This document shows, in pieces, positions 1 to 64,000 of a stretch of DNA of 64,000 nucleotides. The DNA is from Microbacterium festucae (GTDB lineage Bacteria > Actinomycetota > Actinomycetes > Actinomycetales > Microbacteriaceae). Each line of letters opens with the position of its first letter. Position 1 is the stretch's first letter. Below the pieces are notes generated by a model. That model saw only the letters and a list, made by a program, of their open reading frames with translations. It ran no database searches and was not told where the DNA came from. Both the position numbers and the translations under genes were made by a program. The DNA lies in assembly GCF_025421715.1 (NCBI RefSeq), contig NZ_JAOEFC010000001.1:1116001-1180000 (forward strand), given 5' to 3'.

Positions 1-1997
1 ACGGTGTCCGTCGCTCCCAGGACGATTGCGCGCGCCGGAGACAATTGGGTCACGAGGTCGGCGGAGGCTTCCGGTAGACGATCCTGGCGTGTGATCAACA
101 TCGGCGCCCCGCTGGCGGCAGCGACTGCTGCGCCGGACACCGCATCCGGGAACTTCTCGCCGCTCGCCACGTAGATCGTCTCGGCGGGCGTGTGGGTCGT
201 AGCGCGGACGATCGCAGCGGAAGTGGCGTATCTGTCCACTCCCGCGATGCGAGTGACGCTACCGCCCGAGGCCGACCATGCCGCATTCATCACCGATGCG
301 CTGATCGATGCGCTGTCGCCCACCACCACCACTCGCTCGGGCCGGAGTCGCGCGAGTTCAGCCCGTGTTGCGGCGGGTAGCTCATCTCGCAACGCGAGAA
401 GCACCGGACCACCCGCCCTTCCTGCCGGACCCGCCGCGCTGAGTGCATCGGGGAAGTTCGCGCCCGTCGCAAGATATGCCACCGGCGCCCCCGCCCCGAA
501 GGTCGCGGCGGACAGCGACGCGGCCGTCTCGAAGCGGTTCTCGCCCGCAATCCGCTGGACCTCGGGAGCATACTGGCGAAGAAGGTCGAAGACACCGGCG
601 GACACCGATGGCTCGCCACCGACGACAACTATCCGCCGCGGTTTCAGCCGGGAGAGTTCCGACCTGACCGCCTCTGACAGCTCCGCCGGAGATGTCAGGA
701 TCACGGGCGAAGCGGCACGGCTGGCCGCCGCTGCGCTCAGCGCGTCGGGGAAGTCCAGGCCTGTGGCCACGAAGACGGTGTCCGTTCCCGGGGCGAACGT
801 TGCCGCTAGTCGGGCGGACGTCTCGTAGCGGTCCACGCCGGCGATACGACTGACGGGGGTCGGAATGGTGACGGCGCCACTGACCTGCGTCACCCTCCAG
901 AACCCGTCGCGTGAGCCCACGGCCACCACGGACAGCTGCGCCCCGCGGTCCTCCTTGGTGACCGTGTAGGTACTGGATGTCGCGCCGGCGATCTGCGCGC
1001 CGTCCCGTATCCACTGGTAGCTGAATTCAGCAGCAGGTTGCCACGAGGCGGTTGCCACGAGAGTCCCCCCGACCGCTGGCGACCCGCTCAGCGTGGGCGC
1101 AGGTGTCGCGCTGAACCGTTGCGGCGTGGGAGTCGTGGACGTGAGACAGCACCCCCAGTTGGAGAACACCGTGTTCCCGGCCAGGTCCTGCCACGTTCCA
1201 CGATGCACCGCGCTGCCGTTGCGCACGACGTAGTTTCCGAAGCGCATTCCGTCGACCGGATAGTACGGGCGTTGTGCGGTTCCGGGTTGTGGGGGATCCC
1301 CGTAGAGGATCGACAGGTGCACGTGCGGCCCGTTGGAGGAACCGCCGCAGGGGAGAGTCGACCCCGCTTCTCCGAGGTAAGCGCCGGCCGGAACCCACTG
1401 CCCGATCAAGTTCTCCTGCGCACCGGCGAGGTGGTAGTACTCCGACTTCCACCCTCCGCCGTGATCGACGCCGAGGAACCAGCCCGCCGGACAGACGACG
1501 CGATAGACGCGCCCTTCCGCGATAGCCACGACTCGTCGGTTAGGGCTAGAACCCGGTGCGAAGTCGAGCGCCCCCCAGGCCGTTCCGTCACTGTCTCGAT
1601 GCGGGCCCCCCGACGACCAGCGCTGTCCCGGTTCGAAGGGAAGGTGCCACACGGGCGGAGCGAGCGAGCGCAACGTGGGTCGCGAGGGCGGATCCATCGG
1701 TTCGTCCCACGGCTCGATCGTGAGTGGCTCCGTCGGGCCCGAATGGTCGTGCCCGTCCTCGTCTCCGTGCGGGGCTGTCGTGTCATCCTCGGGGGGAGGC
1801 TGGGTCCCGCCTCCAGTCGGGGTCGGGGACGGGGTCGGGCTCATCGGAGCGGATGACGTCGGCGTCGGCGTCTGCGATGTGGTGGGGTCGGGGGAAGGAG
1901 TCGTTGCCTGCTCCGATGCAGAGGCCGGCGGTACCAGCGTCGTCAGCGAAGCAATCAGAGCGACCGTCACCAGTAGAGATCCTGCGCGATGTCGCAT
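1..1997 (-). CDS. Secreted M23 peptidase with CWB2 cell-wall-binding repeats (3' end beyond left edge)
   Basis: Secreted surface protein; 665 residues are visible and the C-terminus lies beyond base 1. It starts at ATG 1997 with a signal peptide (residues 1-28, ending ASASEQ), then a Thr/Pro/Ser-rich linker. An M23 domain of LasA type follows, with His133, GALDFAPG (Asp145) and GPHVHLS (His225/His227) as likely zinc ligands. Residues about 270-345 form an Ig-like domain of the YQWIRDG type. Three CWB2 repeats start near residues 382, 480 and 581, each opening with RIAG(V/E)(D/N)R(Y/F) and carrying a FPDA(L/V)S motif. Family knowledge suggests glycopeptide hydrolysis or cell-wall remodelling with non-covalent wall attachment. 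The combination of domains is seen; the substrate is unknown. Confidence 0.85.
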   Translation of the reverse strand, partial: MRHRAGSLLVTVALIASLTTLVPPASASEQATTPSPDPTTSQTPTPTSSAPMSPTPSPTPTGGGTQPPPEDDTTAPHGDEDGHDHSGPTEPLTIEPWDEPMDPPSRPTLRSLAPPVWHLPFEPGQRWSSGGPHRDSDGTAWGALDFAPGSSPNRRVVAIAEGRVYRVVCPAGWFLGVDHGGGWKSEYYHLAGAQENLIGQWVPAGAYLGEAGSTLPCGGSSNGPHVHLSILYGDPPQPGTAQRPYYPVDGMRFGNYVVRNGSAVHRGTWQDLAGNTVFSNWGCCLTSTTPTPQRFSATPAPTLSGSPAVGGTLVATASWQPAAEFSYQWIRDGAQIAGATSSTYTVTKEDRGAQLSVVAVGSRDGFWRVTQVSGAVTIPTPVSRIAGVDRYETSARLAATFAPGTDTVFVATGLDFPDALSAAAASRAASPVILTSPAELSEAVRSELSRLKPRRIVVVGGEPSVSAGVFDLLRQYAPEVQRIAGENRFETAASLSAATFGAGAPVAYLATGANFPDALSAAGPAGRAGGPVLLALRDELPAATRAELARLRPERVVVVGDSASISASVMNAAWSASGGSVTRIAGVDRYATSAAIVRATTHTPAETIYVASGEKFPDAVSGAAVAAASGAPMLITRQDRLPEASADLVTQLSPARAIVLGATDT

Positions 1998-2137
1998 GCC
2001 GGCCTTCCGAATGTGGGCGCGCCCACCCTAACGCAGGCCGCGCGGGACATGGGGCGTTGTCCACAGGGCGCCCACCGCCCCGCGCACGGCAGAGGGCCCG
2101 GCGCGCCGTCGATGCGCACCGGGCCCTCGGGCCGGAC

Positions 2138-3229
2138 TCAGGCCTTGAGAGCGTCCATCAGCTTCACGCGGGCGCCCATGCGCAGGATCGAGTTGTCGTA
2201 GATCTTCGCGCCGATCGCGATCGCGGCGACGCAGGTGGCCAGCAGCACCGCCAGCGAGAGCAGCGGCTCCCACCACTGGGCCTCGCCGAGGAAGATGCGC
2301 ACCGGCATGCCCACGGGCGCCGAGAACGGCACGTACGACATGACGGTCATGACGACCGGGTTGTCGTTGAAGAAGATCACCAGGAAGTACGGCGCCATCA
2401 CCAGGAAGGTGAGCGGGGTCATGGTGGTGCCGATGTCCTCCTGGCGGGAGACCATCGCCCCGGCCGCGGCGAACAGCGACGCGAGCAGCACGAACCCGAA
2501 GAGGAAGAACACCGCGAACCACACCAGGGGCGCGCCGAGTCCGGCCAGCACCTCGGTCTGCCCGGTGACCGTGAGCCCGACGATCGCGATGGCCGCGAGC
2601 CCCAGGATCTGCCCCATCGCCAGCAGCGTGTTGCCGATCACCTTGCCCGCCAGCAGCGCCCGGGTCGGGATGGCTGAGATGAGCAGCTCGACCACACGGG
2701 TCTGCTTCTCTTCGACGACCGACTGCGCGATGGTGGCGCCGAAGTTCAGCGCGGCCATGAAGAACACGATGCCGAAGCCGAGCGCCACGAGATACCGCAG
2801 CCCCTCGTTGGTCTCGTCGGGGTTGAGCAGCTCGACCGGCGGGGTCACGCTCAGTGCGCTGATCAGCCCGTTCGGCACGCTGTCGTCACCGATCACGCGG
2901 TAGCCGAACGGGTCGGGACCGCCCTCGATGATGGCGGCGTCGACCTCGCCCGAGCGCACCAGGTCTTCGGCGTCGGCCGCACTGTCGGCCTCGGTGACCT
3001 CGATCACGTCGTCCATGCCGCTGACCACCGACGCGGTCTGCGGGGTGACGGCGACGGGGGTGCGCGAGTCGGACTGCGCCGCGAACCCGCCCCACACGAT
3101 GGCGACCAGGGCGATGACGAACAGGACGCCCGTCGAGATGAGGAACGCCTTGCTGCGCAGCTTCGAGCCGACCTCGCGCTCGGTGACGAGCCAGACGCTC
3201 TGGGCGATAGAGGGTGAAGACGTGTTCAC
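2138..3229 (-). CDS. ABC-2 type exporter permease (NatB-like)
   Basis: Membrane subunit of 363 residues. It has one N-terminal transmembrane helix (about residues 27-48), a roughly 130-residue extracytoplasmic segment and then five or six C-terminal helices, the usual NatB/YhaP layout. The cytoplasmic VVEEKQTRVVELL stretch is typical of this family. The start is GTG 3229, overlapping the stop of the upstream ATPase by 4 nt (GTGA), so the two are translationally coupled. By family it exports ions, lipids or drugs; the substrate cannot be read from the sequence. Confidence 0.88.
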   Translation of the reverse strand: MNTSSPSIAQSVWLVTEREVGSKLRSKAFLISTGVLFVIALVAIVWGGFAAQSDSRTPVAVTPQTASVVSGMDDVIEVTEADSAADAEDLVRSGEVDAAIIEGGPDPFGYRVIGDDSVPNGLISALSVTPPVELLNPDETNEGLRYLVALGFGIVFFMAALNFGATIAQSVVEEKQTRVVELLISAIPTRALLAGKVIGNTLLAMGQILGLAAIAIVGLTVTGQTEVLAGLGAPLVWFAVFFLFGFVLLASLFAAAGAMVSRQEDIGTTMTPLTFLVMAPYFLVIFFNDNPVVMTVMSYVPFSAPVGMPVRIFLGEAQWWEPLLSLAVLLATCVAAIAIGAKIYDNSILRMGARVKLMDALKA

Positions 3230-4110
3230 TGGATGACCTCCTTGAAGATCTGGGCGAGGGACGGATGCCGCGGCGCGAAGCTCGCGACGTCGCCGGAGGC
3301 GACGGCGCGCTGCAGCACCCGCTGCACGGTGGCGTCGCTGTCGGCGTCGAACAGGGCGTAGCCGCCGTCGAAGTCGAGGACCTCGACGCCCGGCTCGGCG
3401 CGCAGCCAGCCGGCGTCGCCGGCCGAGACGAGCTCGTAGCGGCGCGAGGCGTGCGCGGCGCGCAGGCCGTCGCGGGTGCCGGCGGCGCGGATCGTGCCGC
3501 CCGCGATGATGACCAGGTCGTCGCACAGGCGCTCGACGACGTCGAGCTGGTGCGACGAGAACAGCACGCCCACGCCCTGCGCGGCACGCGCCTGCAGCAC
3601 GCCGGCGACCACGTCGACGGCGATCGGGTCGAGGCCGGAGAACGGCTCGTCGAGGATGAGGATGCGCGGCTCGTGCACGAGCGCGGCCGCGATCTGCGCG
3701 CGCTGCTGATTGCCCAGCGACAGGGTCTCGACGTGGTCGTCGAGGCGCTCGCCGAGCCCGAGCTCCTCGAGCAGCGCGGTGGCGCGCGTCGTCGCATCCG
3801 TCTTGCTGAAGCCGTGGAGGCGGGCGAGGTAGACGATGTGCTCGAGCACCTTCATCTTCGGGTAGAGGCCGCGCTCCTCGGGCATGTAGCCGAACCGGCG
3901 GCGGTCGGCCGCGGTCACCGCAGCGCCGCCGAGGGTCACGGTGCCGGCGTCGCGGGCGAGCACGCCCAGCACGATCCGCATCGTCGTGGTCTTGCCGGCG
4001 CCGTTGCCGCCGACGAATCCGGTGACGCGCCCGTCGGCGACGGTGAACCCCACGTCGTCGAGCACACGGCGCGCGCCGTAGCTCTTGGTGATCCTGCTCA
4101 GTTCCAGCAT
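3226..4110 (-). CDS. ABC transporter ATP-binding protein (NatA-like)
   Basis: ATPase of 294 residues pairing with the overlapping permease. It shows Walker A GGNGAGKTT, signature LSLGNQQRAQIA (the Q-rich form common in NatA-type ATPases), Walker B ILILDEPFSGLDP and the switch histidine in FSSHQLD. The start ATG 4110 has a strong AGGAGG at 4116-4121 and a -10 TAGCGT at 4139-4144. Two tandem dyads lie upstream of the promoter (4161-4207), and a two-component system lies one gene away, so inducible expression is plausible. Confidence 0.92.
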   Translation of the reverse strand: MLELSRITKSYGARRVLDDVGFTVADGRVTGFVGGNGAGKTTTMRIVLGVLARDAGTVTLGGAAVTAADRRRFGYMPEERGLYPKMKVLEHIVYLARLHGFSKTDATTRATALLEELGLGERLDDHVETLSLGNQQRAQIAAALVHEPRILILDEPFSGLDPIAVDVVAGVLQARAAQGVGVLFSSHQLDVVERLCDDLVIIAGGTIRAAGTRDGLRAAHASRRYELVSAGDAGWLRAEPGVEVLDFDGGYALFDADSDATVQRVLQRAVASGDVASFAPRHPSLAQIFKEVIQ

Positions 4111-4138
4111 CCGATCCTCCTGTGTCTGGGTGTCTCCG

Positions 4139-4207
4139 ACGCTACGGGCGGGGCGGCGGCGCGTCCTCCCCCGCCCGGCGGGTTCGCATCCTCCCCCGGA
4201 CGGGGGA
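4139..4207 (-). promoter_or_regulatory. Promoter and tandem operator of the NatAB-like exporter
   Basis: On the minus strand a -10 TAGCGT is at 4139-4144. Upstream lie two 22-bp direct repeats, 4161-4182 and 4186-4207, reading GC(G/A)TCCTCCCCCG.. on the plus strand with a 25-bp period. Each is internally palindromic; the second contains TCCCCCG-GA-CGGGGGA. Their place at about -30 to -75 suits an activator such as the NarL-type regulator encoded at 5676-6341. The repeats are seen; the binding protein is inferred. Confidence 0.5.
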
Positions 4208-4242
4208 CTCCTCTCATCCGGGGCGGCTCAGAGGATTCACAG

Positions 4243-4291
4243 GTTGCGGCAACCTGACGTCAATGTGGCGTCAAGGCGGCGGGGCTATGCT
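4243..4291 (+). promoter_or_regulatory. Putative promoter and dyads of the GT-C membrane protein gene
   Basis: The -10 TATGCT at 4286-4291 is 6 nt before GTG 4298, indicating a leaderless start. Upstream are two small dyads, GTTGC-G-GCAAC (4243-4253) and a perfect TGACGTCA (4255-4262), followed by a half-copy GGCGTCA. They may be operator sites; no regulator can be assigned. Confidence 0.35.
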
Positions 4292-4297
4292 CCGGCT

Positions 4298-5626
4298 GTG
4301 ACGACTGCCCCCGAAGCCCACCGTCCCCTGTCGCGCCGCGGGGGGATCTTCGAGCGGATCAGGGCATTCGCCTTCACCCGTCGCGGCCTCCTGGCCGGCT
4401 GGGGCGCCCTGCACCTCGCCTATGCGCTGAGCCTGCTCCCCATCCTGCTGGCCGGCGGCACCGAGGGCGACCTGCCGCTGTACCGGCAGTGGGCGCAGGA
4501 GGCGCTGCACGGCGTCATCCCCGTCGTCGACGAGCCCTGGGTCTACCCGGCGGGCGCGCTGGCGCCGATCATGCTCGCCATCATCGCGGGCCCCTGGGCC
4601 TACCAGCTGGTGTGGCTGGTCATCATGGCCGCCGGCAACCTCGCCGCGATCGCCGCCATCACCGACGGCTTCCGTCGCCGCGCCGCCTACACCGCCGCCT
4701 GGTACTGGATGCTGATCGTGCTGCTGCTGGCGCCCGTCTCGATGCTGCGGCTCGAGGGCGCGGCGGCGCCGTTCGCCATCGCGGCCCTCGTCTACGTGGT
4801 GCGCCGCCCGGCCGTGGCCGGCGTGCTCATCGCCGCGGCCACCTGGATCAAGGTGTGGCCCGCGGCCCTGGCCGCCGCCGCCGTCACCGTCTCGTCGGCG
4901 CGCTCGCGCATCATCGTGGGCGGCGTCGCCCTCAGCGCCGGGATCGTGGGGGTCGTCGGCGTCGCCGGCGGCGCCTCGAACGTGCTCAGCTTCGCCACCA
5001 TCCAGACCGACCGGGCGCTGCAGCTCGAAGCGCCCGTCGCGACGCCGTGGGTGTGGGCGACGGTGCTGGGCGTGCCCGGCGCCGAGATCCGCCAGAACTG
5101 GTACCTCGCCACGCGCGAGGTGGCCGGTCCGGGCGCGCACGCGGCCAGCGACCTCGTGGGCCTTCTGATGCCCATCGCCGTCGTGGGCCTGGTCGTGCTG
5201 CTCTGGCTGGCGCGCTCGCGCGCCCAGCGGGCCGGACTGCTCACCCCCGACATGGAGCAGCGCCTCATCCTGCGCGGCGGCTTCGCGCTGACGGCCGCGC
5301 TCATCGTCTTCAACAAGGTCGGCTCGCCGCAGTACATGCTGTGGATCGCTCCGATCGTGGCCGTCGGCCTCGCCGTCGACTACGAGGGCTGGCGCCGCCT
5401 GGCCACCTGGATGGCCGTCACGTGCCTGCTGACCACGCTGATCTTCCCGATCCTCTACCTGCCGCTCATCGACGCCGACCCGACCGCGGCCAGCGTGCTG
5501 CTGCTGCGCAACGGCATCGTCATCGGCATGTTCGTCTGGAGCGTCGTGTGGCTGTGGCGCGCCGCGCTGCCGGCGCGGGCGCAGGTCGAGGTCGTGCGCG
5601 CCGCCGCACCCGTCGCCGCCCACTGA
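4298..5626 (+). CDS. Polytopic GT-C fold membrane protein (DUF2029/GT87-like)
   Basis: Membrane protein of 442 residues with about 10-12 hydrophobic segments. A GT-C-like first loop GDLPLYRQWAQEAL..VDEPWVYPAG carries acidic residues where polyprenol-phosphate-dependent mannosyltransferases have theirs. The WIKVWPAALA segment matches the KxxP motif of DUF2029/GT87 proteins. GTG 4298 was chosen because a -10 lies 6 nt upstream and the earlier in-frame region lacks coding character. It probably transfers sugar from a lipid donor to an extracytoplasmic acceptor, but this is family-level inference. Confidence 0.75.
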   Translation: MTTAPEAHRPLSRRGGIFERIRAFAFTRRGLLAGWGALHLAYALSLLPILLAGGTEGDLPLYRQWAQEALHGVIPVVDEPWVYPAGALAPIMLAIIAGPWAYQLVWLVIMAAGNLAAIAAITDGFRRRAAYTAAWYWMLIVLLLAPVSMLRLEGAAAPFAIAALVYVVRRPAVAGVLIAAATWIKVWPAALAAAAVTVSSARSRIIVGGVALSAGIVGVVGVAGGASNVLSFATIQTDRALQLEAPVATPWVWATVLGVPGAEIRQNWYLATREVAGPGAHAASDLVGLLMPIAVVGLVVLLWLARSRAQRAGLLTPDMEQRLILRGGFALTAALIVFNKVGSPQYMLWIAPIVAVGLAVDYEGWRRLATWMAVTCLLTTLIFPILYLPLIDADPTAASVLLLRNGIVIGMFVWSVVWLWRAALPARAQVEVVRAAAPVAAH

Positions 5627-5675
5627 CCCCGGGCGGGTACCACGCGGTGCCCGGTGCGAGCGCGCCGGGGACCTG

Positions 5676-6341
5676 TCAGGCCAGGCCTGCGCGGTGCGCG
5701 TAGACGACCGCGGCGACCCGGTCGCGGGCGCCGATCTTCTGCAGCACGTTGGACACGTGGGTCTTCACCGTCGCCTCGCCGATGAACAGCCGCTGGGCGA
5801 TCTCGGCGTTGCTGAGGGCCTGCGCGAGCAGATGCAGCACCTCCGCCTCGCGTTCGGTGAGCTCCACCGGGATCACCGACGCGCCGGTGGCGGGGCGGGC
5901 TGCGGATGCCGGAGCTCCGGCATCCGTGAAGCGTTCGATGACCCGGCGGGTGACCTCGGGGGCGAGCAGGGCGTCGCCGACGGCGGCCGCGCGCACCGCC
6001 GAGACGAGCTCTTCGGGGCCGGCGTTCTTCAGCAGGAACCCGCTCGCGCCGGCCGACAGCGCCTGGAACAGGTACTCGTCGCGGTCGAACGTGGTGACGA
6101 TGACCACGGCGGCGTGGAGGTCGCCGTCGGCGACGATGCGCCGGGTGGCCTCGAGACCGTCCATGTCGGGCATCTGCACGTCCATGCACACCACGTCGGG
6201 GGTCAGACGCCGGGTCTCCGCGACGGCCGCGGCACCGTCGGCGGCCTCGCCGACCACCTCGATGCCGTCGGCGGCGTCGAGGATCATGCGGAATCCGGCC
6301 CGCATCACGGCGTGGTCGTCGACCAGCAGCACCCGGATCAC
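5676..6341 (-). CDS. NarL/LuxR-family response regulator
   Basis: Response regulator of 221 residues. The receiver domain has the acidic pair in VLLVDDHAVMR, phosphoacceptor Asp in VVCMDVQMPDMDG, a conserved Thr in VVIVTTFDRDEY and Lys in FLLKNAGPEE. A LuxR-type HTH follows (LTEREAEVLHLLAQ..SNAEIAQRLFI..TVKTHVSNVLQKI). Start GTG 6341 overlaps the histidine-kinase stop by 4 nt, so the pair is co-transcribed. Candidate targets are the GT-C gene and the ABC exporter beside it. Confidence 0.95.
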   Translation of the reverse strand: MIRVLLVDDHAVMRAGFRMILDAADGIEVVGEAADGAAAVAETRRLTPDVVCMDVQMPDMDGLEATRRIVADGDLHAAVVIVTTFDRDEYLFQALSAGASGFLLKNAGPEELVSAVRAAAVGDALLAPEVTRRVIERFTDAGAPASAARPATGASVIPVELTEREAEVLHLLAQALSNAEIAQRLFIGEATVKTHVSNVLQKIGARDRVAAVVYAHRAGLA

Positions 6342-7618
6342 GCGCGCACCCCTGCCGCGGCGCCGTCGGCGGCGCTGATGCCGGAAAGGGGGAGCGGGAT
6401 GCGGGCGCGCACGAGGAAGCCGCCGCGCTCGCGGGGCGCGGCCTCGAGGCTGCCGCCGGATGCCGCGGCGCGCTCGCGCATGCCGACCAGCCCCAGCCCC
6501 GCGCGCACCGGCCGCGCGACCCGGCCCGTGTTGGAGACCTCGAGCTCGGTGATGCCCTCGGCGTAGCGCAGCCGCACCTCGGCGGTGGTGTCGGGGGCGC
6601 CGTGACGGCGAGCGTTCGTCAACGCCTCCTGGGTGATGCGGTACAGGTTCACCTGGGTCAGCTCGGGCACCTCGTGCGCGTCGCCCACGACGGTCAGGGT
6701 GGTGGGCAGGCCGTTCTCGTTGGCGTGCGCGACGAGGTCGGGCAGCGCCGACAGCCGCAGGGTCGAGTCACCGGGAGACGCGGCATCCGGGGTGCGCAGC
6801 GTCTCGAGCAGCTGTCGCAGCTCGGTGAGGGCCGACCGTGCCGCGTCCTCGATGCCCGACAGGGCCTGCGCGGCGGCATCCGGGTCGCGGGTGAGCACGG
6901 TGCGCGCGGCGCCGGCCTGCACGCCCATCGCCGAGACGTGGTGGGCCACGACGTCGTGCAGCTCGCGGGCGATGCGCACCCGGTCGAGGGCGACCGCCTG
7001 CGCCGCCGTGAGCTCCCGCTCGCGCTCGAGCTCGTCGGTGCGGGCCTGCAGCGCCGTCTGCTGGGCGGCCTGGGCGTATGCGCGCTCGCCGAAGTAGTAG
7101 GCGCCGCCGAAGAACGCGACGTTCACGAGGAAGTTCAGCAGCATGTAGGCGGCGAAGGGCGAGAACAGCCCCGCACGCGACAGTCCGGCCTCTTCGCCGG
7201 TGGCGGCCTGGAAGGTGACGACCGTCAGCCAGATGAACATGCCGGCGATCACGGCGAGGCGCACGATCGTGGCCCGGCGCCGGTCGTCGACCCAGGCGCC
7301 CACCGTGTACATCGCGATGAAGACCGCGATGTTGCCGACGTACACCTCGGGCACGCGGAAGGTGACGCCCAGGAAGAACGCGATCGCCACGATCACGAGC
7401 ACGACCTCGGGGTAGCGGCGGCGCACCGCCAGCGGCGCCGTGAGCGCGGCGCCGTAGACCAGGCCCCACGCCAGCGACGGGGTCTGGTCGCCGTAGATGC
7501 CGGCGATCTGGCCGAGCGCCGCCGACAGCACGGCGGCGACCAGCAGCACGCCGGCCAGCACGTAGTCGCCGCGCAGTCCGTCGGCGGTCGGCCGGGGGCG
7601 GCGGGGGTGAGCGCTCAT
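6338..7618 (-). CDS. Sensor histidine kinase (HisKA_3 type)
   Basis: Membrane sensor kinase of 426 residues with about five or six N-terminal helices (residues 15-165) and almost no extracytoplasmic domain, suggesting intramembrane or envelope sensing. A coiled linker leads into the HisKA_3 phosphoacceptor box RIARELHDVVAHHVSAM, and a degenerate HATPase domain ends with GLGLVGMRERAAASGG. ATG 7618 is 6 nt from a TAGCGT -10 (7625-7630). It forms a cognate pair with the overlapping NarL regulator. Confidence 0.94.
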   Translation of the reverse strand: MSAHPRRPRPTADGLRGDYVLAGVLLVAAVLSAALGQIAGIYGDQTPSLAWGLVYGAALTAPLAVRRRYPEVVLVIVAIAFFLGVTFRVPEVYVGNIAVFIAMYTVGAWVDDRRRATIVRLAVIAGMFIWLTVVTFQAATGEEAGLSRAGLFSPFAAYMLLNFLVNVAFFGGAYYFGERAYAQAAQQTALQARTDELERERELTAAQAVALDRVRIARELHDVVAHHVSAMGVQAGAARTVLTRDPDAAAQALSGIEDAARSALTELRQLLETLRTPDAASPGDSTLRLSALPDLVAHANENGLPTTLTVVGDAHEVPELTQVNLYRITQEALTNARRHGAPDTTAEVRLRYAEGITELEVSNTGRVARPVRAGLGLVGMRERAAASGGSLEAAPRERGGFLVRARIPLPLSGISAADGAAAGVRA

Positions 7619-7724
7619 CCCTCCACGCTAGAGGCGCCGCCGCCTCCCGGCATCCGCCGCACGACGGAGACCCGCGGGTGTGGCCCTGGGGCCTGTCCCC
7701 GGGTTCCCCCGGGTTCGCCCCTGC

Positions 7725-7781
7725 CGAGTGTCCAAGACACGCGGCATCCGGCGGGCGCCAGCGGCGTGTCTTGGACACTCG
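7725..7781 (-). repeat. 57-bp palindromic element, copy A1
   Basis: Left arm 7725-7742 CGAGTGTCCAAGACACGC pairs perfectly with 7764-7781. The interior reads in the opposite orientation to copies A3-A8. It lies in the 468-bp gap between divergent genes (7619-8086), which holds this copy, copy A2, G/C-rich flanks that are partly duplicated (CTGTCCCCGGG), and a purine-rich tandem repeat. I see no gene in the gap. Confidence 0.9.
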
Positions 7782-7910
7782 ACCGGATGCGGGGCCGGGA
7801 GGCCCCGGGGCTGGGCAGGTGTTTCGGGGCCCGGGCGCTGGGCCTGGCCCGGGCCCTGGGGCCTGTCCCCGGGTCCTGGCCCCGGCGTCTGCCCCCGGGC
7901 TTCCCCCTGC

Positions 7911-7967
7911 CGAGTGTCCAAGACACGCGGCATCCGGCGGGCGCCAGCGGCGTGTCTTGGACACTCG
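7911..7967 (-). repeat. 57-bp palindromic element, copy A2
   Basis: Identical to copy A1 across all 57 bp (arms 7911-7928 and 7950-7967) and offset from it by 186 bp. The upstream flank is also similar, so the pair looks like a local segmental duplication. Confidence 0.9.
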
Positions 7968-8010
7968 GCGAGGGGAGGCGAGGCGAGGGGAGGCGAGGGG
8001 AGGCCGGAGG
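7968..8010. repeat. Purine-rich tandem repeat (GGCGAGGGGA-like)
   Basis: About four imperfect 10-bp units of GGCGAGGGGA lie between element A2 and the FMN reductase gene. This is a low-complexity polypurine tract with no visible function. Confidence 0.7.
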
Positions 8011-8086
8011 GAAGCGGGGCTAGCGCGGGAGGGGGCGGGGCGCAAGGGGCGTGGCGGGGCGGAGGACGAGGCGACAGCATGGGGGC

Positions 8087-8644
8087 ATGGCCACGTACAC
8101 CGTCGGAATCCTGGTGGGCTCGGCATCCGAGCCCTCGCTCAACCGTCGCTTCGCCGACGCCCTCGTGCGGCTGGGCGCCGACGTCGGGCTCGAGTTCACC
8201 GACATCCCGATCGTCGACCTGCCGTTCTTCGGCACCCAGTACGAAGCCGACTTCCCGCCGGTGGGGCAGCGGTTCAAGACGGCGCTGGATGCCGTGGATG
8301 CACTGCTGTTCGTCACGCCGGAGTACAACCGGTCGATCCCCGCCGTGATGAAGAACGCCGTGGACTGGGCCTCGCGGCCCGTCGGCGAGAACGCGTTCCC
8401 CGACAAGCCCGTCGCCGTCACCGGCGCGAGCACGGGCGACATCTCGACGGCGGTCGCCCAGCAGGAGCTCAAGGGCATCCTGCTGGCCCAAGGCGCGGTG
8501 GTGCTCGGCGCCCCCGAGGTCTACATCCACGTGGTCGACGGGTTCTTCGCCGACAACGGCAGCGTCGCCGACGCCGACACCCGAGAGTTCCTGAGCGGCT
8601 TCCTCTCGCGGTTCCACCAGCACATCCGCCGGTCGCGCACCTGA
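8087..8644 (+). CDS. NAD(P)H-dependent FMN reductase (flavodoxin-like)
   Basis: Cytosolic flavoprotein of 185 residues. It has GSASEPSLNRRFADAL, the phosphate-binding loop variant of the FMN_red family, TPEYNRSIPAVMKNAVDWASRP, the hallmark active-site segment, and GASTGDISTAVAQQELK. ATG 8087 is 6 nt after a weak -10 CAGCAT (8075-8080). It probably reduces FMN or quinones with NAD(P)H. The next gene follows after 49 nt with its own ribosome site, so the two are likely co-transcribed. Confidence 0.92.
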   Translation: MATYTVGILVGSASEPSLNRRFADALVRLGADVGLEFTDIPIVDLPFFGTQYEADFPPVGQRFKTALDAVDALLFVTPEYNRSIPAVMKNAVDWASRPVGENAFPDKPVAVTGASTGDISTAVAQQELKGILLAQGAVVLGAPEVYIHVVDGFFADNGSVADADTREFLSGFLSRFHQHIRRSRT

Positions 8645-8693
8645 GGACCGGTCCGACCCCGCCGCCGCGGCGGCACGACCCGCAAGGAGCATC

Positions 8694-9335
8694 ATGACGC
8701 GCGGACGCATCGTGATCGACCTGTTCACCACGCTCGACGGCGTCGCCCAGGCGCCGGGCGGCCCCGACGAAGACCGGTCGAACGGGTTCGCCTGGGGCGG
8801 CTGGCAGGCCCCGCTGAACGACGAGACCGTCGGCGAGCGGGTGGGAGCCGGCATCCGCCGGATGGATGCCCTGCTGTTGGGGCGCCGCACCTACGACATC
8901 TTCGCGGCGTACTGGCCGCAGCGCACCGGCGGGGACGAGGGGTTCATCGGCCGCCGGTTCAACGAGATCCCGAAGTACGTGGCCACCCGCGGGGCGCTCG
9001 AGCCCGCGTGGGCCGGGACGACGGTGATCGGTCCCGACGAGCTGGCCGCGACCGTCGACGGGCTGCGCGACCGGCACGACGAGACGCACGTGATCGGCAG
9101 CGTCGACCTGGTGCAGACCCTGTTGCGCGCGCAGCTCTTCGACGAGCTGAACCTATGGGTGTACCCGATCGTGCTCGGAGAGGGGAAGAAGGTCTTCCCC
9201 GAGGGGGCGGCCCCGGCCCGGCTGCGGTTGCTCGAACCCGCGGTGTCGGGAGCCGGCGGCGCACTGCTGCTGCGGTACGGCCCCGACGGCGTGCCCGAGA
9301 CGGGCGACATGACCACCGAGCCGACGGCGGGCTGA
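8694..9335 (+). CDS. Dihydrofolate reductase-like protein (RibD C-terminal family)
   Basis: Reductase-fold protein of 213 residues of the RibD_C/DHFR-like family: FTTLDGVAQAPGGPDED, LLLGRRTYDIFAAYWP, a HVIGSVDLVQTLL nucleotide-binding segment, and LWVYPIVLGEGKKVFPEG. AAGGAG lies 8 nt before ATG 8694. Members are NAD(P)H-binding reductases of mostly unknown substrate; it is not a true FolA. It follows the FMN reductase, so a redox theme is likely. Confidence 0.88.
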   Translation: MTRGRIVIDLFTTLDGVAQAPGGPDEDRSNGFAWGGWQAPLNDETVGERVGAGIRRMDALLLGRRTYDIFAAYWPQRTGGDEGFIGRRFNEIPKYVATRGALEPAWAGTTVIGPDELAATVDGLRDRHDETHVIGSVDLVQTLLRAQLFDELNLWVYPIVLGEGKKVFPEGAAPARLRLLEPAVSGAGGALLLRYGPDGVPETGDMTTEPTAG

Positions 9336-9344
9336 GCCCGAGGC

Positions 9345-10184
9345 CTAGAAGATCATCGGACGATCGTCGTCGTCGGACCCGCCGAGGTCGAGGTCGACGA
9401 CCACCGGCACGTGGTCGCTGGGGATCTCGCCCTTGCGCTCGTCGCGGTGGATCGCGGCGCCCACCACGGCGTCGGCGAAGGCGTGCGAGCCGAGGATGAA
9501 GTCGATGCGCAGCCCCTCGTTGCGGGGGAAGCGCAGCTGCTTGTAGTCCCAGTACGTGTAGCCGGCGGGCACCAGCGGGCGCACGGTGTCGGTGAGCCCG
9601 ACGTCCAGCAGCGCCTGGAACGCGGCGCGCTCGGGCGGGGAGACGTGCGTGGTGACGCCCTCGATGACCGTGGGGTCGCCGTTGTCGGCGTCGGTCGGCG
9701 CGATGTTGAAGTCGCCCACCAGAGCCAGCGGCAGGTCGGGCTCGGCCGCCAGGGCATCGGCGGTGTAGCCGCGCAGCGCCTCGAGCCAGGCCAGCTTGTA
9801 GACGTAGTGCGGGTCATCGAGCGAGCGGCCGTTGGGCACGTACAGGCTCCACACCCGCACGCCGTCGATCGTCGCGCCGATCGCCCGCGCCTCCTGCGGG
9901 GCGCCCGGCCCCTCGTGACCCTTGGCGAAGCCCGGCATCTCGGGGAAGGCGGTCTCGACCTGCTCCAGCGGCAGGCGGCTGGCGATCGCGACGCCGTTCC
10001 ACTGGTTCAGGCCGTGCGCCTCGACGTGGTAGCCCGCCGCCTCGAACTCGGCGTAGGGGAACTGCTCGGGCTTGCACTTGATCTCCTGCATCGCGAGCAC
10101 GTCGATGTCTTCACGGACGGCGAACTCGACGGTGCGGACGACCCGCGCGCGGATCGAGTTGACGTTCCAGGTGGCCAGGCGCAT
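9345..10184 (-). CDS. xthA: Exodeoxyribonuclease III
   Basis: AP endonuclease/3'-5' exonuclease of 279 residues acting in base-excision repair. Catalytic motifs: LATWNVNSIRAR, LAMQEIKC (metal-binding Glu), LYVPNGRS, LVGDFNIAPTDADN, WDYKQLRFPRNEGLRIDFIL and the terminal SDHVPVVVDL. ATG 10184 is 7 nt from -10 TACGCT (10192-10197); an in-frame start 8 codons upstream would overlap the promoter. It converges with the DHFR-like gene across a 9-nt gap. Confidence 0.95.
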   Translation of the reverse strand: MRLATWNVNSIRARVVRTVEFAVREDIDVLAMQEIKCKPEQFPYAEFEAAGYHVEAHGLNQWNGVAIASRLPLEQVETAFPEMPGFAKGHEGPGAPQEARAIGATIDGVRVWSLYVPNGRSLDDPHYVYKLAWLEALRGYTADALAAEPDLPLALVGDFNIAPTDADNGDPTVIEGVTTHVSPPERAAFQALLDVGLTDTVRPLVPAGYTYWDYKQLRFPRNEGLRIDFILGSHAFADAVVGAAIHRDERKGEIPSDHVPVVVDLDLGGSDDDDRPMIF

Positions 10185-10281
10185 GGCATCCAGCGTATTG
10201 GCCCCCACCGACGTCGGACGACCCGTTTGTCACGGCGAGGGGCGGATGCCGCGGCCCGCGGCAGCGCGTAGCTTCGGCGCC

Positions 10282-10698
10282 ATGACGCGCACACCGAGGT
10301 GGGTCGGGGTCTGTCTGCAGATCGTCGCATGGTTCTCGCTGGTCTCGGCGCTGGCCGGGATGGTGGGGCTCACGGTCGGCGGCGGGATGGGGCTTCCCGG
10401 CGAGTGGCTCGAGGGGAGCGTGTTCGACTCCTACTTCTGGCCGGGCGTGATCCTCGGGGTCGTGGTCGGGGGTGGGCAGGTGCTCGCCCTGGCGGCGCAG
10501 TACCGCCGCCTCGCGCTGGCGCCGGGGCTCCACGCGGCGGCGGGCCTGGTCATGATGATCTGGATCTTCGTGGAGATCGCCGTGATGCTCGTCTGGTCGC
10601 CGCTGCACGGCATCTACTTCGTCGCCGGTCTCGTGCAGGTCGTGCTCGCGGTGCTGGCGCTGGGGGCCTGGCCGCGCCCGTTCCTCACCCGCGCCTGA
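10282..10698 (+). CDS. Four-helix membrane protein of unknown function
   Basis: Small membrane protein of 138 residues with four predicted helices, starting at about residues 8, 46, 78 and 108. I recognise no family. ATG 10282 is 7 nt after -10 TAGCTT (10269-10274), the leaderless pattern of this region. The last codons lie inside an 18-bp tandem repeat that continues into the intergenic gap. Confidence 0.75.
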   Translation: MTRTPRWVGVCLQIVAWFSLVSALAGMVGLTVGGGMGLPGEWLEGSVFDSYFWPGVILGVVVGGGQVLALAAQYRRLALAPGLHAAAGLVMMIWIFVEIAVMLVWSPLHGIYFVAGLVQVVLAVLALGAWPRPFLTRA

Positions 10699-10748
10699 CC
10701 CCGCACCCGCGCCTGACCCCGCACCCGCGCCTGACCCCGCACCCGCGC
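10686..10748. repeat. 18-bp tandem repeat, 3.5 copies
   Basis: Units of CACCCGCGCCTGACCCCG begin at 10686, 10704 and 10722, with a half unit at 10740. The first overlaps the stop codon of the upstream membrane protein, and the others repeat that stop in frame. Probably a replication-slippage tract. Confidence 0.9.
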
Positions 10749-10783
10749 GCCGCCGCACCCGCCGCGCCCGCGCCTCGACGGGG

Positions 10784-12247
10784 TCAGAGCGCGCGCAGGA
10801 TGTCTTCGACGCGGTCCTTGGCGTCGCCGAAGAGCATCTGCGTGTTGTCGCGGAAGAACAGCGGGTTCTGCACGCCCGCGTAGCCCGAGGCCATCGAGCG
10901 CTTGAACACGATGACGTTGCGCGCGTTCCACACGTGCAGCACCGGCATGCCCGCGATGGGGCTGCCCGGGTCTTCAGCCGCCGCCGGGTTGACGGTGTCG
11001 TTGGCGCCGATGACGAGCACCACGTCGGTGCCGGCGAAGTCGTCGTTGATCTCGTCGAGCTCGAGCACGATGTCGTAGGGCACCTTCGCCTCGGCCAGCA
11101 GCACGTTCATGTGACCGGGCAGGCGGCCGGCGACCGGGTGGATGCCGAACCGCACCTCGACGCCGCGCTCGCGCAGCCGTGCGGTGAGGTCGGCGACCGG
11201 GTACTGGGCCTGCGCGACGGCCATCCCGTAGCCGGGGGTGATGATCACCGACGACGCGCCGCCGAGCAGCTCGGCGACCGAGGCCGCGTCGATCTCGTGG
11301 TGCTCGCCCTGCTCCTCGTCGTCCGAGCGCGGGGCCTCGATGCCGAAGCCGCCGGCGATCACCGAGAGGAACGACCGGTTCATGGCCTTGCACATGATGT
11401 AGGAGAGGTAGGCACCCGACGATCCGACGAGGGCGCCGGTGACGATCAGCAGGTCGTTGTTGAGCAGGAAGCCCGCCGCGGCCGCCGCCCACCCCGAGTA
11501 GCTGTTGAGCATCGAGACGACCACGGGCATGTCGCCGCCGCCGATCGAGGCGACCAGATGCCAGCCGAGGGCGAGGGCGAGCAGCGTGACCACGATCAGC
11601 AGCCACAGCTCGGGGGTGATGACGTACCAGACCGTCAGGGCCGCGAACAGCACCAGGGCGCCCACGTTGAGCACGTTCTTGCCGGGGAGCATGAGCGGCC
11701 GCGACGACATGCGGCCCGAGAGCTTGAGGAACGCGACGATCGACCCGGTGAAGGTGACGGCGCCGATGAACACGCCGATGAACACCTCGGCGTGGTGGAT
11801 GCCGGCCAGGGTGCCCTCCAGCCCGGTGTCGTAGAGCGCGCCGTTCCAGCCCACGAGCACGGCGGCCAGACCCACGAACGAGTGCAGCAGCGCGATGAGC
11901 TCCGGCATCCCGGTCATCTCCACGACGCGGGCCCGCCACAGGCCGATCGCCCCGCCGACGACGACGGCGGCGACCAGCAGGGCGAGGCCCAGGTAGGCGG
12001 TCGTGTCGTCGGGCACGAGCGAGCCGCCCGCGACGACCAGCACGAGCGTCGCCGTCAGGGCGATCGCCATGCCCGCGATGCCGTAGACGACCCCGCGCCG
12101 CGCGGTCTCCTGCTTGCTGAGGCCGGCGAGGGCGAGGATGAACAGCAGCGCGGCCACGATGTAGGCGGCCGTCGCCACCGACTGCGCGACGGCGATGGGG
12201 CTGTCGCCGGCGGCGAGCGGGGCGGCGGGCACGAGCGCGGCGATCAC
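10784..12247 (-). CDS. pntB: NAD(P) transhydrogenase subunit beta
   Basis: Proton-translocating transhydrogenase beta subunit of 487 residues. About nine N-terminal helices are followed by the NADP(H)-binding domain III, with [43 protein letters not shown] and [21 protein letters not shown], all diagnostic. Start GTG 12247 overlaps the pntA stop by 4 nt. It couples hydride transfer from NADH to NADP+ to proton entry and so supplies NADPH. Confidence 0.97.
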
Positions 12248-13788
12248 TTCTGGTCACCCTTCTGGAACATGGCGAGCATTCGCCGGGTGACGGCGAATCC
12301 GCCGAAGATGTTGATGGATGCCAGCAGCACCGCGACGGCGGCGAGGGTCTGCACCAGGGGGTCGGGCACGATCACCTGGGTCATCGCGCCGACGACGATG
12401 ATGCCGCTGATGGCGTTGGTGACGCTCATCAGCGGGGTGTGCAGGGCGTGGGCGACCTTGCCGATGACGTAGAAGCCGACGACGACCGACAGCGTCAGCA
12501 CGAGGAAGTGCTGGGGCAGCGGGGCCGGCGCGAACGCGCACACCAGGAACAGCACCACGATCCCGGCGACCGTCAGCGCGGCCCGGGCGCCCCGCGACAT
12601 GGTCTTGGCGACCTTCGCGGGGGCGGGCTCGGCCGCCGCGCGGGGCGGCGCCGCCGAGACCTGCACGGGCGGGGGCGGCCAGGTGACCGCGCCGTCCTGG
12701 GTGACGGTGACCGCGCGCTGCACGACGTCGTCGTGGTCGAGCACGGGCTGGCCGTCCTTGCCCGGGGTCAGCAGCGTGAGCAGGTTGAGCAGGTTCGTGC
12801 CGTAGAGCTGCGAGGCCTGCTGCGGCAGCCGCCCGGCGAGGTCGGTGTAGCCCAGGATCACCACGCCGTTGTCGGTGACGACGCGCTCGCCGGCCACCGA
12901 CCCGGCCACGTTGCCGCCCTGGGCGGCGGCCATGTCGACGATGACGCTGCCGGGCTTCATGCGGGCGACGTCGTCGGCGGTGATCAGCAGCGGGGCGGCG
13001 CGGCCCGGGATGAGGGCGGTGGTGACGATGATGTCGACGTCGGCGGCCTGGTCGCTGTAGAGCTGCGCGGCGGCGGCGTCGTAGGCGGCGCTGGTCGCCT
13101 TGGCGTAGCCGTCGGCCGAGACCTCCTTCTGCTCGTCGGGAACGACGACCTCGAGGTAGGTGCCGCCGATCGACTTCACCTGGTCGGCGACCTCGGGACG
13201 CGGATCGGTGGCGCGCACGATCGCGCCCAGACTGGATGCCGCGCCGATGGCGGCCAGTCCCGCCACGCCGGCCCCGGCGATGAGCACCTTGGCGGGCGGC
13301 ACCTTGCCGGCCGCGGTGACCTGGCCGGTGAAGAACCGGCCGAACTCGTGGGCGGCCTCCACGACCGCGCGGTAGCCGGCGATGTTGGCCATCGAGCTGA
13401 GCACGTCCATCGACTGCGCGCGGGAGATGCGCGGCACGGCGTCCATCGCCAGGGCGGTGACCCCGCGCTCGGCCAGGGCGGTGAGCAGGTCGGGGCGCAG
13501 GGCCGGGCTCAGCAGGGCCACCAGCGTGGTGCCCGGGCGCAGCAGCGCGATCTCGGCATCCGTGGGGGCGGCGATCTTCAGCACGACGTCCGACCCCCAC
13601 GCCACGACGTCGTCGACGATGGTCGCCCCGGCATCGACGTAGGCGCTGTCGGGGAACGACGAGGCCGATCCGGCGCCCGACTGCACGACGACGTCGTAGC
13701 CGAGCGCGATGATCTTGCCCACGGTCACCGGCGAGGCCGCGACGCGGTTCTCCCCGGGCTGTTCCGTGACGATGCCGATGCGGGCCAT
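12244..13788 (-). CDS. pntA: NAD(P) transhydrogenase subunit alpha (fused form)
   Basis: Transhydrogenase alpha of 514 residues. Domain I (AlaDH/PNT family; [26 protein letters not shown]-binding loop, [13 protein letters not shown]) is followed by a linker from about residue 375 and four C-terminal helices (about residues 400-510), so PntAA and PntAB are fused. The C-terminal [14 protein letters not shown] is the membrane-domain signature. AAGGAG precedes ATG 13788, and the -10 TATAGT is at 13823-13828. Confidence 0.97.
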
Positions 13789-13822
13789 GTGCGGTGCTCC
13801 TTGCGTTCCCGTTCCGCCCCCG

Positions 13823-13828
13823 ACTATA
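13823..13828 (-). promoter_or_regulatory. -10 element of pntAB
   Basis: TATAGT on the minus strand, about 35 nt before ATG 13788, is one of the few near-consensus -10 boxes here attached to a real 5' leader with an AAGGAG ribosome site. Confidence 0.55.
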
Positions 13829-13933
13829 TGGGGAGGCCCCCGGTGGGCGACGGGCGCGACGCCCGGGCAAAAACACCGGTTCTTCCGCTCCCGGCGCGAA
13901 TCGCGGTCTGTGAGGGGCGGCCCGCGGCATCCG

Positions 13934-13939
13934 TAGACT
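13934..13939 (+). promoter_or_regulatory. -10 element of pyrE (leaderless)
   Basis: TAGACT ends 7 nt before ATG 13947 and there is no Shine-Dalgarno. This is a clear example of the leaderless arrangement used across the window. Confidence 0.55.
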
Positions 13940-13946
13940 TCTGGGC

Positions 13947-14525
13947 ATGACCGCAGCCTCCACGCCCGAGCTCGAAGCCGACCGCCAGGCCCTCATCGGC
14001 CTCATCCAGGACGAGGCCGTGTTCCACGGCGACTTCACCCTCTCCAGCGGCAAGAAGGCGACGTACTACGTCGACATGCGCAAGCTCACCCTCGACCACC
14101 GCGCGGCCCCCGCGATCGGCCGCATCATGCTCGACCTCGTGCGCGGGGTCGACGGGGTCGTCGCCGTCGGCGGACTCACCCTCGGGGCCGACCCGATCGC
14201 CAACGCCGTCATGCACGAGTCGGTGCACGCAGGCGCCCCGCTGGACGCGTTCGTCGTGCGCAAGGAGCCCAAGGACCACGGCCGCGGTCGTCAGATCGAG
14301 GGCGCCGACGTCGCCGGCAAGCGCGTGGTCGTGGTCGAGGACACCTCCACCACCGGCCAGTCGGCGCTGAAGGCCGTCGAGGCGCTGCGCCGCGAGGGCG
14401 CGGAGCCGGTGGCCGTGGCCGTCATCGTCGACCGCAAGACCGGGGCGCAGGCCGCGGTCGAGGCCGAGGGCCTGCAGTGGCTGGCCGCCATCGACCTCGA
14501 CGACCTGGGCCTGCAGCCGCAGTAG
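13947..14525 (+). CDS. pyrE: Orotate phosphoribosyltransferase
   Basis: OPRTase of 192 residues that joins orotate to PRPP in UMP synthesis. The PRPP-binding motif is VVVVEDTSTTGQSALKAV; the flexible catalytic loop includes RKEPKDHGRGRQIEG; FTLSSGKKATYYVDMRKL forms the N-terminal orotate pocket. ATG 13947 is leaderless. It stands alone, away from other pyr genes, and diverges from pntAB. Confidence 0.96.
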   Translation: MTAASTPELEADRQALIGLIQDEAVFHGDFTLSSGKKATYYVDMRKLTLDHRAAPAIGRIMLDLVRGVDGVVAVGGLTLGADPIANAVMHESVHAGAPLDAFVVRKEPKDHGRGRQIEGADVAGKRVVVVEDTSTTGQSALKAVEALRREGAEPVAVAVIVDRKTGAQAAVEAEGLQWLAAIDLDDLGLQPQ

Positions 14526-14555
14526 GCCGAGGGGCCCTGCGGCGCCGGCCGCGCG

Positions 14556-14738
14556 TCAGGCGCGGAAGACCGGCAGCTGCGAGGCGAGGGCGAGCACGAG
14601 TCCGAGCACCGTGAGGATGACGATGCCGCGACCGTTGGGCAGCGCCGTGCCCTGCGGGGCGTCTCGACGGCCGCGCAGGAACAGCACGAGCGCGACCACC
14701 AGCACGGCCAGCGCCGAGATCACCAACACGAGCGACAT
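14556..14738 (-). CDS. Small two-helix membrane protein
   Basis: A 60-residue protein with two hydrophobic helices (about residues 3-21 and 40-57) around a basic loop RGRRDAPQG. ATG 14738 overlaps the stop of the preceding mini-gene (TGATG), and GGAGGAG lies upstream, supporting translation; GTG 14741 is an alternative start. It is the third gene of a HAD-phosphatase operon. The function is unknown. Confidence 0.65.
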   Translation of the reverse strand: MSLVLVISALAVLVVALVLFLRGRRDAPQGTALPNGRGIVILTVLGLVLALASQLPVFRA

Positions 14739-14857
14739 CACGAGTCGTCTCCTCCACGTCCCCGGCCGCGCACGAACTGCACGACGAACACCACGAGCGT
14801 AGTCGTCAGGATGAGGGCGCTCGTGACCAGCAGCAGGGTCTGTTCGGTCTCGTTCAC
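14738..14857 (-). CDS. 39-residue single-helix membrane peptide
   Basis: A very short gene from GTG 14857: MNETEQTLLLVTSALI, then a hydrophobic run through FVVQF and a basic tail VRGRGRGGDDS, a typical single-pass inside-positive micropeptide. It begins 13 nt after the HAD phosphatase stop and ends with TGA overlapping the next ATG. Position, overlap and a clean hydrophobic/basic pattern argue it is real. No family is recognised. Confidence 0.6.
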   Translation of the reverse strand: MNETEQTLLLVTSALILTTTLVVFVVQFVRGRGRGGDDS

Positions 14858-14870
14858 GGCACCGGCCCGT

Positions 14871-15680
14871 TCAGAAGTCGTCGGGGAACTCGGTCTCGAC
14901 CGGCTCGTCGCGCAGCAGGTCGGCGACCGAGTCGAGCACCTCGTCGGGGCGGAACGGGAACCGGGCGACCTCGGTGTCGTCGGCGATGCCGGTGCGCACG
15001 AGGATCGTGTGCAGGCCGGCCTCGATGCCGGCGATGACGTCGGTGTCCATCCGGTCGCCGATCATCGCCGTCGTCTCGGAGTGGGCGCCGATGCGGTTCA
15101 TCGCCGAGCGGAACATCATCGGGTTGGGCTTGCCGACCACGTAGGGGGTCTTGCCGGTCGCGTGCGAGATGAGCGCGGCGAACGACCCGGTCGCCGGCAC
15201 CACGCCGTCGGGCGTGGGCCCGGTGGCATCCGGGTTGGTGATGATGAACCGGGCGCCGGCGTTGATGAAGCGGATCGCCTTGGTGATCGAGTCGAACGAG
15301 TAGTTGCGGGTCTCGCCGACCACCACGTAGTCGGGCTGCGTCTCGGTCATGATGTAGCCGGCCTCGTGCAGCGCCGTGGTCAGGCCCGCCTCGCCGATGA
15401 CGAACGCGGTGCCGCCCGGATGCTGCGACTTGAGGAACTCGGCCGTGGCCAGCGCCGAGGTCCAGATGCGCTCCTCGGGCACCTCCAGCCCCGCCAGGCG
15501 CAGCCGCGCGCTGAGATCGCGGGGTGTGTAGAACGGGTTGTTCGTCAGCACGAGGAAGGGCGTGCCCTCGGTGCGCCACTGCGCGAGCAGCTCGGCGGCG
15601 CCCGGGATGGGACGGCTCTCGTGGACGAGGACGCCGTCCATGTCGGTCAACCAGCATTCGATGTCGGCGCGTGTCCGCAT
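14871..15680 (-). CDS. HAD-superfamily phosphatase, NagD-like (class IIA)
   Basis: A 269-residue HAD-IIA hydrolase. Motif I TDMDGVLV (nucleophile Asp), motif II VLTNNP, motif III VGKPNPMMF (Lys) and motif IV MIGDRMDTDVIAGIEAGL are all intact, with the C2-type cap between motifs II and III. It probably dephosphorylates nucleoside or sugar phosphates. ATG 15680 is 6 nt from -10 TAGGCT (15687-15692). It heads an operon with two tiny membrane proteins. Confidence 0.92.
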   Translation of the reverse strand: MRTRADIECWLTDMDGVLVHESRPIPGAAELLAQWRTEGTPFLVLTNNPFYTPRDLSARLRLAGLEVPEERIWTSALATAEFLKSQHPGGTAFVIGEAGLTTALHEAGYIMTETQPDYVVVGETRNYSFDSITKAIRFINAGARFIITNPDATGPTPDGVVPATGSFAALISHATGKTPYVVGKPNPMMFRSAMNRIGAHSETTAMIGDRMDTDVIAGIEAGLHTILVRTGIADDTEVARFPFRPDEVLDSVADLLRDEPVETEFPDDF

Positions 15681-15723
15681 GTGGCCAGCCTAGTCGGCGG
15701 GTTCGGGCCGTAGTCTCGAACCC

Positions 15724-16674
15724 GTGGCCGTCGACCCGTGGAACCCCGAGCACCTGCCCGACCTGAGTGGACGGCGCTACCTGGTGACAGGCTCCAATGC
15801 CGGTCTCGGATTCTTCGCGTCGCTGCAGCTGGCCGGGGCGGGCGCCCACGTGATCATGACCGGCCGCAACCCCGCGCGGCTGTCGGCGGCACGCGCGGCC
15901 GTGCTGCGCCGGCATCCGGATGCCGACCTCGCCACGCTCGCCCTCGACGTCAGCAACCTCGGCTCGATCCGCGCCGCCGCCGCCACCGTGCGCGGCCGCG
16001 CCGGGCTCAACGGCCTGCTGCTCAACGCCGGCATCGTGCACCCGCCCCGGCAGCGCGAGACCACCCGCGACGGCCACGAGGTCGTGTTCGCGACCAACGT
16101 GCTCGGTCACTACGCCCTCGCCGGCGAGCTGCTGCTGTCGCTGGCGGCCGGTCGCGGGCGGATGGTGTGGCTCGGGTCGATGTCGACGTCGCTGACCCCG
16201 TACGACCCGATCGACCCCGAGCTCGAGAACGGCTACACGCCGTGGCGCGCCTACGTGCAGTCGAAGGTCGCCGCCACTGCGCTGGGGCTCGAGGCCGACC
16301 GCCGGCTGCGCGAGGCCCACGTGCCGGTGGAGAGCGTGGTGGCCCACCCGGGCTACTCGACCAGCGGACGCACCCGCGGGGTCGTCGGCGTCAACGCGCC
16401 CACCCGCATGTCGCGGTTCTTCGACAACCTGCAGGCGCCCATCACCCAGTCCAAGGAGCACGGCGCGTGGCCGCTCGTGCGGGCCCTGGCAGATCCCGTG
16501 GTCGAAGGCGGCGAGTTCTGGGGGCCGTCGCGCATCGTGTCGGGTGCCCCCCGGCGGGCCACCCCCGCCAAGATCACCCGCGACCCGATCATCGCGGCGC
16601 GGCTGTGGAACTACTGCGAGCACGCCACCTCCCCCTGGCCGTACCTGAAGGCCGCGAAGGCGCGCAAGAGCTGA
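15724..16674 (+). CDS. Short-chain dehydrogenase/reductase
   Basis: SDR of 316 residues resembling the retinol-dehydrogenase/protochlorophyllide-reductase type. TGSNAGLGF is the cofactor loop, LNAGIV is the NAG motif, and the catalytic Ser (WLGSMS) and Tyr/Lys (AYVQSK) are present. The arginine in TGRNPARL favours NADP(H). GTG 15724 is 7 nt after -10 TAGTCT (15711-15716). The substrate is unknown. Confidence 0.9.
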   Translation: MAVDPWNPEHLPDLSGRRYLVTGSNAGLGFFASLQLAGAGAHVIMTGRNPARLSAARAAVLRRHPDADLATLALDVSNLGSIRAAAATVRGRAGLNGLLLNAGIVHPPRQRETTRDGHEVVFATNVLGHYALAGELLLSLAAGRGRMVWLGSMSTSLTPYDPIDPELENGYTPWRAYVQSKVAATALGLEADRRLREAHVPVESVVAHPGYSTSGRTRGVVGVNAPTRMSRFFDNLQAPITQSKEHGAWPLVRALADPVVEGGEFWGPSRIVSGAPRRATPAKITRDPIIAARLWNYCEHATSPWPYLKAAKARKS

Positions 16675-16746
16675 GGGTCGGCGGGGCGCTTCCCGTTTCG
16701 GGTGCGGCGGTGCTGGCGGCCGCGGCGGTGCTGGCGGCCGCGACGG

Positions 16747-17388
16747 CTAGGCGGTGAGCCAGACCGATTCGCCCGCGCCGGCCGGCAGCGGTGCCGCCGG
16801 GGCGTCGTCGATCCTCGCGACCTCGGGGCCGGCGACCGTCAGCGTGCGGCCGACGTCGATGCCCGCCTCCTCGCAGGCGCGCAGCAGTGCCGGGTCGCGG
16901 TCGCTGATGCGCAGCACCCGGCCCACGTGCCCCACCGGCGCGGCCGACAGCAGCACGAACGGCTCCCGGTGCACGTGCCCCTCGGCATCCGGGATCGCAT
17001 CGCCGTGCGGATCGAAGCGGGGACTGCCCAGCCGCGCGTCGATGCCGGCCAGCAGGCGGTCGCTGATGGTGTGCTCGAGCACCTCGGCCTCGTCGTGCAC
17101 CTCGTCCCACGAGTAGCCGAACTCCTGCACGAGCCACGTCTCGATGAGGCGGTGGCGGCGGATGATCGCGGCGGCGCGCAGCTCGCCGGCGTCGCTGAGC
17201 GAGATGGGGCCGTAGGGGCGGTGGGTCACGAGCCCCTGCGCGGCGAGCTTCTGCACCATCTCGGTCACCGTCGACGGCGCGAGTCCCAGCACGCCCGCCA
17301 GCTGCGAGGGCGTGATGCGGGCGCTCTGCCACTCGGTGTGGTGGTAGATCGTCTTCAGGTAGTCGTCGATCGCAGCGGAGTTCGGCAT
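16747..17388 (-). CDS. mntR: DtxR-family metal-dependent repressor, MntR-like
   Basis: A 213-residue regulator with an N-terminal winged HTH (ITPSQLAGVLGLAPSTVTEMVQKL), a dimerisation/metal domain (AAAIIRRHRLIETWLVQEFGY, EVLEHTISDRL) and a C-terminal FeoA/SH3-like domain. It lies 37 nt downstream of mntH with its own leaderless -10 TAGCCT (17396-17401). The pairing with mntH and the operator dyads there argue for manganese-responsive repression. IdeR-like iron sensing is less likely given the neighbour. Confidence 0.9.
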   Translation of the reverse strand: MPNSAAIDDYLKTIYHHTEWQSARITPSQLAGVLGLAPSTVTEMVQKLAAQGLVTHRPYGPISLSDAGELRAAAIIRRHRLIETWLVQEFGYSWDEVHDEAEVLEHTISDRLLAGIDARLGSPRFDPHGDAIPDAEGHVHREPFVLLSAAPVGHVGRVLRISDRDPALLRACEEAGIDVGRTLTVAGPEVARIDDAPAAPLPAGAGESVWLTA

Positions 17389-17425
17389 CCCGCCCAGGCT
17401 AGCCGTCGCCGCGGCATCCGTTCGG

Positions 17426-18817
17426 TCAACCGCCGGTGAGCACGAGCCACAGCAGCAGCACGTTCAGCGCGATGAGGAAGACCGATGCCACGACGCCGGC
17501 CGCCGTCGTCCACCACCGGTTGCGGTGCTCGCCGAGCACTGCGGTGCGCGCGGTGAGCCACACCAGCGGCACGAGGGCGAACGGGATGCCGAAGCTCAGC
17601 ACCACCTGGCTGAGCACGAGGGCCAGCGTCGGGTCGACGCCGAGCGCGAGGATGACCAGCGCCGGGGCGAGGGTGACCAGGCGCCGGGCCAGCAGCGGCA
17701 CCCGCACCCGCAGCAGGCCCTGCATGATCTCGGCGCCGGCGTACGCGCCGACCGCGGTGCTGGCCAGTCCGCTCGCGAGCAGGCCGACCGCGAAGAGGGT
17801 CGCCACCAGCGCGCCGAGGTTCTCGGCGAGGGCGGCGTGGGCGCCCTCGAGGCTGTCGGTGCCGTCGATGCCGGCGAGGTTCGCGGCGGCCAGCAGCAGG
17901 ATGCACAGGTTCACCGTGCCGGCGATCGCGAGGGCGATGGTCACGTCCCAGCGCGTCGCGCGCAGCAGGCGGCGGATGCCGACGGCACGGTCGGCGGTGC
18001 GCGCCCCCGTCGCGGTGAAGCGGTCGCGCGCCAGGGCGGAGTGCGCGTAGATCGCGTGGGGCATGATCGTCGCGCCGAGGATCGACGCCGCCAGCAGCAC
18101 CGAATCGGCGCCCTCGAAGCGGGGGACGAGCCCGCCGATGACCTCGCCGGCGTCGGGTGGGGCGACGAAGACCCCGTAGGTGAAGCCGATCGCGATGATC
18201 GCGAGCAGCCCGATCACGACGAACTCGAAGCTGCGGGCGCCGCGGCGCTGCTGGATGAGCAGCAGCCCGATCGACACCGCGCCCGTGATCACGCCGCCCG
18301 CCAGCAGCGGCACCCCGAACAGCAGCCACAGCGCGACCGCACCGCCGATGACCTCGGCGATGTCGGTGGCCATCGCCACGAGCTCGGCCTGCAGCCAGTA
18401 GGCCCGGCGACCGGTGCGGCTGCGGATGCGGGTGCCCAGCGTCTCGGCCAGACTCCGCCCGGTGACCACGCCGAGCTTGGCCGACAGGTACTGGATCAGC
18501 CACGCCATCGTGTTGCCGAGCACCACCACCCACACGAGCAGATACCCGTAGCGCGCGCCCGCGGTCATGTTGCTGGCCACGTTGCCCGGATCGAGGTAGG
18601 CCACCCCCGCCACCAGCGCCGGCCCGAGCAGCCACGCGACGCGGTGACGCTTGGACGTCGGGGGCGTGGGGGGTGGGGGTGTGGTGGGTGCGGGTGCGGT
18701 TGGTGTGGGGCCTGGGGGGCCTGGGGTGCCTGGGGTGCCGGGGGTGCCTGGGGTGCCGGGGGTGCCGGTGGTGCCTGGGGTGCCGGGGGTGCCGATGGGG
18801 GCGGGGGAATGGGTCAC
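17426..18817 (-). CDS. mntH: Nramp manganese/divalent metal transporter with collagen-like N-terminus
   Basis: Proton-coupled Mn2+ importer of 463 residues with about 11 helices. Nramp metal-site motifs are AYLDPGNVASN (helix 1) and GATIMPHAIYAHS (helix 6). Before helix 1 lies an unusual cytoplasmic tail of about 60 residues: Gly-Thr-Pro triplets at residues 9-37, then a Thr/Pro-rich run. Start GTG 18817 is the only sensible one, because longer frames would cross the operators. The leader is about 58 nt and has no clear Shine-Dalgarno. Confidence 0.92.
   Translation of the reverse strand: MTHSPAPIGTPGTPGTTGTPGTPGTPGTPGTPGPPGPTPTAPAPTTPPPPTPPTSKRHRVAWLLGPALVAGVAYLDPGNVASNMTAGARYGYLLVWVVVLGNTMAWLIQYLSAKLGVVTGRSLAETLGTRIRSRTGRRAYWLQAELVAMATDIAEVIGGAVALWLLFGVPLLAGGVITGAVSIGLLLIQQRRGARSFEFVVIGLLAIIAIGFTYGVFVAPPDAGEVIGGLVPRFEGADSVLLAASILGATIMPHAIYAHSALARDRFTATGARTADRAVGIRRLLRATRWDVTIALAIAGTVNLCILLLAAANLAGIDGTDSLEGAHAALAENLGALVATLFAVGLLASGLASTAVGAYAGAEIMQGLLRVRVPLLARRLVTLAPALVILALGVDPTLALVLSQVVLSFGIPFALVPLVWLTARTAVLGEHRNRWWTTAAGVVASVFLIALNVLLLWLVLTGG
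18707..18793 (-). repeat. Coding minisatellite in mntH (Gly-Thr-Pro triplets)
   Basis: Nine-base units (GGNACCCCA-like on the coding strand) are repeated about nine times and encode GTP triplets at residues 9-37 of MntH. The tract is in frame and likely length-variable by slippage without disrupting the transporter core. Confidence 0.85.
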
Positions 18818-18866
18818 GGGTGGATCTGATGCCTTGAGTCGGGGTGCGGGGTGGGTCGGGTGCGAT

Positions 18867-18910
18867 TTTTCGGCGTGCCGAAAACATAGCAGGGTTTCGG
18901 TCGACCGAAA
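18867..18910 (-). promoter_or_regulatory. mntH promoter flanked by two MntR-type operator dyads
   Basis: Dyad 1, 18867-18884, is TTTTCGGC-GT-GCCGAAAA (perfect). Dyad 2, 18895-18910, is TTTCGGTCGACCGAAA (perfect). The minus-strand -10 TATGTT (18883-18888) sits between them, so a bound repressor would cover the promoter. Dyad centres are 27 bp apart. The DtxR-family gene in the same cluster is the obvious binder; this is inferred, not shown. Confidence 0.75.
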
Positions 18911-18976
18911 ACTGGGGACTGCCGTGTTTATCGCGGCGGTCGGTCGGGCCATGACGCCCGGTGATCCGGAAGGGCC

Positions 18977-19385
18977 ATGTCCCGAAAACGGCGGGTGAGG
19001 GGCCGAGAACCCCTCAAATCTCGGGACCCGACCGCGCACCATGTCCCGTAACCCGCGGGTGCGGCGCTCGAGGCCCGCCGGCTGTGGGACCTGCCCCGGG
19101 ACCGTGTCCCGCAACCCGCGGGTGCGGCGCCCGACACCCGCCGGTTGTGGGACCTGCCCCGGGACCGTGTCCCGCAACCCGCGGGTGCGGCGCCCGACAC
19201 CCGCCGCCTGCGTGACCTCCCCCGGGACTGTGTCCCGCAATCCGCGGATGTGGCGCCCGAAACCCACCGAGTGGGAGACCTGCCCTGGAACCGTGTCCCG
19301 CAACCCGCGGGTGCGGCGCCCGACACCCGCCGTCTGTGTGACGTGCTCCGGCACCGTGTCCCGCAACCCGCGGATGCCGCGCCGC
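18977..19385. repeat. Tandem array of 63-bp hairpin units (array B)
   Basis: Units begin at 18977 (degenerate), 19041, 19104, 19167, 19230, 19293 and 19356 (partial), at a 63-bp period. Each opens with (A/G)TGTCCCGCAACCCGCGGG, and its second half carries the near-complement (..CCGCCGGTTGTGGGAC), so every unit can form a hairpin of about 19 bp. The array fills most of the 650-bp gap between divergent mntH and the TrmH-family gene (18818-19467). Apart from it the gap holds only the mntH operators and two promoters. Confidence 0.9.
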
Positions 19386-19467
19386 GCGGCCCGATGCCGA
19401 CGGCGGCGCGGCATCGCAGACCCCGGTCTGGTCGGTCGGCGTCGCGGCGCCCGAATAGCCTGAGCGG

Positions 19468-20121
19468 GTGAGCGTTCCCGATCCGGACCCCGCGGAGCAC
19501 CGCGACAGCGACCCCGCCGAGCCGCAGCTTCCCGTCGGCGTGGGCCCGTGGCCGGGGGACTGGCCGACCGACCCCCGGTACGACCGCGAGCTGCTCGAGC
19601 ACGGCGATCGCCGCAACGTGATCGACCGCTATCGGTATTGGACGATGGATGCCATCGTCGCCGACCTCGATGCCCACCGGCATCCGTTCCACGTCGCGAT
19701 CGAGAACTGGCAGCACGACATGAACATCGGCTCGATCGTGCGCAGCGCGAACGCGTTCGGTGCCGCCGAGGTGCACATCATCGGCAAGCGCCGCTGGAAT
19801 CGTCGCGGCGCGATGGTCACCGACCGCTATCAGCACGTGCGCCACCACGAGGACGTCGCCGCCTTCGCCGCGTGGGCCGAGGCCGCCGGCATCCCGATCA
19901 TCGCCGTCGACAACGTCGACGGCTCGGTGCCGGTCGACCGCGCCGACGTGCCCGAGCGGGCGGTGCTGCTGTTCGGCCAGGAGGGCCCCGGCCTGTCCGC
20001 CGAGGCGGTCGCCGCCGCGGATGCCGTCGTCGAGATCACCCAGTACGGATCCACCCGCTCGATCAACGCCTCCGCCGCCGCCGCGGTCGTCATGTACGAG
20101 TGGTGCCGCCGCTGGGCCTGA
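19468..20121 (+). CDS. TrmH/SpoU-family RNA 2'-O-methyltransferase
   Basis: SPOUT methyltransferase of 217 residues. Motif 1 is NIGSIVRSANAFGA, motif 2 is VLLFGQEGPGLS and motif 3 is YGSTRSINASAAAAVVMYEW; together they form the trefoil-knot SAM site. The N-terminus lacks an L30-like substrate domain, so the exact tRNA or rRNA target is not predictable. GTG 19468 is 6 nt after -10 TAGCCT (19456-19461). Confidence 0.92.
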   Translation: MSVPDPDPAEHRDSDPAEPQLPVGVGPWPGDWPTDPRYDRELLEHGDRRNVIDRYRYWTMDAIVADLDAHRHPFHVAIENWQHDMNIGSIVRSANAFGAAEVHIIGKRRWNRRGAMVTDRYQHVRHHEDVAAFAAWAEAAGIPIIAVDNVDGSVPVDRADVPERAVLLFGQEGPGLSAEAVAAADAVVEITQYGSTRSINASAAAAVVMYEWCRRWA

Positions 20122-20136
20122 CCCCACCTCCCCCGC

Positions 20137-20193
20137 CGAGTGTCCAAGACACGCGGTTGATGCCGCCCGGATGCCGCGTGTCCTGGACACTCG
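20137..20193 (+). repeat. 57-bp palindromic element, copy A3
   Basis: Arms 20137-20156 and 20174-20193, with one mismatch (TCCTGG instead of TCTTGG) and a 17-nt interior ending CCCGGATG. With A4 it occupies the 399-bp gap (20122-20520) between convergent trmH-like and MATE genes. The remainder is C-rich low-complexity sequence (20440-20520, CCCGCACCCCC-like). No gene is seen. Confidence 0.9.
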
Positions 20194-20332
20194 GCAGAGG
20201 AGCCGGATGCCGAACTCCGGCCGCCGGTGCGACGCGCACCCACGCGCGGCAGCGCTGACTCAGCGCCCGGATGCCGTGCGCCGCGCCCCGCCGCGGGAAG
20301 CACGCCCCGCGGTGTGCGGCCCCGCATCCGGT

Positions 20333-20389
20333 CGAGTGTCCAAGACACGCGGTTGACGCCGCCCGGATGCCGCGTGTCTTGGACACTCG
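20333..20389 (+). repeat. 57-bp palindromic element, copy A4
   Basis: Perfect 20-bp arms 20333-20352 and 20370-20389. The interior differs from A3 at a single base. It is offset 196 bp from A3, making another locally duplicated pair. Confidence 0.9.
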
Positions 20390-20520
20390 GCAGAGTCAGG
20401 ACGCACCGGGGTCGACCGCACTCCGGGCGCGCACCCCCAGGCCCGCACCCCCGAACCAGCACCCCCGGCCCGCACCTCCTGGCCCGCACCCCCGGGCCGA
20501 CCCTCGGGCCCGACCCCGGG

Positions 20521-21840
20521 TCAGGCGCCGGCGGTGAGCCAGGCGGCGCCGCGGACGCGCCAGCCGAGGGTCGCGAGGCGGGCGAGCATGTAGACGCCGA
20601 AGAAGCAGACGGCGAGCCACATGAGGCCGGCGGCTCCGACGGGCTGCAGCCACCACACGATCAGGAGTGCGGGGAGGTACGGCACGAGGTTGAGCACGCC
20701 GGCCACCGCGAGGTACTTGGCGTCGCCGGCGCCGATCAGCACCCCGTCGAGCACGAACACGACCCCGCAAATCGGCTGCGCGACGGCGAGCACCAGAAGC
20801 GCCGGTTGGATGAGCGCCGCCACGGCCGGGTCGCCGGTGAACAGCAGGCCGAGCACCCCCGAGAGGGCGGCGACGAGGCCGCCCACGATCACCCCGAACC
20901 ACACGCCCCACGCGACGGTGCGGCCGAGCACCCGCCGCACGAACGGCTCGTCGCCGGCGCCGAGTCCGCGGCCGATGAGTGCCTGCGCGGCGATGGCGAG
21001 GGCATCGAGGGCGAAGGCCGCCGTCGAGAACATCGTGAACGCGACCTGCCATCCGGCCAGCTCGGTCGTGCCGAGCCCGGTGGCCACGGCGACGGTGATC
21101 AGCAGCGCCACCCGCAGCGACACGGTGCGCAGGAACAGCCACCCGCCCGACCGGGCCGATCCGCGCAGCCCGTCTCTGCGGGGGAGGACGGATGCCGCGT
21201 GGCGCCGCGCCAGCCGGCCCACGACGATCACGTAGGCGGCGACCATCCCCCATTGCGCGAGCACGGTGCCGAACGCCGACCCGGCGATGCCCCAGCCGAA
21301 CCCGTAGATGAACAGCGCGTTGAAGACGATGTTGGCCCCGAAGCCGGCCCCGGCGATCCACAGCGGCGTGACGGTGTCCTGCATGCCGCGCAGGAGTCCC
21401 GTGGCGGCGAAGACGATGAGCATCGCCGGCAGCCCCCACATCGACAGCGACAGGTAGATCTCGGCCTGCTCGGTGACCTCGGGCGCCGCCCCGAACAGCG
21501 CGACCACCGGCGGGGTCAGCCACGAGCCGAGCACCGCCAGCACCGCCCCGAGTCCGAGTGCCAGCCACAGTCCGTCGATGCCCGCCGACACGGCATCCCC
21601 GTGCGCGCCGGCCCCGAACCGCCGCGCGACGGCGGGCGTTGTCGAGTAGGCGAGGAACACCATCAGCCCGACGATCGTCTGCAGCACAGCCGAGGCGATG
21701 CCGAGCCCCGCCAGCGGCACGACGCCCAGGTGCCCGATCATCGCGGCATCCGCGATGAGGAACAACGGCTCGGCCACCAGCGCGCCGAGAGCGGGGACCG
21801 CCAGCCGCAGGATCTCGCGGTTGAGGGTGGGCGCAGCCAT
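20521..21840 (-). CDS. MATE-family efflux transporter (DinF-like)
   Basis: A 439-residue, 12-helix multidrug/toxin exporter. The two MATE halves are visible: an N-terminal LRLAVPALGALVAEPLFLIADAAMIGHLG with the DinF-branch signature, and the second half from about residue 230. It is probably a proton- or sodium-driven efflux pump. ATG 21840 is 6 nt from -10 TAGGCT (21847-21852). The upstream divergent gap contains C-rich repeats (CCCCACCAGAACC-like, about 21880-22010). Confidence 0.93.
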   Translation of the reverse strand: MAAPTLNREILRLAVPALGALVAEPLFLIADAAMIGHLGVVPLAGLGIASAVLQTIVGLMVFLAYSTTPAVARRFGAGAHGDAVSAGIDGLWLALGLGAVLAVLGSWLTPPVVALFGAAPEVTEQAEIYLSLSMWGLPAMLIVFAATGLLRGMQDTVTPLWIAGAGFGANIVFNALFIYGFGWGIAGSAFGTVLAQWGMVAAYVIVVGRLARRHAASVLPRRDGLRGSARSGGWLFLRTVSLRVALLITVAVATGLGTTELAGWQVAFTMFSTAAFALDALAIAAQALIGRGLGAGDEPFVRRVLGRTVAWGVWFGVIVGGLVAALSGVLGLLFTGDPAVAALIQPALLVLAVAQPICGVVFVLDGVLIGAGDAKYLAVAGVLNLVPYLPALLIVWWLQPVGAAGLMWLAVCFFGVYMLARLATLGWRVRGAAWLTAGA

Positions 21841-22051
21841 GCCACGAGCCTAGGGGCCGCCCGCGACACCGCCGCGCGCCCCCGCCCCGCAACCCGCCAC
21901 CCCGCGGCCAGAACCCCGCCAGACCCCGCCGGGACCCCGCCGAACCCCACCCGCCCCGCCACCCCACCAGAACCCCACCCGCCCGGCCACCCCCCATATA
22001 CCCCCGGCATCCGCGTCCCGACCCCCGCCGCCCTCGGGCTAGCGTGGAGGG

Positions 22052-23872
22052 ATGGCACGGCCCGGCATCCTCTCGCGACTGCCGCTGCTGCGCCTGCACG
22101 CGCGCCAGCCGGTGTGGCTGCGTGCCGGGCTCGCGGTGCTGTCGCTGGTGCTGGGCGCGGTCACCGTGATCCGCCCGACGACCGCGCTCGACCTGCTGGC
22201 CGTGCTGCTGGGCGTCGGCATGATCCTCACCGGCGTGCTCGAGCTCACCGGCCGTGCCGACGATGATGCGGATGCCGACGCCACCGGCACCCGTCCGTGG
22301 TGGATGGTGGTCGTCGCCCTCGCGTGGGCCGCGGGCGGGGTGTTCGTGCTGCTGTGGCCCGGGTTGACCGTGCGGGCGCTGGCGGTGGTCGTCGGCATCC
22401 TGCTGCTCATCAGCGGCGCGCTGGGCGTGATCGGCGCCTTCCGCCGCGGCAGCGGCTGGGATGCGCGCATCGCCGACGCCGCCTTCGGGTCGAGCGGCCT
22501 CATCTTCGGCGTGCTCGCGCTGTTCTGGCCCGACATCACCCTGCTGGTGGTGGCGGTCGTGTTCGGCGCGTCGCTGATCATGCGCGGCGCGGCCGACCTC
22601 TGGACGCTGCTGCGCCGCCGTCGCGACCGCCGTTCCCGGTCGGATGCCGCCCCCCGCCGCCGCTGGGGGCGCACGGTGCTCGCGCTGGGGTCGCTGGGGC
22701 TGGCGGTGGCGGTGGCGGTGGTCACCACGCCGATGCGCGAGGGCTCCACCGTCGTCGACTCGTTCTATGCCGCGCCCCGAGAGATCCCCGCCACCCCGGG
22801 CCACCTCGTGCGCGCGGAGGAGTTCACCCGCACGGTGCCCGCCGGCGCGAAGGGCTGGCGCATCCTCTACACGACCACCGGGATGGACGGCGAGGTGCGG
22901 GTCGCGAGCGCCCTGGTGGTCGTGCCGCTCGGCGCCGAGCGCGGGCAGCGATGGCCGGTCGTGGACTGGAACCACGGCACCACCGGCTTCGCGGAGCACT
23001 GCGCGCCGTCGCTGCAGGAGCGGCCGTTCTGGTCGGGCGGAATGTACATCCTCTCCAAGGTCATCGCGCAGGGGTGGGCGATGGTCGCGCCCGACTACAT
23101 CGGGCTCGGCACCCAGGGCCCCCACCCCTATCTGATCGGCGAGCCCAGCGCCCACGCGTCGCTGGATGCCGTGCGTGCCGCGTGGGAGCTCACCGAGGCG
23201 CAGCTGAGCCGCAACACCGTCGTGTGGGGTCACTCGCAGGGCGGTGCGGCGGCGCTGTGGACCGGCGCGCTCGGCGACGCCTACGCCCCGCGGGTGCCGG
23301 TGCGCGGCGTGGCCGCCCTCGCCCCGGCAAGCGACCCGCCGAGCCTGGTCGAGGGGGTCACCGAGATCACCGGCGGCAGCATCTTCGCGTCGTTCGCGTT
23401 CGAGTCGTTCTCGTCGATCTACCCCGACGTCACCTACGCCGACTACATCCGCCCCGGCGCGCAGACCGTGGTGCGGGCGATGGCCCAGCGCTGCCTCACC
23501 GACCCGGGGACGGTGCTGTCGGTGCTCGCGGCGGTGGGCATGAGCACCGACCCCGACATCTTCTCGCAAGACCCCACGACGGGTCCCCTGGGGGCGCGCC
23601 TGCGCGGCAACACGCCCCCGACCGACATCGGCGTGCCGATGTTCGTCGGCCAGGGCGGTGCCGACTCCGTCGTGCCGGTGCACACGCAGGACGGCTACGT
23701 CGAGCGCCTCTGCCGCGCCGGGCAGACCGTCGACTACCGCGTCTACGCCGGCTTCGAGCACGCGCAGGTGGTCGAGGGGTACTCGCCGCTGGTGGCCGAC
23801 CTGCTCGCGTGGACGAAGGCGCGGTTCGAAGGGCGACCGGCGGATGCCGGGTGTCAGCGCTCCGACCTCTGA
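22052..23872 (+). CDS. HdeD/DUF308 membrane domain fused to a secretory-lipase-type hydrolase
   Basis: A 606-residue two-part protein. Residues 1-195 hold about six helices in the paired pattern of HdeD/DUF308 proteins (GVGMILTGVLELTGRA; GILLLISGALGVIGAF). A further helix at about 210-228 precedes an extracytoplasmic alpha/beta hydrolase of the LIP/secretory lipase type: nucleophile Ser in WGHSQGGAAAL, acid Asp in GQGGADSVVP and His in GFEHAQVV. ATG 22052 is 6 nt after -10 TAGCGT. It probably hydrolyses lipid or ester substrates at the outer membrane face. Confidence 0.85.
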   Translation: MARPGILSRLPLLRLHARQPVWLRAGLAVLSLVLGAVTVIRPTTALDLLAVLLGVGMILTGVLELTGRADDDADADATGTRPWWMVVVALAWAAGGVFVLLWPGLTVRALAVVVGILLLISGALGVIGAFRRGSGWDARIADAAFGSSGLIFGVLALFWPDITLLVVAVVFGASLIMRGAADLWTLLRRRRDRRSRSDAAPRRRWGRTVLALGSLGLAVAVAVVTTPMREGSTVVDSFYAAPREIPATPGHLVRAEEFTRTVPAGAKGWRILYTTTGMDGEVRVASALVVVPLGAERGQRWPVVDWNHGTTGFAEHCAPSLQERPFWSGGMYILSKVIAQGWAMVAPDYIGLGTQGPHPYLIGEPSAHASLDAVRAAWELTEAQLSRNTVVWGHSQGGAAALWTGALGDAYAPRVPVRGVAALAPASDPPSLVEGVTEITGGSIFASFAFESFSSIYPDVTYADYIRPGAQTVVRAMAQRCLTDPGTVLSVLAAVGMSTDPDIFSQDPTTGPLGARLRGNTPPTDIGVPMFVGQGGADSVVPVHTQDGYVERLCRAGQTVDYRVYAGFEHAQVVEGYSPLVADLLAWTKARFEGRPADAGCQRSDL

Positions 23873-23923
23873 TCATCCCTTCGCAGGGTCCCGGTCATAG
23901 GCCCGGCGACTATCCTCGTTCCC

Positions 23924-25900
23924 ATGACCGACGCCCCCCGCTCCGGCATCCAGCTCGACGAGCTCGACGCCGCCATCCGCCCGCAGGACGACCTCTTCCG
24001 GCACGTGAACGGCTCGTGGATCGACCGCACCGAGATCCCCTCCGACAAGGCGCGGTGGGGGTCGTTCCATCTCATCGCCGAGCAGGCCGAGAAAGACGTG
24101 CACGTCATCATCGAGGAGGCGCAGTCGGCGGAGCCGGGCACCGAGGAGCGCAAGATCGGCGACCTCTTCGCGAGCTTCATGGACACTGACCGCATCGAGC
24201 GCCTCGGCGCCGAGCCGCTGCACGCGCAGCTGGCCGCGGCCGACGCGGTCGACTCGGTCCCCGCGCTGCTGCGCACCGTGGGCGCGCTCGAGCGCGAGGG
24301 TGTGGGCGGCCTGTTCGGCACCTACATCGAGCCCGACCCGGGCGCCCCGCAGCGCTACGTCGTCTTCTTCGTGCAGGGCGGCCTGTCGCTGCCCGACGAG
24401 AGCTACTACCGCCTCGAGAACTTCGCCGCCACCCGCACGGCGTTCCGCGGCTACGCCGCCACCATGCTGGGCCTGGCCGGCGTCGCCGACGCCGAGGCGC
24501 AGGCCGACCGCGTGCTCGCGCTCGAGACCGAGCTGGCCGCCTTCCACTGGGACAACGTGCGCAGCCGCGACGCCGTCGCCACCTACAACCTGATGACCTG
24601 GGATGCCGTCACCGAGCTCACCGGCCTCGACCTGGCGCCGTGGCGCGAGGCCGTGGCATCCGGTAGGGAAGACGGCTTCGCCGAGATCGACGTCAACCAG
24701 CCGAGCTTCTTCACCGGTCTGGGGTCGCTGCTGACCGAGGCGCGCCTCGAGGACTGGAAGGCGTGGCTGCGCCTGCACGTGGTGCGCGCGGCCGCCCCGT
24801 TCCTGTCGGAGGCGTTCGTCGACGCGAACTTCGCCTTCTACGGCACCGAGCTGACCGGTGTGCCGGTCAACCGCGAGCGCTGGAAGCGCGGCGTGGGCTT
24901 CGTCGAGGCCGCGATGGGCGAGGCCGTCGGCCGCGCCTACGTCGAGCGCCACTTCCCGCCGCGCGCCAAGGAGGAGATGGACGAGCTCGTCGGCAACCTC
25001 ATCGAGGCCTACCGGCAGTCGATCTCGGCCCTGGAGTGGATGACCCCCGCCACCCGCGACCGCGCCCTCGAGAAGCTCGCCGCCTTCACCCCGAAGGTCG
25101 GCTACCCGGTGCGGTGGAAGGACTACTCGGCCCTCGAGGTCGAGCCCGGCGATCTGCTGGGCAACGTGCGCCGCGCCGGCGTCTGGGAGCACGAGCGCCA
25201 GCTGGCCAAGCTCGGCGCCCCCATCGACCGCGACGAGTGGTACATGACCCCGCAGACGGTCAACGCCTACTACAACCCGCTGATGAACGAGATCGTCTTC
25301 CCGGCCGCGATCCTGCAGTTCCCGTTCTTCGACCTCGAGCGCGACGCCGCCGCCAACTACGGCGGCATCGGCGCGGTGATCGGCCACGAGATCGGGCACG
25401 GCTTCGACGACCAGGGCAGCGCCTTCGACGGCACCGGCGCCCTGCACGACTGGTGGACCGACGACGACCGCGCCGCCTTCCAGCAGCGCACCAGCGCCCT
25501 CATCGCGCAGTTCGACCCGCTCGTGCCGCAGGGCCTCGACGAGCAGCACCACGTCAACGGGGCGCTCACCATCGGCGAGAACATCGGCGACCTGGGCGGG
25601 CTCGGCATCGCCCTGAAGGCCTACCGGCTGCACCTGGCCGCCGTCGGCGAGACCGGCGACGGCCCCGTGATCGACGGGCTCACCGGCATCCAGCGGCTGC
25701 TGCTGAGCTGGGCGCAGATCTGGCAGCAGAAGGGGCGCGACGCCGAGACGATCCGCCTCCTCACGATCGACCCGCACTCGCCCAACGAGTTCCGGTGCAA
25801 CCAGATCGTGCGCAACCTCGACGAGTTCTACGCGGCGTTCGACGTGCGGTCGTCCGACGCGCTGTGGCTCGACCCCGGCGACCGCGTCACCATCTGGTGA
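23924..25900 (+). CDS. M13-family zinc endopeptidase (neprilysin/PepO-like)
   Basis: A 658-residue M13 metallopeptidase. The zinc site is HEIGHGFDD (His488, His492) with the third ligand in GENIGDLGG (Glu552). NAYYNPLMNEIVFPAAI is the substrate-binding segment, and the terminal CNQIVRNLDEFYAAF is conserved. There is no signal peptide or membrane anchor, so it is probably a cytosolic oligopeptidase, as is usual in actinobacteria. ATG 23924 is 7 nt after -10 TATCCT (23911-23916). Confidence 0.95.
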   Translation: MTDAPRSGIQLDELDAAIRPQDDLFRHVNGSWIDRTEIPSDKARWGSFHLIAEQAEKDVHVIIEEAQSAEPGTEERKIGDLFASFMDTDRIERLGAEPLHAQLAAADAVDSVPALLRTVGALEREGVGGLFGTYIEPDPGAPQRYVVFFVQGGLSLPDESYYRLENFAATRTAFRGYAATMLGLAGVADAEAQADRVLALETELAAFHWDNVRSRDAVATYNLMTWDAVTELTGLDLAPWREAVASGREDGFAEIDVNQPSFFTGLGSLLTEARLEDWKAWLRLHVVRAAAPFLSEAFVDANFAFYGTELTGVPVNRERWKRGVGFVEAAMGEAVGRAYVERHFPPRAKEEMDELVGNLIEAYRQSISALEWMTPATRDRALEKLAAFTPKVGYPVRWKDYSALEVEPGDLLGNVRRAGVWEHERQLAKLGAPIDRDEWYMTPQTVNAYYNPLMNEIVFPAAILQFPFFDLERDAAANYGGIGAVIGHEIGHGFDDQGSAFDGTGALHDWWTDDDRAAFQQRTSALIAQFDPLVPQGLDEQHHVNGALTIGENIGDLGGLGIALKAYRLHLAAVGETGDGPVIDGLTGIQRLLLSWAQIWQQKGRDAETIRLLTIDPHSPNEFRCNQIVRNLDEFYAAFDVRSSDALWLDPGDRVTIW

Positions 25901-25940
25901 CAGCCCGCCGTCCGGCATCCGTCCCCGAGGAAGGAACCCC

Positions 25941-26870
25941 GTGAGCAGCGCCGAGCCGTCCGAATCGCGTCGCGCGCGTTCGCCGGAGCGTCCCAGCTCC
26001 CGCCGCTCCGGGGGCGGACGCCGCCGGCGCGCCGACGCCAGCCGGCGCACCTTCGCGCCCACGCTGAAGACCCTCGACGCACTCGCCTCGGCGGGGGCGC
26101 AGGTCTCGGTGCGGGTCACCGACCTCGACCGCGGCGACGTGGTGCTGGTCGGCGACGACCACCTCGTGCTGCCGGTGGGCGGCGTCGGCATCGTGCCGCT
26201 GCTGATCGAGGTGGCCGCGCAGGTGGATGCCGGCACCCTCGACCCGCTCGAGATCCTCGAGCGCTCGTCGGTCGAGCCGGTGACGGTCTCGGGGCTGTGG
26301 CACCACCTCAAGGCGCCCGCGCTGCCGGTGTGCGACATCGCCGTGCTCGCCGCCGCGTCCGGCGATGCGTCGGCGGCCAACGCCCTGCTGGCACGGGTGG
26401 GGCTGGATGCCGTGCGTGCGCGCATGGAGCAGGTCGGCCTCGTGCGCTCGGCGCTCATGGACCGCTTCCGCGACGTGCGCGGACCCGACGACGCCCCGCA
26501 CGTCGCCCTGGGCTCGGCGGGGGAGCTGGCGACGGTGTTCGCGGCGCTCGTGAACTCCGAGCTCGTCTCGCCCGCTGTCAGCGCGCAGGTCTCGGAGTGG
26601 CTGAGCCTGAACCAGGACCTCTCGCTCGTGGCATCCGCCACCGGCCTCGACCCGTTCGCGCACGACGACGACCGCCACCAGGTGCTGTTCGTCAACAAGA
26701 CCGGGCGCGCCGACGGGGTGCGCGCCGAGGCGGGCGTGCTCGCCGGTCCGCGCGCGGGTGTCGCCTACGCGCTCATCGTGTGCTTCGACGACCTGTCGGT
26801 CGCCCACCGGCTGCGCGCGCACGACGCGTTCCGCACCCTCGGCGTAGACCTCATGGAGTACGTGTTCTGA
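25941..26870 (+). CDS. Class A beta-lactamase-fold protein lacking the SxxK motif
   Basis: A 309-residue protein with a basic, disordered N-terminus (residues 1-38) and no signal peptide. Along the class A serine-hydrolase fold it keeps VLFVNKTGRADGVRAEAG (KTG at 253-255) and an SDN-like SGDASAANALL. Where the active-site SxxK should be, it reads VLPVGGVGIVPLLIEV (about 76-91), with neither Ser nor Lys. It is probably not a beta-lactamase and may be a binding or structural derivative. GAGGAAGG precedes GTG 25941; it likely shares an operon with the M13 peptidase. Confidence 0.8.
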   Translation: MSSAEPSESRRARSPERPSSRRSGGGRRRRADASRRTFAPTLKTLDALASAGAQVSVRVTDLDRGDVVLVGDDHLVLPVGGVGIVPLLIEVAAQVDAGTLDPLEILERSSVEPVTVSGLWHHLKAPALPVCDIAVLAAASGDASAANALLARVGLDAVRARMEQVGLVRSALMDRFRDVRGPDDAPHVALGSAGELATVFAALVNSELVSPAVSAQVSEWLSLNQDLSLVASATGLDPFAHDDDRHQVLFVNKTGRADGVRAEAGVLAGPRAGVAYALIVCFDDLSVAHRLRAHDAFRTLGVDLMEYVF

Positions 26871-26887
26871 CGCGGGCCGCGCCCGCG
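26871..26887. terminator. Hairpin between convergent genes
   Basis: CGCGGGC-CGC-GCCCGCG, a 7-bp GC stem directly after the stop of the beta-lactamase-fold gene and before the purU stop. It could terminate in both directions; there is no T-tract. Confidence 0.4.
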
Positions 26888-26891
26888 CGCC

Positions 26892-27770
26892 TCAGAAGAC
26901 GATCGTGTGGTTGCCGTGGCGGATCACGCGGTCCTGCGCGTGCCACAGCACGGCGCGCGAGAGCACCTGGCGCTCCACATCGGCGCCGCGACGGGCCAGC
27001 TCGGCGACCGTGTCGGCGTGGGTCACGCGGATCGTGTCCTGCTCGATGATCGGGCCCTCGTCGAGGTCGGTCGTCACGTAGTGCGACGTCGCGCCGATGA
27101 GCTTCACGCCCCGCTGCTGCGCCTTCTTGTAGGGCTCGGCGCCGATGAAGGCGGGCAGGAACGAGTGGTGGATGTTGATCACCGGCACGCCCAGCTGGGT
27201 GAGGAAGTCCTCGGAGAGGATCTGCATGTAGCGGGCGAGCACCACGAAGTCGACGTTGCCGACGAGCAGCTTCAGCAGCTCCGCCTCCGACGCCGCCTTG
27301 TCGGGCCCCGACACCGACGGCACGTGGAAGAACGGCACCCCGAAGCTGCGCACGTCCTCGGCGGTGGTCGTGTGGTTGGAGATCACCATCGGGATCGTCA
27401 CCGGCAGGTCGCCGCGGCGGTGGCGCCACAGCAGATCGAGCAGGCAGTGGTCCTGCTTGCTGGCGAGGATCGCCATGCGCTTGGGCACCGACTGGTCGGT
27501 CAGCGACCACTCCAGCTCGAAGTCGGCGAGCGTGCGCTCGATCTCCGCCTCGATCTCGGGCCGGTCGGCCGCGAAGTCGGGCCGGTGGAACACGACGCGC
27601 TGGAAGTAGTCGCCGCCGCGCGGGTCGTCGGAGTACTGGTCGAACGCGACGATGTTGCCGCCGATGCGCGTGATCATCGCCGAGACCGCCGCGATGATCC
27701 CGGGGCTGTCCTTGCCGTGCACGATCAGGCACGCGTGGGCAGGCAGGAGCGACGGGGAGTGCACGGTCAT
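26892..27770 (-). CDS. purU: Formyltetrahydrofolate deformylase
   Basis: A 292-residue enzyme hydrolysing 10-formyl-THF to THF plus formate, balancing one-carbon pools. The N-terminal ACT domain is ACLIVHGKDSPGIIAAVS; the C-terminal formyltransferase-fold domain has INIHHSFLPAFIGA (catalytic Asn/His) and SHYVTTDLDEGPIIEQD (Asp). ATG 27770 is 6 nt from -10 CAGAAT (27777-27782). The neighbouring MetE-like gene may also concern methyl-folate chemistry. Confidence 0.95.
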   Translation of the reverse strand: MTVHSPSLLPAHACLIVHGKDSPGIIAAVSAMITRIGGNIVAFDQYSDDPRGGDYFQRVVFHRPDFAADRPEIEAEIERTLADFELEWSLTDQSVPKRMAILASKQDHCLLDLLWRHRRGDLPVTIPMVISNHTTTAEDVRSFGVPFFHVPSVSGPDKAASEAELLKLLVGNVDFVVLARYMQILSEDFLTQLGVPVINIHHSFLPAFIGAEPYKKAQQRGVKLIGATSHYVTTDLDEGPIIEQDTIRVTHADTVAELARRGADVERQVLSRAVLWHAQDRVIRHGNHTIVF

Positions 27771-27919
27771 CCTTCGATTCTGCCGTGCTCGCGCCCCCGC
27801 CGCCGCCACCCGCGGCGCGGCGTCGGGCGGCCCGGGTGCGGGGTCGGACGCGGTGGCGGGCGTCGTGCCGGGCGTCCCGGGTGCGGTGTCGGGCGTCGTG
27901 TCGGGCATCCCCGACCTGT

Positions 27920-27976
27920 CGAGTGTCCAAGACACGCGGCATCCGGGCGGCGGATGCCGCGTGTTCTGGACACTCG
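27920..27976 (+). repeat. 57-bp palindromic element, copy A5
   Basis: This copy has the longest pairing: 26-nt arms (27920-27945 and 27951-27976) with a 5-nt loop and a small mismatch (GTTCTGG against the expected GTCTTGG). It lies between the codirectional purU start and the end of the MetE-like gene. Confidence 0.9.
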
Positions 27977-28012
27977 GCCGTGGGTGGGGCGCCCGAAGCC
28001 GCGAACCCCGGG

Positions 28013-29191
28013 TCAGGCGCGGCGGGCGCCCTCGCCGAGGGCGGCGAGCTTGGCCCAGGCGATGTCGGGGTGGATGCGGCCGCCGAGGCCGCAGTCGGTC
28101 GAGGCGATCACGCGGTCGTCGCCCACGATGCCGGTGAAGCGGCGGATGCGCTGGGCGACCAGCTCGGGGTGCTCGACGACGTTGGTGGCGTGGCTGACGA
28201 CGCCGGGCACGAGCACGAGGTCGTCGGGCACGGCGGCATCGGCCCACACGCCGAACTCGTGCTCGTGGCGCACGTTGCCGGCCTCGAACGAGACCGAGCC
28301 GACGCGGGCCTGCAGGATGACGGGGAGGATGTCCTGCAGGGCGACGTCGGTGGTGTGCGGGCCGTGCCACGAGCCCCAGCACAGGTGCAGGCGCACGAGC
28401 TCCTTGGGGAGCCCCTCGATGGCGTGGTTGATCGCGTCGACGCGGATGCGGGTGAAGGCCTGGTAGTCGGCGACCGACGGCTCCGGATTGATCTGGTCGA
28501 AGTTCTCGGCCAGCGACGGGTCGTCGAGCTGCACGATGAGCCCGGCGTCGGTGATGGCCTTGTACTCCTCGCGCAGCGCGTCGGCCCACGCGAAGATGTG
28601 CTCCTCGTCGGTGGCGTAGAAGTCGTTGCGCACGCGCGCGGCCGATCCGGGCGCGATCGCGGTGAGGAAGCCCTGCTCGCCCTCGCCGAGCGTGGCCTTC
28701 AGGTTGCGGATGTCGGATGCCACGGCATCCTGCCCGCGATAGGTGATCGCACCGGTGGTCGTGGGGAAGGCGGTGGCGCCGGCGCCCACCTCGACGGCCT
28801 CGGCGTAGACGGCGGGGAACAGCTGCCGGTCGCGGCGGTCGAGGAAGCTGGTGAGGCGCACGGCGCCGGGCTCGGAGCGCACGGGCGGCTCGTTGAAGGC
28901 GTTGACCTCGGTCAGCGACAGGCCGGCGGCGCGCTGGAACGAGTACGACCACCAGGCGCCGTAGTCGACGGCGTTGGACATGGCCTTGCCGAACTCGCCG
29001 TCGCCGACGAGGGTGATGCCGGCCTCGCGCTGGCGGGCGACGACGTCGGCGACGGCCTGCGCGGTGAGGTGGTCGAACTCGGGCGACGAGGTGAGGGTGA
29101 AGCCGTCGTCGTCGAAGGTGCGGGCCTTGTTGGCGTCGATGAGCGCGGCGGTGCGGGGCAGGCTGCCGGCGGTGGTGGTCGCAATGGACAT
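28013..29191 (-). CDS. Cobalamin-independent methionine synthase-like protein (MetE C-terminal family)
   Basis: A 392-residue barrel protein related to the catalytic half of MetE. SIATTTAGSLPR is the N-terminal phosphate/substrate strand; zinc-ligand-like residues lie in LHLCWGSWHGPHTTD (His/Cys) and STDCGLGG (Cys). It lacks the MetE N-terminal half, so it is a methyl or alkyl transferase of unknown acceptor. AGGAGGAG precedes ATG 29191. A roughly 110-nt leader from -10 TAGACT (29308-29313) carries a hairpin. Confidence 0.82.
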   Translation of the reverse strand: MSIATTTAGSLPRTAALIDANKARTFDDDGFTLTSSPEFDHLTAQAVADVVARQREAGITLVGDGEFGKAMSNAVDYGAWWSYSFQRAAGLSLTEVNAFNEPPVRSEPGAVRLTSFLDRRDRQLFPAVYAEAVEVGAGATAFPTTTGAITYRGQDAVASDIRNLKATLGEGEQGFLTAIAPGSAARVRNDFYATDEEHIFAWADALREEYKAITDAGLIVQLDDPSLAENFDQINPEPSVADYQAFTRIRVDAINHAIEGLPKELVRLHLCWGSWHGPHTTDVALQDILPVILQARVGSVSFEAGNVRHEHEFGVWADAAVPDDLVLVPGVVSHATNVVEHPELVAQRIRRFTGIVGDDRVIASTDCGLGGRIHPDIAWAKLAALGEGARRA

Positions 29192-29211
29192 GCGTCTCCT
29201 CCTGATGACGG

Positions 29212-29313
29212 GTCCGCCTGATGCGGACGAGGTGTCAGAAGGCTCTTGCAGCCGCGCGGGATGCGGTCTGCTCAAGGCGGAGGCTTCCGGTTTCCGAGCC
29301 GGTCGTCAGTCTA
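29212..29313 (-). promoter_or_regulatory. Promoter and structured leader of the MetE-like gene
   Basis: The minus-strand -10 TAGACT is at 29308-29313. The transcript would have about 110 nt before ATG 29191, with a hairpin GTCCGC-N5-GCGGAC (29212-29228) close to the ribosome site. No known SAM, B12 or THF riboswitch core is recognised. Confidence 0.4.
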
Positions 29314-29415
29314 AGACGGGTGGTCGGCGCGGCCGGACCGCTGTCGGGGAATGTGACGCACCGCTACGCTCGACGCGACGACACCGTCGACCGCGTCCGA
29401 GAGGAGGCCGCACGC

Positions 29416-30621
29416 ATGTGGCCTTTCCGCGCCAAGCCCAAGCCCGCTCCGACGCCCGTCCCCGATCCTCCGGCCGAGCCGGCCGACGCCGTGCCGAACC
29501 ACCGCACCGCGTTCATCCTGCTCGCCCTCGGCGGCGCGGCGCTCGCGTCGTTCGGCATCGCCGCGATGGCATCGGTGTTCGCCGCGGCGTTCTTCGGACT
29601 CGTGCTGACGATCTGCGTCTACCCGGTGCGGCGCCGTCTGGAGTCGCGCGGGGTGCCCCGGGGGGTCGCCACGGTGGTGATCCTGCTGGCCGTCGTCGCG
29701 CTGCTGGGCTCGTTCATCGCCGCCCTCGTCATCTCGATCGGGCAGTTCCTCACCCTGCTGCCGCAGTACACCCCGCAGCTCGAGCAGTGGCTCACCGACG
29801 TCGGCGACTGGCTCGAGGGCTTCGGCATCGGGGCGACGCAGGTCGAGGCGATCCTCTCGTCGTTCCAGCCGTCGGCGCTCATCGGCTACCTCGGCAGCGT
29901 GGTGGGCAGTGCCGCCGGCCTGGTGTCGTCGGCGGTCGTGCTGCTGACGGTGCTGATCCTCATGGCGGCCGACTCGTCGTATGCCGCGACCATCACCGCG
30001 GGCATCACCGAGCGCCGGCCCGCCGTCGGCGGGGCCCTGCTCCGCTTCACCGACGGGGTGCGCCGCTACATGGTGGTCACCACCGCCCTCGGACTCGCCC
30101 AGGGCGCGATCAACTGGGCGGCGCTGGCGATCATGGGCATCCCGGGGGCCGCCCTGTGGGGCCTGCTGTCGTTCCTGTGCAGCTTCATCCCCAACATCGG
30201 CTACTTCATCGCGCTGGTGCCGCCGATCGTCTTCGGCGCGCTCACCGGCGGCTGGCCGCTCGTGGTGGCCGTGATCGTCGTCTACGGCGTCTTCAACGCG
30301 GTCATCCAGTCGGTCATCCAGCCGAAGGTGGTCGGCAACGCGGTCTCGCTCAGCCAGACGATCACGTTCGTCTCGGTGCTGTTCTGGGCGGTCGTGCTCG
30401 GCCCGATGGGCGCGATCCTCGCGGTGCCGCTCACACTGCTCGTGCGCATGATCCTCATCGACTCCGACCCGCGCACCGCGTGGATCCGGCCGGCCCTGGG
30501 CGAGGTCGACGGCGCCAAGCGGCAGATGGAGGCAGAGGATGCCGCGGCCAAGATGGCCCGTCGCGTGCGCCGCGAGCAGCGCCGAGACGACCGGATGCCG
30601 CCGCCCGCGGCGCGCGGCTAG
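29416..30621 (+). CDS. AI-2E/PerM-family transporter
   Basis: A 401-residue membrane protein with about eight helices. The family hallmark is the C-terminal segment SFIPNIGYFIALVPPIVFGALTGG...VIQPKVVGNAVSLSQ. Members include the AI-2 exporter TqsA and Na+/H+ antiporters, so the substrate is open. ATG 29416 has GAGGAGG upstream and a -10 TACGCT at 29365-29370. It ends in a basic cytoplasmic tail. Confidence 0.9.
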   Translation: MWPFRAKPKPAPTPVPDPPAEPADAVPNHRTAFILLALGGAALASFGIAAMASVFAAAFFGLVLTICVYPVRRRLESRGVPRGVATVVILLAVVALLGSFIAALVISIGQFLTLLPQYTPQLEQWLTDVGDWLEGFGIGATQVEAILSSFQPSALIGYLGSVVGSAAGLVSSAVVLLTVLILMAADSSYAATITAGITERRPAVGGALLRFTDGVRRYMVVTTALGLAQGAINWAALAIMGIPGAALWGLLSFLCSFIPNIGYFIALVPPIVFGALTGGWPLVVAVIVVYGVFNAVIQSVIQPKVVGNAVSLSQTITFVSVLFWAVVLGPMGAILAVPLTLLVRMILIDSDPRTAWIRPALGEVDGAKRQMEAEDAAAKMARRVRREQRRDDRMPPPAARG

Positions 30622-30658
30622 CGCACGCCCTCCACGAGCTAGCGCACGCCCTTCATGA
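30617..30658. repeat. 21-bp tandem duplication over two convergent stop codons
   Basis: GCTAGCGCACGCCCTCCACGA at 30617 is repeated as a near-copy at 30638. The GCTAGC palindromes give the TAG stop of the AI-2E gene on plus and the TAG stop of the peptide transporter on minus, leaving a second unused in-frame stop for the latter. Confidence 0.85.
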
Positions 30659-32156
30659 GCTTCAGCACCGGCTTGACGCTCAGCAGCAGCCCGACGCCGA
30701 CGAGGATGGCGATCGCCCCGAGGATCGAGAAGTAGGGCACCTCGTTGGTGGGGTCGTAGTACCCGGCGAGCCAGCCCGAGATGGCCGAGCCCAGCGACAC
30801 CGAGAGGAAGAACAGCGCCACCATCTGCGTGTGGAACGCGGCGGGGGCGAGCTTGGTGGCCACCGAGAGCCCGACCGGCGAGAGCAGCAGCTCGGCGATC
30901 GTGAACACCAGGATGATGCCGACCATCGCCAGCAGCGGGGTGGAGTCGGCGCCGCCGTCGGCGAACGGCAGGAACAGCAGGAACGCGACGCCCATGATGA
31001 TCACGCCGAGTCCGAACTTCACCGGCGTCGAGGGCTGGCGGGGGCCGAGGCGGGTCCACAGCGCCGCGAACACGCCCGACAGGATGATGATGAACACCGG
31101 GTTGATCGACTGCACCCAGTCGGGCGGCATCTGCCAGCCGAAGATGTCGAGGTCGAGCTTCTTCTGGGCGTACAGCGGCACCACGGTGAACTGCTGCTGG
31201 TACAGCGACCAGAACGCCACGCTCGTGATGAACAGCGGGATGAAGCCGAGCACGCGGGAGCGCTCGTCGCCGTCGATGCGCCGCGACGAGAGGATGACGG
31301 CGAAGTAGGCGATCGTCGCGGCGATCACGGTGATGATCACCACGAGCGACAGGTTGTCGGCGCGGATAACGCCCACGAGCACCAGCAGCACGATGACGGC
31401 GATCGCCGCGACGCCGACGACGCCCACCAGCGGGTAGCGGCGGCGCGGCAGCGGGTTGGGCACGGCGCGGGCCTCGGCGGGCAGGTCGCGGCGGCCGAAC
31501 GAGTACTGCAGCAGGCCCAGGCCCATGCCGACGGCGGCGGCGCCGAACGCCCAGTGGAACCCGGCGTTGGTGCGCAGCCACCCGGTGACGAGGGGGCCGA
31601 GGAAGGCGCCGAGGTTGATGCCCAGGTAGAACAGCGAGAAGCCGGCATCCCGACGGCTGTCGCCGGGGGCGTAGAGGGTGCCGACCACCGAGGTCGCGTT
31701 GGCCTTGAGGCCACCCGATCCCACGGCGACGAGGATGAGGCCCACGGCCACCCCGAACCCGCCGGGGAGCAGGGCCAGCGCGATGTGCCCGGCCATGATG
31801 ACGATCGCGCTGATGAACAGCGTGCGCTCCGAGCCGAGCAGGCGGTCGGCGACCCAGGCGCCGAGGATCGTGGCGAGGTAGACCGCGCCGCCGTAGGCGC
31901 CGACGATGCCCACCGCCGTGCTCTCGGGGATGCCGAGGCCGCCCTCCGACACCGAGAAGTAGAGGTAGTAGACCATGACGATCTGCATGCCGTAGAAGCT
32001 GAAACGCTCCCACGCCTCGACGCCGAACACGTGCGCCAGCGCCCACGGCTGGCCGAAGAACCGGGTGTCGCTCGAACCGTGCGCGGCGCCGGCGCCGGGG
32101 TCGGTCATCGCCGCCCGCGGCGGCGTCGTCGGTTCGGACGGGGTCTGCTCGCTCAT
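30639..32156 (-). CDS. Proton-dependent oligopeptide transporter (POT/PTR2)
   Basis: A 505-residue POT transporter with about 14 helices. EAWERFSFYGM is the ExxERF proton-coupling motif, SGGLKANATSVVG is the helix 4 signature and FYLGINLGAFLGPL is the PTR2 FYxxINxG motif. It imports di- and tripeptides with protons. ATG 32156 is 6 nt from -10 TAGCGT (32163-32168). Confidence 0.95.
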   Translation of the reverse strand: MSEQTPSEPTTPPRAAMTDPGAGAAHGSSDTRFFGQPWALAHVFGVEAWERFSFYGMQIVMVYYLYFSVSEGGLGIPESTAVGIVGAYGGAVYLATILGAWVADRLLGSERTLFISAIVIMAGHIALALLPGGFGVAVGLILVAVGSGGLKANATSVVGTLYAPGDSRRDAGFSLFYLGINLGAFLGPLVTGWLRTNAGFHWAFGAAAVGMGLGLLQYSFGRRDLPAEARAVPNPLPRRRYPLVGVVGVAAIAVIVLLVLVGVIRADNLSLVVIITVIAATIAYFAVILSSRRIDGDERSRVLGFIPLFITSVAFWSLYQQQFTVVPLYAQKKLDLDIFGWQMPPDWVQSINPVFIIILSGVFAALWTRLGPRQPSTPVKFGLGVIIMGVAFLLFLPFADGGADSTPLLAMVGIILVFTIAELLLSPVGLSVATKLAPAAFHTQMVALFFLSVSLGSAISGWLAGYYDPTNEVPYFSILGAIAILVGVGLLLSVKPVLKLMKGVR

Positions 32157-32214
32157 CCTTGAACGCTAGCGCCGACCGTCGCGCCCTGTCTCCCCGGGCA
32201 CCGGAAGAACGCGG

Positions 32215-33654
32215 TCACGGCATCGACGGGTGCGCCTCGTGCGGGTCGCGGCGGCGGGGGATGAACAGCGCGACGACCAGGGCCACCAGCGCCGCGGCCA
32301 GTCCCAGCACGAACGACAGCTGGAACCCGGATGCCGACGGCACCGGCATCCCGTCGATCTCGATCGTGTGGGTGGCCAGCACCGCCGCGATCACCGCCGC
32401 CGCGGTGCTGGTGCCCAGCGACCGGAACAGGGCGTTGAGGCCGTTCGAGGCACCCGTCTCGGTCTGCGGGACCGAGCGCATGATGAGCATGGGCATCGCC
32501 GCGTAGCCGAAGCCGATGCCCACGCCGATGATCAGGTTCGCCACCACCAGCTGCCAGACGTGCGACGAGAACAGCAGCGTGAAGCCGTAGGCGGCCACCA
32601 GCGCGATCGCGCCGAGCACCAGCAGCAGCTGGGGGCCGACGGTGCGCGACAGGCGCCCCGAGAACGGCGAGAGCACCATCATCACCAGGCCCGCGGGCAT
32701 GACAACCAGGCTCGCGCCCAGCAGCGACAGGCCGAAGCCGCCGGTCTCGACGGGCAGCTCGAGCATCTGGGGGTAGACGACGTTGGAGCCGAACAGCGAG
32801 AAGCCCATCGCGATCGAGGCGATGTTGGTCAGCAGCACCGCGGGGCGCGCCGCCACGCGCAGGTCGAGCAGCGGCTCGGCGATGCGCAGCTCGTACCAGC
32901 CCCACACCAGCAGCACCACGAGGCCGCCGATGCCGCACAGCAGCACGGGGGTGGAGGTCCAGCCCCACTCGTTGCCGCGCGAGATCGCCAGCAGCACGCC
33001 GATGAGGCCGACCGCCAGTCCCGCCGCGCCCACGAAGTCGAAGCGGCCGGGGGTGCGCAGCACGCTCACCGGCACGATCCAGGCGACCAGCGCGAACACG
33101 ATCACCCCGAGCCCGCCCGACACCCAGAACAGCACGTGCCAGTCGCTGCGCTCGGTGATGAGGGCGCTGATCGGCATGCCGAGCGCGCCGCCCACGCCGA
33201 GGGTCGCACTGATGAGCGCGATGGCCGAGTCGACGCGGTCTTCGTGCAGCACGTCGCGCAGGATCGAGATGCCGAGCGGGATGACGCCGGTGACCGCGCC
33301 CTGCAGGGTGCGCCCGACGATCACCCCGATGATGCCGGTGGAGAGGGCGGCGATCACCGAGCCCGCCACCAGCAGGGCGAGCAGCACCAGCACGATGCGG
33401 CGCTTGCCGTACATGTCGCCCAGACGCCCCGCGATCGGGGTCATCACGGCGGCGGCCAGCAGGGTCGAGGTCACCACCCAGGCGGTGTCTTCGCGGCTGG
33501 CATCCAGCAGCTCGGGAAGCTTCGACTGGATGGGCACGACCAGCGTGAACATGAACGACGAGGCGAGACCGGCGATGGCCAGCACCGCGACGATGGCGCC
33601 CTGCGGCGGCATCCGGGTCAGCCGCCGACGTTCGTCATCCTCGTTTCCGCGCAT
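32215..33654 (-). CDS. MFS drug exporter, DHA2 (14-helix) type
   Basis: A 479-residue MFS protein. Motif A variant GRLGDMYGKRR follows helix 2, and the antiporter-type motif C region is GVGGALGMPISALI. About 14 helices fit the EmrB/QacA-like DHA2 family, with probable proton-driven efflux of hydrophobic compounds. ATG 33654 is 6 nt from -10 TAGCCT (33661-33666). It diverges from the GNAT gene, with the two -10 boxes about 32 bp apart. Confidence 0.9.
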   Translation of the reverse strand: MRGNEDDERRRLTRMPPQGAIVAVLAIAGLASSFMFTLVVPIQSKLPELLDASREDTAWVVTSTLLAAAVMTPIAGRLGDMYGKRRIVLVLLALLVAGSVIAALSTGIIGVIVGRTLQGAVTGVIPLGISILRDVLHEDRVDSAIALISATLGVGGALGMPISALITERSDWHVLFWVSGGLGVIVFALVAWIVPVSVLRTPGRFDFVGAAGLAVGLIGVLLAISRGNEWGWTSTPVLLCGIGGLVVLLVWGWYELRIAEPLLDLRVAARPAVLLTNIASIAMGFSLFGSNVVYPQMLELPVETGGFGLSLLGASLVVMPAGLVMMVLSPFSGRLSRTVGPQLLLVLGAIALVAAYGFTLLFSSHVWQLVVANLIIGVGIGFGYAAMPMLIMRSVPQTETGASNGLNALFRSLGTSTAAAVIAAVLATHTIEIDGMPVPSASGFQLSFVLGLAAALVALVVALFIPRRRDPHEAHPSMP

Positions 33655-33709
33655 CGGATCAGGCTATCGGCGCGGGAGCGCCCCGGGGTCGGCGGGGTAC
33701 GGTGTGGGC

Positions 33710-34444
33710 ATGGCCGACATCGACGACGCGACCCCGCCGCACGGCATCGAGATCCGCCCGCTCGAGACCGTCGAGCAGGTCTTCGCCGCCTGCGACGTGC
33801 TGTCGCAGGTGTGGGGCGGCGATCGCACCGGCATGCCCCCGAACCTGCTGCGCGCGCTCGCCCACTCCGGCAACTACGCCGTGGGGCTCTACGTCACCGG
33901 CGACGACGGCGTCGAGCGGATCATCGGCGCCTCGGTCGCCTTCTTCGCCGCCCCCGCCAGCCGCTCGATGCACTCGCACATCACCGGCGTGCTCGCCCCC
34001 TACCGCTCGCAGGGGCTCGGCCGTGTGCTCAAGGCCCACCAGCGCCGCTGGGCGTTCGCCCGCGACGTCGGGCACATCACCTGGACCTTCGACCCGCTCG
34101 TGGCGCGCAACGCCCACTTCAACACCCGCGTGCTCGGCGCGCGCATCACCGACTACCTCGTCGACCACTATGGCGCCATGGACGACGGCGTCAACCGCGG
34201 CGACGAGTCGGACCGGCTCATGGTGTCGTGGGCGCTCGCCGCCCCGGCATCCGCGCCCCGCGAAGCCGATGTGGTGACCTCGGTGGCCGTGCCGCACGAC
34301 ATCGAGGCGCTGCGCCGCGACGACCCCGCCGAGGCGCTGGAATGGCGCTACCGCGTGCGCGACGCGTTCGGCGGCCTGCTGTCGGACGGGTTCGTCGTCG
34401 GCGGCTTCGACGACGAGCGCGGGTATCTGTTCGTGCGGCCGTGA
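33710..34444 (+). CDS. GNAT-like acyltransferase linked to MenC/NAAAR
   Basis: A 244-residue GNAT-fold protein. The acetyl-CoA loop is PYRSQGLGRVLK, and HITWTFDPLVARNAHFN is characteristic of a family usually encoded beside N-acylamino-acid racemase/OSBS genes. ATG 33710 is 6 nt after -10 TACGGT (33698-33703). The next gene is a MenC-type enolase, so the pair may acylate and racemise amino acids rather than make menaquinone. The function is inferred from neighbourhood. Confidence 0.82.
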   Translation: MADIDDATPPHGIEIRPLETVEQVFAACDVLSQVWGGDRTGMPPNLLRALAHSGNYAVGLYVTGDDGVERIIGASVAFFAAPASRSMHSHITGVLAPYRSQGLGRVLKAHQRRWAFARDVGHITWTFDPLVARNAHFNTRVLGARITDYLVDHYGAMDDGVNRGDESDRLMVSWALAAPASAPREADVVTSVAVPHDIEALRRDDPAEALEWRYRVRDAFGGLLSDGFVVGGFDDERGYLFVRP

Positions 34445-34555
34445 CGGCTGAGGGCCTGTGACGGGTGCGGCCGTGACGGCGGTGACTCGTGTCGCCGGGG
34501 GCTGTCACGCCCGGGGCTCGTGACGGGCGCCGGTCGTCCGTCGTAGCCTGACCGC

Positions 34556-35689
34556 ATGCCCATCGCCCGCGCCGCCGCCCCCGTCACCCTCGAGGCGATC
34601 GAGCTGCGGGTGCTGCAGATCCCGCTCGTCGCGCCGTTCACCACGTCGTTCGGCACCGAGACGGTGCGCGAGGTCATCATCGTGCGCGCCCGCACCGCCG
34701 CCGGCGACGGCTGGGGCGAGATCGTCACCCAGCACGCGCCGCTCTACTCCAGCGAATACACGCAGGGCGCGTGGGACGTCGCCGAGCGAATCCTCGCGCC
34801 GGCCCTACTGGATGCCGGGAGCATCGCCCCCGCGCAGGTGGCGCCGCTGCTCGCACCCTTCGTCGGCCACCGGATGGCCAAGGCGGGCCTCGAACTCGCG
34901 GTGCTCGACGCCGCGCTGCGCGCCGAAGGGCGGGGCTTCGGCGCTTACCTCGGCGCCGTGCACGACCGTGTGCCCAGCGGCGTGAGCGTCGGCATCCAGC
35001 GCGACGAGGCGGCGCTCGTCGACACCGTCGGCGGCTATCTCGATGCGGGCTACGTGCGCATCAAGATCAAGATCAAGCCCGGGCGCGACATCGGCGACAC
35101 CGCCGCGGTGCGCGCCGCGTTCGGGGCGATCCCGCTGCAGGTCGACGCGAACTCCGCCTACACGCTCGCCGACGCCGACACCCTCGCCGAGCTCGACCGG
35201 TTCGACCTGCTGCTCATCGAGCAGCCGCTGCAGGAAGACGACCTCGTCGACCATGCCGCCCTCGCCCGGGCGCTGCGCACCCCCGTCTGCCTCGACGAGT
35301 CGATCACCTCGCACAAGGCCGCCGCCGACGCGCTCGCCCTCGGCGCGGCATCCGTCATCAACATCAAGGCCGGGCGGGTCGGCGGCTACCTCGAAGCCGT
35401 GCGCATCCACGACCTGTGCGCGCAGGCCGGTGTGCCGGTGTGGTGCGGCGGCATGCTCGAGACCGGCATTGGCCGCGCCGCCAACGCGGCCCTGGCGGCC
35501 CTGCCCGGATTCACGCTGCCCGGCGACGTCTCGGCATCCGACCGGTTCTACCACCGCGACATCGTCACCGAGCCGATGGTGCTCGAAGACGGCCACGTGC
35601 GCGTGCCGACCGGCCCGGGTCTCGGCGTCGAGATCGACCACGACGCCCTCGAGGCGTTCACCGTCGCCCGCGCCGAGCTGCGCCGCTGA
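34556..35689 (+). CDS. menC: o-Succinylbenzoate synthase / N-acylamino-acid racemase
   Basis: A 377-residue enolase-superfamily enzyme. Catalytic residues lie in YVRIKIKIKPG (KxK), DANSAYT (Asp), LLIEQPLQEDD (Glu), CLDESI (Asp) and INIKAGRVGG (opposing Lys). This pattern is shared by OSBS (menaquinone) and NAAAR activities. No other men genes are nearby and the neighbour is a GNAT, so the racemase role deserves equal weight. ATG 34556 is 6 nt after -10 TAGCCT (34544-34549). The 111-bp gap before it repeats GTGACGG several times. Confidence 0.9.
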   Translation: MPIARAAAPVTLEAIELRVLQIPLVAPFTTSFGTETVREVIIVRARTAAGDGWGEIVTQHAPLYSSEYTQGAWDVAERILAPALLDAGSIAPAQVAPLLAPFVGHRMAKAGLELAVLDAALRAEGRGFGAYLGAVHDRVPSGVSVGIQRDEAALVDTVGGYLDAGYVRIKIKIKPGRDIGDTAAVRAAFGAIPLQVDANSAYTLADADTLAELDRFDLLLIEQPLQEDDLVDHAALARALRTPVCLDESITSHKAAADALALGAASVINIKAGRVGGYLEAVRIHDLCAQAGVPVWCGGMLETGIGRAANAALAALPGFTLPGDVSASDRFYHRDIVTEPMVLEDGHVRVPTGPGLGVEIDHDALEAFTVARAELRR

Positions 35690-35738
35690 GGCCGGTGGCG
35701 CGGGGGCGCGCCGGCGGGCGGCTCGCTAGCGTGGGGGC

Positions 35739-36110
35739 ATGGACCGCACGCCCCACCGCCGCGACGACGGCGAGCTGCTCGGCTGGATCCGCGCCGAGGG
35801 GGACGGCTGGGTCGCGATCGACCTGCTCGGGCGCGAGGTGACCGGCGGCGTGGAGTGGCTCGACGCCGAGGCCGCGCTCGAGCGGCACGGCATCGCCTAC
35901 CTCGCCGACCCGTGGATGCTCGAGGGTGACGGCGCGCCGCTGCGCGTGCGGCTGGTCGAGGTCACGCCCGCGCGCATCGTGGTCAAGGCCGACGACTTCG
36001 GCGACATCACGCGGGCGGCGCCGCTGATCGAGCTGCCGTGGCCGCTGCCGGCGCGGCTGCGCCCGCCGCGGGACGGCGACCCCGACGCGTTCACGGTCAG
36101 CCGCGACTGA
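35739..36110 (+). CDS. Hypothetical 123-residue soluble protein
   Basis: A small acidic protein with an early GWIRAEGDGWVAIDLLGREV segment and a C-terminal LIELPWPLPARLRPP. I recognise no family. ATG 35739 is 6 nt after -10 TAGCGT (35727-35732). Its 3' end overlaps the convergent membrane-protein gene by 14 bp. Confidence 0.75.
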   Translation: MDRTPHRRDDGELLGWIRAEGDGWVAIDLLGREVTGGVEWLDAEAALERHGIAYLADPWMLEGDGAPLRVRLVEVTPARIVVKADDFGDITRAAPLIELPWPLPARLRPPRDGDPDAFTVSRD

Positions 36111-36762
36111 CCGCCGCGCGCAGGCGCGCGAGATCGGCATCGGCGAACGCCGCGCGGGGCAGGATCGCCACCGCGCCGCGCGCCGTCGTCAGCCGCAGGA
36201 ACACCGCGCTCGCGCTCACGTCCACACGTCGCACCGCCGACACCTGCATCTCGCTGCGCCCCATCGCGCTCGACATCGCGAGCATCTGGCCGTCGCATCC
36301 GGCCCAGAAGGTCGACCCCGGCGGGAACGCGCGCGCGACCGATGAGCGCGTGAGGCCGTAGACGAGCGCGGCGATCACGGCCAGCAGCACGAGCCAGAGA
36401 CCGACCATCACGACCCCGAACGGGTCGCCGGTGGCCACTGTCAGCACGACCGCCCCCGCCGTCAGCACGCCGGCGACCACCCACAGCGCGATCCACAGCG
36501 GACGCGTGAGCGTCCACGACGTGTACTCCCGCGCGAGCCGCCCCGCCAGCCCCGCATCCGCCACCGCCCCGCCGGCCGTCGCCCCGTCGGTCGGCTGCGC
36601 CCCGCCGGGTGCCGCAGGCGCTACGGGCGGCTGCGCCGCGTCGGCCGGCTGTGCCGCGTCGGGCGGCTGCGCCGTGTCGGCCGTCGCACGCGGCTCGGTA
36701 CCCGGCGCAGGCGTCGCGGGCGCGGTGGGCTCGGGCTCCGGTGCGAAGGGCGTCTGGTCCAT
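36097..36762 (-). CDS. Membrane protein with Pro/Ala-rich N-terminus and PH-like domain
   Basis: A 221-residue protein. The first 70 residues are Pro/Ala/Gln-rich with repeated AAQP(A/P)DA motifs, then two helices (about 92-112 and 118-140), then a cytoplasmic YcxB/PH-like domain (STFWAGCDGQMLAMSSAMGR..). ATG 36762 is 7 nt from -10 CATACT (36770-36775). The function is unknown. An 84-bp palindromic repeat begins 29 bp upstream of the start. Confidence 0.75.
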   Translation of the reverse strand: MDQTPFAPEPEPTAPATPAPGTEPRATADTAQPPDAAQPADAAQPPVAPAAPGGAQPTDGATAGGAVADAGLAGRLAREYTSWTLTRPLWIALWVVAGVLTAGAVVLTVATGDPFGVVMVGLWLVLLAVIAALVYGLTRSSVARAFPPGSTFWAGCDGQMLAMSSAMGRSEMQVSAVRRVDVSASAVFLRLTTARGAVAILPRAAFADADLARLRAAVSRG

Positions 36763-36790
36763 CCCGGGCAGTATGCCAGACCTCCCCGCC

Positions 36791-36874
36791 CGCGAAACTC
36801 CTCCAATCCGGCCGCCCCGCGCCCCGATCTGGCTGGTTCGCGGCCCTGCGGGCTCGATGTGGAGGAGTTTCGCG
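36791..36874. repeat. 84-bp palindromic element, copy D1
   Basis: Arms CGCGAAACTCCTCCA (36791-36805) and its exact complement (36860-36874) enclose a 54-nt interior. It lies in the 390-bp gap 36763-37152, which also holds D2 and a G/C-rich stretch and has no visible gene. Confidence 0.92.
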
Positions 36875-36963
36875 GCGCCGGGGAGGCACGACCCCACAAC
36901 CCCCGGGTGTCGAGCTCGGGCGACCCGCAGCCGTGGGCCCGCGAGGGCCCCGACCTTCCCGCC

Positions 36964-37047
36964 CGCGAAACTCCTCCAATCCGGCCGCCCCGCGCCCCGA
37001 TCTGGCTGGTTCGCCACCCTTCTGACTCGAACTGGAGGAGTTTCGCG
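36964..37047. repeat. 84-bp palindromic element, copy D2
   Basis: Same arms as D1. It is identical to D1 for about the first 51 bp, then the right half of the interior diverges while the total length stays exactly 84 bp. Confidence 0.92.
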
Positions 37048-37140
37048 GGGCCGAAGGGCCGAAGCCGCGGTCCCGGCTCGCGAGGAGGCGGGACAGCCGG
37101 CTCCAGGGCTGCGGGGCTGCGGGGCGCGGCGGGGCGCGGG

Positions 37141-37146
37141 TAGCGT
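37141..37146 (+). promoter_or_regulatory. -10 element of the lipoprotein gene
   Basis: TAGCGT is 6 nt before ATG 37153, the same spacing as other leaderless genes here. It supports a start upstream of, not after, the D3 repeat. Confidence 0.5.
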
Positions 37147-37152
37147 GACGGC

Positions 37153-38094
37153 ATGCCCGGGGTGGTTCGCGAAACTCCTCCGATCCGTGTGCGAAAGGAC
37201 CGGATCGGGGCGGTTCGTGGGGCGACGGGGCCGAAGTGGAGGAGTTTCGCGGGGGTGGTGGCCGTGGGGCTGCTGCTCGCGGGGTGCGCGGCGACCCCGG
37301 CGGACTCGGCCGCGGCGGCGCGGGAGCTGCCGGCGGGGATGAGTGCGGAGCTGATCCAGCTGCGGTCGGACGTCGCGGCGCGGCAGGCGGAGGTGCGGAT
37401 CGTGAACGGCACGGGGGAGCCGATCGAGGTGGGCGCGGTCTCGGTGGCCGACCCGCGGTTCCGCGCGCCGGCGGAGCGCGTGGTGGACCGCACGTCGACC
37501 CTCGCGCCGGGGGCCACGGTCGATGTGCGCGTGCAGCTGGGCGCGGCCGCCTGCGGGGTGGCTGCGGAGCCGGCCGCGACGCTCACCCTGCGCGGCGCGC
37601 GGGGGGACGAGCCGTTCGCGGCGGTCGTGCCGATCGCCGAGGCCATTCCGTTCCTCGCGGCCCTGCACGAGCGCGAGTGCGTGCAGGAGGGGGCGGAGCG
37701 CTCGGCCGACATCGCGCTCGGCGTCTTCACCCCGTCGGATGCCGGGGCGCCCGCGGCGCTGGAGCTCCAGGTCGCCCCGCGCCCGGGCGACGGGGTGCTG
37801 CGCATCACGGGCATCCGCGAGACGAACCTGCTCACCTTCGACGGGGTCGTCGGCGGCGCGCTGGCTCTCGACATCGATCAGACCGGCGCCGACCGTTCCG
37901 CGCAGTCGGTGTCGCTGCCGCTGCGGCCCGCGCGCTGCGATCCGCACGCGGTGCTGGAGGACAAGCGGGGCACGGTGTTCCGGCTGCTCGTCGAGGTCGA
38001 CGGCGTCGCGGGCTCGTTCGACCTCGCCGCCTCGCCGGAGCTGCGGGGCGAGCTGCTGGGCTGGGTCGCCCGGTGGTGCGGCTACGGGTCCTGA
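37153..38094 (+). CDS. Lipoprotein with repeat-derived signal peptide
   Basis: A 313-residue protein. The lipobox LLLAGC (Cys46) is preceded by a basic region (RVRKDR, KWR) encoded by an 84-bp D repeat (37168-37251). The mature part is a predicted beta-rich extracytoplasmic domain with a Cys pair candidate and no recognised family. ATG 37153 is supported by a leaderless -10. GTG 37255 has GGAGGAG upstream but would leave only 10 uncharged residues before the lipid Cys, too short for export. Confidence 0.78.
   Translation: MPGVVRETPPIRVRKDRIGAVRGATGPKWRSFAGVVAVGLLLAGCAATPADSAAAARELPAGMSAELIQLRSDVAARQAEVRIVNGTGEPIEVGAVSVADPRFRAPAERVVDRTSTLAPGATVDVRVQLGAAACGVAAEPAATLTLRGARGDEPFAAVVPIAEAIPFLAALHERECVQEGAERSADIALGVFTPSDAGAPAALELQVAPRPGDGVLRITGIRETNLLTFDGVVGGALALDIDQTGADRSAQSVSLPLRPARCDPHAVLEDKRGTVFRLLVEVDGVAGSFDLAASPELRGELLGWVARWCGYGS
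37168..37251. repeat. 84-bp palindromic element, copy D3 (inside a coding region)
   Basis: Arms CGCGAAACTCCTCC (37168-37181) and the complement (37238-37251). The interior is largely different from D1/D2 but shares ATCCG and GGTTCG blocks. It lies in frame in the lipoprotein gene and encodes about residues 6-33. Confidence 0.92.
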
Positions 38095-38134
38095 TCCCTG
38101 ACCCCACGCTCAGAAACCGCCCTCCAGACGCACC

Positions 38135-38166
38135 GGAGCCCGCAGGGGCTGACCCCCGCGGGCTCC
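38135..38166. terminator. Bidirectional terminator-like hairpin
   Basis: GGAGCCCGC (38135-38143) pairs with GCGGGCTCC (38158-38166), and an inner GGGG/CCCC extends the stem. It lies between the convergent lipoprotein and flotillin genes. There is no T-tract. Confidence 0.65.
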
Positions 38167-38182
38167 GTCGTCGTGCGAGGGC

Positions 38183-39631
38183 TCAGCCCTCGGCGTGCTC
38201 GCCCGCGTCCGGAGACGCGGCGGTGGCCGCCGCCGGCGCGGCCGAGAACGGCGCGGTCGCCGCCTTGCCGCCGGTCGAGGCCGCGTGCTCGGGGGCGAGG
38301 CCCTGGGCGATGCCGCGGCCGGTGGCCTGGCCCTGGATGATCGCGCGCAGGTCGATGCCGGTGGTGGCCTCGACGGCGTCGAAGGTGGCGCGCAGCCCCG
38401 AGGCCTGCTCGGCGGCGATGTGCGACGAGGCGCCCTGGCCACCGAGCACGGTGATCGATCCGACGTTGTCGAAGCCGCGGGCGAACTCGGTCATCATCGG
38501 CACGAGGGTCTCGATGGCCCGCTGGGCCAGCAGCGCCTGCTGGTTCTGCGCGAGCGCCTCGGCCTCGGCGGAGATCGCCTCGGCGCGGGCCTCACCGGCC
38601 AGGCGCACGGCGTCGGCCTCGGCCTGCGCGCGCAGGCGGGTGGCGTCGGCCTCCTGCGCGGCGATCTGCGCGCGCGCCTCGGCGGCCTTGACCTGGGCGT
38701 AGGCGTCACCGTCGGCGTTGCGCTGACGCTGGTAGAGGTCGGCGTCGGCCACCTTCTTGATGTCGGCGTCGAGCTGGGCCTGGCGGTTCTCGGCGGCCTG
38801 CAGCAGCACGTCCTGCTCGCGCTGGGCGCGGGCGAGGGCCTCGGCCTGCTCGGCCTCGGCGCGGGCACGGCCGACCTCGGCGGAGGCGGCGGCGCTGTTC
38901 TTGTCGAACGCGGTCTGCTCGATCAGGGTCGCCTCGTCGGTGGCGATCTGACGGGCCTTCACCTCACGGGCCGCGTTGATGCGGGCGACCTCGGCCTCGC
39001 GGCGCACGCGCTCGACCTCGGTGGCGCCGAGGGCGTCGATGTAGCCGTTCTTGTCGGTGACGCCCTGGATCTGGAACGAGTCGAGGATGAGGCCCTGCGA
39101 GAGAAGGTCGCTCTTGATGCCCTCGGCGATCTGGTCCGACAGCTTCTGCCGGTCGTTCATCAGCTGCTCGACGGTCAGCGTCGCCACGACGCCGCGCAGC
39201 GCGCCTTCGAGCTGCTCGGTGGTGAACTGCTCGATCGCGCCGTCCTGCGAGAGGAAGCGCTCGGCGGCGCGGCGCACGAGCTCGGGGTCGGAGCCGATCT
39301 TCACGAGCGCGACGCCGCTGACGTTCACGGTGACACCCGTCGACGACTGCGCCGTCGGCTCCATCTTGATCTGGCGAGCGCGCAGCGAGATCATCTCGGC
39401 GCGCTGGGTGAGGGGGTTCACGAGTGCGCCGCCGCCGGTGATCACCGAGATGCGCGACGATTCGCCCGAGGCGTTCTTCTGGTTCTTTCCGACGATCACG
39501 AGGGCCTGGTCGGCCTTGGCGACCTTGTACCAGGCGCGCACCACGATCAGCACGATGATCAGGACGACGATCAGCGCGACCACGCCGATCCCGATCAGAA
39601 CGAACAATCCTCCGGCAGCGAACGGATCCAC
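38183..39631 (-). CDS. Flotillin-like SPFH/Band 7 membrane protein
   Basis: A 482-residue protein with an N-terminal helix (about 7-33), an SPFH domain (about 35-230), a long Ala/Glu-rich coiled coil (about 235-385) and a flexible Ala-rich tail. This matches the bacterial flotillin FloT/YqiK layout: a scaffold for membrane microdomains and envelope stress. Start GTG 39631 has GGAG about 10 nt upstream; a -10-like TACGTT lies at 39667-39672. Confidence 0.92.
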   Translation of the reverse strand: MDPFAAGGLFVLIGIGVVALIVVLIIVLIVVRAWYKVAKADQALVIVGKNQKNASGESSRISVITGGGALVNPLTQRAEMISLRARQIKMEPTAQSSTGVTVNVSGVALVKIGSDPELVRRAAERFLSQDGAIEQFTTEQLEGALRGVVATLTVEQLMNDRQKLSDQIAEGIKSDLLSQGLILDSFQIQGVTDKNGYIDALGATEVERVRREAEVARINAAREVKARQIATDEATLIEQTAFDKNSAAASAEVGRARAEAEQAEALARAQREQDVLLQAAENRQAQLDADIKKVADADLYQRQRNADGDAYAQVKAAEARAQIAAQEADATRLRAQAEADAVRLAGEARAEAISAEAEALAQNQQALLAQRAIETLVPMMTEFARGFDNVGSITVLGGQGASSHIAAEQASGLRATFDAVEATTGIDLRAIIQGQATGRGIAQGLAPEHAASTGGKAATAPFSAAPAAATAASPDAGEHAEG

Positions 39632-39771
39632 GATGTCTTCTCCAGTCAGTGAGCAGGCGTGGTTCGAACGTATCGTGTCGCCCCCTCCCGGCGGCAAACC
39701 CGGCACGGACGCGGCCGCCGTATGACGGCGGACAGGTGACGCGGCGCACCCCCGGGCCCTACTGTGTACCC

Positions 39772-40161
39772 GTGACCACGCCTCCTCCGCAGCCCCCGCA
39801 GCCGCCGTACGGCGGCGCCGGGCCTGCCTCGCAGCCCCTCAGCCCGTCCGACGAGAAGCTCTGGGCCACCCTGGTGCACGTCGGCGGCATCTTCTTCAAC
39901 TTCCTCCCGGCGGTGATCGGCTACCTGATCCTCAAGGACCGCGGGCCGTTCGTGCGCGCGCACACCGCGACCGCGCTGAACTTCCAGATCACGATGGTGA
40001 TCCTCGAGGTCATCGGCTGGATCCTCTCGATCATCCTCATCGGCCTCGTGCTCGTCGGCGCGGCCTACCTGCTGCGCCTGATCTTCTCGATCATCGCGGC
40101 CGTGAAGGCGAACCAGGGCGAGTGGTACACCTACCCGCTGGCCATCAAGTTCGTCAGCTGA
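39772..40161 (+). CDS. DUF4870 membrane protein
   Basis: A 129-residue protein with a Pro/Gln-rich N-terminus (PPPQPPQPPYGG) and the DUF4870 domain: DEKLWATLVHVGGIFFNFLPAVIGYLILKD, RAHTATALNFQIT and a third hydrophobic block. GTG 39772 is 6 nt after -10 TACTGT (39760-39765). Its role is unknown. It diverges from the flotillin gene. Confidence 0.9.
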   Translation: MTTPPPQPPQPPYGGAGPASQPLSPSDEKLWATLVHVGGIFFNFLPAVIGYLILKDRGPFVRAHTATALNFQITMVILEVIGWILSIILIGLVLVGAAYLLRLIFSIIAAVKANQGEWYTYPLAIKFVS

Positions 40162-40169
40162 CCGGCGAC

Positions 40170-40202
40170 TAGAATCGACGGATGCCGCCACGTGCGGCAT
40201 CC
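40170..40202 (+). promoter_or_regulatory. glyS promoter and 5'-terminal hairpin
   Basis: The -10 TAGAAT is at 40170-40175. The predicted transcript begins at about 40181-40182, exactly at a perfect hairpin GGATGCCGC-N5-GCGGCATCC (40180-40202). An in-frame ATG (40182) sits inside the stem, 6 nt after the -10. Confidence 0.55.
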
Positions 40203-40244
40203 GTCCCTTCTCGCGCGCTCGCGCATCCGACCATTGGAGCCACC

Positions 40245-41633
40245 GTGGCCGAGCAGTCCCGTCTCGACAAAGTCATCGCCCTCGCCCGTCACCGCGGGTT
40301 CGTGTTCCAGGCCGGTGAGATCTACGGCGGCTCGCGCTCGGCGTGGGACTACGGCCCCCTCGGCACGGAGCTGAAGGAGAACATCCGCCGCCAGTGGTGG
40401 CAGACGTTCGTGCGCGGTCGCGGCGACATGGTGGGCCTGGACTCGTCGGTCATCCTCCCCAAGCGCGTCTGGGAGGCCTCGGGCCACGTCGCCACCTTCA
40501 CCGACCCGCTCGTGGAGTGCCTCAGCTGCCACAAGCGCTTCCGCGAAGACACCCTCATCGAGGACTTCGAGGCGCGCAAGGGCCGCAAGGCCGAGACGGG
40601 CCTGGCCGAGATCCCGTGCCCGAACTGCGGCACCAAGGGCCAGTACACCGAGCCCAAGGCCTTCTCGGGCCTCATCAAGACCTACCTCGGCGTCGTCGAC
40701 GACGAGAGCGGCCTGTACTTCCTGCGCCCCGAGACCGCGCAGGGCATCTTCGTGAACTTCTCGAACGTGCTCACCGCGTCGCGCAAGAAGCCGCCGTTCG
40801 GCATCGGCCAGGTGGGCAAGGCGTTCCGCAACGAGATCACGCCCGGAAACTTCATCTTCCGCACGCGCGAGTTCGAGCAGATGGAGATCGAGTTCTTCAC
40901 GCCGCCGACCGAGGCCCAGGAGTGGTTCGAGCACTGGGTCGCCGCGTGCTGGGACTGGTTCATCGACCTGGGCATCAACCCCGAGAACATGCGGCAGTTC
41001 GACGTGCCGAAGGAAGACCGCGCGCACTACTCCGCCGGCACCATCGACGTCGAGTACCGCTTCGGCTTCCCGGGCAAGGAGTGGGGCGAGCTCATGGGCA
41101 TCGCCAACCGCACCGACTACGACCTGTCGAGCCACATCGAGGCGTCGGGCCAGAAGCTCACCTACTTCGACCAGGCGTCGGGCGAGACCTACGTGCCGTA
41201 CGTCATCGAGCCCTCGTTCGGTCTGACGCGGTCGATGATGGCGTTCCTCGTCGACGCGTACCGCGAAGAGGAGGCGCCCAACGCCAAGGGCGGCACCGAC
41301 ACCCGCACGGTGCTCAAGCTCGACCCGCGGCTGGCTCCGGTGAAGGTGGCCGTGCTGCCGCTCAGCCGCAACGAGAACCTCTCGCCGCTGGCGCGCCGCG
41401 TCGCCGACGAGCTGCGCGGCAACGGCTGGAACATCGACTTCGACGACGCCGGCGCCATCGGCCGCCGCTACCGTCGTCAGGACGAGATCGGCACCCCGTA
41501 CTGCGTCACGGTCGACTTCGACTCGCTCGACGACCAGGCCGTCACGGTGCGCGACCGCGACACCATGGCCCAGGAGCGCGTGCCGCTCGAGGGGCTCAGC
41601 ACCTACCTGTCCGAGCGGCTGCGCGGCGCCTGA
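40245..41633 (+). CDS. glyS: Glycyl-tRNA synthetase (alpha2 type)
   Basis: Class II synthetase of 462 residues that charges tRNA-Gly. [24 protein letters not shown] opens the domain; a CxxC...CxxC insert (LSCHKR, CPNCG), motif 2 [25 protein letters not shown] and motif 3 [14 protein letters not shown] are present, followed by an anticodon-binding domain. GTG 40245 with TTGGAG is chosen for family fit. ATG 40182, in frame and leaderless, would add 21 residues and cannot be excluded. Confidence 0.97.
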
Positions 41634-41660
41634 CCCGTCCCCGGCGGATGCCGGCGTGAG

Positions 41661-41722
41661 CGGATGCCGCTGACACCCGGATGCCGCTGACACCCGGATG
41701 CCGGGACGTCGCGGCATCCGGG
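41661..41722. terminator. 17-bp repeats leading into a bidirectional hairpin
   Basis: Two exact units CGGATGCCGCTGACACC (41661, 41678) are followed by a third, degenerate one that forms the left arm of a perfect 10-bp hairpin CCCGGATGCC...GGCATCCGGG (41693-41722). It lies between convergent glyS and the DUF1801 gene and probably terminates transcription from both sides. Confidence 0.6.
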
Positions 41723-41733
41723 AGGCGCCGCCG

Positions 41734-42162
41734 TCAGTCGATGACGGTGAACTCGGCGTAGGCGCTGCCGCCGGCGATGACCTCGTCGTAGGCGCGCTGG
41801 ATCAGCTCGCGCAGGGCGACGGGGTCGTTCTTGTCGAGGTCCTTCAGGTAGAGGCATCCCTTGCCGCGGGTGTGCGGTCCGAGCCGCGAGAGGGCGTTCT
41901 CCTGCGCCTGGACGTCGTCGAGCACGTAGAGCACGGCCGCGGTCTTGCGCGCCGCGAACCCGAGGATCGGCGAGAGGCCCTCGGTGCCGGTGGGGTAGGT
42001 GTAGCGGCAGGTGCCGAAGCCGACGATGCCGGCCGACCACATCTGCGGCTCGCGGCCCGACACCTCGCCCATCAGCGCGACGAGCGTGTCGGCGTCGCGG
42101 CGGCGCACGGCGGGGGTGACGTGCGCGAGGTGCTCGGCGACGCTCTGCCCGGTCTTGTCCAT
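41734..42162 (-). CDS. DUF1801-domain protein
   Basis: A 142-residue soluble protein with the YdhG/DUF1801 fold: VAEHLAHVTPAVRRRDADTLVALM, PQMWSAGIVGFGTCRYTY and PHTRGKGCLYLKDLDKND. Members are small proteins of uncertain function, some thought to bind metal or act in stress. ATG 42162 is 6 nt from -10 CACGAT (42169-42174). Confidence 0.88.
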   Translation of the reverse strand: MDKTGQSVAEHLAHVTPAVRRRDADTLVALMGEVSGREPQMWSAGIVGFGTCRYTYPTGTEGLSPILGFAARKTAAVLYVLDDVQAQENALSRLGPHTRGKGCLYLKDLDKNDPVALRELIQRAYDEVIAGGSAYAEFTVID

Positions 42163-42247
42163 GCCCTCATCGTGGCACCGCCGCCCCTGCGACGACAGCA
42201 CCCCGGCGACAGCACCCGACGACAGCCGGCGACAGCACCCGACCGGC

Positions 42248-42838
42248 TCAGGAAGCGGTGGCGCCCTTGGCCGCGGCCTTGGCGGCGCGCTTGTGCTCGC
42301 GCACCTTGGTGAGCGACTCGGGGGAGACGATGTCGGCGACGGAGCGGAACGACCCCTCCTCGCCGTAGGGGGCGCTCGCCTCGCGCCACCCGGCGCCGGT
42401 GAACCCGTACTGCTTGCCCAGCAGGGCCAGGAAGATGCGCGCCTTCTGCTCGCCGAACCCGGGCAGGGCCTTCAGTCGCTTCAGCACCGTCGGCCCGTCG
42501 GGGCCGGCATCGCCGTCGCCGCGCGTCCACAGGGCGGCCGCGTCGCCGTCCCAGTCGTCGACGAGCGCCTGACACAGCGCCTGCACGCGCGCGGCCATCG
42601 ACCCGGGGAAGCGGTGCACGGCGGGCGTCTGCCGGAACAGCTCGGTGAACGCCTCGGGGTCGTAGCCCGCGACCTGCGCGGCATCCAGCCCGCCCGCGCG
42701 CTCGCGGATCTTCCACGGTCCGGTGAACGCGGTCTCCATCGCGATCTGCTGATCGAGCAGCATGCCCACCAGCAGCGCCAGCGGATCGTCGGTGAGCAGG
42801 GCGTCGGCCGCGTCGTCGCCGGTGATGTGCAGAGCCAT
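42248..42838 (-). CDS. HhH-GPD base-excision-repair-type protein
   Basis: A 196-residue protein of the HhH-GPD superfamily; the helix-hairpin-helix is LKRLKALPGFGEQKARIFLALLG. No C-terminal [4Fe-4S] cysteines are present, unlike endonuclease III. It may be a DNA glycosylase of unknown lesion range or a non-catalytic DNA binder. ATG 42838 is 6 nt from -10 GACCAT (42845-42850). Confidence 0.85.
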   Translation of the reverse strand: MALHITGDDAADALLTDDPLALLVGMLLDQQIAMETAFTGPWKIRERAGGLDAAQVAGYDPEAFTELFRQTPAVHRFPGSMAARVQALCQALVDDWDGDAAALWTRGDGDAGPDGPTVLKRLKALPGFGEQKARIFLALLGKQYGFTGAGWREASAPYGEEGSFRSVADIVSPESLTKVREHKRAAKAAAKGATAS

Positions 42839-42904
42839 GCGTCCATGGTCGCAGAGGTGGGGCGCACAGGTGGCGCCCCACCCGTGAATGCGAGGATGGA
42901 TGCC

Positions 42905-44338
42905 ATGGCCGAGACCGACCTGCTCTCCCGCGCCCGCGCCACCCGCGTGGTCGTCATCGGCGGCGGCATCGCCGGACTCGTCGCGGCGCGCGAATGCGCC
43001 CGGGTCGGCTTCACGGTGACGCTGCTCGAGGCATCCGATGCCCTCGGCGGGCAGATCGCCGCCGCCCACCTCGACGGCGTGCGCGTCGACGCCGTCGCCG
43101 ACTCCTACGCCCCGGGCGTGCAGGGGCTCGTCGACGAGCTCGACCTCGGCGACCGGGTCGTGCCGCTGGCCGACCGCGCCGTGTGGATCTCGGGGCTGCC
43201 CGGTGCTGCGCCGGTGCCGGCCCAGGCGCTGGCGGGCATCCCCGCCAACGCGTGGGCCGACGACGTGCGCCGCATCATCGGCTGGGGCGGGGCGTGGCGC
43301 GCGTACCTCGACCGGCTCCGGCCGCCGCTGACCATCGGGCGGCAGAAGAACCTCGGCACGCTCGTGCGCAGTCGGCTGGGCGCGCGCGTGCTCGACCGGC
43401 TGGTCACCCCGCTCACCCGCGGTGTCTACGGCGTCGACCCGTCGCAGGTCGACGCCGATGCCGCCGTGCCGGGCCTCAGCACGGCACTGACCCGGCTCGG
43501 GTCGCTCTCGGGCGCGGTCGCCGACCTGCTGGTCGACGCTCCCGACACCACCCGCCGCTCGCTGCGCGGTGGCATGTCGGTGCTGGTCGATGCGCTCGCC
43601 GTCGACCTCGCTGCCCTCGCCGTCGACCTGCGCGTGGGCGCGCCCGCCGACCGACTCGAACGCGACGGCGAGGCGTGGCGGGTGCACGTGGCCGGCGACG
43701 AACCGCTCCCCGCCGACGTCGTGATCGTCGCGACCCCGCGCACGGCGGCCCTCGCGCTGCTCGACGCGGCCGGCGCCCCCGTGGCCGCCGACGACCCCGC
43801 CGTCCCGGCGCCGGCGGATGTCGTCACGCTGCTCGTCGCGTCCCGTGACCTCGATGCGGCTCCGCGCGGCGGGGCGGTGTACCCGGTGTCGGCCCAGGCT
43901 GCCTCCGTGCTGCACGCCGACGCGGCGTGGCCGTGGCTGGCCGAGGCGCTCGGCGGCGGTCGCCACCTGCTGCGCGTGCGGCTGCCGCGACCGGATGCCG
44001 CCGCCTCCGCCCCCGACGACGACGCCGTCATCGCGCTCGCGCTGGCCGAGGCGTCGGCGGCGCTCGGGGTGGCGCTGCCGCCGGGCGCGCTGCACGCCGC
44101 GCACCGCGTCGTCGTCGAGCCGGCCGCCCCGGCATCCGTGCTCGGTCACGCCGACACCGTCGCGGCGGTGCGCCGCAGCGTCGCGCGCACCCCGGGTCTG
44201 GCGGTCGTCGGCGCGTGGCTGGGCGGCGCCGGGATCGCTTCGACGGTGGCCGACGCGATCGCCGAAGCCGACCGCGTGCGGCATCGCGTGCTGTGGGCGA
44301 ACGACTCCGGGCCGGATGTCAAGCCCCCGGCCCTCTAG
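42905..44338 (+). CDS. hemY: Coproporphyrinogen/protoporphyrinogen oxidase, HemY type
   Basis: A 477-residue FAD enzyme. The dinucleotide loop VVVIGGGIAGLVAARE is followed by the glutamate of LLEASDALGGQI; a late FAD-contact segment is PGLAVVGAWLGGAGIASTVADA. In actinobacteria HemY acts in the coproporphyrin branch of heme synthesis (CgoX). ATG 42905 is 7 nt after GAGGAT; ATG 42896, in frame, is an alternative. The other heme genes except hemD are not in this window. Confidence 0.93.
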   Translation: MAETDLLSRARATRVVVIGGGIAGLVAARECARVGFTVTLLEASDALGGQIAAAHLDGVRVDAVADSYAPGVQGLVDELDLGDRVVPLADRAVWISGLPGAAPVPAQALAGIPANAWADDVRRIIGWGGAWRAYLDRLRPPLTIGRQKNLGTLVRSRLGARVLDRLVTPLTRGVYGVDPSQVDADAAVPGLSTALTRLGSLSGAVADLLVDAPDTTRRSLRGGMSVLVDALAVDLAALAVDLRVGAPADRLERDGEAWRVHVAGDEPLPADVVIVATPRTAALALLDAAGAPVAADDPAVPAPADVVTLLVASRDLDAAPRGGAVYPVSAQAASVLHADAAWPWLAEALGGGRHLLRVRLPRPDAAASAPDDDAVIALALAEASAALGVALPPGALHAAHRVVVEPAAPASVLGHADTVAAVRRSVARTPGLAVVGAWLGGAGIASTVADAIAEADRVRHRVLWANDSGPDVKPPAL

Positions 44339-44407
44339 ATGCCGGAATCGGAATACGGCGTTACGCTAGAGGCTCCTGCACCACCCGCACGAGCGTGAGG
44401 AGACCCC

Positions 44408-44872
44408 ATGAAGGGGAAAGTCGGAATCGTCGTCGGACTCGCGGCGGGCTACGTGCTCGGTTCGCGCGCCGGACGCGAGCGGTACGAGCAGATCAAGACC
44501 GGATTCCTGAAGGTCTGGCACACCGATCCGGTGCAGACGCAGGTCGACAAGGTCACCGCGCTCGGCAAGTCGGCGGCCCTCGCGCTGCCCAGCGCCCTGT
44601 GGGACGGCGCCGTGAAGATCGGCAAGGCCGCCGGCAAGAAGAACTCCACGCCCGGGCAGAAGCTCGACGCCGTCATCGGCGCCGGCAAGGCGTCGGCCGA
44701 CGACGTCGCCGCGGCGGCGGAGGTCACCACGCGCGAGGTGAAGAAGGCCGCCACGCAGGCCGGCAAGCCCAGCAAGCCCGCCGCCAGCAAGCCCACCACC
44801 AGCAAGGCCACCACCACGAAGGCCGCCACCGCCAAGGACTCCTCCGGACCCACCACCGAGGCTGCGAACTGA
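44408..44872 (+). CDS. YtxH-like protein with Lys/Ala/Thr-rich tail
   Basis: A 154-residue protein. The N-terminal glycine-rich helix and motif VGLAAGYVLGSRAGRERYEQI are typical of YtxH-like envelope-stress proteins. A long basic, low-complexity tail (AASKPTTSKATTTKAATAK) may contact DNA or cell wall. GAGGAG precedes ATG 44408; the -10 TACGCT is at 44362-44367. It heads a three-gene operon. Confidence 0.82.
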   Translation: MKGKVGIVVGLAAGYVLGSRAGRERYEQIKTGFLKVWHTDPVQTQVDKVTALGKSAALALPSALWDGAVKIGKAAGKKNSTPGQKLDAVIGAGKASADDVAAAAEVTTREVKKAATQAGKPSKPAASKPTTSKATTTKAATAKDSSGPTTEAAN

Positions 44873-44873
44873 C

Positions 44874-45284
44874 ATGAGCACGCCCCGCGGCTTCCGCGAT
44901 CGCAACGACGACAGCTTCTTCACGCTGCTCGGCGACATCCCCGAGCTGGTCCGCAACCTCGTGACGGCCGAGATCGACGCCGCCAAGAAGTGGGCGGCGC
45001 GCGCCGGCAAGCAGATCGGGATGGGCAGCGCGTGGTTCGTGGTCGCCCTGTTCCTGCTGTTCTGGCTCATCCCCGCCCTCGGCGCGTTCACCATCATCGG
45101 CCTGGCCTCGTGGATGCCCGCGTGGCTGTCGTCGCTGATCGTGGTGGGCGTGCTGCTGGTCGGCATCGCGGTGTTCGCCTTCCTGGGGCTGCGCCGCTTC
45201 CAGAAGCTCTCCAAGACCGAGAACCCCGCGCAGGCGGTCGCCACCGACGCGCGCATCGTGAAGGACGTCGTCGATGAGTACTAA
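44874..45284 (+). CDS. Phage-holin-family (holin 3_6) membrane protein
   Basis: A 136-residue protein with two helices (about 50-75 and 82-106) and an N-terminal amphipathic region LLGDIPELVRNLVTAEIDAAK characteristic of Pfam holin_3_6. Despite the name these are chromosomal envelope proteins in actinobacteria. The start is 1 nt after the YtxH-like stop and the end overlaps the next gene by 11 nt, so the three are coupled. Confidence 0.88.
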   Translation: MSTPRGFRDRNDDSFFTLLGDIPELVRNLVTAEIDAAKKWAARAGKQIGMGSAWFVVALFLLFWLIPALGAFTIIGLASWMPAWLSSLIVVGVLLVGIAVFAFLGLRRFQKLSKTENPAQAVATDARIVKDVVDEY

Positions 45285-45546
45285 TGCCCCGCTGCCCCGC
45301 ACCGCCGTGCCGCTCGGCATCACCGACCCGGTCGAGAAGGCCCGCGCCGAGCTGAAGGCCGCGCTGTTCGCGATCGAGGAGAAGTCCAACATCCCCCAGC
45401 GCGTCAACCGTGCCGCCGACCGCGGCATCACCCGCGCACGCGAGTTCCACCGCCGCAGCCCGGGTGCGGCCACCGCCGCCGCGGCAGGCATCGCCCTGGC
45501 CGTCGGCACCGCGGTGTGGGGCCTGGTGCGCCTCTACACCCGCTGA
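45274..45546 (+). CDS. DUF3618-like small membrane protein
   Basis: A 90-residue protein with an amphipathic helix (EKARAELKAALFAIEEKSNI) and a C-terminal helix GAATAAAAGIALAVGTAVWGLV, the common DUF3618-like partner of holin_3_6 proteins. It overlaps the preceding gene by 11 nt. Confidence 0.78.
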   Translation: MSTNAPLPRTAVPLGITDPVEKARAELKAALFAIEEKSNIPQRVNRAADRGITRAREFHRRSPGAATAAAAGIALAVGTAVWGLVRLYTR

Positions 45547-45588
45547 CCGTCGCCGACCACCCGGTCACGCGCCCTTGCGGCCCGGGGG

Positions 45589-45724
45589 TAGGATCTCACC
45601 AGGCAGTGGCGATGAGGCGGATGCTGCCGACGATGGCGACTTCGATGGATTCCCGAACCTGAACGGGGCGTCGCCGTGTCGGGCGCTCGATTTCGTGCGT
45701 CCGGAGTGACCACGAAAGCCGAAC
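45589..45724 (+). promoter_or_regulatory. hemD promoter and long leader with a mini-ORF
   Basis: TAGGAT at 45589-45594 predicts a leader of about 124 nt before ATG 45725. Within it a 16-codon reading frame starts at ATG 45612 (MRRMLPTMATSMDSRT, stop TGA). There is no known riboswitch core. Confidence 0.4.
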
Positions 45725-46528
45725 ATGAACCACGCAGCAGCGGACGCGACGCCGTCCAAGCCCCTTCGCGGGTGGCGCGTGCTCGTGCCCCGCGGCGGGC
45801 CCTGGGGCGACTCGGTCGCCGCGACGCTGCGCGGCCAGGGCGCTGTTCCCGTGATCGCCCCGCTCATCAACTTCGCCCCCGCCGCCGACCCCGCCGACCT
45901 CGAGTCGGCGCTGCGCGAGCTGGCGGCCGGTGCGTTCGACTGGGTGACGCTCACCAGCGCCACGACCGTCGACGTGCTCTACGCGTACCGCGCGCAGATC
46001 CCCGCATCCACCAAGGTCGCCGCCGTCGGCGAGACCACCGCGGCCGCACTGACGGCGATGGGCTACCGGGTCGACCTCGTGCCCGACGTCGACAACTCCG
46101 CCGCCGGCATGGCCTCGCAGTTCATCGCGCTCGAGCCCGAACCGCGCCGCGTGCTCGCCCTGCGCAGCGAGATCGCCAAGCCCGTGCTCACCCGTGAGCT
46201 GTCGGCCGCCGGTCATCACGTGCGCAGCGTCGTCGCCTACCGCACGGTGGGTGTGCCCGTCACCGAGCGCATCGCGCACGATGTGCGCTCGGGGCGGATC
46301 AACGCGATCCTCGTCACCAGCGGGTCGGTCGCCGAGCAGGTGCGCGAGCAGTTCCCCGACATCCCCGAGGCGACCGTGGTCGCCGCGATCGGTCCGCGCA
46401 CCGCCAAAGACGCCCGCCGCACCGGCCTGGGCGTGTCGGTCGTCGCCCGCGAGCAGTCCGTCGACGGGCTCATCGCCGCGGTCGGGCAGTTCCCGCTGCC
46501 GCACGCGACCGACGAATTCGCCATCTGA
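45725..46528 (+). CDS. hemD: Uroporphyrinogen-III synthase
   Basis: A 267-residue two-lobed HemD protein: VLVPRGGPWGDSVAATLRGQGA, FDWVTLTSATTVDVLY, VAAVGETTAAALTAMGYRVDLVP in one lobe and VLALRSEIAKPVL, ILVTSGSVAEQVREQF, VVAAIGPRTAKDARRTGLGVSVVA in the other. It cyclises hydroxymethylbilane with inversion of ring D. HemD sequences vary widely, but this motif set is clear. The ribosome site is weak, and a long leader precedes it. Confidence 0.9.
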   Translation: MNHAAADATPSKPLRGWRVLVPRGGPWGDSVAATLRGQGAVPVIAPLINFAPAADPADLESALRELAAGAFDWVTLTSATTVDVLYAYRAQIPASTKVAAVGETTAAALTAMGYRVDLVPDVDNSAAGMASQFIALEPEPRRVLALRSEIAKPVLTRELSAAGHHVRSVVAYRTVGVPVTERIAHDVRSGRINAILVTSGSVAEQVREQFPDIPEATVVAAIGPRTAKDARRTGLGVSVVAREQSVDGLIAAVGQFPLPHATDEFAI

Positions 46529-46621
46529 GGCCCCCGCGGGCGCGGGTGCGCGCCCCCCGGCATCCGGATCGTGACCTCCCCGTGAGCAATCCGGCGCGGT
46601 GGGCCTGGCAGACTGAAACGC

Positions 46622-47023
46622 ATGGTGACTCTGCTGCTGGACGTGACGCGGCTGGAGGTCGTGCTGTCGGGCACCGAGCGTGTGCTGGCGCGACGGACCG
46701 AGAGCCTCAAGATCGCGCGTGAGCAGATCACCAAGGTGCAGCTCACCGACGACGGCTGGCCGTGGCTGCGCGGCGTGCCGAGCCCCGGCACCGCCGTGCG
46801 CGGCGTCATCGCCATGGGCACGTGGGCGGCCGCCGGCACCACCGACTTCGTGATCGTGCGCCGTCACCGGCCCGGTGTGGTCATCGACCTGAGCGAGGAT
46901 GCCGAGTTCCAGCGCGTCGTGCTCACCACCCGCCACGGCGTCGCCCTGGTGCAGGCGCTGCACCTCGACGCGCCCGACGGCCCCGACGAGGTCACCGAGA
47001 TCGGCGCCGGCACCGCCGACTGA
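46622..47023 (+). CDS. Hypothetical 133-residue protein, possibly PH-like
   Basis: Soluble beta-rich protein: VTRLEVVLSGTERVLARRTESLKIAREQITKV near the start and GTTDFVIVRRHRPGVVIDL in the middle suggest a bacterial PH-like fold. ATG 46622 is 7 nt after -10 CAGACT (46609-46614). The function is unknown. Confidence 0.75.
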   Translation: MVTLLLDVTRLEVVLSGTERVLARRTESLKIAREQITKVQLTDDGWPWLRGVPSPGTAVRGVIAMGTWAAAGTTDFVIVRRHRPGVVIDLSEDAEFQRVVLTTRHGVALVQALHLDAPDGPDEVTEIGAGTAD

Positions 47024-47073
47024 CGCCCGCGATGCCTGCACCGCCGACGGAGGCCGGCGGCGACGGGCCCGCG

Positions 47074-47901
47074 TCAGCTGACGTCGCGGCGCCAGCTGAA
47101 GAGGAAGCCGGCCACCAGGAGCACCGCGGCGTAGGCCAGGAGCACCAGGCCCCCGGCCCACCAGGCGACCTCGCTCTCGCCGCCGCCGCCCATGAAGCTC
47201 GTGTAGATGCTCGCGCCCACCAGGGCGTCGGAGGCGGCGCCGGGCAGCCAGCGCACCACGTCGGTGACGCCGTCGACGAACCCGCCGACGGTGCGCAGGA
47301 TCGGCTCGAGGAACTGGGTGAACGCGATCACGCCCACCACCCCGGCCACCTGGTTGCGCACGAGCGTGCCGACGCCGATGCCGATCAGCATCCACAGCAC
47401 GAACGCCACGGCCATGCGGGCGATCATCGCCCACGTGTCCGACTGGTCGAGCTGGGTGTCGACGCCGAACGCCGCCAGCAGCCCGGCGCCGGCGCCGACC
47501 GTGGCCGCGAGCGCGATGGCGGCGTAGAGCAGGGCCATCGCCACGCCGGCGGCGATCTTGCCGCCCAGGGCGACGCCGCGGCGGGGGGTGGCCAGGAACG
47601 TGGGGGTGAGGGTCTGGTGGCGGAACTCGCCGGTGACCACGAGCACGCCGATCAGCAGCGGGAAGACATAGCCGACGGCGGTGGCGAGGCTGTAGATCAC
47701 CGGCGCGAGCACTTCTTCGGGGATGGGCGGGGCGCCGGTGGCCTCGCCGCCGATCGCGCCGCTGGAGACCGCGCCGAACGTGGCGGCCAGGCCCGCGGCG
47801 GTGCCGCCGACGTAGGCGACGAGCACGATGGCGAGGATCCACCACATCGCGGTGGAGAACTGCTTGGTCAGCTCCGACCGGGTCGCGTTCACGAGGCTCA
47901 T
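47074..47901 (-). CDS. ABC-2 family exporter permease
   Basis: A 275-residue membrane protein with six helices: the first at about 20-42, then VVTGEFRHQTLTPTFLATPRRG, a cytoplasmic coupling loop of the ABC-2 family, and five more helices. ATG 47901 overlaps the ATPase stop by 4 nt. It is similar in type to bacitracin or lantibiotic export permeases; the substrate is unknown. Confidence 0.9.
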   Translation of the reverse strand: MSLVNATRSELTKQFSTAMWWILAIVLVAYVGGTAAGLAATFGAVSSGAIGGEATGAPPIPEEVLAPVIYSLATAVGYVFPLLIGVLVVTGEFRHQTLTPTFLATPRRGVALGGKIAAGVAMALLYAAIALAATVGAGAGLLAAFGVDTQLDQSDTWAMIARMAVAFVLWMLIGIGVGTLVRNQVAGVVGVIAFTQFLEPILRTVGGFVDGVTDVVRWLPGAASDALVGASIYTSFMGGGGESEVAWWAGGLVLLAYAAVLLVAGFLFSWRRDVS

Positions 47902-48890
47902 CGCACGTCTCCTTCCGTCGGGGCCGGTGCCGGTGCCGCGGGGGCGGACTCCGGCGGCAGGAGGGTCGCCGGGTCGGGCGGCGTGGTGGGCAGGTCGCGG
48001 GTGCCGTCGACGAGGCCGAGGAAGACCTCCTCCAGCGCGGGGCCGCGACGCTGCAGCGACGAGAGGGCCACGCCGTGGGCGGCTGCGGCGGCGCCGACGG
48101 CCACCGGCTCGGCGCCGGCGACCACGAAGCCCGAGCGCATCGGCTGGTGGGCCAGGCCCGCGGCATCCAGCGCCTGCGCGAGCGCCACCCGGTCGGGGGC
48201 GTCGACGACGGTGGACTGGTCGTGGGCCTCGGTGAGGTCGCGCAGCGCGCCCTGGAACACGAGCCGGCCGCGGGCGAGGATGAGCAGGTCCTGCGCGGTC
48301 AGCTGGATCTCGGTGAGCTGGTGCGAGGAGACGAGCACGGTGCGCCCCTCGGCGGCCAGGGCCTGCAGGAAGCCGCGCATCCAGCGGATGCCCTCGGGGT
48401 CGAGGCCGTTGGCGGGCTCGTCGAGCACGAGCACGCCCGGGTCGCCCAGCAGCGTGTAGGCGAGCCCCAGGCGCTGCCGCATGCCCAGCGAGTAGCCGCC
48501 CACCTTGCGGCCGCCCACGTCGGCGAGCCCGACGACGCCGAGCACGTCGTCGACGCGCGAGAGCGGGATGCCGGCGGCGCGCGCATACACGGTGAGGTGC
48601 TTGGCGGCGGTGCGGCCGGGGTGGAAGCTCGACGCCTCGAGGGCGGCGCCCACCGTCTGCAGCGGATGCCGCAGCTGCGCATAGCGGCGGCCGCCGATGG
48701 TGGCGGTGCCGCCCGACGAGCGCACCAGCCCCAACAGCATCCGCAGTGTCGTCGTCTTCCCGGCGCCGTTCGGGCCGAGGAAGCCGGTGACGACACCGGG
48801 CTCGACGCGGGCGGTCAGGGCGTCCACGGCGGTGACCGCGCCGAAGCGCTTGGTCAAACCGGCGAACTCGAGCACGTGTCCTTCGGGCAT
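47898..48890 (-). CDS. ABC exporter ATP-binding protein
   Basis: A 330-residue ATPase: Walker A GPNGAGKTTT, signature YSLGMRQRLGLA, Walker B VLVLDEPANGLDP, switch SSHQLTE. A C-terminal extension of about 100 residues is typical of BcrA-like proteins, and the tail is Pro/Ala-rich. ATG 48890 is preceded by GAGAGG. It is coupled to the downstream permease. Confidence 0.93.
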   Translation of the reverse strand: MPEGHVLEFAGLTKRFGAVTAVDALTARVEPGVVTGFLGPNGAGKTTTLRMLLGLVRSSGGTATIGGRRYAQLRHPLQTVGAALEASSFHPGRTAAKHLTVYARAAGIPLSRVDDVLGVVGLADVGGRKVGGYSLGMRQRLGLAYTLLGDPGVLVLDEPANGLDPEGIRWMRGFLQALAAEGRTVLVSSHQLTEIQLTAQDLLILARGRLVFQGALRDLTEAHDQSTVVDAPDRVALAQALDAAGLAHQPMRSGFVVAGAEPVAVGAAAAAHGVALSSLQRRGPALEEVFLGLVDGTRDLPTTPPDPATLLPPESAPAAPAPAPTEGDVR

Positions 48891-49014
48891 GTGCGGCCTC
48901 TCGTCATCGTTCCGCGCGACGCGATGGTCGGGCAGGGGGCGGTCGGTCTTCTCCCATCCTGGCCGAAGTCGGCTCCCAGCGGGGGCAGGCGCGGCGGCGG
49001 GTAACGTTGCCGGG

Positions 49015-50121
49015 GTGACGGCAGACAGTCCCGCATCCGCCCCGCATCCCGCTGACACGCCGGGGAGCCCTCCCGAGCCGACGGTGCTGGTGCGCCGCGA
49101 CGGCAGCGTCGGGCGCCTCACCCTCAACCGGCCGCGCGCGATCAACGCGCTCGACCTCGACATGATCCGGCAGCTGTCGGCGGCGCTGGATGCCTGGGAG
49201 CACCACGCCGACATCGAGGTCGTGCTGCTCGACGGCGCCGGCGAGCGGGGACTGTGCGCGGGCGGCGACGTGCGAGGCCTGCGCGAACAGGTGATCGGCG
49301 GGCACCCCGAGCAGACCGCGGTGTTCTTCCGCGCCGAGTACGCCCTCAACGCCCGCATCGCCGAGTACCCCAAGCCGGTCGTCGCGATCGCCGACGGCGT
49401 CACGATGGGCGGCGGCGTGGGCCTGGCCGGTCACGCCGCGGTGCGGGTGGTGACCGAGCGGTCGAAGCTCGCCATGCCCGAGACGCGCATCGGCCTCACC
49501 CCCGACGTGGGCGGCTCGTGGCTGCTCGCCCGCGCGCCCGGACGCACCGGCGAGTACCTGGCCCTCACCGGCGCGGTGATGGATGCCGCCGACGCGGTCT
49601 ACGCCGGATTCGCCGACCACATGGTGCCCAGCGACCGCGTCGGCGACCTGCACGACGCCCTCGTCACCCGCGCCGACCCGCACACCCCGACCGAGCTCGT
49701 GCTGCTGTTCGACGAGACCCCGTCGCCCTCGCGGCTGGCCGCCGCCCGCCCGTGGATCGACGACGCGTTCGCGGCGGACACCGTGACCGAGATCATCGCC
49801 CGCCTGCGCGCGCGGCCGGAAGACGCGGCATCCGCCACCGCCGACACCCTCGAAGAGCTCTCGCCCACCTCGCTCGTGGTCACCCTGGCGGCCGTGCGCG
49901 CGGCCCGCGCCCTGCCGCACCTGCGCGCCGCGCTGGCGCAGGAGTACGGGCTGGTGCTGTGGTTCGCGGCCACCCAACCCGATCTGGTCGAAGGCATCCG
50001 CGCGCAGCTGGTCGACAAGGACCGCACGCCGCGCTGGAACCCGGCGACGCTGGCCGAGGTGCCGGACGGCACCGGCCGGGCGGCGCTGGCGTCCACCCCC
50101 GACCCGGCGCTGTGGGCCTGA
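49015..50121 (+). CDS. Enoyl-CoA hydratase family protein, 3-hydroxyisobutyryl-CoA hydrolase-like
   Basis: A 368-residue crotonase-fold enzyme. Oxyanion-hole segments are GLCAGGDVRGL and DGVTMGGGVGLAGHA; AMPETRIGLTPDVGGSWLLAR and the roughly 100-residue extension point to the HIBYL-CoA hydrolase branch (valine degradation) rather than a simple hydratase. GTG 49015 is 7 nt after -10 TAACGT (49002-49007). It overlaps the next gene (TGATG). Confidence 0.88.
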   Translation: MTADSPASAPHPADTPGSPPEPTVLVRRDGSVGRLTLNRPRAINALDLDMIRQLSAALDAWEHHADIEVVLLDGAGERGLCAGGDVRGLREQVIGGHPEQTAVFFRAEYALNARIAEYPKPVVAIADGVTMGGGVGLAGHAAVRVVTERSKLAMPETRIGLTPDVGGSWLLARAPGRTGEYLALTGAVMDAADAVYAGFADHMVPSDRVGDLHDALVTRADPHTPTELVLLFDETPSPSRLAAARPWIDDAFAADTVTEIIARLRARPEDAASATADTLEELSPTSLVVTLAAVRAARALPHLRAALAQEYGLVLWFAATQPDLVEGIRAQLVDKDRTPRWNPATLAEVPDGTGRAALASTPDPALWA

Positions 50122-51059
50122 TGTTCGACAGCCCGCTCTCCGCGTCGGCGTACGACGTGCTCGGCGTCGCGCCGGGCGTGGACGACGAGACGCTGCGCAA
50201 GGCCTACCGGCTGCGGCTGCGCCAGACCCACCCCGACACCGGCGGCGATGCGGCCACGTTCGTGCAGGTGCAGCGCGCCTGGGAGCTCATCGGCACCGCC
50301 GACGGCCGCGCCCGCTACGACCGCGGCCACGGGTTCGGCGACGAGAGCGTCTCGTTCGGTCCCGCCACCGACGGCGCCCCGCAGTGGCGCCCCGCCCGCG
50401 GGGCCGCCGACACCCGACCCCGCGCGCGGTCGTTCGGTCAGCCCGGCGGCCGCCGCCGTGAGCTGTACCTGCAACTGATGCGCGAGTGGGTCGGCCGCGG
50501 CGCACCCCTCGACGACCCCTACGACCCGGCGCTCGTGCGCAGCGCCCCGCGCGACGTGCGGCGCCTGCTGGCCGACGCGCTGGCCGAAGAGGCCACGGCC
50601 CGCGCGGTCGGCGATCTCGGCATGGGCTACACGGTGTGGCACGACGTGGCCGTCGACCCCCGCGACCCGGATGCCAAGCTCGACCACATCGTGCTGGGCC
50701 CGAGCGGACTGTACGCGGTGCTTTCCGAAGACTTCGGCGGCCCGGTGCGCACCCGCCGCGGCGAGCTCATCGGCGACGAGGTCGCCGGCGCACCGGTGGC
50801 GACCGTCGTCGCGCGCGCCCGCGCCATGGCGCGCGCCGCCCGGGTGAAGTTCAGCGGCGTCATCGTCGTGCTACCCGACGACGACGTGGTCACCGCGATC
50901 GAAGAGCTCGGCAAGGTGCGCGGGCTCCCCGTGGCGATCGTCGGGCGCACCGCCCTGCCCACGGTGCTGCGCCGCGGCATCAGCGGCAGCCGCGACATCG
51001 GCGGCAACGAGCTGTTCGACGTGCGCACGCGCCTGCAGCAGAGCGTCCGCTTCGCCTGA
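50121..51059 (+). CDS. J-domain protein with a NERD-like C-terminal domain
   Basis: A 312-residue protein. The J domain at residues 8-70 has an intact HPD (LRQTHPDTGG), so it should stimulate DnaK-type chaperones. After a linker, residues about 165-300 resemble a NERD nuclease-related domain (LDHIVLGPSGLYAVLSEDFGG), but the usual lysine after the second strand is Glu/Asp, so nuclease activity is doubtful. ATG 50121 overlaps the hydrolase stop. There is no zinc-finger domain. Confidence 0.82.
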   Translation: MFDSPLSASAYDVLGVAPGVDDETLRKAYRLRLRQTHPDTGGDAATFVQVQRAWELIGTADGRARYDRGHGFGDESVSFGPATDGAPQWRPARGAADTRPRARSFGQPGGRRRELYLQLMREWVGRGAPLDDPYDPALVRSAPRDVRRLLADALAEEATARAVGDLGMGYTVWHDVAVDPRDPDAKLDHIVLGPSGLYAVLSEDFGGPVRTRRGELIGDEVAGAPVATVVARARAMARAARVKFSGVIVVLPDDDVVTAIEELGKVRGLPVAIVGRTALPTVLRRGISGSRDIGGNELFDVRTRLQQSVRFA

Positions 51060-51104
51060 GCGCTCCCCTGCCGGGCGCGCCCGGTTGCTCACTAGGGTGA
51101 GGGC

Positions 51105-52676
51105 ATGGATGCCGCCACGTGGACCTTCGTCATCCTCGGGCTGGCGGTGGTGCTGTTCATCAGCGGCAAGGTTCCGCTGGGCATCGTCGCGATCGGGGTG
51201 GCGCTGAGCCTCTGGCTCACCGGCATCCTCACTCTCAACGAGGCCCTCGCCGGCTTCGGCGACCCCACCGTCGTGTTCATCGCGACGCTGTTCGTGGTGA
51301 GCGAGTCGCTGGATGCCACGGGCGTGACCGCCTGGGTCGGCAACAAGGTCGTAGGGCGCGCCGGCCGCAGCCGGCTGCGGCTCACCGTGATCGTGTGCTT
51401 CATGGTCGCCGTGCTGTCGGCGTTCATCTCCATCAACGGCGCGGTCGCGGCGCTGCTGCCGGTGGTGGTGGTCGTCGCGGTGCGGGCGGGCCTGGCCCCC
51501 GCGAAACTGCTCATCCCGCTCGCCTTCACCGCCAGCGCGGGATCGCTGCTGACCCTCACCGGCACCCCCGTGAACATCGTCGTCTCGGAGGCGGCCGCAG
51601 CCGCCGGCGCCCGTGAGTTCGGCTACTTCGAGTTCGCGCTCGTGGGCGTGCCGCTGGTGCTGCTGACCACGGCGGTCGTCGCGCTGCTCGGCGACCGGCT
51701 GCTGCCGGCGCGCGAGGCCGAGCACTTCGGCGCGCCGGATGCCAGCGACTACGCCGGGGCGCTGCGCTCCAGCTATGCGGTGGAACTGCCCACCGGGATG
51801 CTGTTCACCGCCCGCGAGGGGGTGGCCGAGGTGCTCGTCGCGCCCCGGTCGACCCTCATCGGCCGCACCGTCAGCGCGGGGATGACCACGCGCGACGAGA
51901 ACCTCGTGATCCTCGCGCTGCGCCGGGGCGATGCCGAGGGGGAGGCTGCCGTCGGATCGCTCACCCTGCGGGCCGGCGACGCCGTGCTCGTGCGCGGACC
52001 GTGGGCCGCCCTCACCGCCTACGTCGCGTCGCCCGACGTGATCGCCGTCACCCCGCCGCAGGCGCTGCAGCGCGCGGTGCCGCTCGGCCGCGGCGCCAAG
52101 CGCGCGCTGGCGGTGCTCGCCGGCATGGTCGTGCTGCTGGCGACGGGCCTCGTGCCGCCGGCGGTCGCGGGGCTCCTCGCCGCGGGCGCCCTCGTGCTCA
52201 TGCGGGTGATCACGGCGCCGCAGGCCTACCGCGCGGTGTCGTGGACGACCGTCATCCTCATCGCCGGCATGGTGCCGCTGTCGGCGGCGTTCACCTCGAC
52301 GGGTGCGGCCGACATCGTCGCCGGCGGGGTCATCGCCGCCATCGGCGACCACTCGCCGCAGCTCGCGCTGCTGGTGCTGTGCCTCATCACGATGGTGCTC
52401 GGCCAGTTCATCTCCAACGTCGCCACGGTGCTGGTGGTCGTGCCGATCGCCCTCGCCGTGGCGCACGGCATGGGGGCGAGCCCGCTGCCGTTCATGATGG
52501 CGCTCACCGTCGCCGGGGCGGCGGCGTTCCTCACGCCGGTCGCCACGCCCGTCAACCTCATGGTCATGCAGCCCGGCGGCTACCGCTTCGGCGACTACTG
52601 GAAGCTGGGCGTGCCGCTCATGCTCGTCTTCCTGGCCGTCGCGGTGCTGTACGTGCCGCTCATCTGGCCCTTCTGA
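51105..52676 (+). CDS. SLC13/CitMHS-type anion permease with RCK_C domain
   Basis: A 523-residue transporter: about five helices, then a cytoplasmic TrkA_C/RCK_C-like domain (residues about 235-315; VLVAPRSTLIGRTVSAG), then about six helices. SxxT-type repeats lie in TLTGTPVNIVVSEA and LTPVATPVNLMVM, forming the two substrate re-entrant loops. It is a probable sodium- or proton-coupled dicarboxylate or sulfate carrier. ATG 51105 is 6 nt after -10 TAGGGT (51093-51098). Confidence 0.9.
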   Translation: MDAATWTFVILGLAVVLFISGKVPLGIVAIGVALSLWLTGILTLNEALAGFGDPTVVFIATLFVVSESLDATGVTAWVGNKVVGRAGRSRLRLTVIVCFMVAVLSAFISINGAVAALLPVVVVVAVRAGLAPAKLLIPLAFTASAGSLLTLTGTPVNIVVSEAAAAAGAREFGYFEFALVGVPLVLLTTAVVALLGDRLLPAREAEHFGAPDASDYAGALRSSYAVELPTGMLFTAREGVAEVLVAPRSTLIGRTVSAGMTTRDENLVILALRRGDAEGEAAVGSLTLRAGDAVLVRGPWAALTAYVASPDVIAVTPPQALQRAVPLGRGAKRALAVLAGMVVLLATGLVPPAVAGLLAAGALVLMRVITAPQAYRAVSWTTVILIAGMVPLSAAFTSTGAADIVAGGVIAAIGDHSPQLALLVLCLITMVLGQFISNVATVLVVVPIALAVAHGMGASPLPFMMALTVAGAAAFLTPVATPVNLMVMQPGGYRFGDYWKLGVPLMLVFLAVAVLYVPLIWPF

Positions 52677-52719
52677 CGCACGGCCCCGGTCGGCGGTGTT
52701 CCTGCTCCGGCGTCCGGCG

Positions 52720-54174
52720 TCAGTCGACGATGCCGAACAGCTCGAGCGGGTGCGTCAGGCGCCACCACGGGTCGGGGTCGGGCAGATCGGATGCCAGCTG
52801 TGCCGGCACCGTCGCCGCGCCGAGCGGGCCCGACAGGCGCAGCGAGCCCACCTCGTCGCCGGCGGCGCGGGCGTCGCCGAGGTCGATCGTGGGGGTCGCC
52901 GACGCCGAGGTGCGGTTCCACAGCACCACCGATGCGTCGCCCTCGGTCACGACGTCCGACGACGCGCCCCAGGGGGTGGTGACCACGCCGATGCGGGTGC
53001 CGCCGGGCATCACGGGAGGGGCCGACACCTCGGCGGTGATCGTGTCGAGCAGCCGCTGGGTCTCGCCGTCGCGGAGCGCGTCGGTGGGCTGACCGAGCAC
53101 GGTGGCGAACACGCGCACCGTCTGGTCGCCGACGACGACGTCTTTGGCGGTCAGCAGGTTGTAGAAGTCGGTGAGGCCGCCGGTCTTGACCCCGACGACG
53201 CTGGGGTCGACGAGCAGGTCGTTGGTGTTGACGACCAGCCCCGCACCGGGCAGCTCGACCTGCGCGGTGCGCACGATCTCGGCGACGACGGGGTCGGCCA
53301 GCGCCAGCTCGCCGAGGGTGATGAGCGCCGCCGGCGGGGCGGCGTTGGCGCGGCCGATGCCGGTGGGGTCGACGATAGTGATCGCCGACAGCTGGTGCCC
53401 GGCCAGCCACGTGCGCGCGGCCGAGGCGAACACGGCATCCGTCGGCCAGTACTGCGACGCGAGGTAGTCGGCGTAGTTGCCGGCCGACCCCATGAGCACG
53501 CCCTGCAGCAGCTGGTACTGCGTGAGGGTGCCGCCCACCGGGAAGGGCAGCGCCGACTCGCCGCGGGCGAGGAAGTTCTGGTAGGTGCGGGCGTCGGCGC
53601 GCGTGAAGGTGTAGGTCGGGCCGCTCTCGCCGGGGGCCAGCGGCGACTGGTCGAGCACCATCAGCGTCGTGACGACCTTCGTGATGCTGGCGATCGAGGC
53701 GGCGGTGTCGGCGGATGCCGCGTCGGCGGCGATCCCGCCCACGCCCACCGCACCGGCGCCCGCGGCCGGCCAGGCCACGGCGGTGTCGGCGGCCGTCAGC
53801 GGCGTCACCTCGACGGTGCTCGCCACCGGCGCCACCGCGTGCAGCGGCCACAGCAGCGTGGCCGCGGCGTACGAGCCGACCAGCGCCATGATGATGAGGA
53901 TCGGGAGGACGATCGTGGGGCGCAGGGGGTTGCGCCGCGGGCGGCGGGCCAGCAGATCCACCGTCACCCGCTGGGCGGCCGGCGGCTTCGGGCCGATGCG
54001 GTCCTCGTCGAGCCAGGTGAGCGCGTGACGGCCCGAGTGGGTGATGACGACATCGGGCGCCGACGACGCGTCGGCGGGGGCGAACAGCGCCTCGGCGGGA
54101 TCGGCATCCGTCGCCGGGGAGGTCTGGTCCTGCGACGCTCCGGCCGACTCGGGGGGCGCGTCGAGCTGGGACAT
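52720..54174 (-). CDS. D-alanyl-D-alanine carboxypeptidase (S11-like PBP)
   Basis: A 484-residue membrane-anchored PBP: a long cytoplasmic N-terminus, one helix (about 88-108), then the S11-like domain with SITK (SxxK nucleophile), GSAGNYAD at the SxN position (Gly where Asn is usual, Asn next) and VGVKTGGLTDF (KTG). It trims the terminal D-Ala from peptidoglycan stem peptides. ATG 54174 is 7 nt from -10 TAGTTT (54182-54187); GTG 54180 would lie on the transcription start. Confidence 0.9.
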   Translation of the reverse strand: MSQLDAPPESAGASQDQTSPATDADPAEALFAPADASSAPDVVITHSGRHALTWLDEDRIGPKPPAAQRVTVDLLARRPRRNPLRPTIVLPILIIMALVGSYAAATLLWPLHAVAPVASTVEVTPLTAADTAVAWPAAGAGAVGVGGIAADAASADTAASIASITKVVTTLMVLDQSPLAPGESGPTYTFTRADARTYQNFLARGESALPFPVGGTLTQYQLLQGVLMGSAGNYADYLASQYWPTDAVFASAARTWLAGHQLSAITIVDPTGIGRANAAPPAALITLGELALADPVVAEIVRTAQVELPGAGLVVNTNDLLVDPSVVGVKTGGLTDFYNLLTAKDVVVGDQTVRVFATVLGQPTDALRDGETQRLLDTITAEVSAPPVMPGGTRIGVVTTPWGASSDVVTEGDASVVLWNRTSASATPTIDLGDARAAGDEVGSLRLSGPLGAATVPAQLASDLPDPDPWWRLTHPLELFGIVD

Positions 54175-54181
54175 GGGCACA

Positions 54182-54211
54182 AAACTACCGTCCGCGCCAG
54201 GTCGCTATACT
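54182..54211. promoter_or_regulatory. Divergent -10 boxes of dac and ykoEDC
   Basis: Minus-strand TAGTTT (54182-54187) serves the carboxypeptidase gene. Plus-strand TATACT (54206-54211) would start transcription at about 54218, just before the TPP riboswitch. The boxes are only 18 bp apart, so the two promoters must share polymerase-binding space. Confidence 0.55.
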
Positions 54212-54222
54212 CAACGACACAA

Positions 54223-54307
54223 CCACGGGAGTCCGGTGAGCCGGGCTGAGAGGAAGCGATCCACGCTTCGACCGTCGAACCTGATCCGGATCATGCCGGC
54301 GCAGGGA
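54223..54307 (+). ncRNA. TPP riboswitch (THI element)
   Basis: Both universally conserved cores are present: GGGCTGAGAGG (CTGAGA at 54246-54251) and ACCTGATCCGGATCATGCC from 54279, closed by GCGCAGGGA. The 3' end runs into the AGGGAGGAG ribosome site of ykoE, so thiamine pyrophosphate binding should block translation initiation. Confidence 0.95.
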
Positions 54308-54316
54308 GGAGAACAC

Positions 54317-54952
54317 ATGCACGTGTCCGCGTCTGAGACCACCGTCCGCACCGCCTCGTCGGGCCGCTACAGCTGGCGGGTCGTCGACATCGTCGTCGCC
54401 GCCGTGCTGGGTGTGGCCATCGGCCTGCTGTTCTGGGCCTGGAACACCGTCGGCGGCGCCTGGTTCGGCGCCATGGACGCCCTCACGCCGGGCCTCGGCG
54501 GTATCGCCGTGGGCATCTGGCTCATCGGCGGCGTGATCGGGGGCCTGGTCATCCGCAAGCCCGGCGCCGCGCTGCTGGTCGAGGTGGTCGCCGCGATCGT
54601 CTCGATGCTCATCGGCAACGTGTGGGGGGTCTCGACGGTGTTCTCGGGCATCGTGCAGGGCCTGGGCGCCGAGCTCGTCTTCGCCCTCTTCCTCTACCGC
54701 CGCTTCACGCTGCCGGTCGCCGTGCTCGCCGGCATCGGCGCGGGCGTGGCCGCCTGGATCTTCGAGCTGTTCTACGGCAGCTCGCCCAACATCCTCAAGA
54801 GCCTCGAGTTCAACGCGATCTACCTCGGGTCGGTCGTGGTCTCGGGCGCGATCCTCGCCGGTGTGGTCGGGTGGCTGCTCGTGCGCGCCCTCGCCGCCAC
54901 CGGGGCGCTCAGCCGTTTCGCGGTGGGCCGCGAGGCGCGCGCCGAGGTCTGA
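54317..54952 (+). CDS. ykoE: Thiamine-precursor ECF transporter S component YkoE
   Basis: A 211-residue membrane protein with about six helices and the YkoE pattern: YSWRVVDIVVAAVLGVAIGLLFWAWN, LIGNVWGVSTVFSGIVQGLGAELVFALF. It is the substrate-binding subunit for hydroxymethylpyrimidine-type thiamine precursors. ATG 54317 lies just after the riboswitch with a strong AGGGAGGAG. It is the first gene of ykoEDC. Confidence 0.95.
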   Translation: MHVSASETTVRTASSGRYSWRVVDIVVAAVLGVAIGLLFWAWNTVGGAWFGAMDALTPGLGGIAVGIWLIGGVIGGLVIRKPGAALLVEVVAAIVSMLIGNVWGVSTVFSGIVQGLGAELVFALFLYRRFTLPVAVLAGIGAGVAAWIFELFYGSSPNILKSLEFNAIYLGSVVVSGAILAGVVGWLLVRALAATGALSRFAVGREARAEV

Positions 54953-54954
54953 CG

Positions 54955-56421
54955 ATGACCGGCGCGGCGCGCATCACCGCCGACGGGTGGGGCTGGCGCT
55001 ACGCCGGCCGCCGCCTGCCGGCGGTGCGCGACGTGTCGTTCACCATCGAGCCGGGCGAGCGCGTGCTGCTGCTGGGCGCGTCGGGGGCGGGCAAGTCGAC
55101 GCTGCTGGCGGGTATGGCGGGGCTGCTGGGCGGAGCCGACGAGGGTGAGATGAGCGGCGACCTGCGCGTCGACGGCGCCCCGCCGCAGACCCAGCGCGGC
55201 CGGGTCGGCCTCGTGCTGCAAGACCCGGATGCCGGTGTCGTGCTCTCGCGCGTGGGCGACGACGTGGCCTTCGGATGCGAGAACCTCGGCGTTCCCGCAT
55301 CCGAGATCCCCGGCCGGGTGGCCGACGCGCTCGACGCGGTGGGGCTCGAGGTGCCCCGTGACCATCCGACCAAGGCGCTGTCGGGGGGCCAGAAGCAGCG
55401 GCTGGCGCTGGCGGGCGTGCTCGCCATGCGTCCCGGCATCCTGCTGCTCGACGAACCGACCGCGAACCTCGACCCCGCCGGGGTCGTCGAGGTGCGCCGC
55501 GCCGTCGAGCACGCCGTCGCCCGCGCCGGCGCGACGCTCGTGGTCATCGAGCACCGCACCGCCGTGTGGGCGGACCTGATGACCCGCGTGATCGTCGTAG
55601 GCGCCGACGGCGGGCTGCTGGCCGACGGCCCGCCCGCCGAGGTCTTCGCCGCGCAGGGCGCCGAGCTCGCCCGCGCCGGCGTGTGGGTGCCGGGGGCCGC
55701 CGTCGACCTTCCGGCGCTCGCCCCCGCCACCGGCGGCGTCGCGCTCCTGTCCGCACGGGGGCTCGCGATCTCCCGCGACGGCCGGATGCCGGTGCGCACC
55801 GGCATCGACCTGACCGTGCCGCGCAGTGCCGCGACCGTGATCACCGGGCCGAACGGGGCCGGCAAATCGACCCTCGCCCTCACCCTGGCGGGCCTGCTGC
55901 CCGAACTGCGCGGGCAGGTCGAGGCGGCATCCGAGCTGGCCGGTCGTCGCGGCATCCGCCCGTCGCGGTGGAGCTCGCGCGAGCTGCTCACCCGCATCGG
56001 CACCGTCTTCCAAGACCCCGAGCACCAGTTCCTCGCGCGCAACGTGCGGGAGGAACTCGCCGTGGGGCCGCGAGCGGCGGGGCTCGACGACGCGGCGACG
56101 GCCCGCATCGTCGACGAGCTGCTCGACCGGCTCGGCCTGAGCGCGCTGGCCCTCGCGAACCCCTTCACGCTGTCGGGTGGCCAGAAGCGCCGGCTGTCGG
56201 TGGCGACGGTGCTCGCCACCGGGCCACGGGTGGTCGTGCTCGACGAGCCCACGTTCGGGCAGGACCGCCGGGGCTGGATCGAGCTGGTGCGGCTGCTGCA
56301 GGAGCAGATCCTCGAGGGGCGCTCGGTGGTCGCGGTCACCCACGACGACGACGTGGCGCACCACCTCGGCGGTCAGCGCGTCGCGCTCGATCCCGTCGAC
56401 GATGCGGCGGAGGCGGCATGA
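54955..56421 (+). CDS. ykoD: ECF transporter duplicated ATPase YkoD
   Basis: A 488-residue protein with two fused ABC ATPase domains. Domain 1 has LGASGAGKST, LSGGQKQRLALAG and LLLDEPTANLDP. Domain 2 has TGPNGAGKST, LSGGQKRRLSVA and VVLDEPTFGQD. Q-loops lie in VLQDPDAG and VFQDPEHQF. It starts 2 nt after ykoE and overlaps ykoC by 4 nt, powering precursor import. Confidence 0.96.
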   Translation: MTGAARITADGWGWRYAGRRLPAVRDVSFTIEPGERVLLLGASGAGKSTLLAGMAGLLGGADEGEMSGDLRVDGAPPQTQRGRVGLVLQDPDAGVVLSRVGDDVAFGCENLGVPASEIPGRVADALDAVGLEVPRDHPTKALSGGQKQRLALAGVLAMRPGILLLDEPTANLDPAGVVEVRRAVEHAVARAGATLVVIEHRTAVWADLMTRVIVVGADGGLLADGPPAEVFAAQGAELARAGVWVPGAAVDLPALAPATGGVALLSARGLAISRDGRMPVRTGIDLTVPRSAATVITGPNGAGKSTLALTLAGLLPELRGQVEAASELAGRRGIRPSRWSSRELLTRIGTVFQDPEHQFLARNVREELAVGPRAAGLDDAATARIVDELLDRLGLSALALANPFTLSGGQKRRLSVATVLATGPRVVVLDEPTFGQDRRGWIELVRLLQEQILEGRSVVAVTHDDDVAHHLGGQRVALDPVDDAAEAA

Positions 56422-57212
56422 CCGCCGTCGCGTCGCGCCCGCGCACCGCGCCGGTGTCGGCCTGGCTCGACGGGGTGAACCCGGCGACCAAGGTGCTGCT
56501 CGCCCTGGTGCTGTCGGTGCCGCTGCTCGCCTCGATCGACGTCGTCAGCGCCCTCGTCGCCATCGCGCTGCAGCTGGCGTGCGTGCCGTTGACGGGACTG
56601 ACCTATGGCACCGTGCTGCGCCGGCTGCTGCCGCTCGTGCTGCTCGCGCCGATCGCCGGCATCAGCATGCTGCTCTACGCCGAGCCGGCGGGCACCGTCT
56701 ACTGGTCGTTGGGCCTCGCGACCATCAGCGACGCATCGATCCAGTTCGCCGTCGCCGTGGCCGTGCGCGTGTTCGCCCTCGCGCTGCCGACGATGCTGCT
56801 GTTCGGCCGCACCGACCCGAACGACCTCGCCGGAGCCCTCTCGCAGATCGTGCACCTGCCGAGCCGCTTCGTGCTCGGCGTGCTCGCCGGCACCCGCACC
56901 CTGGGGCTCTTCGTCGACGACTGGCGGGCCATGGGCCTGGCCCGCCGCGCGCGCGGCGTCGGCGACCGCGGCGCGCTGCGGCGCTACTTCTCGATGGCGT
57001 TCGTGCTGCTCGTGTTCGCGGTGCGCCGCGGCACCAAGCTCGCCACCGCCATGGAGGCCCGCGGCTTCGGCACCCCCGTCGAGCGCACCTGGATGACCCC
57101 CTCCCGCCTCCACCCCCGCGACGCCGTCGCCGTGCTCGGCGCCGTCGTCATCATCGCCGTCGCGCTCGGTTTCGCCGTGGCCGCCGGGACGTTCCGGTTC
57201 GTCTGGTCCTGA
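56418..57212 (+). CDS. ykoC: ECF transporter T component YkoC
   Basis: A 264-residue EcfT-type membrane protein. Both coupling-helix signatures are present, ARRARGVG and AMEARGFGT (the A-R-G motifs that dock on the ATPases). Start ATG 56418 overlaps ykoD. It completes the thiamine-precursor importer, after which a long hairpin array begins. Confidence 0.95.
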   Translation: MTAVASRPRTAPVSAWLDGVNPATKVLLALVLSVPLLASIDVVSALVAIALQLACVPLTGLTYGTVLRRLLPLVLLAPIAGISMLLYAEPAGTVYWSLGLATISDASIQFAVAVAVRVFALALPTMLLFGRTDPNDLAGALSQIVHLPSRFVLGVLAGTRTLGLFVDDWRAMGLARRARGVGDRGALRRYFSMAFVLLVFAVRRGTKLATAMEARGFGTPVERTWMTPSRLHPRDAVAVLGAVVIIAVALGFAVAAGTFRFVWS

Positions 57213-57304
57213 CGGGTGGGGGTCTGTGCCCATCGGGCCCGGGGTGGGTCCCGGTGGGTGTCGGCATCCGCACCCGCGCTTTACGGGACATGGGTGCGGG
57301 GCGC

Positions 57305-58016
57305 GTCCCAGGACCGGTGGGTTGTCGGCCGCGCACCCGCCCTTTGTGGGACATGGGCGCGCGGCGCGTCCCTGGATCGGTGGGTTGTCGGCCGCGCACC
57401 CGCCGTTTGTGGGACACGTGGCTTCGGGGCGTCCCGCGAACGGTGAGTGGCGGCATCCGCAGTCGCCGTTCGCGTGACGTGTGGCTTCGGGCGTCCCGCG
57501 AACGGTGAGTGATGGCATCCGCAATCGCCGTTTGCGTGACATGTGGCTTCGGGCGTCCCGCGAACGGTGAGTGATGGCATCCGCATGCTCGCGGGAGCGG
57601 ATGCCTTCGGTCGGGCCGCACTCCCCGGCGCGCAGCGCCCGAGCGCGTCCCGCGATCTGCGGGTCACGCCCCTCCGCACCCGCATTCTGTGGGACGTGCC
57701 TCGATCCGGCGTCCCACAATCTGCGGGTCACGCCCTCCGCACCCGCAGTCTGTGGGATGCGCCTTGAGGCCGCGTCCCATAATCTGCGGGTCACCCCCTC
57801 CGCACCCGCAGTCTGTGGGATGCGCCTCGACCCGGCGTCCCACATACAGAGGGTCACCCCCTCTGTGCTCACCTTTTGCGGGACGCGGCATCCGAGCGAG
57901 TCCCGCAATCTGCGGCCCACTCCCGTCCGCACCCGCGATTTGCGGGACCTGGCTCGAGGCGGCGTCCCACATTCTGCGGGTCAAAGCCCCCGCACCCGCA
58001 CATCGAGGGACACCCC
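57305..58016. repeat. Tandem array of about 63-bp hairpin units (array C)
   Basis: Units begin at 57305, 57368, 57431, 57493, 57555, 57647, 57711, 57774, 57837, 57900 and 57964: 62-64 bp each, except one of 92 bp. Each starts GTCCC and carries an inverted partner ending (T/G)GGGA(C); typical arms are GTCCCACAATCTGCGGGT and ACCCGCAGTCTGTGGGA. Neighbouring units differ in sequence yet keep pairing. The array fills the 817-bp gap (57213-58029) between convergent ykoC and mmcQ; I see no gene in it. Confidence 0.9.
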
Positions 58017-58029
58017 CACACCCCCCGCC

Positions 58030-58419
58030 TCACCCCTCCAGCTCCCGCACGAGGCGGGCGGGGGCGGTGCGGCGGTAGGAGGCGTCGACGAGCTCGGCGA
58101 TCTCCGACCAGTCGGCGCCCGCGTCGACGTCGATGCCGAGCCATCCGGCGGGGCCGAGGTAGGCGGGCACCCAGAAGCGCGGGTCCTGACGGAGGGCGGG
58201 CTCGTCGAGCGGGTCGGGCAGCACGAGCACGGCGGCGTCGCGGCGGATCCACTTGCCGTCGATGCGCTGCGACCCGCCGAAGTACGCGAAGACCTTGGTC
58301 GTGTAGAACGTCGGTCGGCCGTGGCTGATCTTCTCGGATGCCCCGGGGAGGGCCCGCGCGATGCGGCGCAGCCGCCGCAGCAGCGGGTCGGCGTCGTCGA
58401 ACATCAGGGGATGGCTCAT
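58030..58419 (-). CDS. MmcQ/YjbR family protein
   Basis: A 129-residue small CyaY-like-fold protein: ARALPGASEKISHGRPTFYTTKVFAYFGG, then VPAYLGPAGWLGIDVD and DWSEIAELVDASYRRTAP, the conserved blocks of MmcQ/YjbR. Often called DNA-binding, but its function is unproven. ATG 58419 overlaps the stop of the upstream kinase by 4 nt. Confidence 0.92.
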   Translation of the reverse strand: MSHPLMFDDADPLLRRLRRIARALPGASEKISHGRPTFYTTKVFAYFGGSQRIDGKWIRRDAAVLVLPDPLDEPALRQDPRFWVPAYLGPAGWLGIDVDAGADWSEIAELVDASYRRTAPARLVRELEG

Positions 58420-59141
58420 GTCGCGTTCCACAGATCGCGGTAGTAGTCCAGCCGCTCGCGGTCGGGCGGCATGCCGTAGGCGGCGATGAGCTCGTCCTCC
58501 CACCCGGGGCCGTAGTTCCAGGCGGTGCTCATGGATGCCACGGCGATGTCGGCCCACCGATCGCCGATGCCGAGGGCCCCGAGGTCGACGTGCCCGAGCG
58601 GGCCGCCGTCGTCGTTGAGCAGGGTGTTGGGCACGCACGCGTCGCCGTGGCACACGACGAGGCGGTCCACCGGCGGCGGTTCGTGCAGCGCCGACGGCAC
58701 GCGGATGCCGCGGCGCGCGGCCGCCTCGAGCCGGACCGGCACCGTCCACGCGAACGGGCACCCGTCCACCGGCAGCGCGTCGTGCAGCATCCGCAGCCCC
58801 CGGCCCACGGCGCGCACGGCGGTGGCGGGCTCGGCGATCCAGCGCGCGTCGACGGCCGACCGCCCCGGCAGCGCGACGGTGACGAGCCACTCGTGCGTGG
58901 CATCCGCCCCGTTCTCGAGCACGCGGGGCACGGTGGCATACGGGGCCGCCCAGGCGAGTCGGGCGGCTTCGTCGGCGAGGCTCACCTCGTCGTCGTGCGG
59001 GGCGTACTTCACGTAGCGCCCGTCGCCGGTGCGCCACGTGACGCCGCCCGCCTCGTTGAGCCACACCGGCTCGAGGTACGCACCGCCGGCGAGCCGGCGG
59101 ACGAGCGCGGGCACGGGCACCTCGGTGGTCGGAATGGTCAT
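58416..59141 (-). CDS. Aminoglycoside phosphotransferase-family kinase (APH(3')-like)
   Basis: A 241-residue small-molecule kinase. The catalytic loop is VVCHGDACVPNTLL (Asp and Asn), the metal motif is GHVDLGALGIGDRWADIA, and the N-lobe lysine is in RYVKYAPHDD. The spacing matches APH(3') enzymes, but chromosomal actinobacterial homologues often act on other substrates, so resistance is not implied. ATG 59141 is 6 nt from GAGGAT (59148-59153). It is coupled to mmcQ. Confidence 0.88.
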   Translation of the reverse strand: MTIPTTEVPVPALVRRLAGGAYLEPVWLNEAGGVTWRTGDGRYVKYAPHDDEVSLADEAARLAWAAPYATVPRVLENGADATHEWLVTVALPGRSAVDARWIAEPATAVRAVGRGLRMLHDALPVDGCPFAWTVPVRLEAAARRGIRVPSALHEPPPVDRLVVCHGDACVPNTLLNDDGGPLGHVDLGALGIGDRWADIAVASMSTAWNYGPGWEDELIAAYGMPPDRERLDYYRDLWNAT

Positions 59142-59197
59142 GCCCTCATCCTCGCCCCGCCGTGCGCGGGGCGCATCCCGTCTGGTTGAGTGGAGCC

Positions 59198-59749
59198 ATG
59201 GGTGCCCTGCGTGTCGGTCCGCTCACCGCGGTGGATGCCGTCGCCGGCGCCGCCCGGGATGCTGCGACCCCCGACGCCCCTGGCGCCGCGCGCCTGCCCG
59301 CCGCGCCCGTGCTGCCGGCTGTCGCGATCGGCGACGTCGCGGTGCGGCACGTGCGACTGACCACGAGCGGCGTCGAGCTGTGGCAGGGCGCCGAGCCGCA
59401 CGAGGCGGTGGCGTGGGGGGAGGTCGCCGATGTGGAGCTCGACCTGCCGACGACGCGGCTGCCCTCGCCGCTGCTGGCCGACTCGATCGGGCCGGTGCTG
59501 CTCGGCGTGCTCGGCGACGCGTACACCGCTGAGCCCAACCCGGTGACGGCCCGCGTGGTGACGCGGTCGGCCGGTGCTCAGGAGTGGGAGCTCGACGGCC
59601 ATCACGTCACCGGGTACCGCCGGCGCGACGCGGAGCTCACCGAGCGGCTCGTGGCACGGCTCGTCGCCGAGCCCGATGCGCGGGTGCTGCTGGCCGTGCC
59701 GGGCGAGCTGCTCGCCCGCCTGGGCACCGTCGCCCGACCGCGCAGGTGA
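59198..59749 (+). CDS. Hypothetical 183-residue soluble protein
   Basis: Begins MGALRVGPLTAVDAVAG; an Ala/Pro-rich N-terminal third is followed by a beta-rich domain (VAVRHVRLTTSGVELW, EAVAWGEVADVELDL) and a C-terminal helix pair. I recognise no family. ATG 59198 is 6 nt after -10 TTGAGT (59186-59191). Confidence 0.7.
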   Translation: MGALRVGPLTAVDAVAGAARDAATPDAPGAARLPAAPVLPAVAIGDVAVRHVRLTTSGVELWQGAEPHEAVAWGEVADVELDLPTTRLPSPLLADSIGPVLLGVLGDAYTAEPNPVTARVVTRSAGAQEWELDGHHVTGYRRRDAELTERLVARLVAEPDARVLLAVPGELLARLGTVARPRR

Positions 59750-59799
59750 GACCCGGTTTCACCTAGAGTGGGATGCGATACCGCGTTCGAAGGGGAACC

Positions 59800-60561
59800 A
59801 TGGACATCGTCGGAGCATCCGCCCTCGTCACCGGCGGCGCCAGCGGGCTCGGGCTCGCGACCGCCCGTGCCCTCGCCGCCGCCGGCGCCCACGTCGTCAT
59901 CGTCGACCTGCCCGCCTCCGCCGGCGCCGACCGCGCCGCCGAGCTGGGCGGGGTGTTCGTCGCCGCCGACGTCACCGACCCGGCGCAGGTGCAGCAGGCG
60001 GTCGCCACGGCCGTGGCCACCGCGCCGCTGCGCGTGGTCGTCAACTGCGCCGGCATCGCCCCGCCGGCGAAGGTGCTCGACCGCGAGGGCGTGCCGACGC
60101 CCCTCGACCAGTTCGAGAGGATCGTGCGCATCAACCTCATCGGCACCTACAACGTCATCGCCCAGGCGGCCGCCGCCATCGCCGCGGCCGAGCCGACGGC
60201 ATCCGGCGATCGCGGCGTCATCGTGAACACGGCATCCGTCGCGGCGTTCGACGGGCAGATCGGGCAGCCGGCCTACGCCGCCAGCAAGGGCGGGGTGCAC
60301 GCGATGACGCTGCCGATCGCGCGCGAGCTCGCCCGCCACACCATCCGCGTGGTCACCGTCGCCCCCGGCATCATGGAGACCCCCATGCTCGCCGCCCTCC
60401 CCGCCGACGCGCAGGCCAGCCTCGGGCAGCAGGTGCCCTACCCGGCCCGGCTCGGCCGGCCCGACGAATACGCGGGGCTCGTGCTCGAGATCGTGCGCAA
60501 CGGGTACCTCAACGGCGAGACCATCCGCCTCGACGGCGCCATCCGGATGGCCCCGAGATGA
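59800..60561 (+). CDS. SDR, type II 3-hydroxyacyl-CoA dehydrogenase-like
   Basis: A 253-residue SDR of the HSD17B10 type. It has LVTGGASGLGLATARAL (NAD loop), Asp at the end of strand 2 (VVIVDLP, NAD preference), VNCAGIAPP, INLIGTYNVI, catalytic Ser in NTASVAAFDG, YAASK and VAPGIMETPM. GAAGGGG precedes ATG 59800; the -10 TAGAGT is at 59764-59769. First of three acyl-CoA genes. Confidence 0.9.
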   Translation: MDIVGASALVTGGASGLGLATARALAAAGAHVVIVDLPASAGADRAAELGGVFVAADVTDPAQVQQAVATAVATAPLRVVVNCAGIAPPAKVLDREGVPTPLDQFERIVRINLIGTYNVIAQAAAAIAAAEPTASGDRGVIVNTASVAAFDGQIGQPAYAASKGGVHAMTLPIARELARHTIRVVTVAPGIMETPMLAALPADAQASLGQQVPYPARLGRPDEYAGLVLEIVRNGYLNGETIRLDGAIRMAPR

Positions 60562-60610
60562 TCCGCACCGCCGCCACCGACACCGTTCCCTTGGAAGAGA
60601 GGATGCCGCG

Positions 60611-61387
60611 ATGAGCGACACCATCCTGCTGACCCGCGACGGGGCGCTCGCGCGCATCACGTTCAACCGGCCCGCGTTCCTCAACGCGATGGACTTCGAG
60701 ATGGGCGGCCGCTGGCGGGACCTCGCCCACGAGCTCACCGCCGACGACAGCGTCGGGGCGATCCTCCTCGACGCGAACGGCCCGGCCTTCTGCGCCGGCG
60801 GCGACGTCGTGGCGATGGCCGGCTCGGGCGCCGGGGGTGAGAAGATCACCGAGATGGCGCACGTCATCCACGACGGCATCCGCACGTTCGTGCAGTCGGA
60901 CAAGCCGATCGTCGCGGCCGTCGGCGGCGCGGTGGCCGGCGGCGGCCTGGGGCTCATGCTCACCGCCGACTACATCGTGGCCGCTCCGGGCGCCAAGTTC
61001 GTCAGCAAGTACGCCAACATCGGGCTGACCCCCGACCTCGGCGTCTCGACCCTGCTGCCCGCCGCGATCGGCCAGCAGCGCGCGCTGCGGCTGCTGCTGA
61101 CCGACACCACCGTGGATGCCGAGACGGCGGCCGACTGGGGGCTCGTGACCGAGGTCGCCGCCGACCCCGGAGCGCGCGCGCTCGAGGTGGCGCAGGGGTG
61201 GCTGGGAGGTGCGACGGCGGCCTTCGGCCAGGCCAAGCGCCTCATCCGCACCGGCGCGCACCGCGCGCTGACCGACAACCTCGACGACGAGGCGGCCACC
61301 ATCGGCCGCGCCTTCGACACCGACGACGCCCACGCGCGGGTGGCCGCCTTCGCCGCGGCCTCGCGCAAGACCAAGGAGAACCGATGA
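60611..61387 (+). CDS. Enoyl-CoA hydratase/isomerase
   Basis: A 258-residue crotonase. Oxyanion-hole segments are AFCAGGDVVAM and GGAVAGGGLGLMLTADY, then FVSKYANIGLTPDLGVSTLLP. The glutamate equivalent to the hydratase catalytic residue is not obvious, so isomerase or hydratase remains open. GAGAGG precedes ATG 60611. It lies between two SDRs in one operon and overlaps the next gene by 4 nt. Confidence 0.9.
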   Translation: MSDTILLTRDGALARITFNRPAFLNAMDFEMGGRWRDLAHELTADDSVGAILLDANGPAFCAGGDVVAMAGSGAGGEKITEMAHVIHDGIRTFVQSDKPIVAAVGGAVAGGGLGLMLTADYIVAAPGAKFVSKYANIGLTPDLGVSTLLPAAIGQQRALRLLLTDTTVDAETAADWGLVTEVAADPGARALEVAQGWLGGATAAFGQAKRLIRTGAHRALTDNLDDEAATIGRAFDTDDAHARVAAFAAASRKTKENR

Positions 61388-62220
61388 CCGCCTCCCTCGC
61401 CGGCAAGACCATCCTGATGTCGGGCGGCAGCCGCGGCATCGGCCTCGCCATCGCCCTGCGCGCGGCGCGCGACGGCGCGAACATCGCGCTGATCGCGAAG
61501 ACCGACACCCCGCATCCGAAGCTCGAAGGCACCGTGCACACCGCTGCCGCGCAGATCGAGGATGCCGGCGGGCGCGCGCTCGCGATCGTCGGCGACGTGC
61601 GCGACGACGCCGCCATCACCGCCGCGGTGCTGAAGGCCCAGGGCGAGTTCGGCGGGATCGACATCGTCGTCAACAACGCCTCGGCGATCGACCTGTCGGG
61701 TTCGCTGGATCTGGCCACGAAGAAGTTCGACCTGATGCAGGACGTCAACGTGCGCGGTACGTTCCTGCTCTCGCGTGCCGCGATCCCCGCGCTGAAGGAT
61801 GCCGCCAACCCCCACATCCTGTCGCTGTCGCCGCCGCTGAACCTCTCGCCGCGGTGGCTCGGCGCCCACACCGGCTACACGATGGCCAAGTACGGCATGA
61901 CGATGGCGACGCTGGGCTTCGCGGCCGAGTTCGCCGACGCCGGGATCGCCGCGAACACCCTGTGGCCGCGCACCACCATCGCCACCGCCGCCGTGCAGTA
62001 CTCGCTGGGCGGCGACCGGATGATGGCCGCCAGCCGCACCCCGGAGATCTATGCGGACGCGGCGTACCAGGTGCTCATCCAGCCGGCCCGCGACTACTCG
62101 GGGCAGACGCTGATCGTCGAGGACGTGCTCGCGGCCGCCGGCATCACCGACTTCTCGGGATACGCCGCGGTGCCGGGAACGCCCGATGAGGCCCTGTTCC
62201 CGGACGTCTTCCTCGACTAG
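61384..62220 (+). CDS. HSDL2-like short-chain dehydrogenase
   Basis: A 278-residue SDR: SGGSRGIGLAIALRAARDGA, VNNASAIDLSGSLD, HTGYTMAKYGMTM (Tyr/Lys) and NTLWPRTTIATAAV, the signature of the hydroxysteroid-dehydrogenase-like-2 group. The catalytic Ser is in LSLSPPLN. It overlaps the hydratase (ATGA), so the three genes form an acyl-CoA or hydroxyacyl oxidation unit of unknown chain specificity. Confidence 0.9.
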   Translation: MTASLAGKTILMSGGSRGIGLAIALRAARDGANIALIAKTDTPHPKLEGTVHTAAAQIEDAGGRALAIVGDVRDDAAITAAVLKAQGEFGGIDIVVNNASAIDLSGSLDLATKKFDLMQDVNVRGTFLLSRAAIPALKDAANPHILSLSPPLNLSPRWLGAHTGYTMAKYGMTMATLGFAAEFADAGIAANTLWPRTTIATAAVQYSLGGDRMMAASRTPEIYADAAYQVLIQPARDYSGQTLIVEDVLAAAGITDFSGYAAVPGTPDEALFPDVFLD

Positions 62221-62230
62221 CCTTCCGCGC

Positions 62231-62593
62231 ATGGCGGTGCGCAGCGGCTTCCCGATCCTGTCCACCCGCGACCTCCCCGACCTGGTCGCGTTCTACGAGC
62301 GGGCCTTCGGCGCGGTCGTGGAGTACCGCTTCGACCAGGACGGCATCGACGTCTACGTGTCGCTGGCCGTCGGCGGTGCGAAGCTCGGCATCGGCGCTGA
62401 TCCGCACACGCCGGATGCCGGCGACCGCGCGGCCCTGTGGTTCTACGTCGACGACGTCGACGCGACCTTCGAGGCGGCCGTGCGCAGCGGGGCGTCGGTC
62501 GAGCAGGAGCCGGCCGACATGCCCTGGAACGAGCGCGTCGCCCGCATCCGCGACCCGCACGGTACCCTGATCAACCTCGGCGCCCCGACCTGA
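62231..62593 (+). CDS. VOC/glyoxalase-fold protein
   Basis: A 120-residue single VOC domain pair: PILSTRDLPDLVAFYERAFGAVVEYRF, a second half with LWFYVDDVDATFEAAVRSGA, and RIRDPHGTLINL (metal-type His). ATG 62231 is 7 nt after -10 TAGCCT (62218-62223), whose TAG doubles as the stop codon of the preceding SDR. The activity is unknown. Confidence 0.88.
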   Translation: MAVRSGFPILSTRDLPDLVAFYERAFGAVVEYRFDQDGIDVYVSLAVGGAKLGIGADPHTPDAGDRAALWFYVDDVDATFEAAVRSGASVEQEPADMPWNERVARIRDPHGTLINLGAPT

Positions 62594-62656
62594 CGCGCTG
62601 CGCGCCCGGTGGGTGCGGGGTGCCGGGTGCCGGGTGGTGCGGGTCTCCCACTTCGT

Positions 62657-62713
62657 CGAGTGTCCAAGACACGCGGCTCGTGCGCGACCGCATCCGCGTG
62701 TCTTGGACACTCG
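62657..62713 (+). repeat. 57-bp palindromic element, copy A6
   Basis: Perfect 20-bp arms 62657-62676 and 62694-62713, interior CTCGTGCGCGACCGCAT. It lies between the codirectional VOC and YbjQ genes. Confidence 0.9.
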
Positions 62714-62822
62714 CCGGGGCGCCGGGGCGACGGGGTGACGGCGAGGCTGCGGGCGCGGCGTGTCGGCGGGGACACGCGGGGGGACCGTGCTCGACTCGGG
62801 GAAACCCAGGACAGGAGAAACG

Positions 62823-63137
62823 ATGCTCATCGTCACCACCAACGACATCCCCGGGAAGACCGTCACGACCGTGCTCGGCGAGGTGTTCGGCCTCACGGTG
62901 CGCTCGCGCAACATCGGGTCGAACATCGGCGCCAGCTTCAAGGCGCTCGCGGGCGGTGAGCTCAAGGGCATCACGACGCTGCTGCACGGTGCGCGCGAAG
63001 AGGCCCTGAAGCGCCTGTGGGCCGAAGCCGAGCAGAAGGGCGCCAATGCGGTGCTCGCGTTCCGCTTCGAGACGAACGACTACAACGGCGCCGGCGTCGA
63101 GGTCTGCGCCTACGGCACCGCCGTCGTCGTCGCCTGA
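62823..63137 (+). CDS. YbjQ/UPF0145 family protein
   Basis: A 104-residue protein: VTTNDIPGKTVTTVLGEVFGLTVRSRN, then HGAREEALKRLWAEAEQKGANAVLAFRFE and a C-terminal VEVCAYGTAVVV. The family forms pentamers and is often called heavy-metal-binding; the role is unproven. AGGAGA precedes ATG 62823. Confidence 0.94.
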   Translation: MLIVTTNDIPGKTVTTVLGEVFGLTVRSRNIGSNIGASFKALAGGELKGITTLLHGAREEALKRLWAEAEQKGANAVLAFRFETNDYNGAGVEVCAYGTAVVVA

Positions 63138-63174
63138 CCCGCCCCCACCGCGCACCGCGCGCTGCACCGGATGC

Positions 63175-63231
63175 CGAGTGTCCAAGACACGCGGCTGGCG
63201 CGCGACGGATGCCGCGTGTCTTGGACACTCG
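63175..63231 (+). repeat. 57-bp palindromic element, copy A7
   Basis: Perfect arms 63175-63194 and 63212-63231, interior CTGGCGCGCGACGGATG. With A8 it fills much of the 358-bp gap (63138-63495) between convergent ybjQ and HAD genes. The rest is short tandem repeats (GGTGCCACG at about 63298-63330; GGGGCACCGACCCC-like at about 63412-63480). No gene is seen. Confidence 0.9.
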
Positions 63232-63346
63232 ACGGATGCCGGGGCACCGAGGCGGGGATGCCCCCGGTTCTGTGCCGCGCTCTGCGAACGTTGGTGCCAG
63301 GGGTGCCACGGGTGCCACGGGTGCCACGCCGGCTCGCACCGGATGC

Positions 63347-63403
63347 CGAGTGTCCAAGACACGCGGCTGGCGCGCGACGGATGCCGCGTGTTTTGGACAC
63401 TCG
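63347..63403 (+). repeat. 57-bp palindromic element, copy A8
   Basis: Same interior as A7, with one arm base changed (TTTTGG for TCTTGG). Flanks of about 10-15 bp are also shared with A7, giving a duplication of about 85 bp offset by 172 bp. Confidence 0.9.
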
Positions 63404-63495
63404 GCGGATGCCGGGGCACCGACCCCCGCCCGGGGCACCGACCCGGCCCGGGGCACCGACCCCGGCCCGGGACCCCGACCCCGAACGGGGCCCCG

Positions 63496-64000
63496 TCAGA
63501 CGAGGCCGGCGGAGACCAGTGCGTTGCGCACGCCGTCGTCGAGGACGCCGGTGGTGACGCGGCCGGCGATGGCCTGCAGCTCGGGGTCGGCGCCGGCCAT
63601 CGCGAAGGACTGACCGACGACCTGGAACATCTCGACGTCGTTCCAGCTGTCGCCGATGCCGACGGCATCCGCGGCGTCCTTGCCGAGCAGGTCGAGCACT
63701 TCGAGGATCGCGGAGCCCTTGTTGACGCCGCGCACCATGATCTCGCCGTTGGAGCCGCCCGGCAGCGGGATCGAGCCCGGGATGACGTGGAAGCGCTCGC
63801 CGAGCTCGTTCTGCGCGTGGTCGAGCGTGTCGGAGCGGCTGCTGATGAACGTCGACTTCACGACCGCGTCGAGGTCGGCCTCGGCCATCGGGCGGTACTG
63901 GATCATCGGCAGCGGCTCGTCCTCCTCGTCCAATCCCAGCGCCTTGAGGTCTTCGGCGTGCCGGGTGCGGCGCTGCTCGAAGAACTCCTCGACGAACCCG
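63496..64000 (-). CDS. HAD hydrolase of the Cof/YidA type (N-terminus beyond right edge)
   Basis: The C-terminal 168 residues are visible. The cap-domain end (FHVIPGSIPLPGG), motif III lysine in GVNKGSAILEVL, motif IV GIGDSWNDVEMFQVVGQSFAM and VTTGVLDDGVRNAL are typical Cof-subfamily features. The reading frame continues past base 64000, so the start and motif I are not visible. A sugar- or nucleotide-phosphate phosphatase is likely. Confidence 0.88.
   Translation of the reverse strand, partial: GFVEEFFEQRRTRHAEDLKALGLDEEDEPLPMIQYRPMAEADLDAVVKSTFISSRSDTLDHAQNELGERFHVIPGSIPLPGGSNGEIMVRGVNKGSAILEVLDLLGKDAADAVGIGDSWNDVEMFQVVGQSFAMAGADPELQAIAGRVTTGVLDDGVRNALVSAGLV

Follow-up and report, generated by a model that had tools for sequence, protein, structure and literature searches.

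Here we report that a gene for a predicted lipoprotein of Microbacterium festucae carries, across its 5' end, a member of a dispersed family of paired inverted arms that would code for the charged n-region of the signal peptide, and we identify a protein with an AbiEi-like half and a nuclease half as the likely reader of these elements. Taken jointly, we consider this the best explanation of the data and hold it to be probable, with appreciable room for doubt. A repeat system with a DNA-cutting partner and species-specific arm codes seems not to have been described before. It presents a tractable protein-DNA code, apparently changed many times within one genus and written both beside the partner gene and at dispersed sites, and allows a direct test of joint change in DNA-binding specificity and its sites. 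In addition, the lipoprotein shows how proteins take up a DNA element in frame, and the system points to a nuclease from a different superfamily in a role resembling that of RAYTs.

The gene lies at 37153-38094 on the forward strand of the window (the whole stretch of 64,000 nucleotides that was analysed) and encodes 313 residues that matched no Pfam family; a scan of 36700-37400 against Rfam returned nothing up to an E-value of 1. Read directly rather than with a signal-peptide predictor, the protein begins MPGVVRETPPIRVRKDRIGAVRGATGPKWRSFAGVVAVGLLLAGC and presents the features of a lipoprotein, namely a charged n-region, a hydrophobic h-region and a lipobox, LLLAGC, whose cysteine is residue 45 (codon 37285-37287, forward strand). 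Two paired-arm elements, D1 (36791-36874, AAC..GTT core 36796-36869) and D2 (36964-37047, core 36969-37042), are located upstream of the gene, and a third, D3 (approximately 37168-37251, core 37173-37246), lies within it; the core spans 74 nt in each. The first-pass annotation of this DNA had placed D3 in frame between the ATG at 37153 and the lipobox, and had named it as the source of the basic residues of the signal peptide. Both statements are borne out by the reading frame: D3 codes for residues 6-33, and all eight basic residues that precede the lipobox cysteine (R6, R12, R14, K15, R17, R22, K28 and R30) fall inside it, with no lysine or arginine elsewhere ahead of the cysteine. Translation likewise reproduced the related peptide (RETPPIR...WRSFA) that had been noted in the same frame through D1 and D2.

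These elements belong to a family found throughout the 3.33-Mb genome (G000). The arm CGAAACTCCTCC is present in 22 + 21 copies, as against none for the reversed control, and 30 inverted pairs of the form AACTCCTCC-N-GGAGGAGTT were found, D1-D3 among them, again with none for the reversed pattern; within the window, six arm matches with at most one mismatch compare with 0.17 expected. The 30 pairs have spans of 74 (20 pairs), 86 (six) and 73 nt (four). Alignment of 19 elements of span 74 yielded the arm consensus CGCGAAACTCCTCCA-N-TCCG, in which about 20 bases per arm are conserved and the middle hardly at all, and within the arm AAC is constant, the next six bases form the code, and the (R)NTCCG that follows is largely constant. 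Elements are grouped locally in twos or threes, in part with middles that are alike; between dispersed copies the middles are hardly conserved. Across the family, spans fall into classes of 73-75 nt and also 63-64 and 85-86 nt; the classes near 64, 74 and 86 lie some 10.5 bp apart, about one helical turn, which suggests a protein in contact with both arms from the same face of double-stranded DNA. The AAC..GTT ends had prompted a comparison with attC sites, the boxes of which read RYYYAAC and GTTRRRY, and this candidate was dropped when, by eye, those boxes did not fit. In the wider genus, a generic pattern with free code positions and at most one mismatch (AAC-N6-RNTCCG-N44-CGGANY-N6-GTT) was matched in 51 of 149 genomes, and its reversed control in two of 149. 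Many matches have two N6 stretches that mirror each other, though the pattern does not require it, and some single matches look like chance.

Using the mature part of the lipoprotein as query (E<=1e-30), we identified an orthologue in 95 of 366 genomes of the genus, the N-terminal end of which was readable in 91 (those of G286, G250 and G219 were not fetched, and that of G290 begins at a contig edge). The region searched extended from -230 to +20 nt relative to the lipobox, and pairs were required to have at least 8 of 9 arm bases and an anchored AAC or GTT. An inverted pair was found at or just before the signal peptide in 15 of the 91, the M. festucae gene included, and in eight under a stricter threshold of 10 of 13 bases. 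All 15 pairs have a span of 74 (n=7) or 75 (n=8), with no pair at any of the 59 remaining spans between 50 and 110. The earlier reading of D3 as a repeat captured as coding sequence thus stands in so far as a dispersed repeat supplies the n-region, and falls as a one-off event, given the 14 further orthologues with such a pair; nor is it clear that the capture was recent. A check for orthologues lacking the repeat, proposed with that reading, returned 76 of 91, which contradicts the notion that all carry it. The 15 pairs display eight clear codes (TCCTCC, TCCGGA, TCCTTC, TCCACC/G, TCCTGC, TCCTCA, GTCGC(T/C) and TCAGTC) and one mixed code, in G330, where TCCTGA is combined with TCCGGA. In G153 and G097 the right arm is positioned further upstream than in the other orthologues with a pair. 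The middles of differently coded lipoprotein elements are near shuffled identity, so that at this gene a change of code in place is indistinguishable from re-insertion.

The nearest orthologue found, in G372, is 73% identical over the mature part. The block GCGGGTA(G/C)CGTGACGGCATG, which runs from promoter to ATG, is common to the window and G372, as is the divergent neighbour gene (36097-36762, reverse strand; 72% identity over 147 residues). Between two shared landmarks, however, the window has 384 bp, containing D1 and D2, versus 38 bp in G372; neither AACTCC nor GGAGTT occurs in the 3.3-kb locus of G372, and the two proteins are homologous from residue 42 of the window protein onwards. 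From this alignment, the predicted promoter and start are shared with G372 and D1-D3 are not.

Other repeats were also seen at these signal peptides. In G018 (L104 / L095), one inverted pair with arms GTATTCAGTCTCC and a span of 76 precedes the lipoprotein; this pair, with TTCAGTCTCC arms, is a single copy in G018 and was excluded from the 15. A similar N-terminal peptide occurs in L101 (G308). The peptide MPRH is common to the orthologues L132, L114 (twice), L129, L143, L148 and L159, and the DNA encoding it reads GATGCCGCGACAC in two orthologues, possibly representing a further repeat family; L132 additionally has a 75-nt pair.

A candidate partner for the elements was identified at about G000:C1:168192-169064 (L051:2693-3565), a gene with an element cluster on both sides. 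Its product matches PF18741 (MTES_1575 REase) at E 7.9e-8, a value below the curated cut-off, and DUF559 at E 0.003. PF18741 matches were present in 18 of 18 genomes searched, and among the 90 loci read in these genomes, same-code elements flank the gene on both sides in 17 and on one side in five, 73 of the 90 not being bracketed on both sides; five single pairs with unfamiliar arms (L245, L246, L248, L281 and L313) were taken as chance. In a tree of 87 of the proteins, 20 of the 22 element-flanked loci fall into one clade of 30 rows (support 100/100), outside which lie 55 of the 70 unbracketed rows. Within that tree, a subclade of 16 rows is represented once each in 16 of the 18 genomes, and elements accompany 15 of its members. 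Among the loci read, span 55 also gave three perfect pairs.

We extended this comparison to named genomes using an alignment of the family, with 80 of the 97 relatives found entering the count; by title, 74 of these loci are from Microbacterium, five from a Microbacteriaceae bacterium and one from an Actinomycetota bacterium. Arms that are equal or one base apart bracket the gene on both sides at 42 of the 80 loci and not at the other 38. Since eight of the 80 repeat the first set (six of them bracketed), the loci new to this set give 36 bracketed of 72; among the 80, three pairs of loci are near-identical. Perfect pairs at these loci again concentrate at spans of 73 (n=16), 74 (n=51) and 75 (n=5), 72 in all, while among other spans from 40 to 130 only 63 (n=3) and 64 (n=2) exceed one each. 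As a control, bracketing around an ABC-F gene was observed in 0 of 30 cases. No paper connecting proteins with PF18741 or DUF559 to repeats appeared in a search of the open-access literature made mostly at listing level. Additional observations at such loci include a second PF18741 gene in the M. festucae genome (L284; G000:C1:183900-188100), bracketed with code TCAGGC at span 63, and a more distant PF18741 gene in G161 (L311) with bracketing pairs that have arms AACTGCAAG and AACGGCAAG and a span of 76. Between the upstream element and the start of the partner gene, shared short blocks such as TCCTCC(A/C)CAG and TCCAC(A/G)GATC were recognised by eye at L266, L272, L301, L306 and L284.

The partner protein is predicted to consist of an AbiEi-like half joined to a nuclease half of the Vsr/EDxHD fold, both halves being recognisable by fold in a structure model of the L329 protein built from 36 sequences (pLDDT 89.5, pTM 0.83). 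The top Foldseek match of the model is an AbiEi antitoxin (E 1.4e-4). Residues 17-177 align with AbiEi at Z 6.9 over 155 residues, a score below the tool's safe level, and the AbiEi_4 profile matches nine of 16 family members at E<=0.1 (best 5.1e-6). Residues 181-280 resemble I-Bth0305I (Z 14.2), ngo0050 (Z 13.5) and Vsr (Z 12.9), and PF18741 matches all 16 aligned family members at E<=0.1. Seven residues (E185, D212, E222, D224, H229, D238 and D242) are invariant in all 36 sequences. The C-terminal tail, which for several members extends into the element downstream, is modelled at low confidence. To our knowledge AbiEi and Rv2827c, unlike the partner, have no nuclease domain.

When the 43 bracketed units (the 42 named loci together with that of M. 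festucae) were compared, with both flanks required to match on the same sides, single linkage of 243 pairs placed 31 of them in one neighbourhood group; a looser criterion of any shared flank gave 35 of 43 and 277 pairs. The M. festucae unit, with code TCCTCC, matches on both flanks L328 (TCCACC), L332 (TCCTCC), L370 (TCCGGA) and L374 (TCCACG). Judging from these neighbourhoods, the partner gene is apparently passed down in place, and the elements on its two sides differ in code. The partner copy of G025 belongs to a different neighbourhood group. L051/L081, considered as a conserved place with different arms, was rejected because the match is the partner gene itself. The code at the lipoprotein equals that at the partner gene in G000, G025, G364, G074 and G109; G301 shows this agreement on one flank, and G008 has a single arm of matching code near its partner gene. 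A mismatch was seen in G161, whose lipoprotein element reads TCCTTC and whose partner gene from that clade has TCCACG.

Differences in code appear to be accompanied by differences in the protein. In an identity-matched comparison of 59 proteins of known code (150 same-code pairs), residues 94, 97, 95 and 47 (L329 numbering) are the top four of 281 columns for same-code agreement, with an excess of 0.37-0.40 against a median of 0. Of the 32 proteins with C or T as the fifth code base, 28 have Gly95, versus 0 of 27 with G; Arg94 occurs in seven of seven TCCTCC proteins versus seven of 52 others. Code and protein also follow the tree. A quick tree of the 59 proteins, with 16 codes, gives 22 code changes, and in the 87-protein tree all code groups together require 17 changes versus 17.6 when shuffled, i.e. 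no extra clustering, with TCCGGA the sole code among those listed to form one group. Phylogenetically independent pairs on supported branches numbered only two (a mean of 1.8 in the expected direction, 0 against), too few for significance to be reachable. The case that residues 47 and 94-97 track the arm code is strong but not conclusive.

We tentatively propose, at somewhat less than even likelihood, a new type of repeat system in which an AbiEi-nuclease, its gene inherited in place, would read paired arms from one face of the helix. A change in its recognition loop would lead to the six-base code being rewritten, in place, across the sites of that genome, so that Microbacterium species would bear different codes at partly shared loci, some of them within genes whose proteins would have adapted. 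Site number is 30 in the M. festucae genome and lower in the relatives counted. Shared positions and a fixed partner gene favour maintained sites; the clusters of elements and the comparison with G372 favour gain and loss. Among the alternatives, the one that survives best is a selfish mobile family, like REPINs or MITEs, in which the nuclease copies or moves the elements and D3 is a chance landing in a tolerant site. The lack of D1, D2 and D3 in G372, the clusters of two or three elements with some middles alike, and a bracketed partner gene reminiscent of REPIN clusters beside RAYT genes all point in this direction. However, dispersed copies share little in their middles, inspection of element flanks by eye revealed no target-site duplication, and with 31 of 43 bracketed units in one neighbourhood group despite differing codes, the gene itself seems immobile. 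We regard selfish spread as a serious possibility, yet one falling short of an even chance.

Rather unlikely, in our estimation, is a purely regulatory role, whereby the arms would be operator sites of an AbiEi-like regulator at the starts of the lipoprotein and rdgB genes and their coding function incidental. AbiEi and Rv2827c are described as binding paired inverted repeats in promoters (PMC7319586), and besides the lipoprotein start an element of span 74 lies across the start of rdgB in G000, G103, G104 and G144 (L094:838-911, also L091, L092 and L093). Of the two arms at rdgB, one is upstream and the other consists of native HKVEEF codons within the coding sequence, which suggests that an arm present by chance can be joined by a second one at the proper distance. 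Against an operator, the element clusters of the M. festucae genome sit in convergent, divergent and co-directional gaps as well as inside genes, with no orientation bias in a reading by eye based on a home-made gene finder and made without a formal count.

It is improbable that the lipoprotein is instead translated from downstream of D3, with the repeat as 5' untranslated sequence. A GTG at 37255-37257 on the forward strand follows D3, and a good Shine-Dalgarno-like sequence, GGAGGAG, lies 10 nt ahead of it, but its product, MVAVGLLLAGC, would have no basic residue and hence no n-region charge, making this start unlikely. The block from promoter to ATG common to G372 also argues against it, as does the right arm: by its position, it shares one frame with the lipobox in each of the 15 orthologues with a pair, yielding RSC, RSF, RSS, RRC and similar. 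That the arms are simply conserved lipoprotein coding sequence, as their presence in 15 of 91 orthologues might be taken to indicate, is contradicted by the 76 without a pair, by G372, which keeps promoter and ATG without one, and by the 30 pairs that the same arms form genome-wide, and has almost no chance of being right.

Under the explanation that we prefer, of D3 as a coding member of the family with the AbiEi-nuclease as its reader, transcription would start at the ATG at 37153 and give a leaderless mRNA. The ATG is preceded at a distance of 6 nt by a -10-like hexamer, TAGCGT (37141-37146, forward strand), from which a leaderless promoter is inferred. In the 64-kb window, TANNNT motifs precede ATG at 6 nt in 12 cases and 7 nt in seven, and no other distance between 0 and 24 nt has more than two; these peaks are the mark of leaderless genes in the window, and the arrangement TAGCGT-N6-ATG at 37141-37155 matches it. 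Translation from this ATG would supply, through D3, residues 6-33 and with them all of the positive charge in the signal peptide, followed by the h-region and lipobox, and the product would be exported as a lipoprotein. One point against this is that the implied n-region, at about 34 residues, is unusually long. The reader would most likely be the partner protein, whose gene the same elements bracket. Two copies of it may bind, one to each arm, along a single face of the helix, and nicks or cuts nearby would follow; repair could then keep, copy or occasionally seed elements, which would persist in intergenic DNA and wherever a gene tolerates them. The arm code and the loop of the protein seem to vary in step, with the outcome that species would come to differ in code at partly the same places. 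Binding and cutting of DNA by the partner are predictions of this scheme.

Several features of the system have counterparts elsewhere. Rickettsia palindromic elements are palindromic repeats located in frame inside genes. The elements described here resemble them in arrangement, being likewise in frame in genes, and unlike those of Rickettsia they are linked to a candidate reader gene. REPINs, which occur in Pseudomonas and other bacteria, are described as clustered inverted doublets with conserved ends at a fixed distance and a less conserved spacer, a cluster of which lies beside each RAYT gene, the RAYT phylogeny being largely congruent with that of the species (PMC3116915). Our family shares the inverted conserved ends, fixed distance and variable spacer. 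It differs in having an AbiEi-Vsr/EDxHD partner, spans that step by about one helical turn, and codes that vary between species at shared places. By eye, no GTAG/CGTC-type REP tag is apparent in the arm consensus. A RAYT as driver of the elements was rejected, as the Y1 transposase (PF01797) was found in 0 of 12 genomes searched, with five of 14 control genomes positive; the family works like REPIN/RAYT but, for want of this transposase, is not a member.

The two halves of the partner invite separate comparisons. The predicted fold of residues 17-177 is shared with AbiEi and Rv2827c, which bind paired inverted repeats; those repeats are given as 23 bp long, 3 or 13 bp apart and in the proteins' own promoter (PMC7319586). 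The nuclease domain is predicted to share its fold with Vsr and with the EDxHD homing endonuclease I-Bth0305I, the latter being reported to dimerise on a target just short of 60 bp (PMC3943268). Unlike I-Bth0305I, the partner is free-standing and chromosomal, belongs mostly to one neighbourhood group and has arms on both sides of its gene. The PF18741 domain, which members of the partner family match, was named from the Vsr-type REase MTES_1575 of Microbacterium testaceum, which, in contrast to the partner, has multiple domains and exceeds 2,100 residues, and the passages that describe it mention no repeats (PMC3710099).

Finally, in-frame elements are not confined to the lipoprotein: besides the one across the rdgB start, they were observed in the ABC-F gene, at the C-terminal end of a NadB-like gene and at that of the partner gene itself (the names ABC-F, NadB-like and rdgB were assigned by eye, without a family search). 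The ABC-F element (L052:2187-2277; G000:C1:547195-547267) is in frame in the middle of its gene (L052:1047-2702). A pair in this linker was found in 12 of 30 orthologues, with other codes and with spans of 64 (three), 73 (six) and 85 (three); one additional pair, at span 65, is chance-like. At L059:1908-1999, the element codes for part of the C-terminal tail of the NadB-like protein (...QTPPI...KWRSFAG...).
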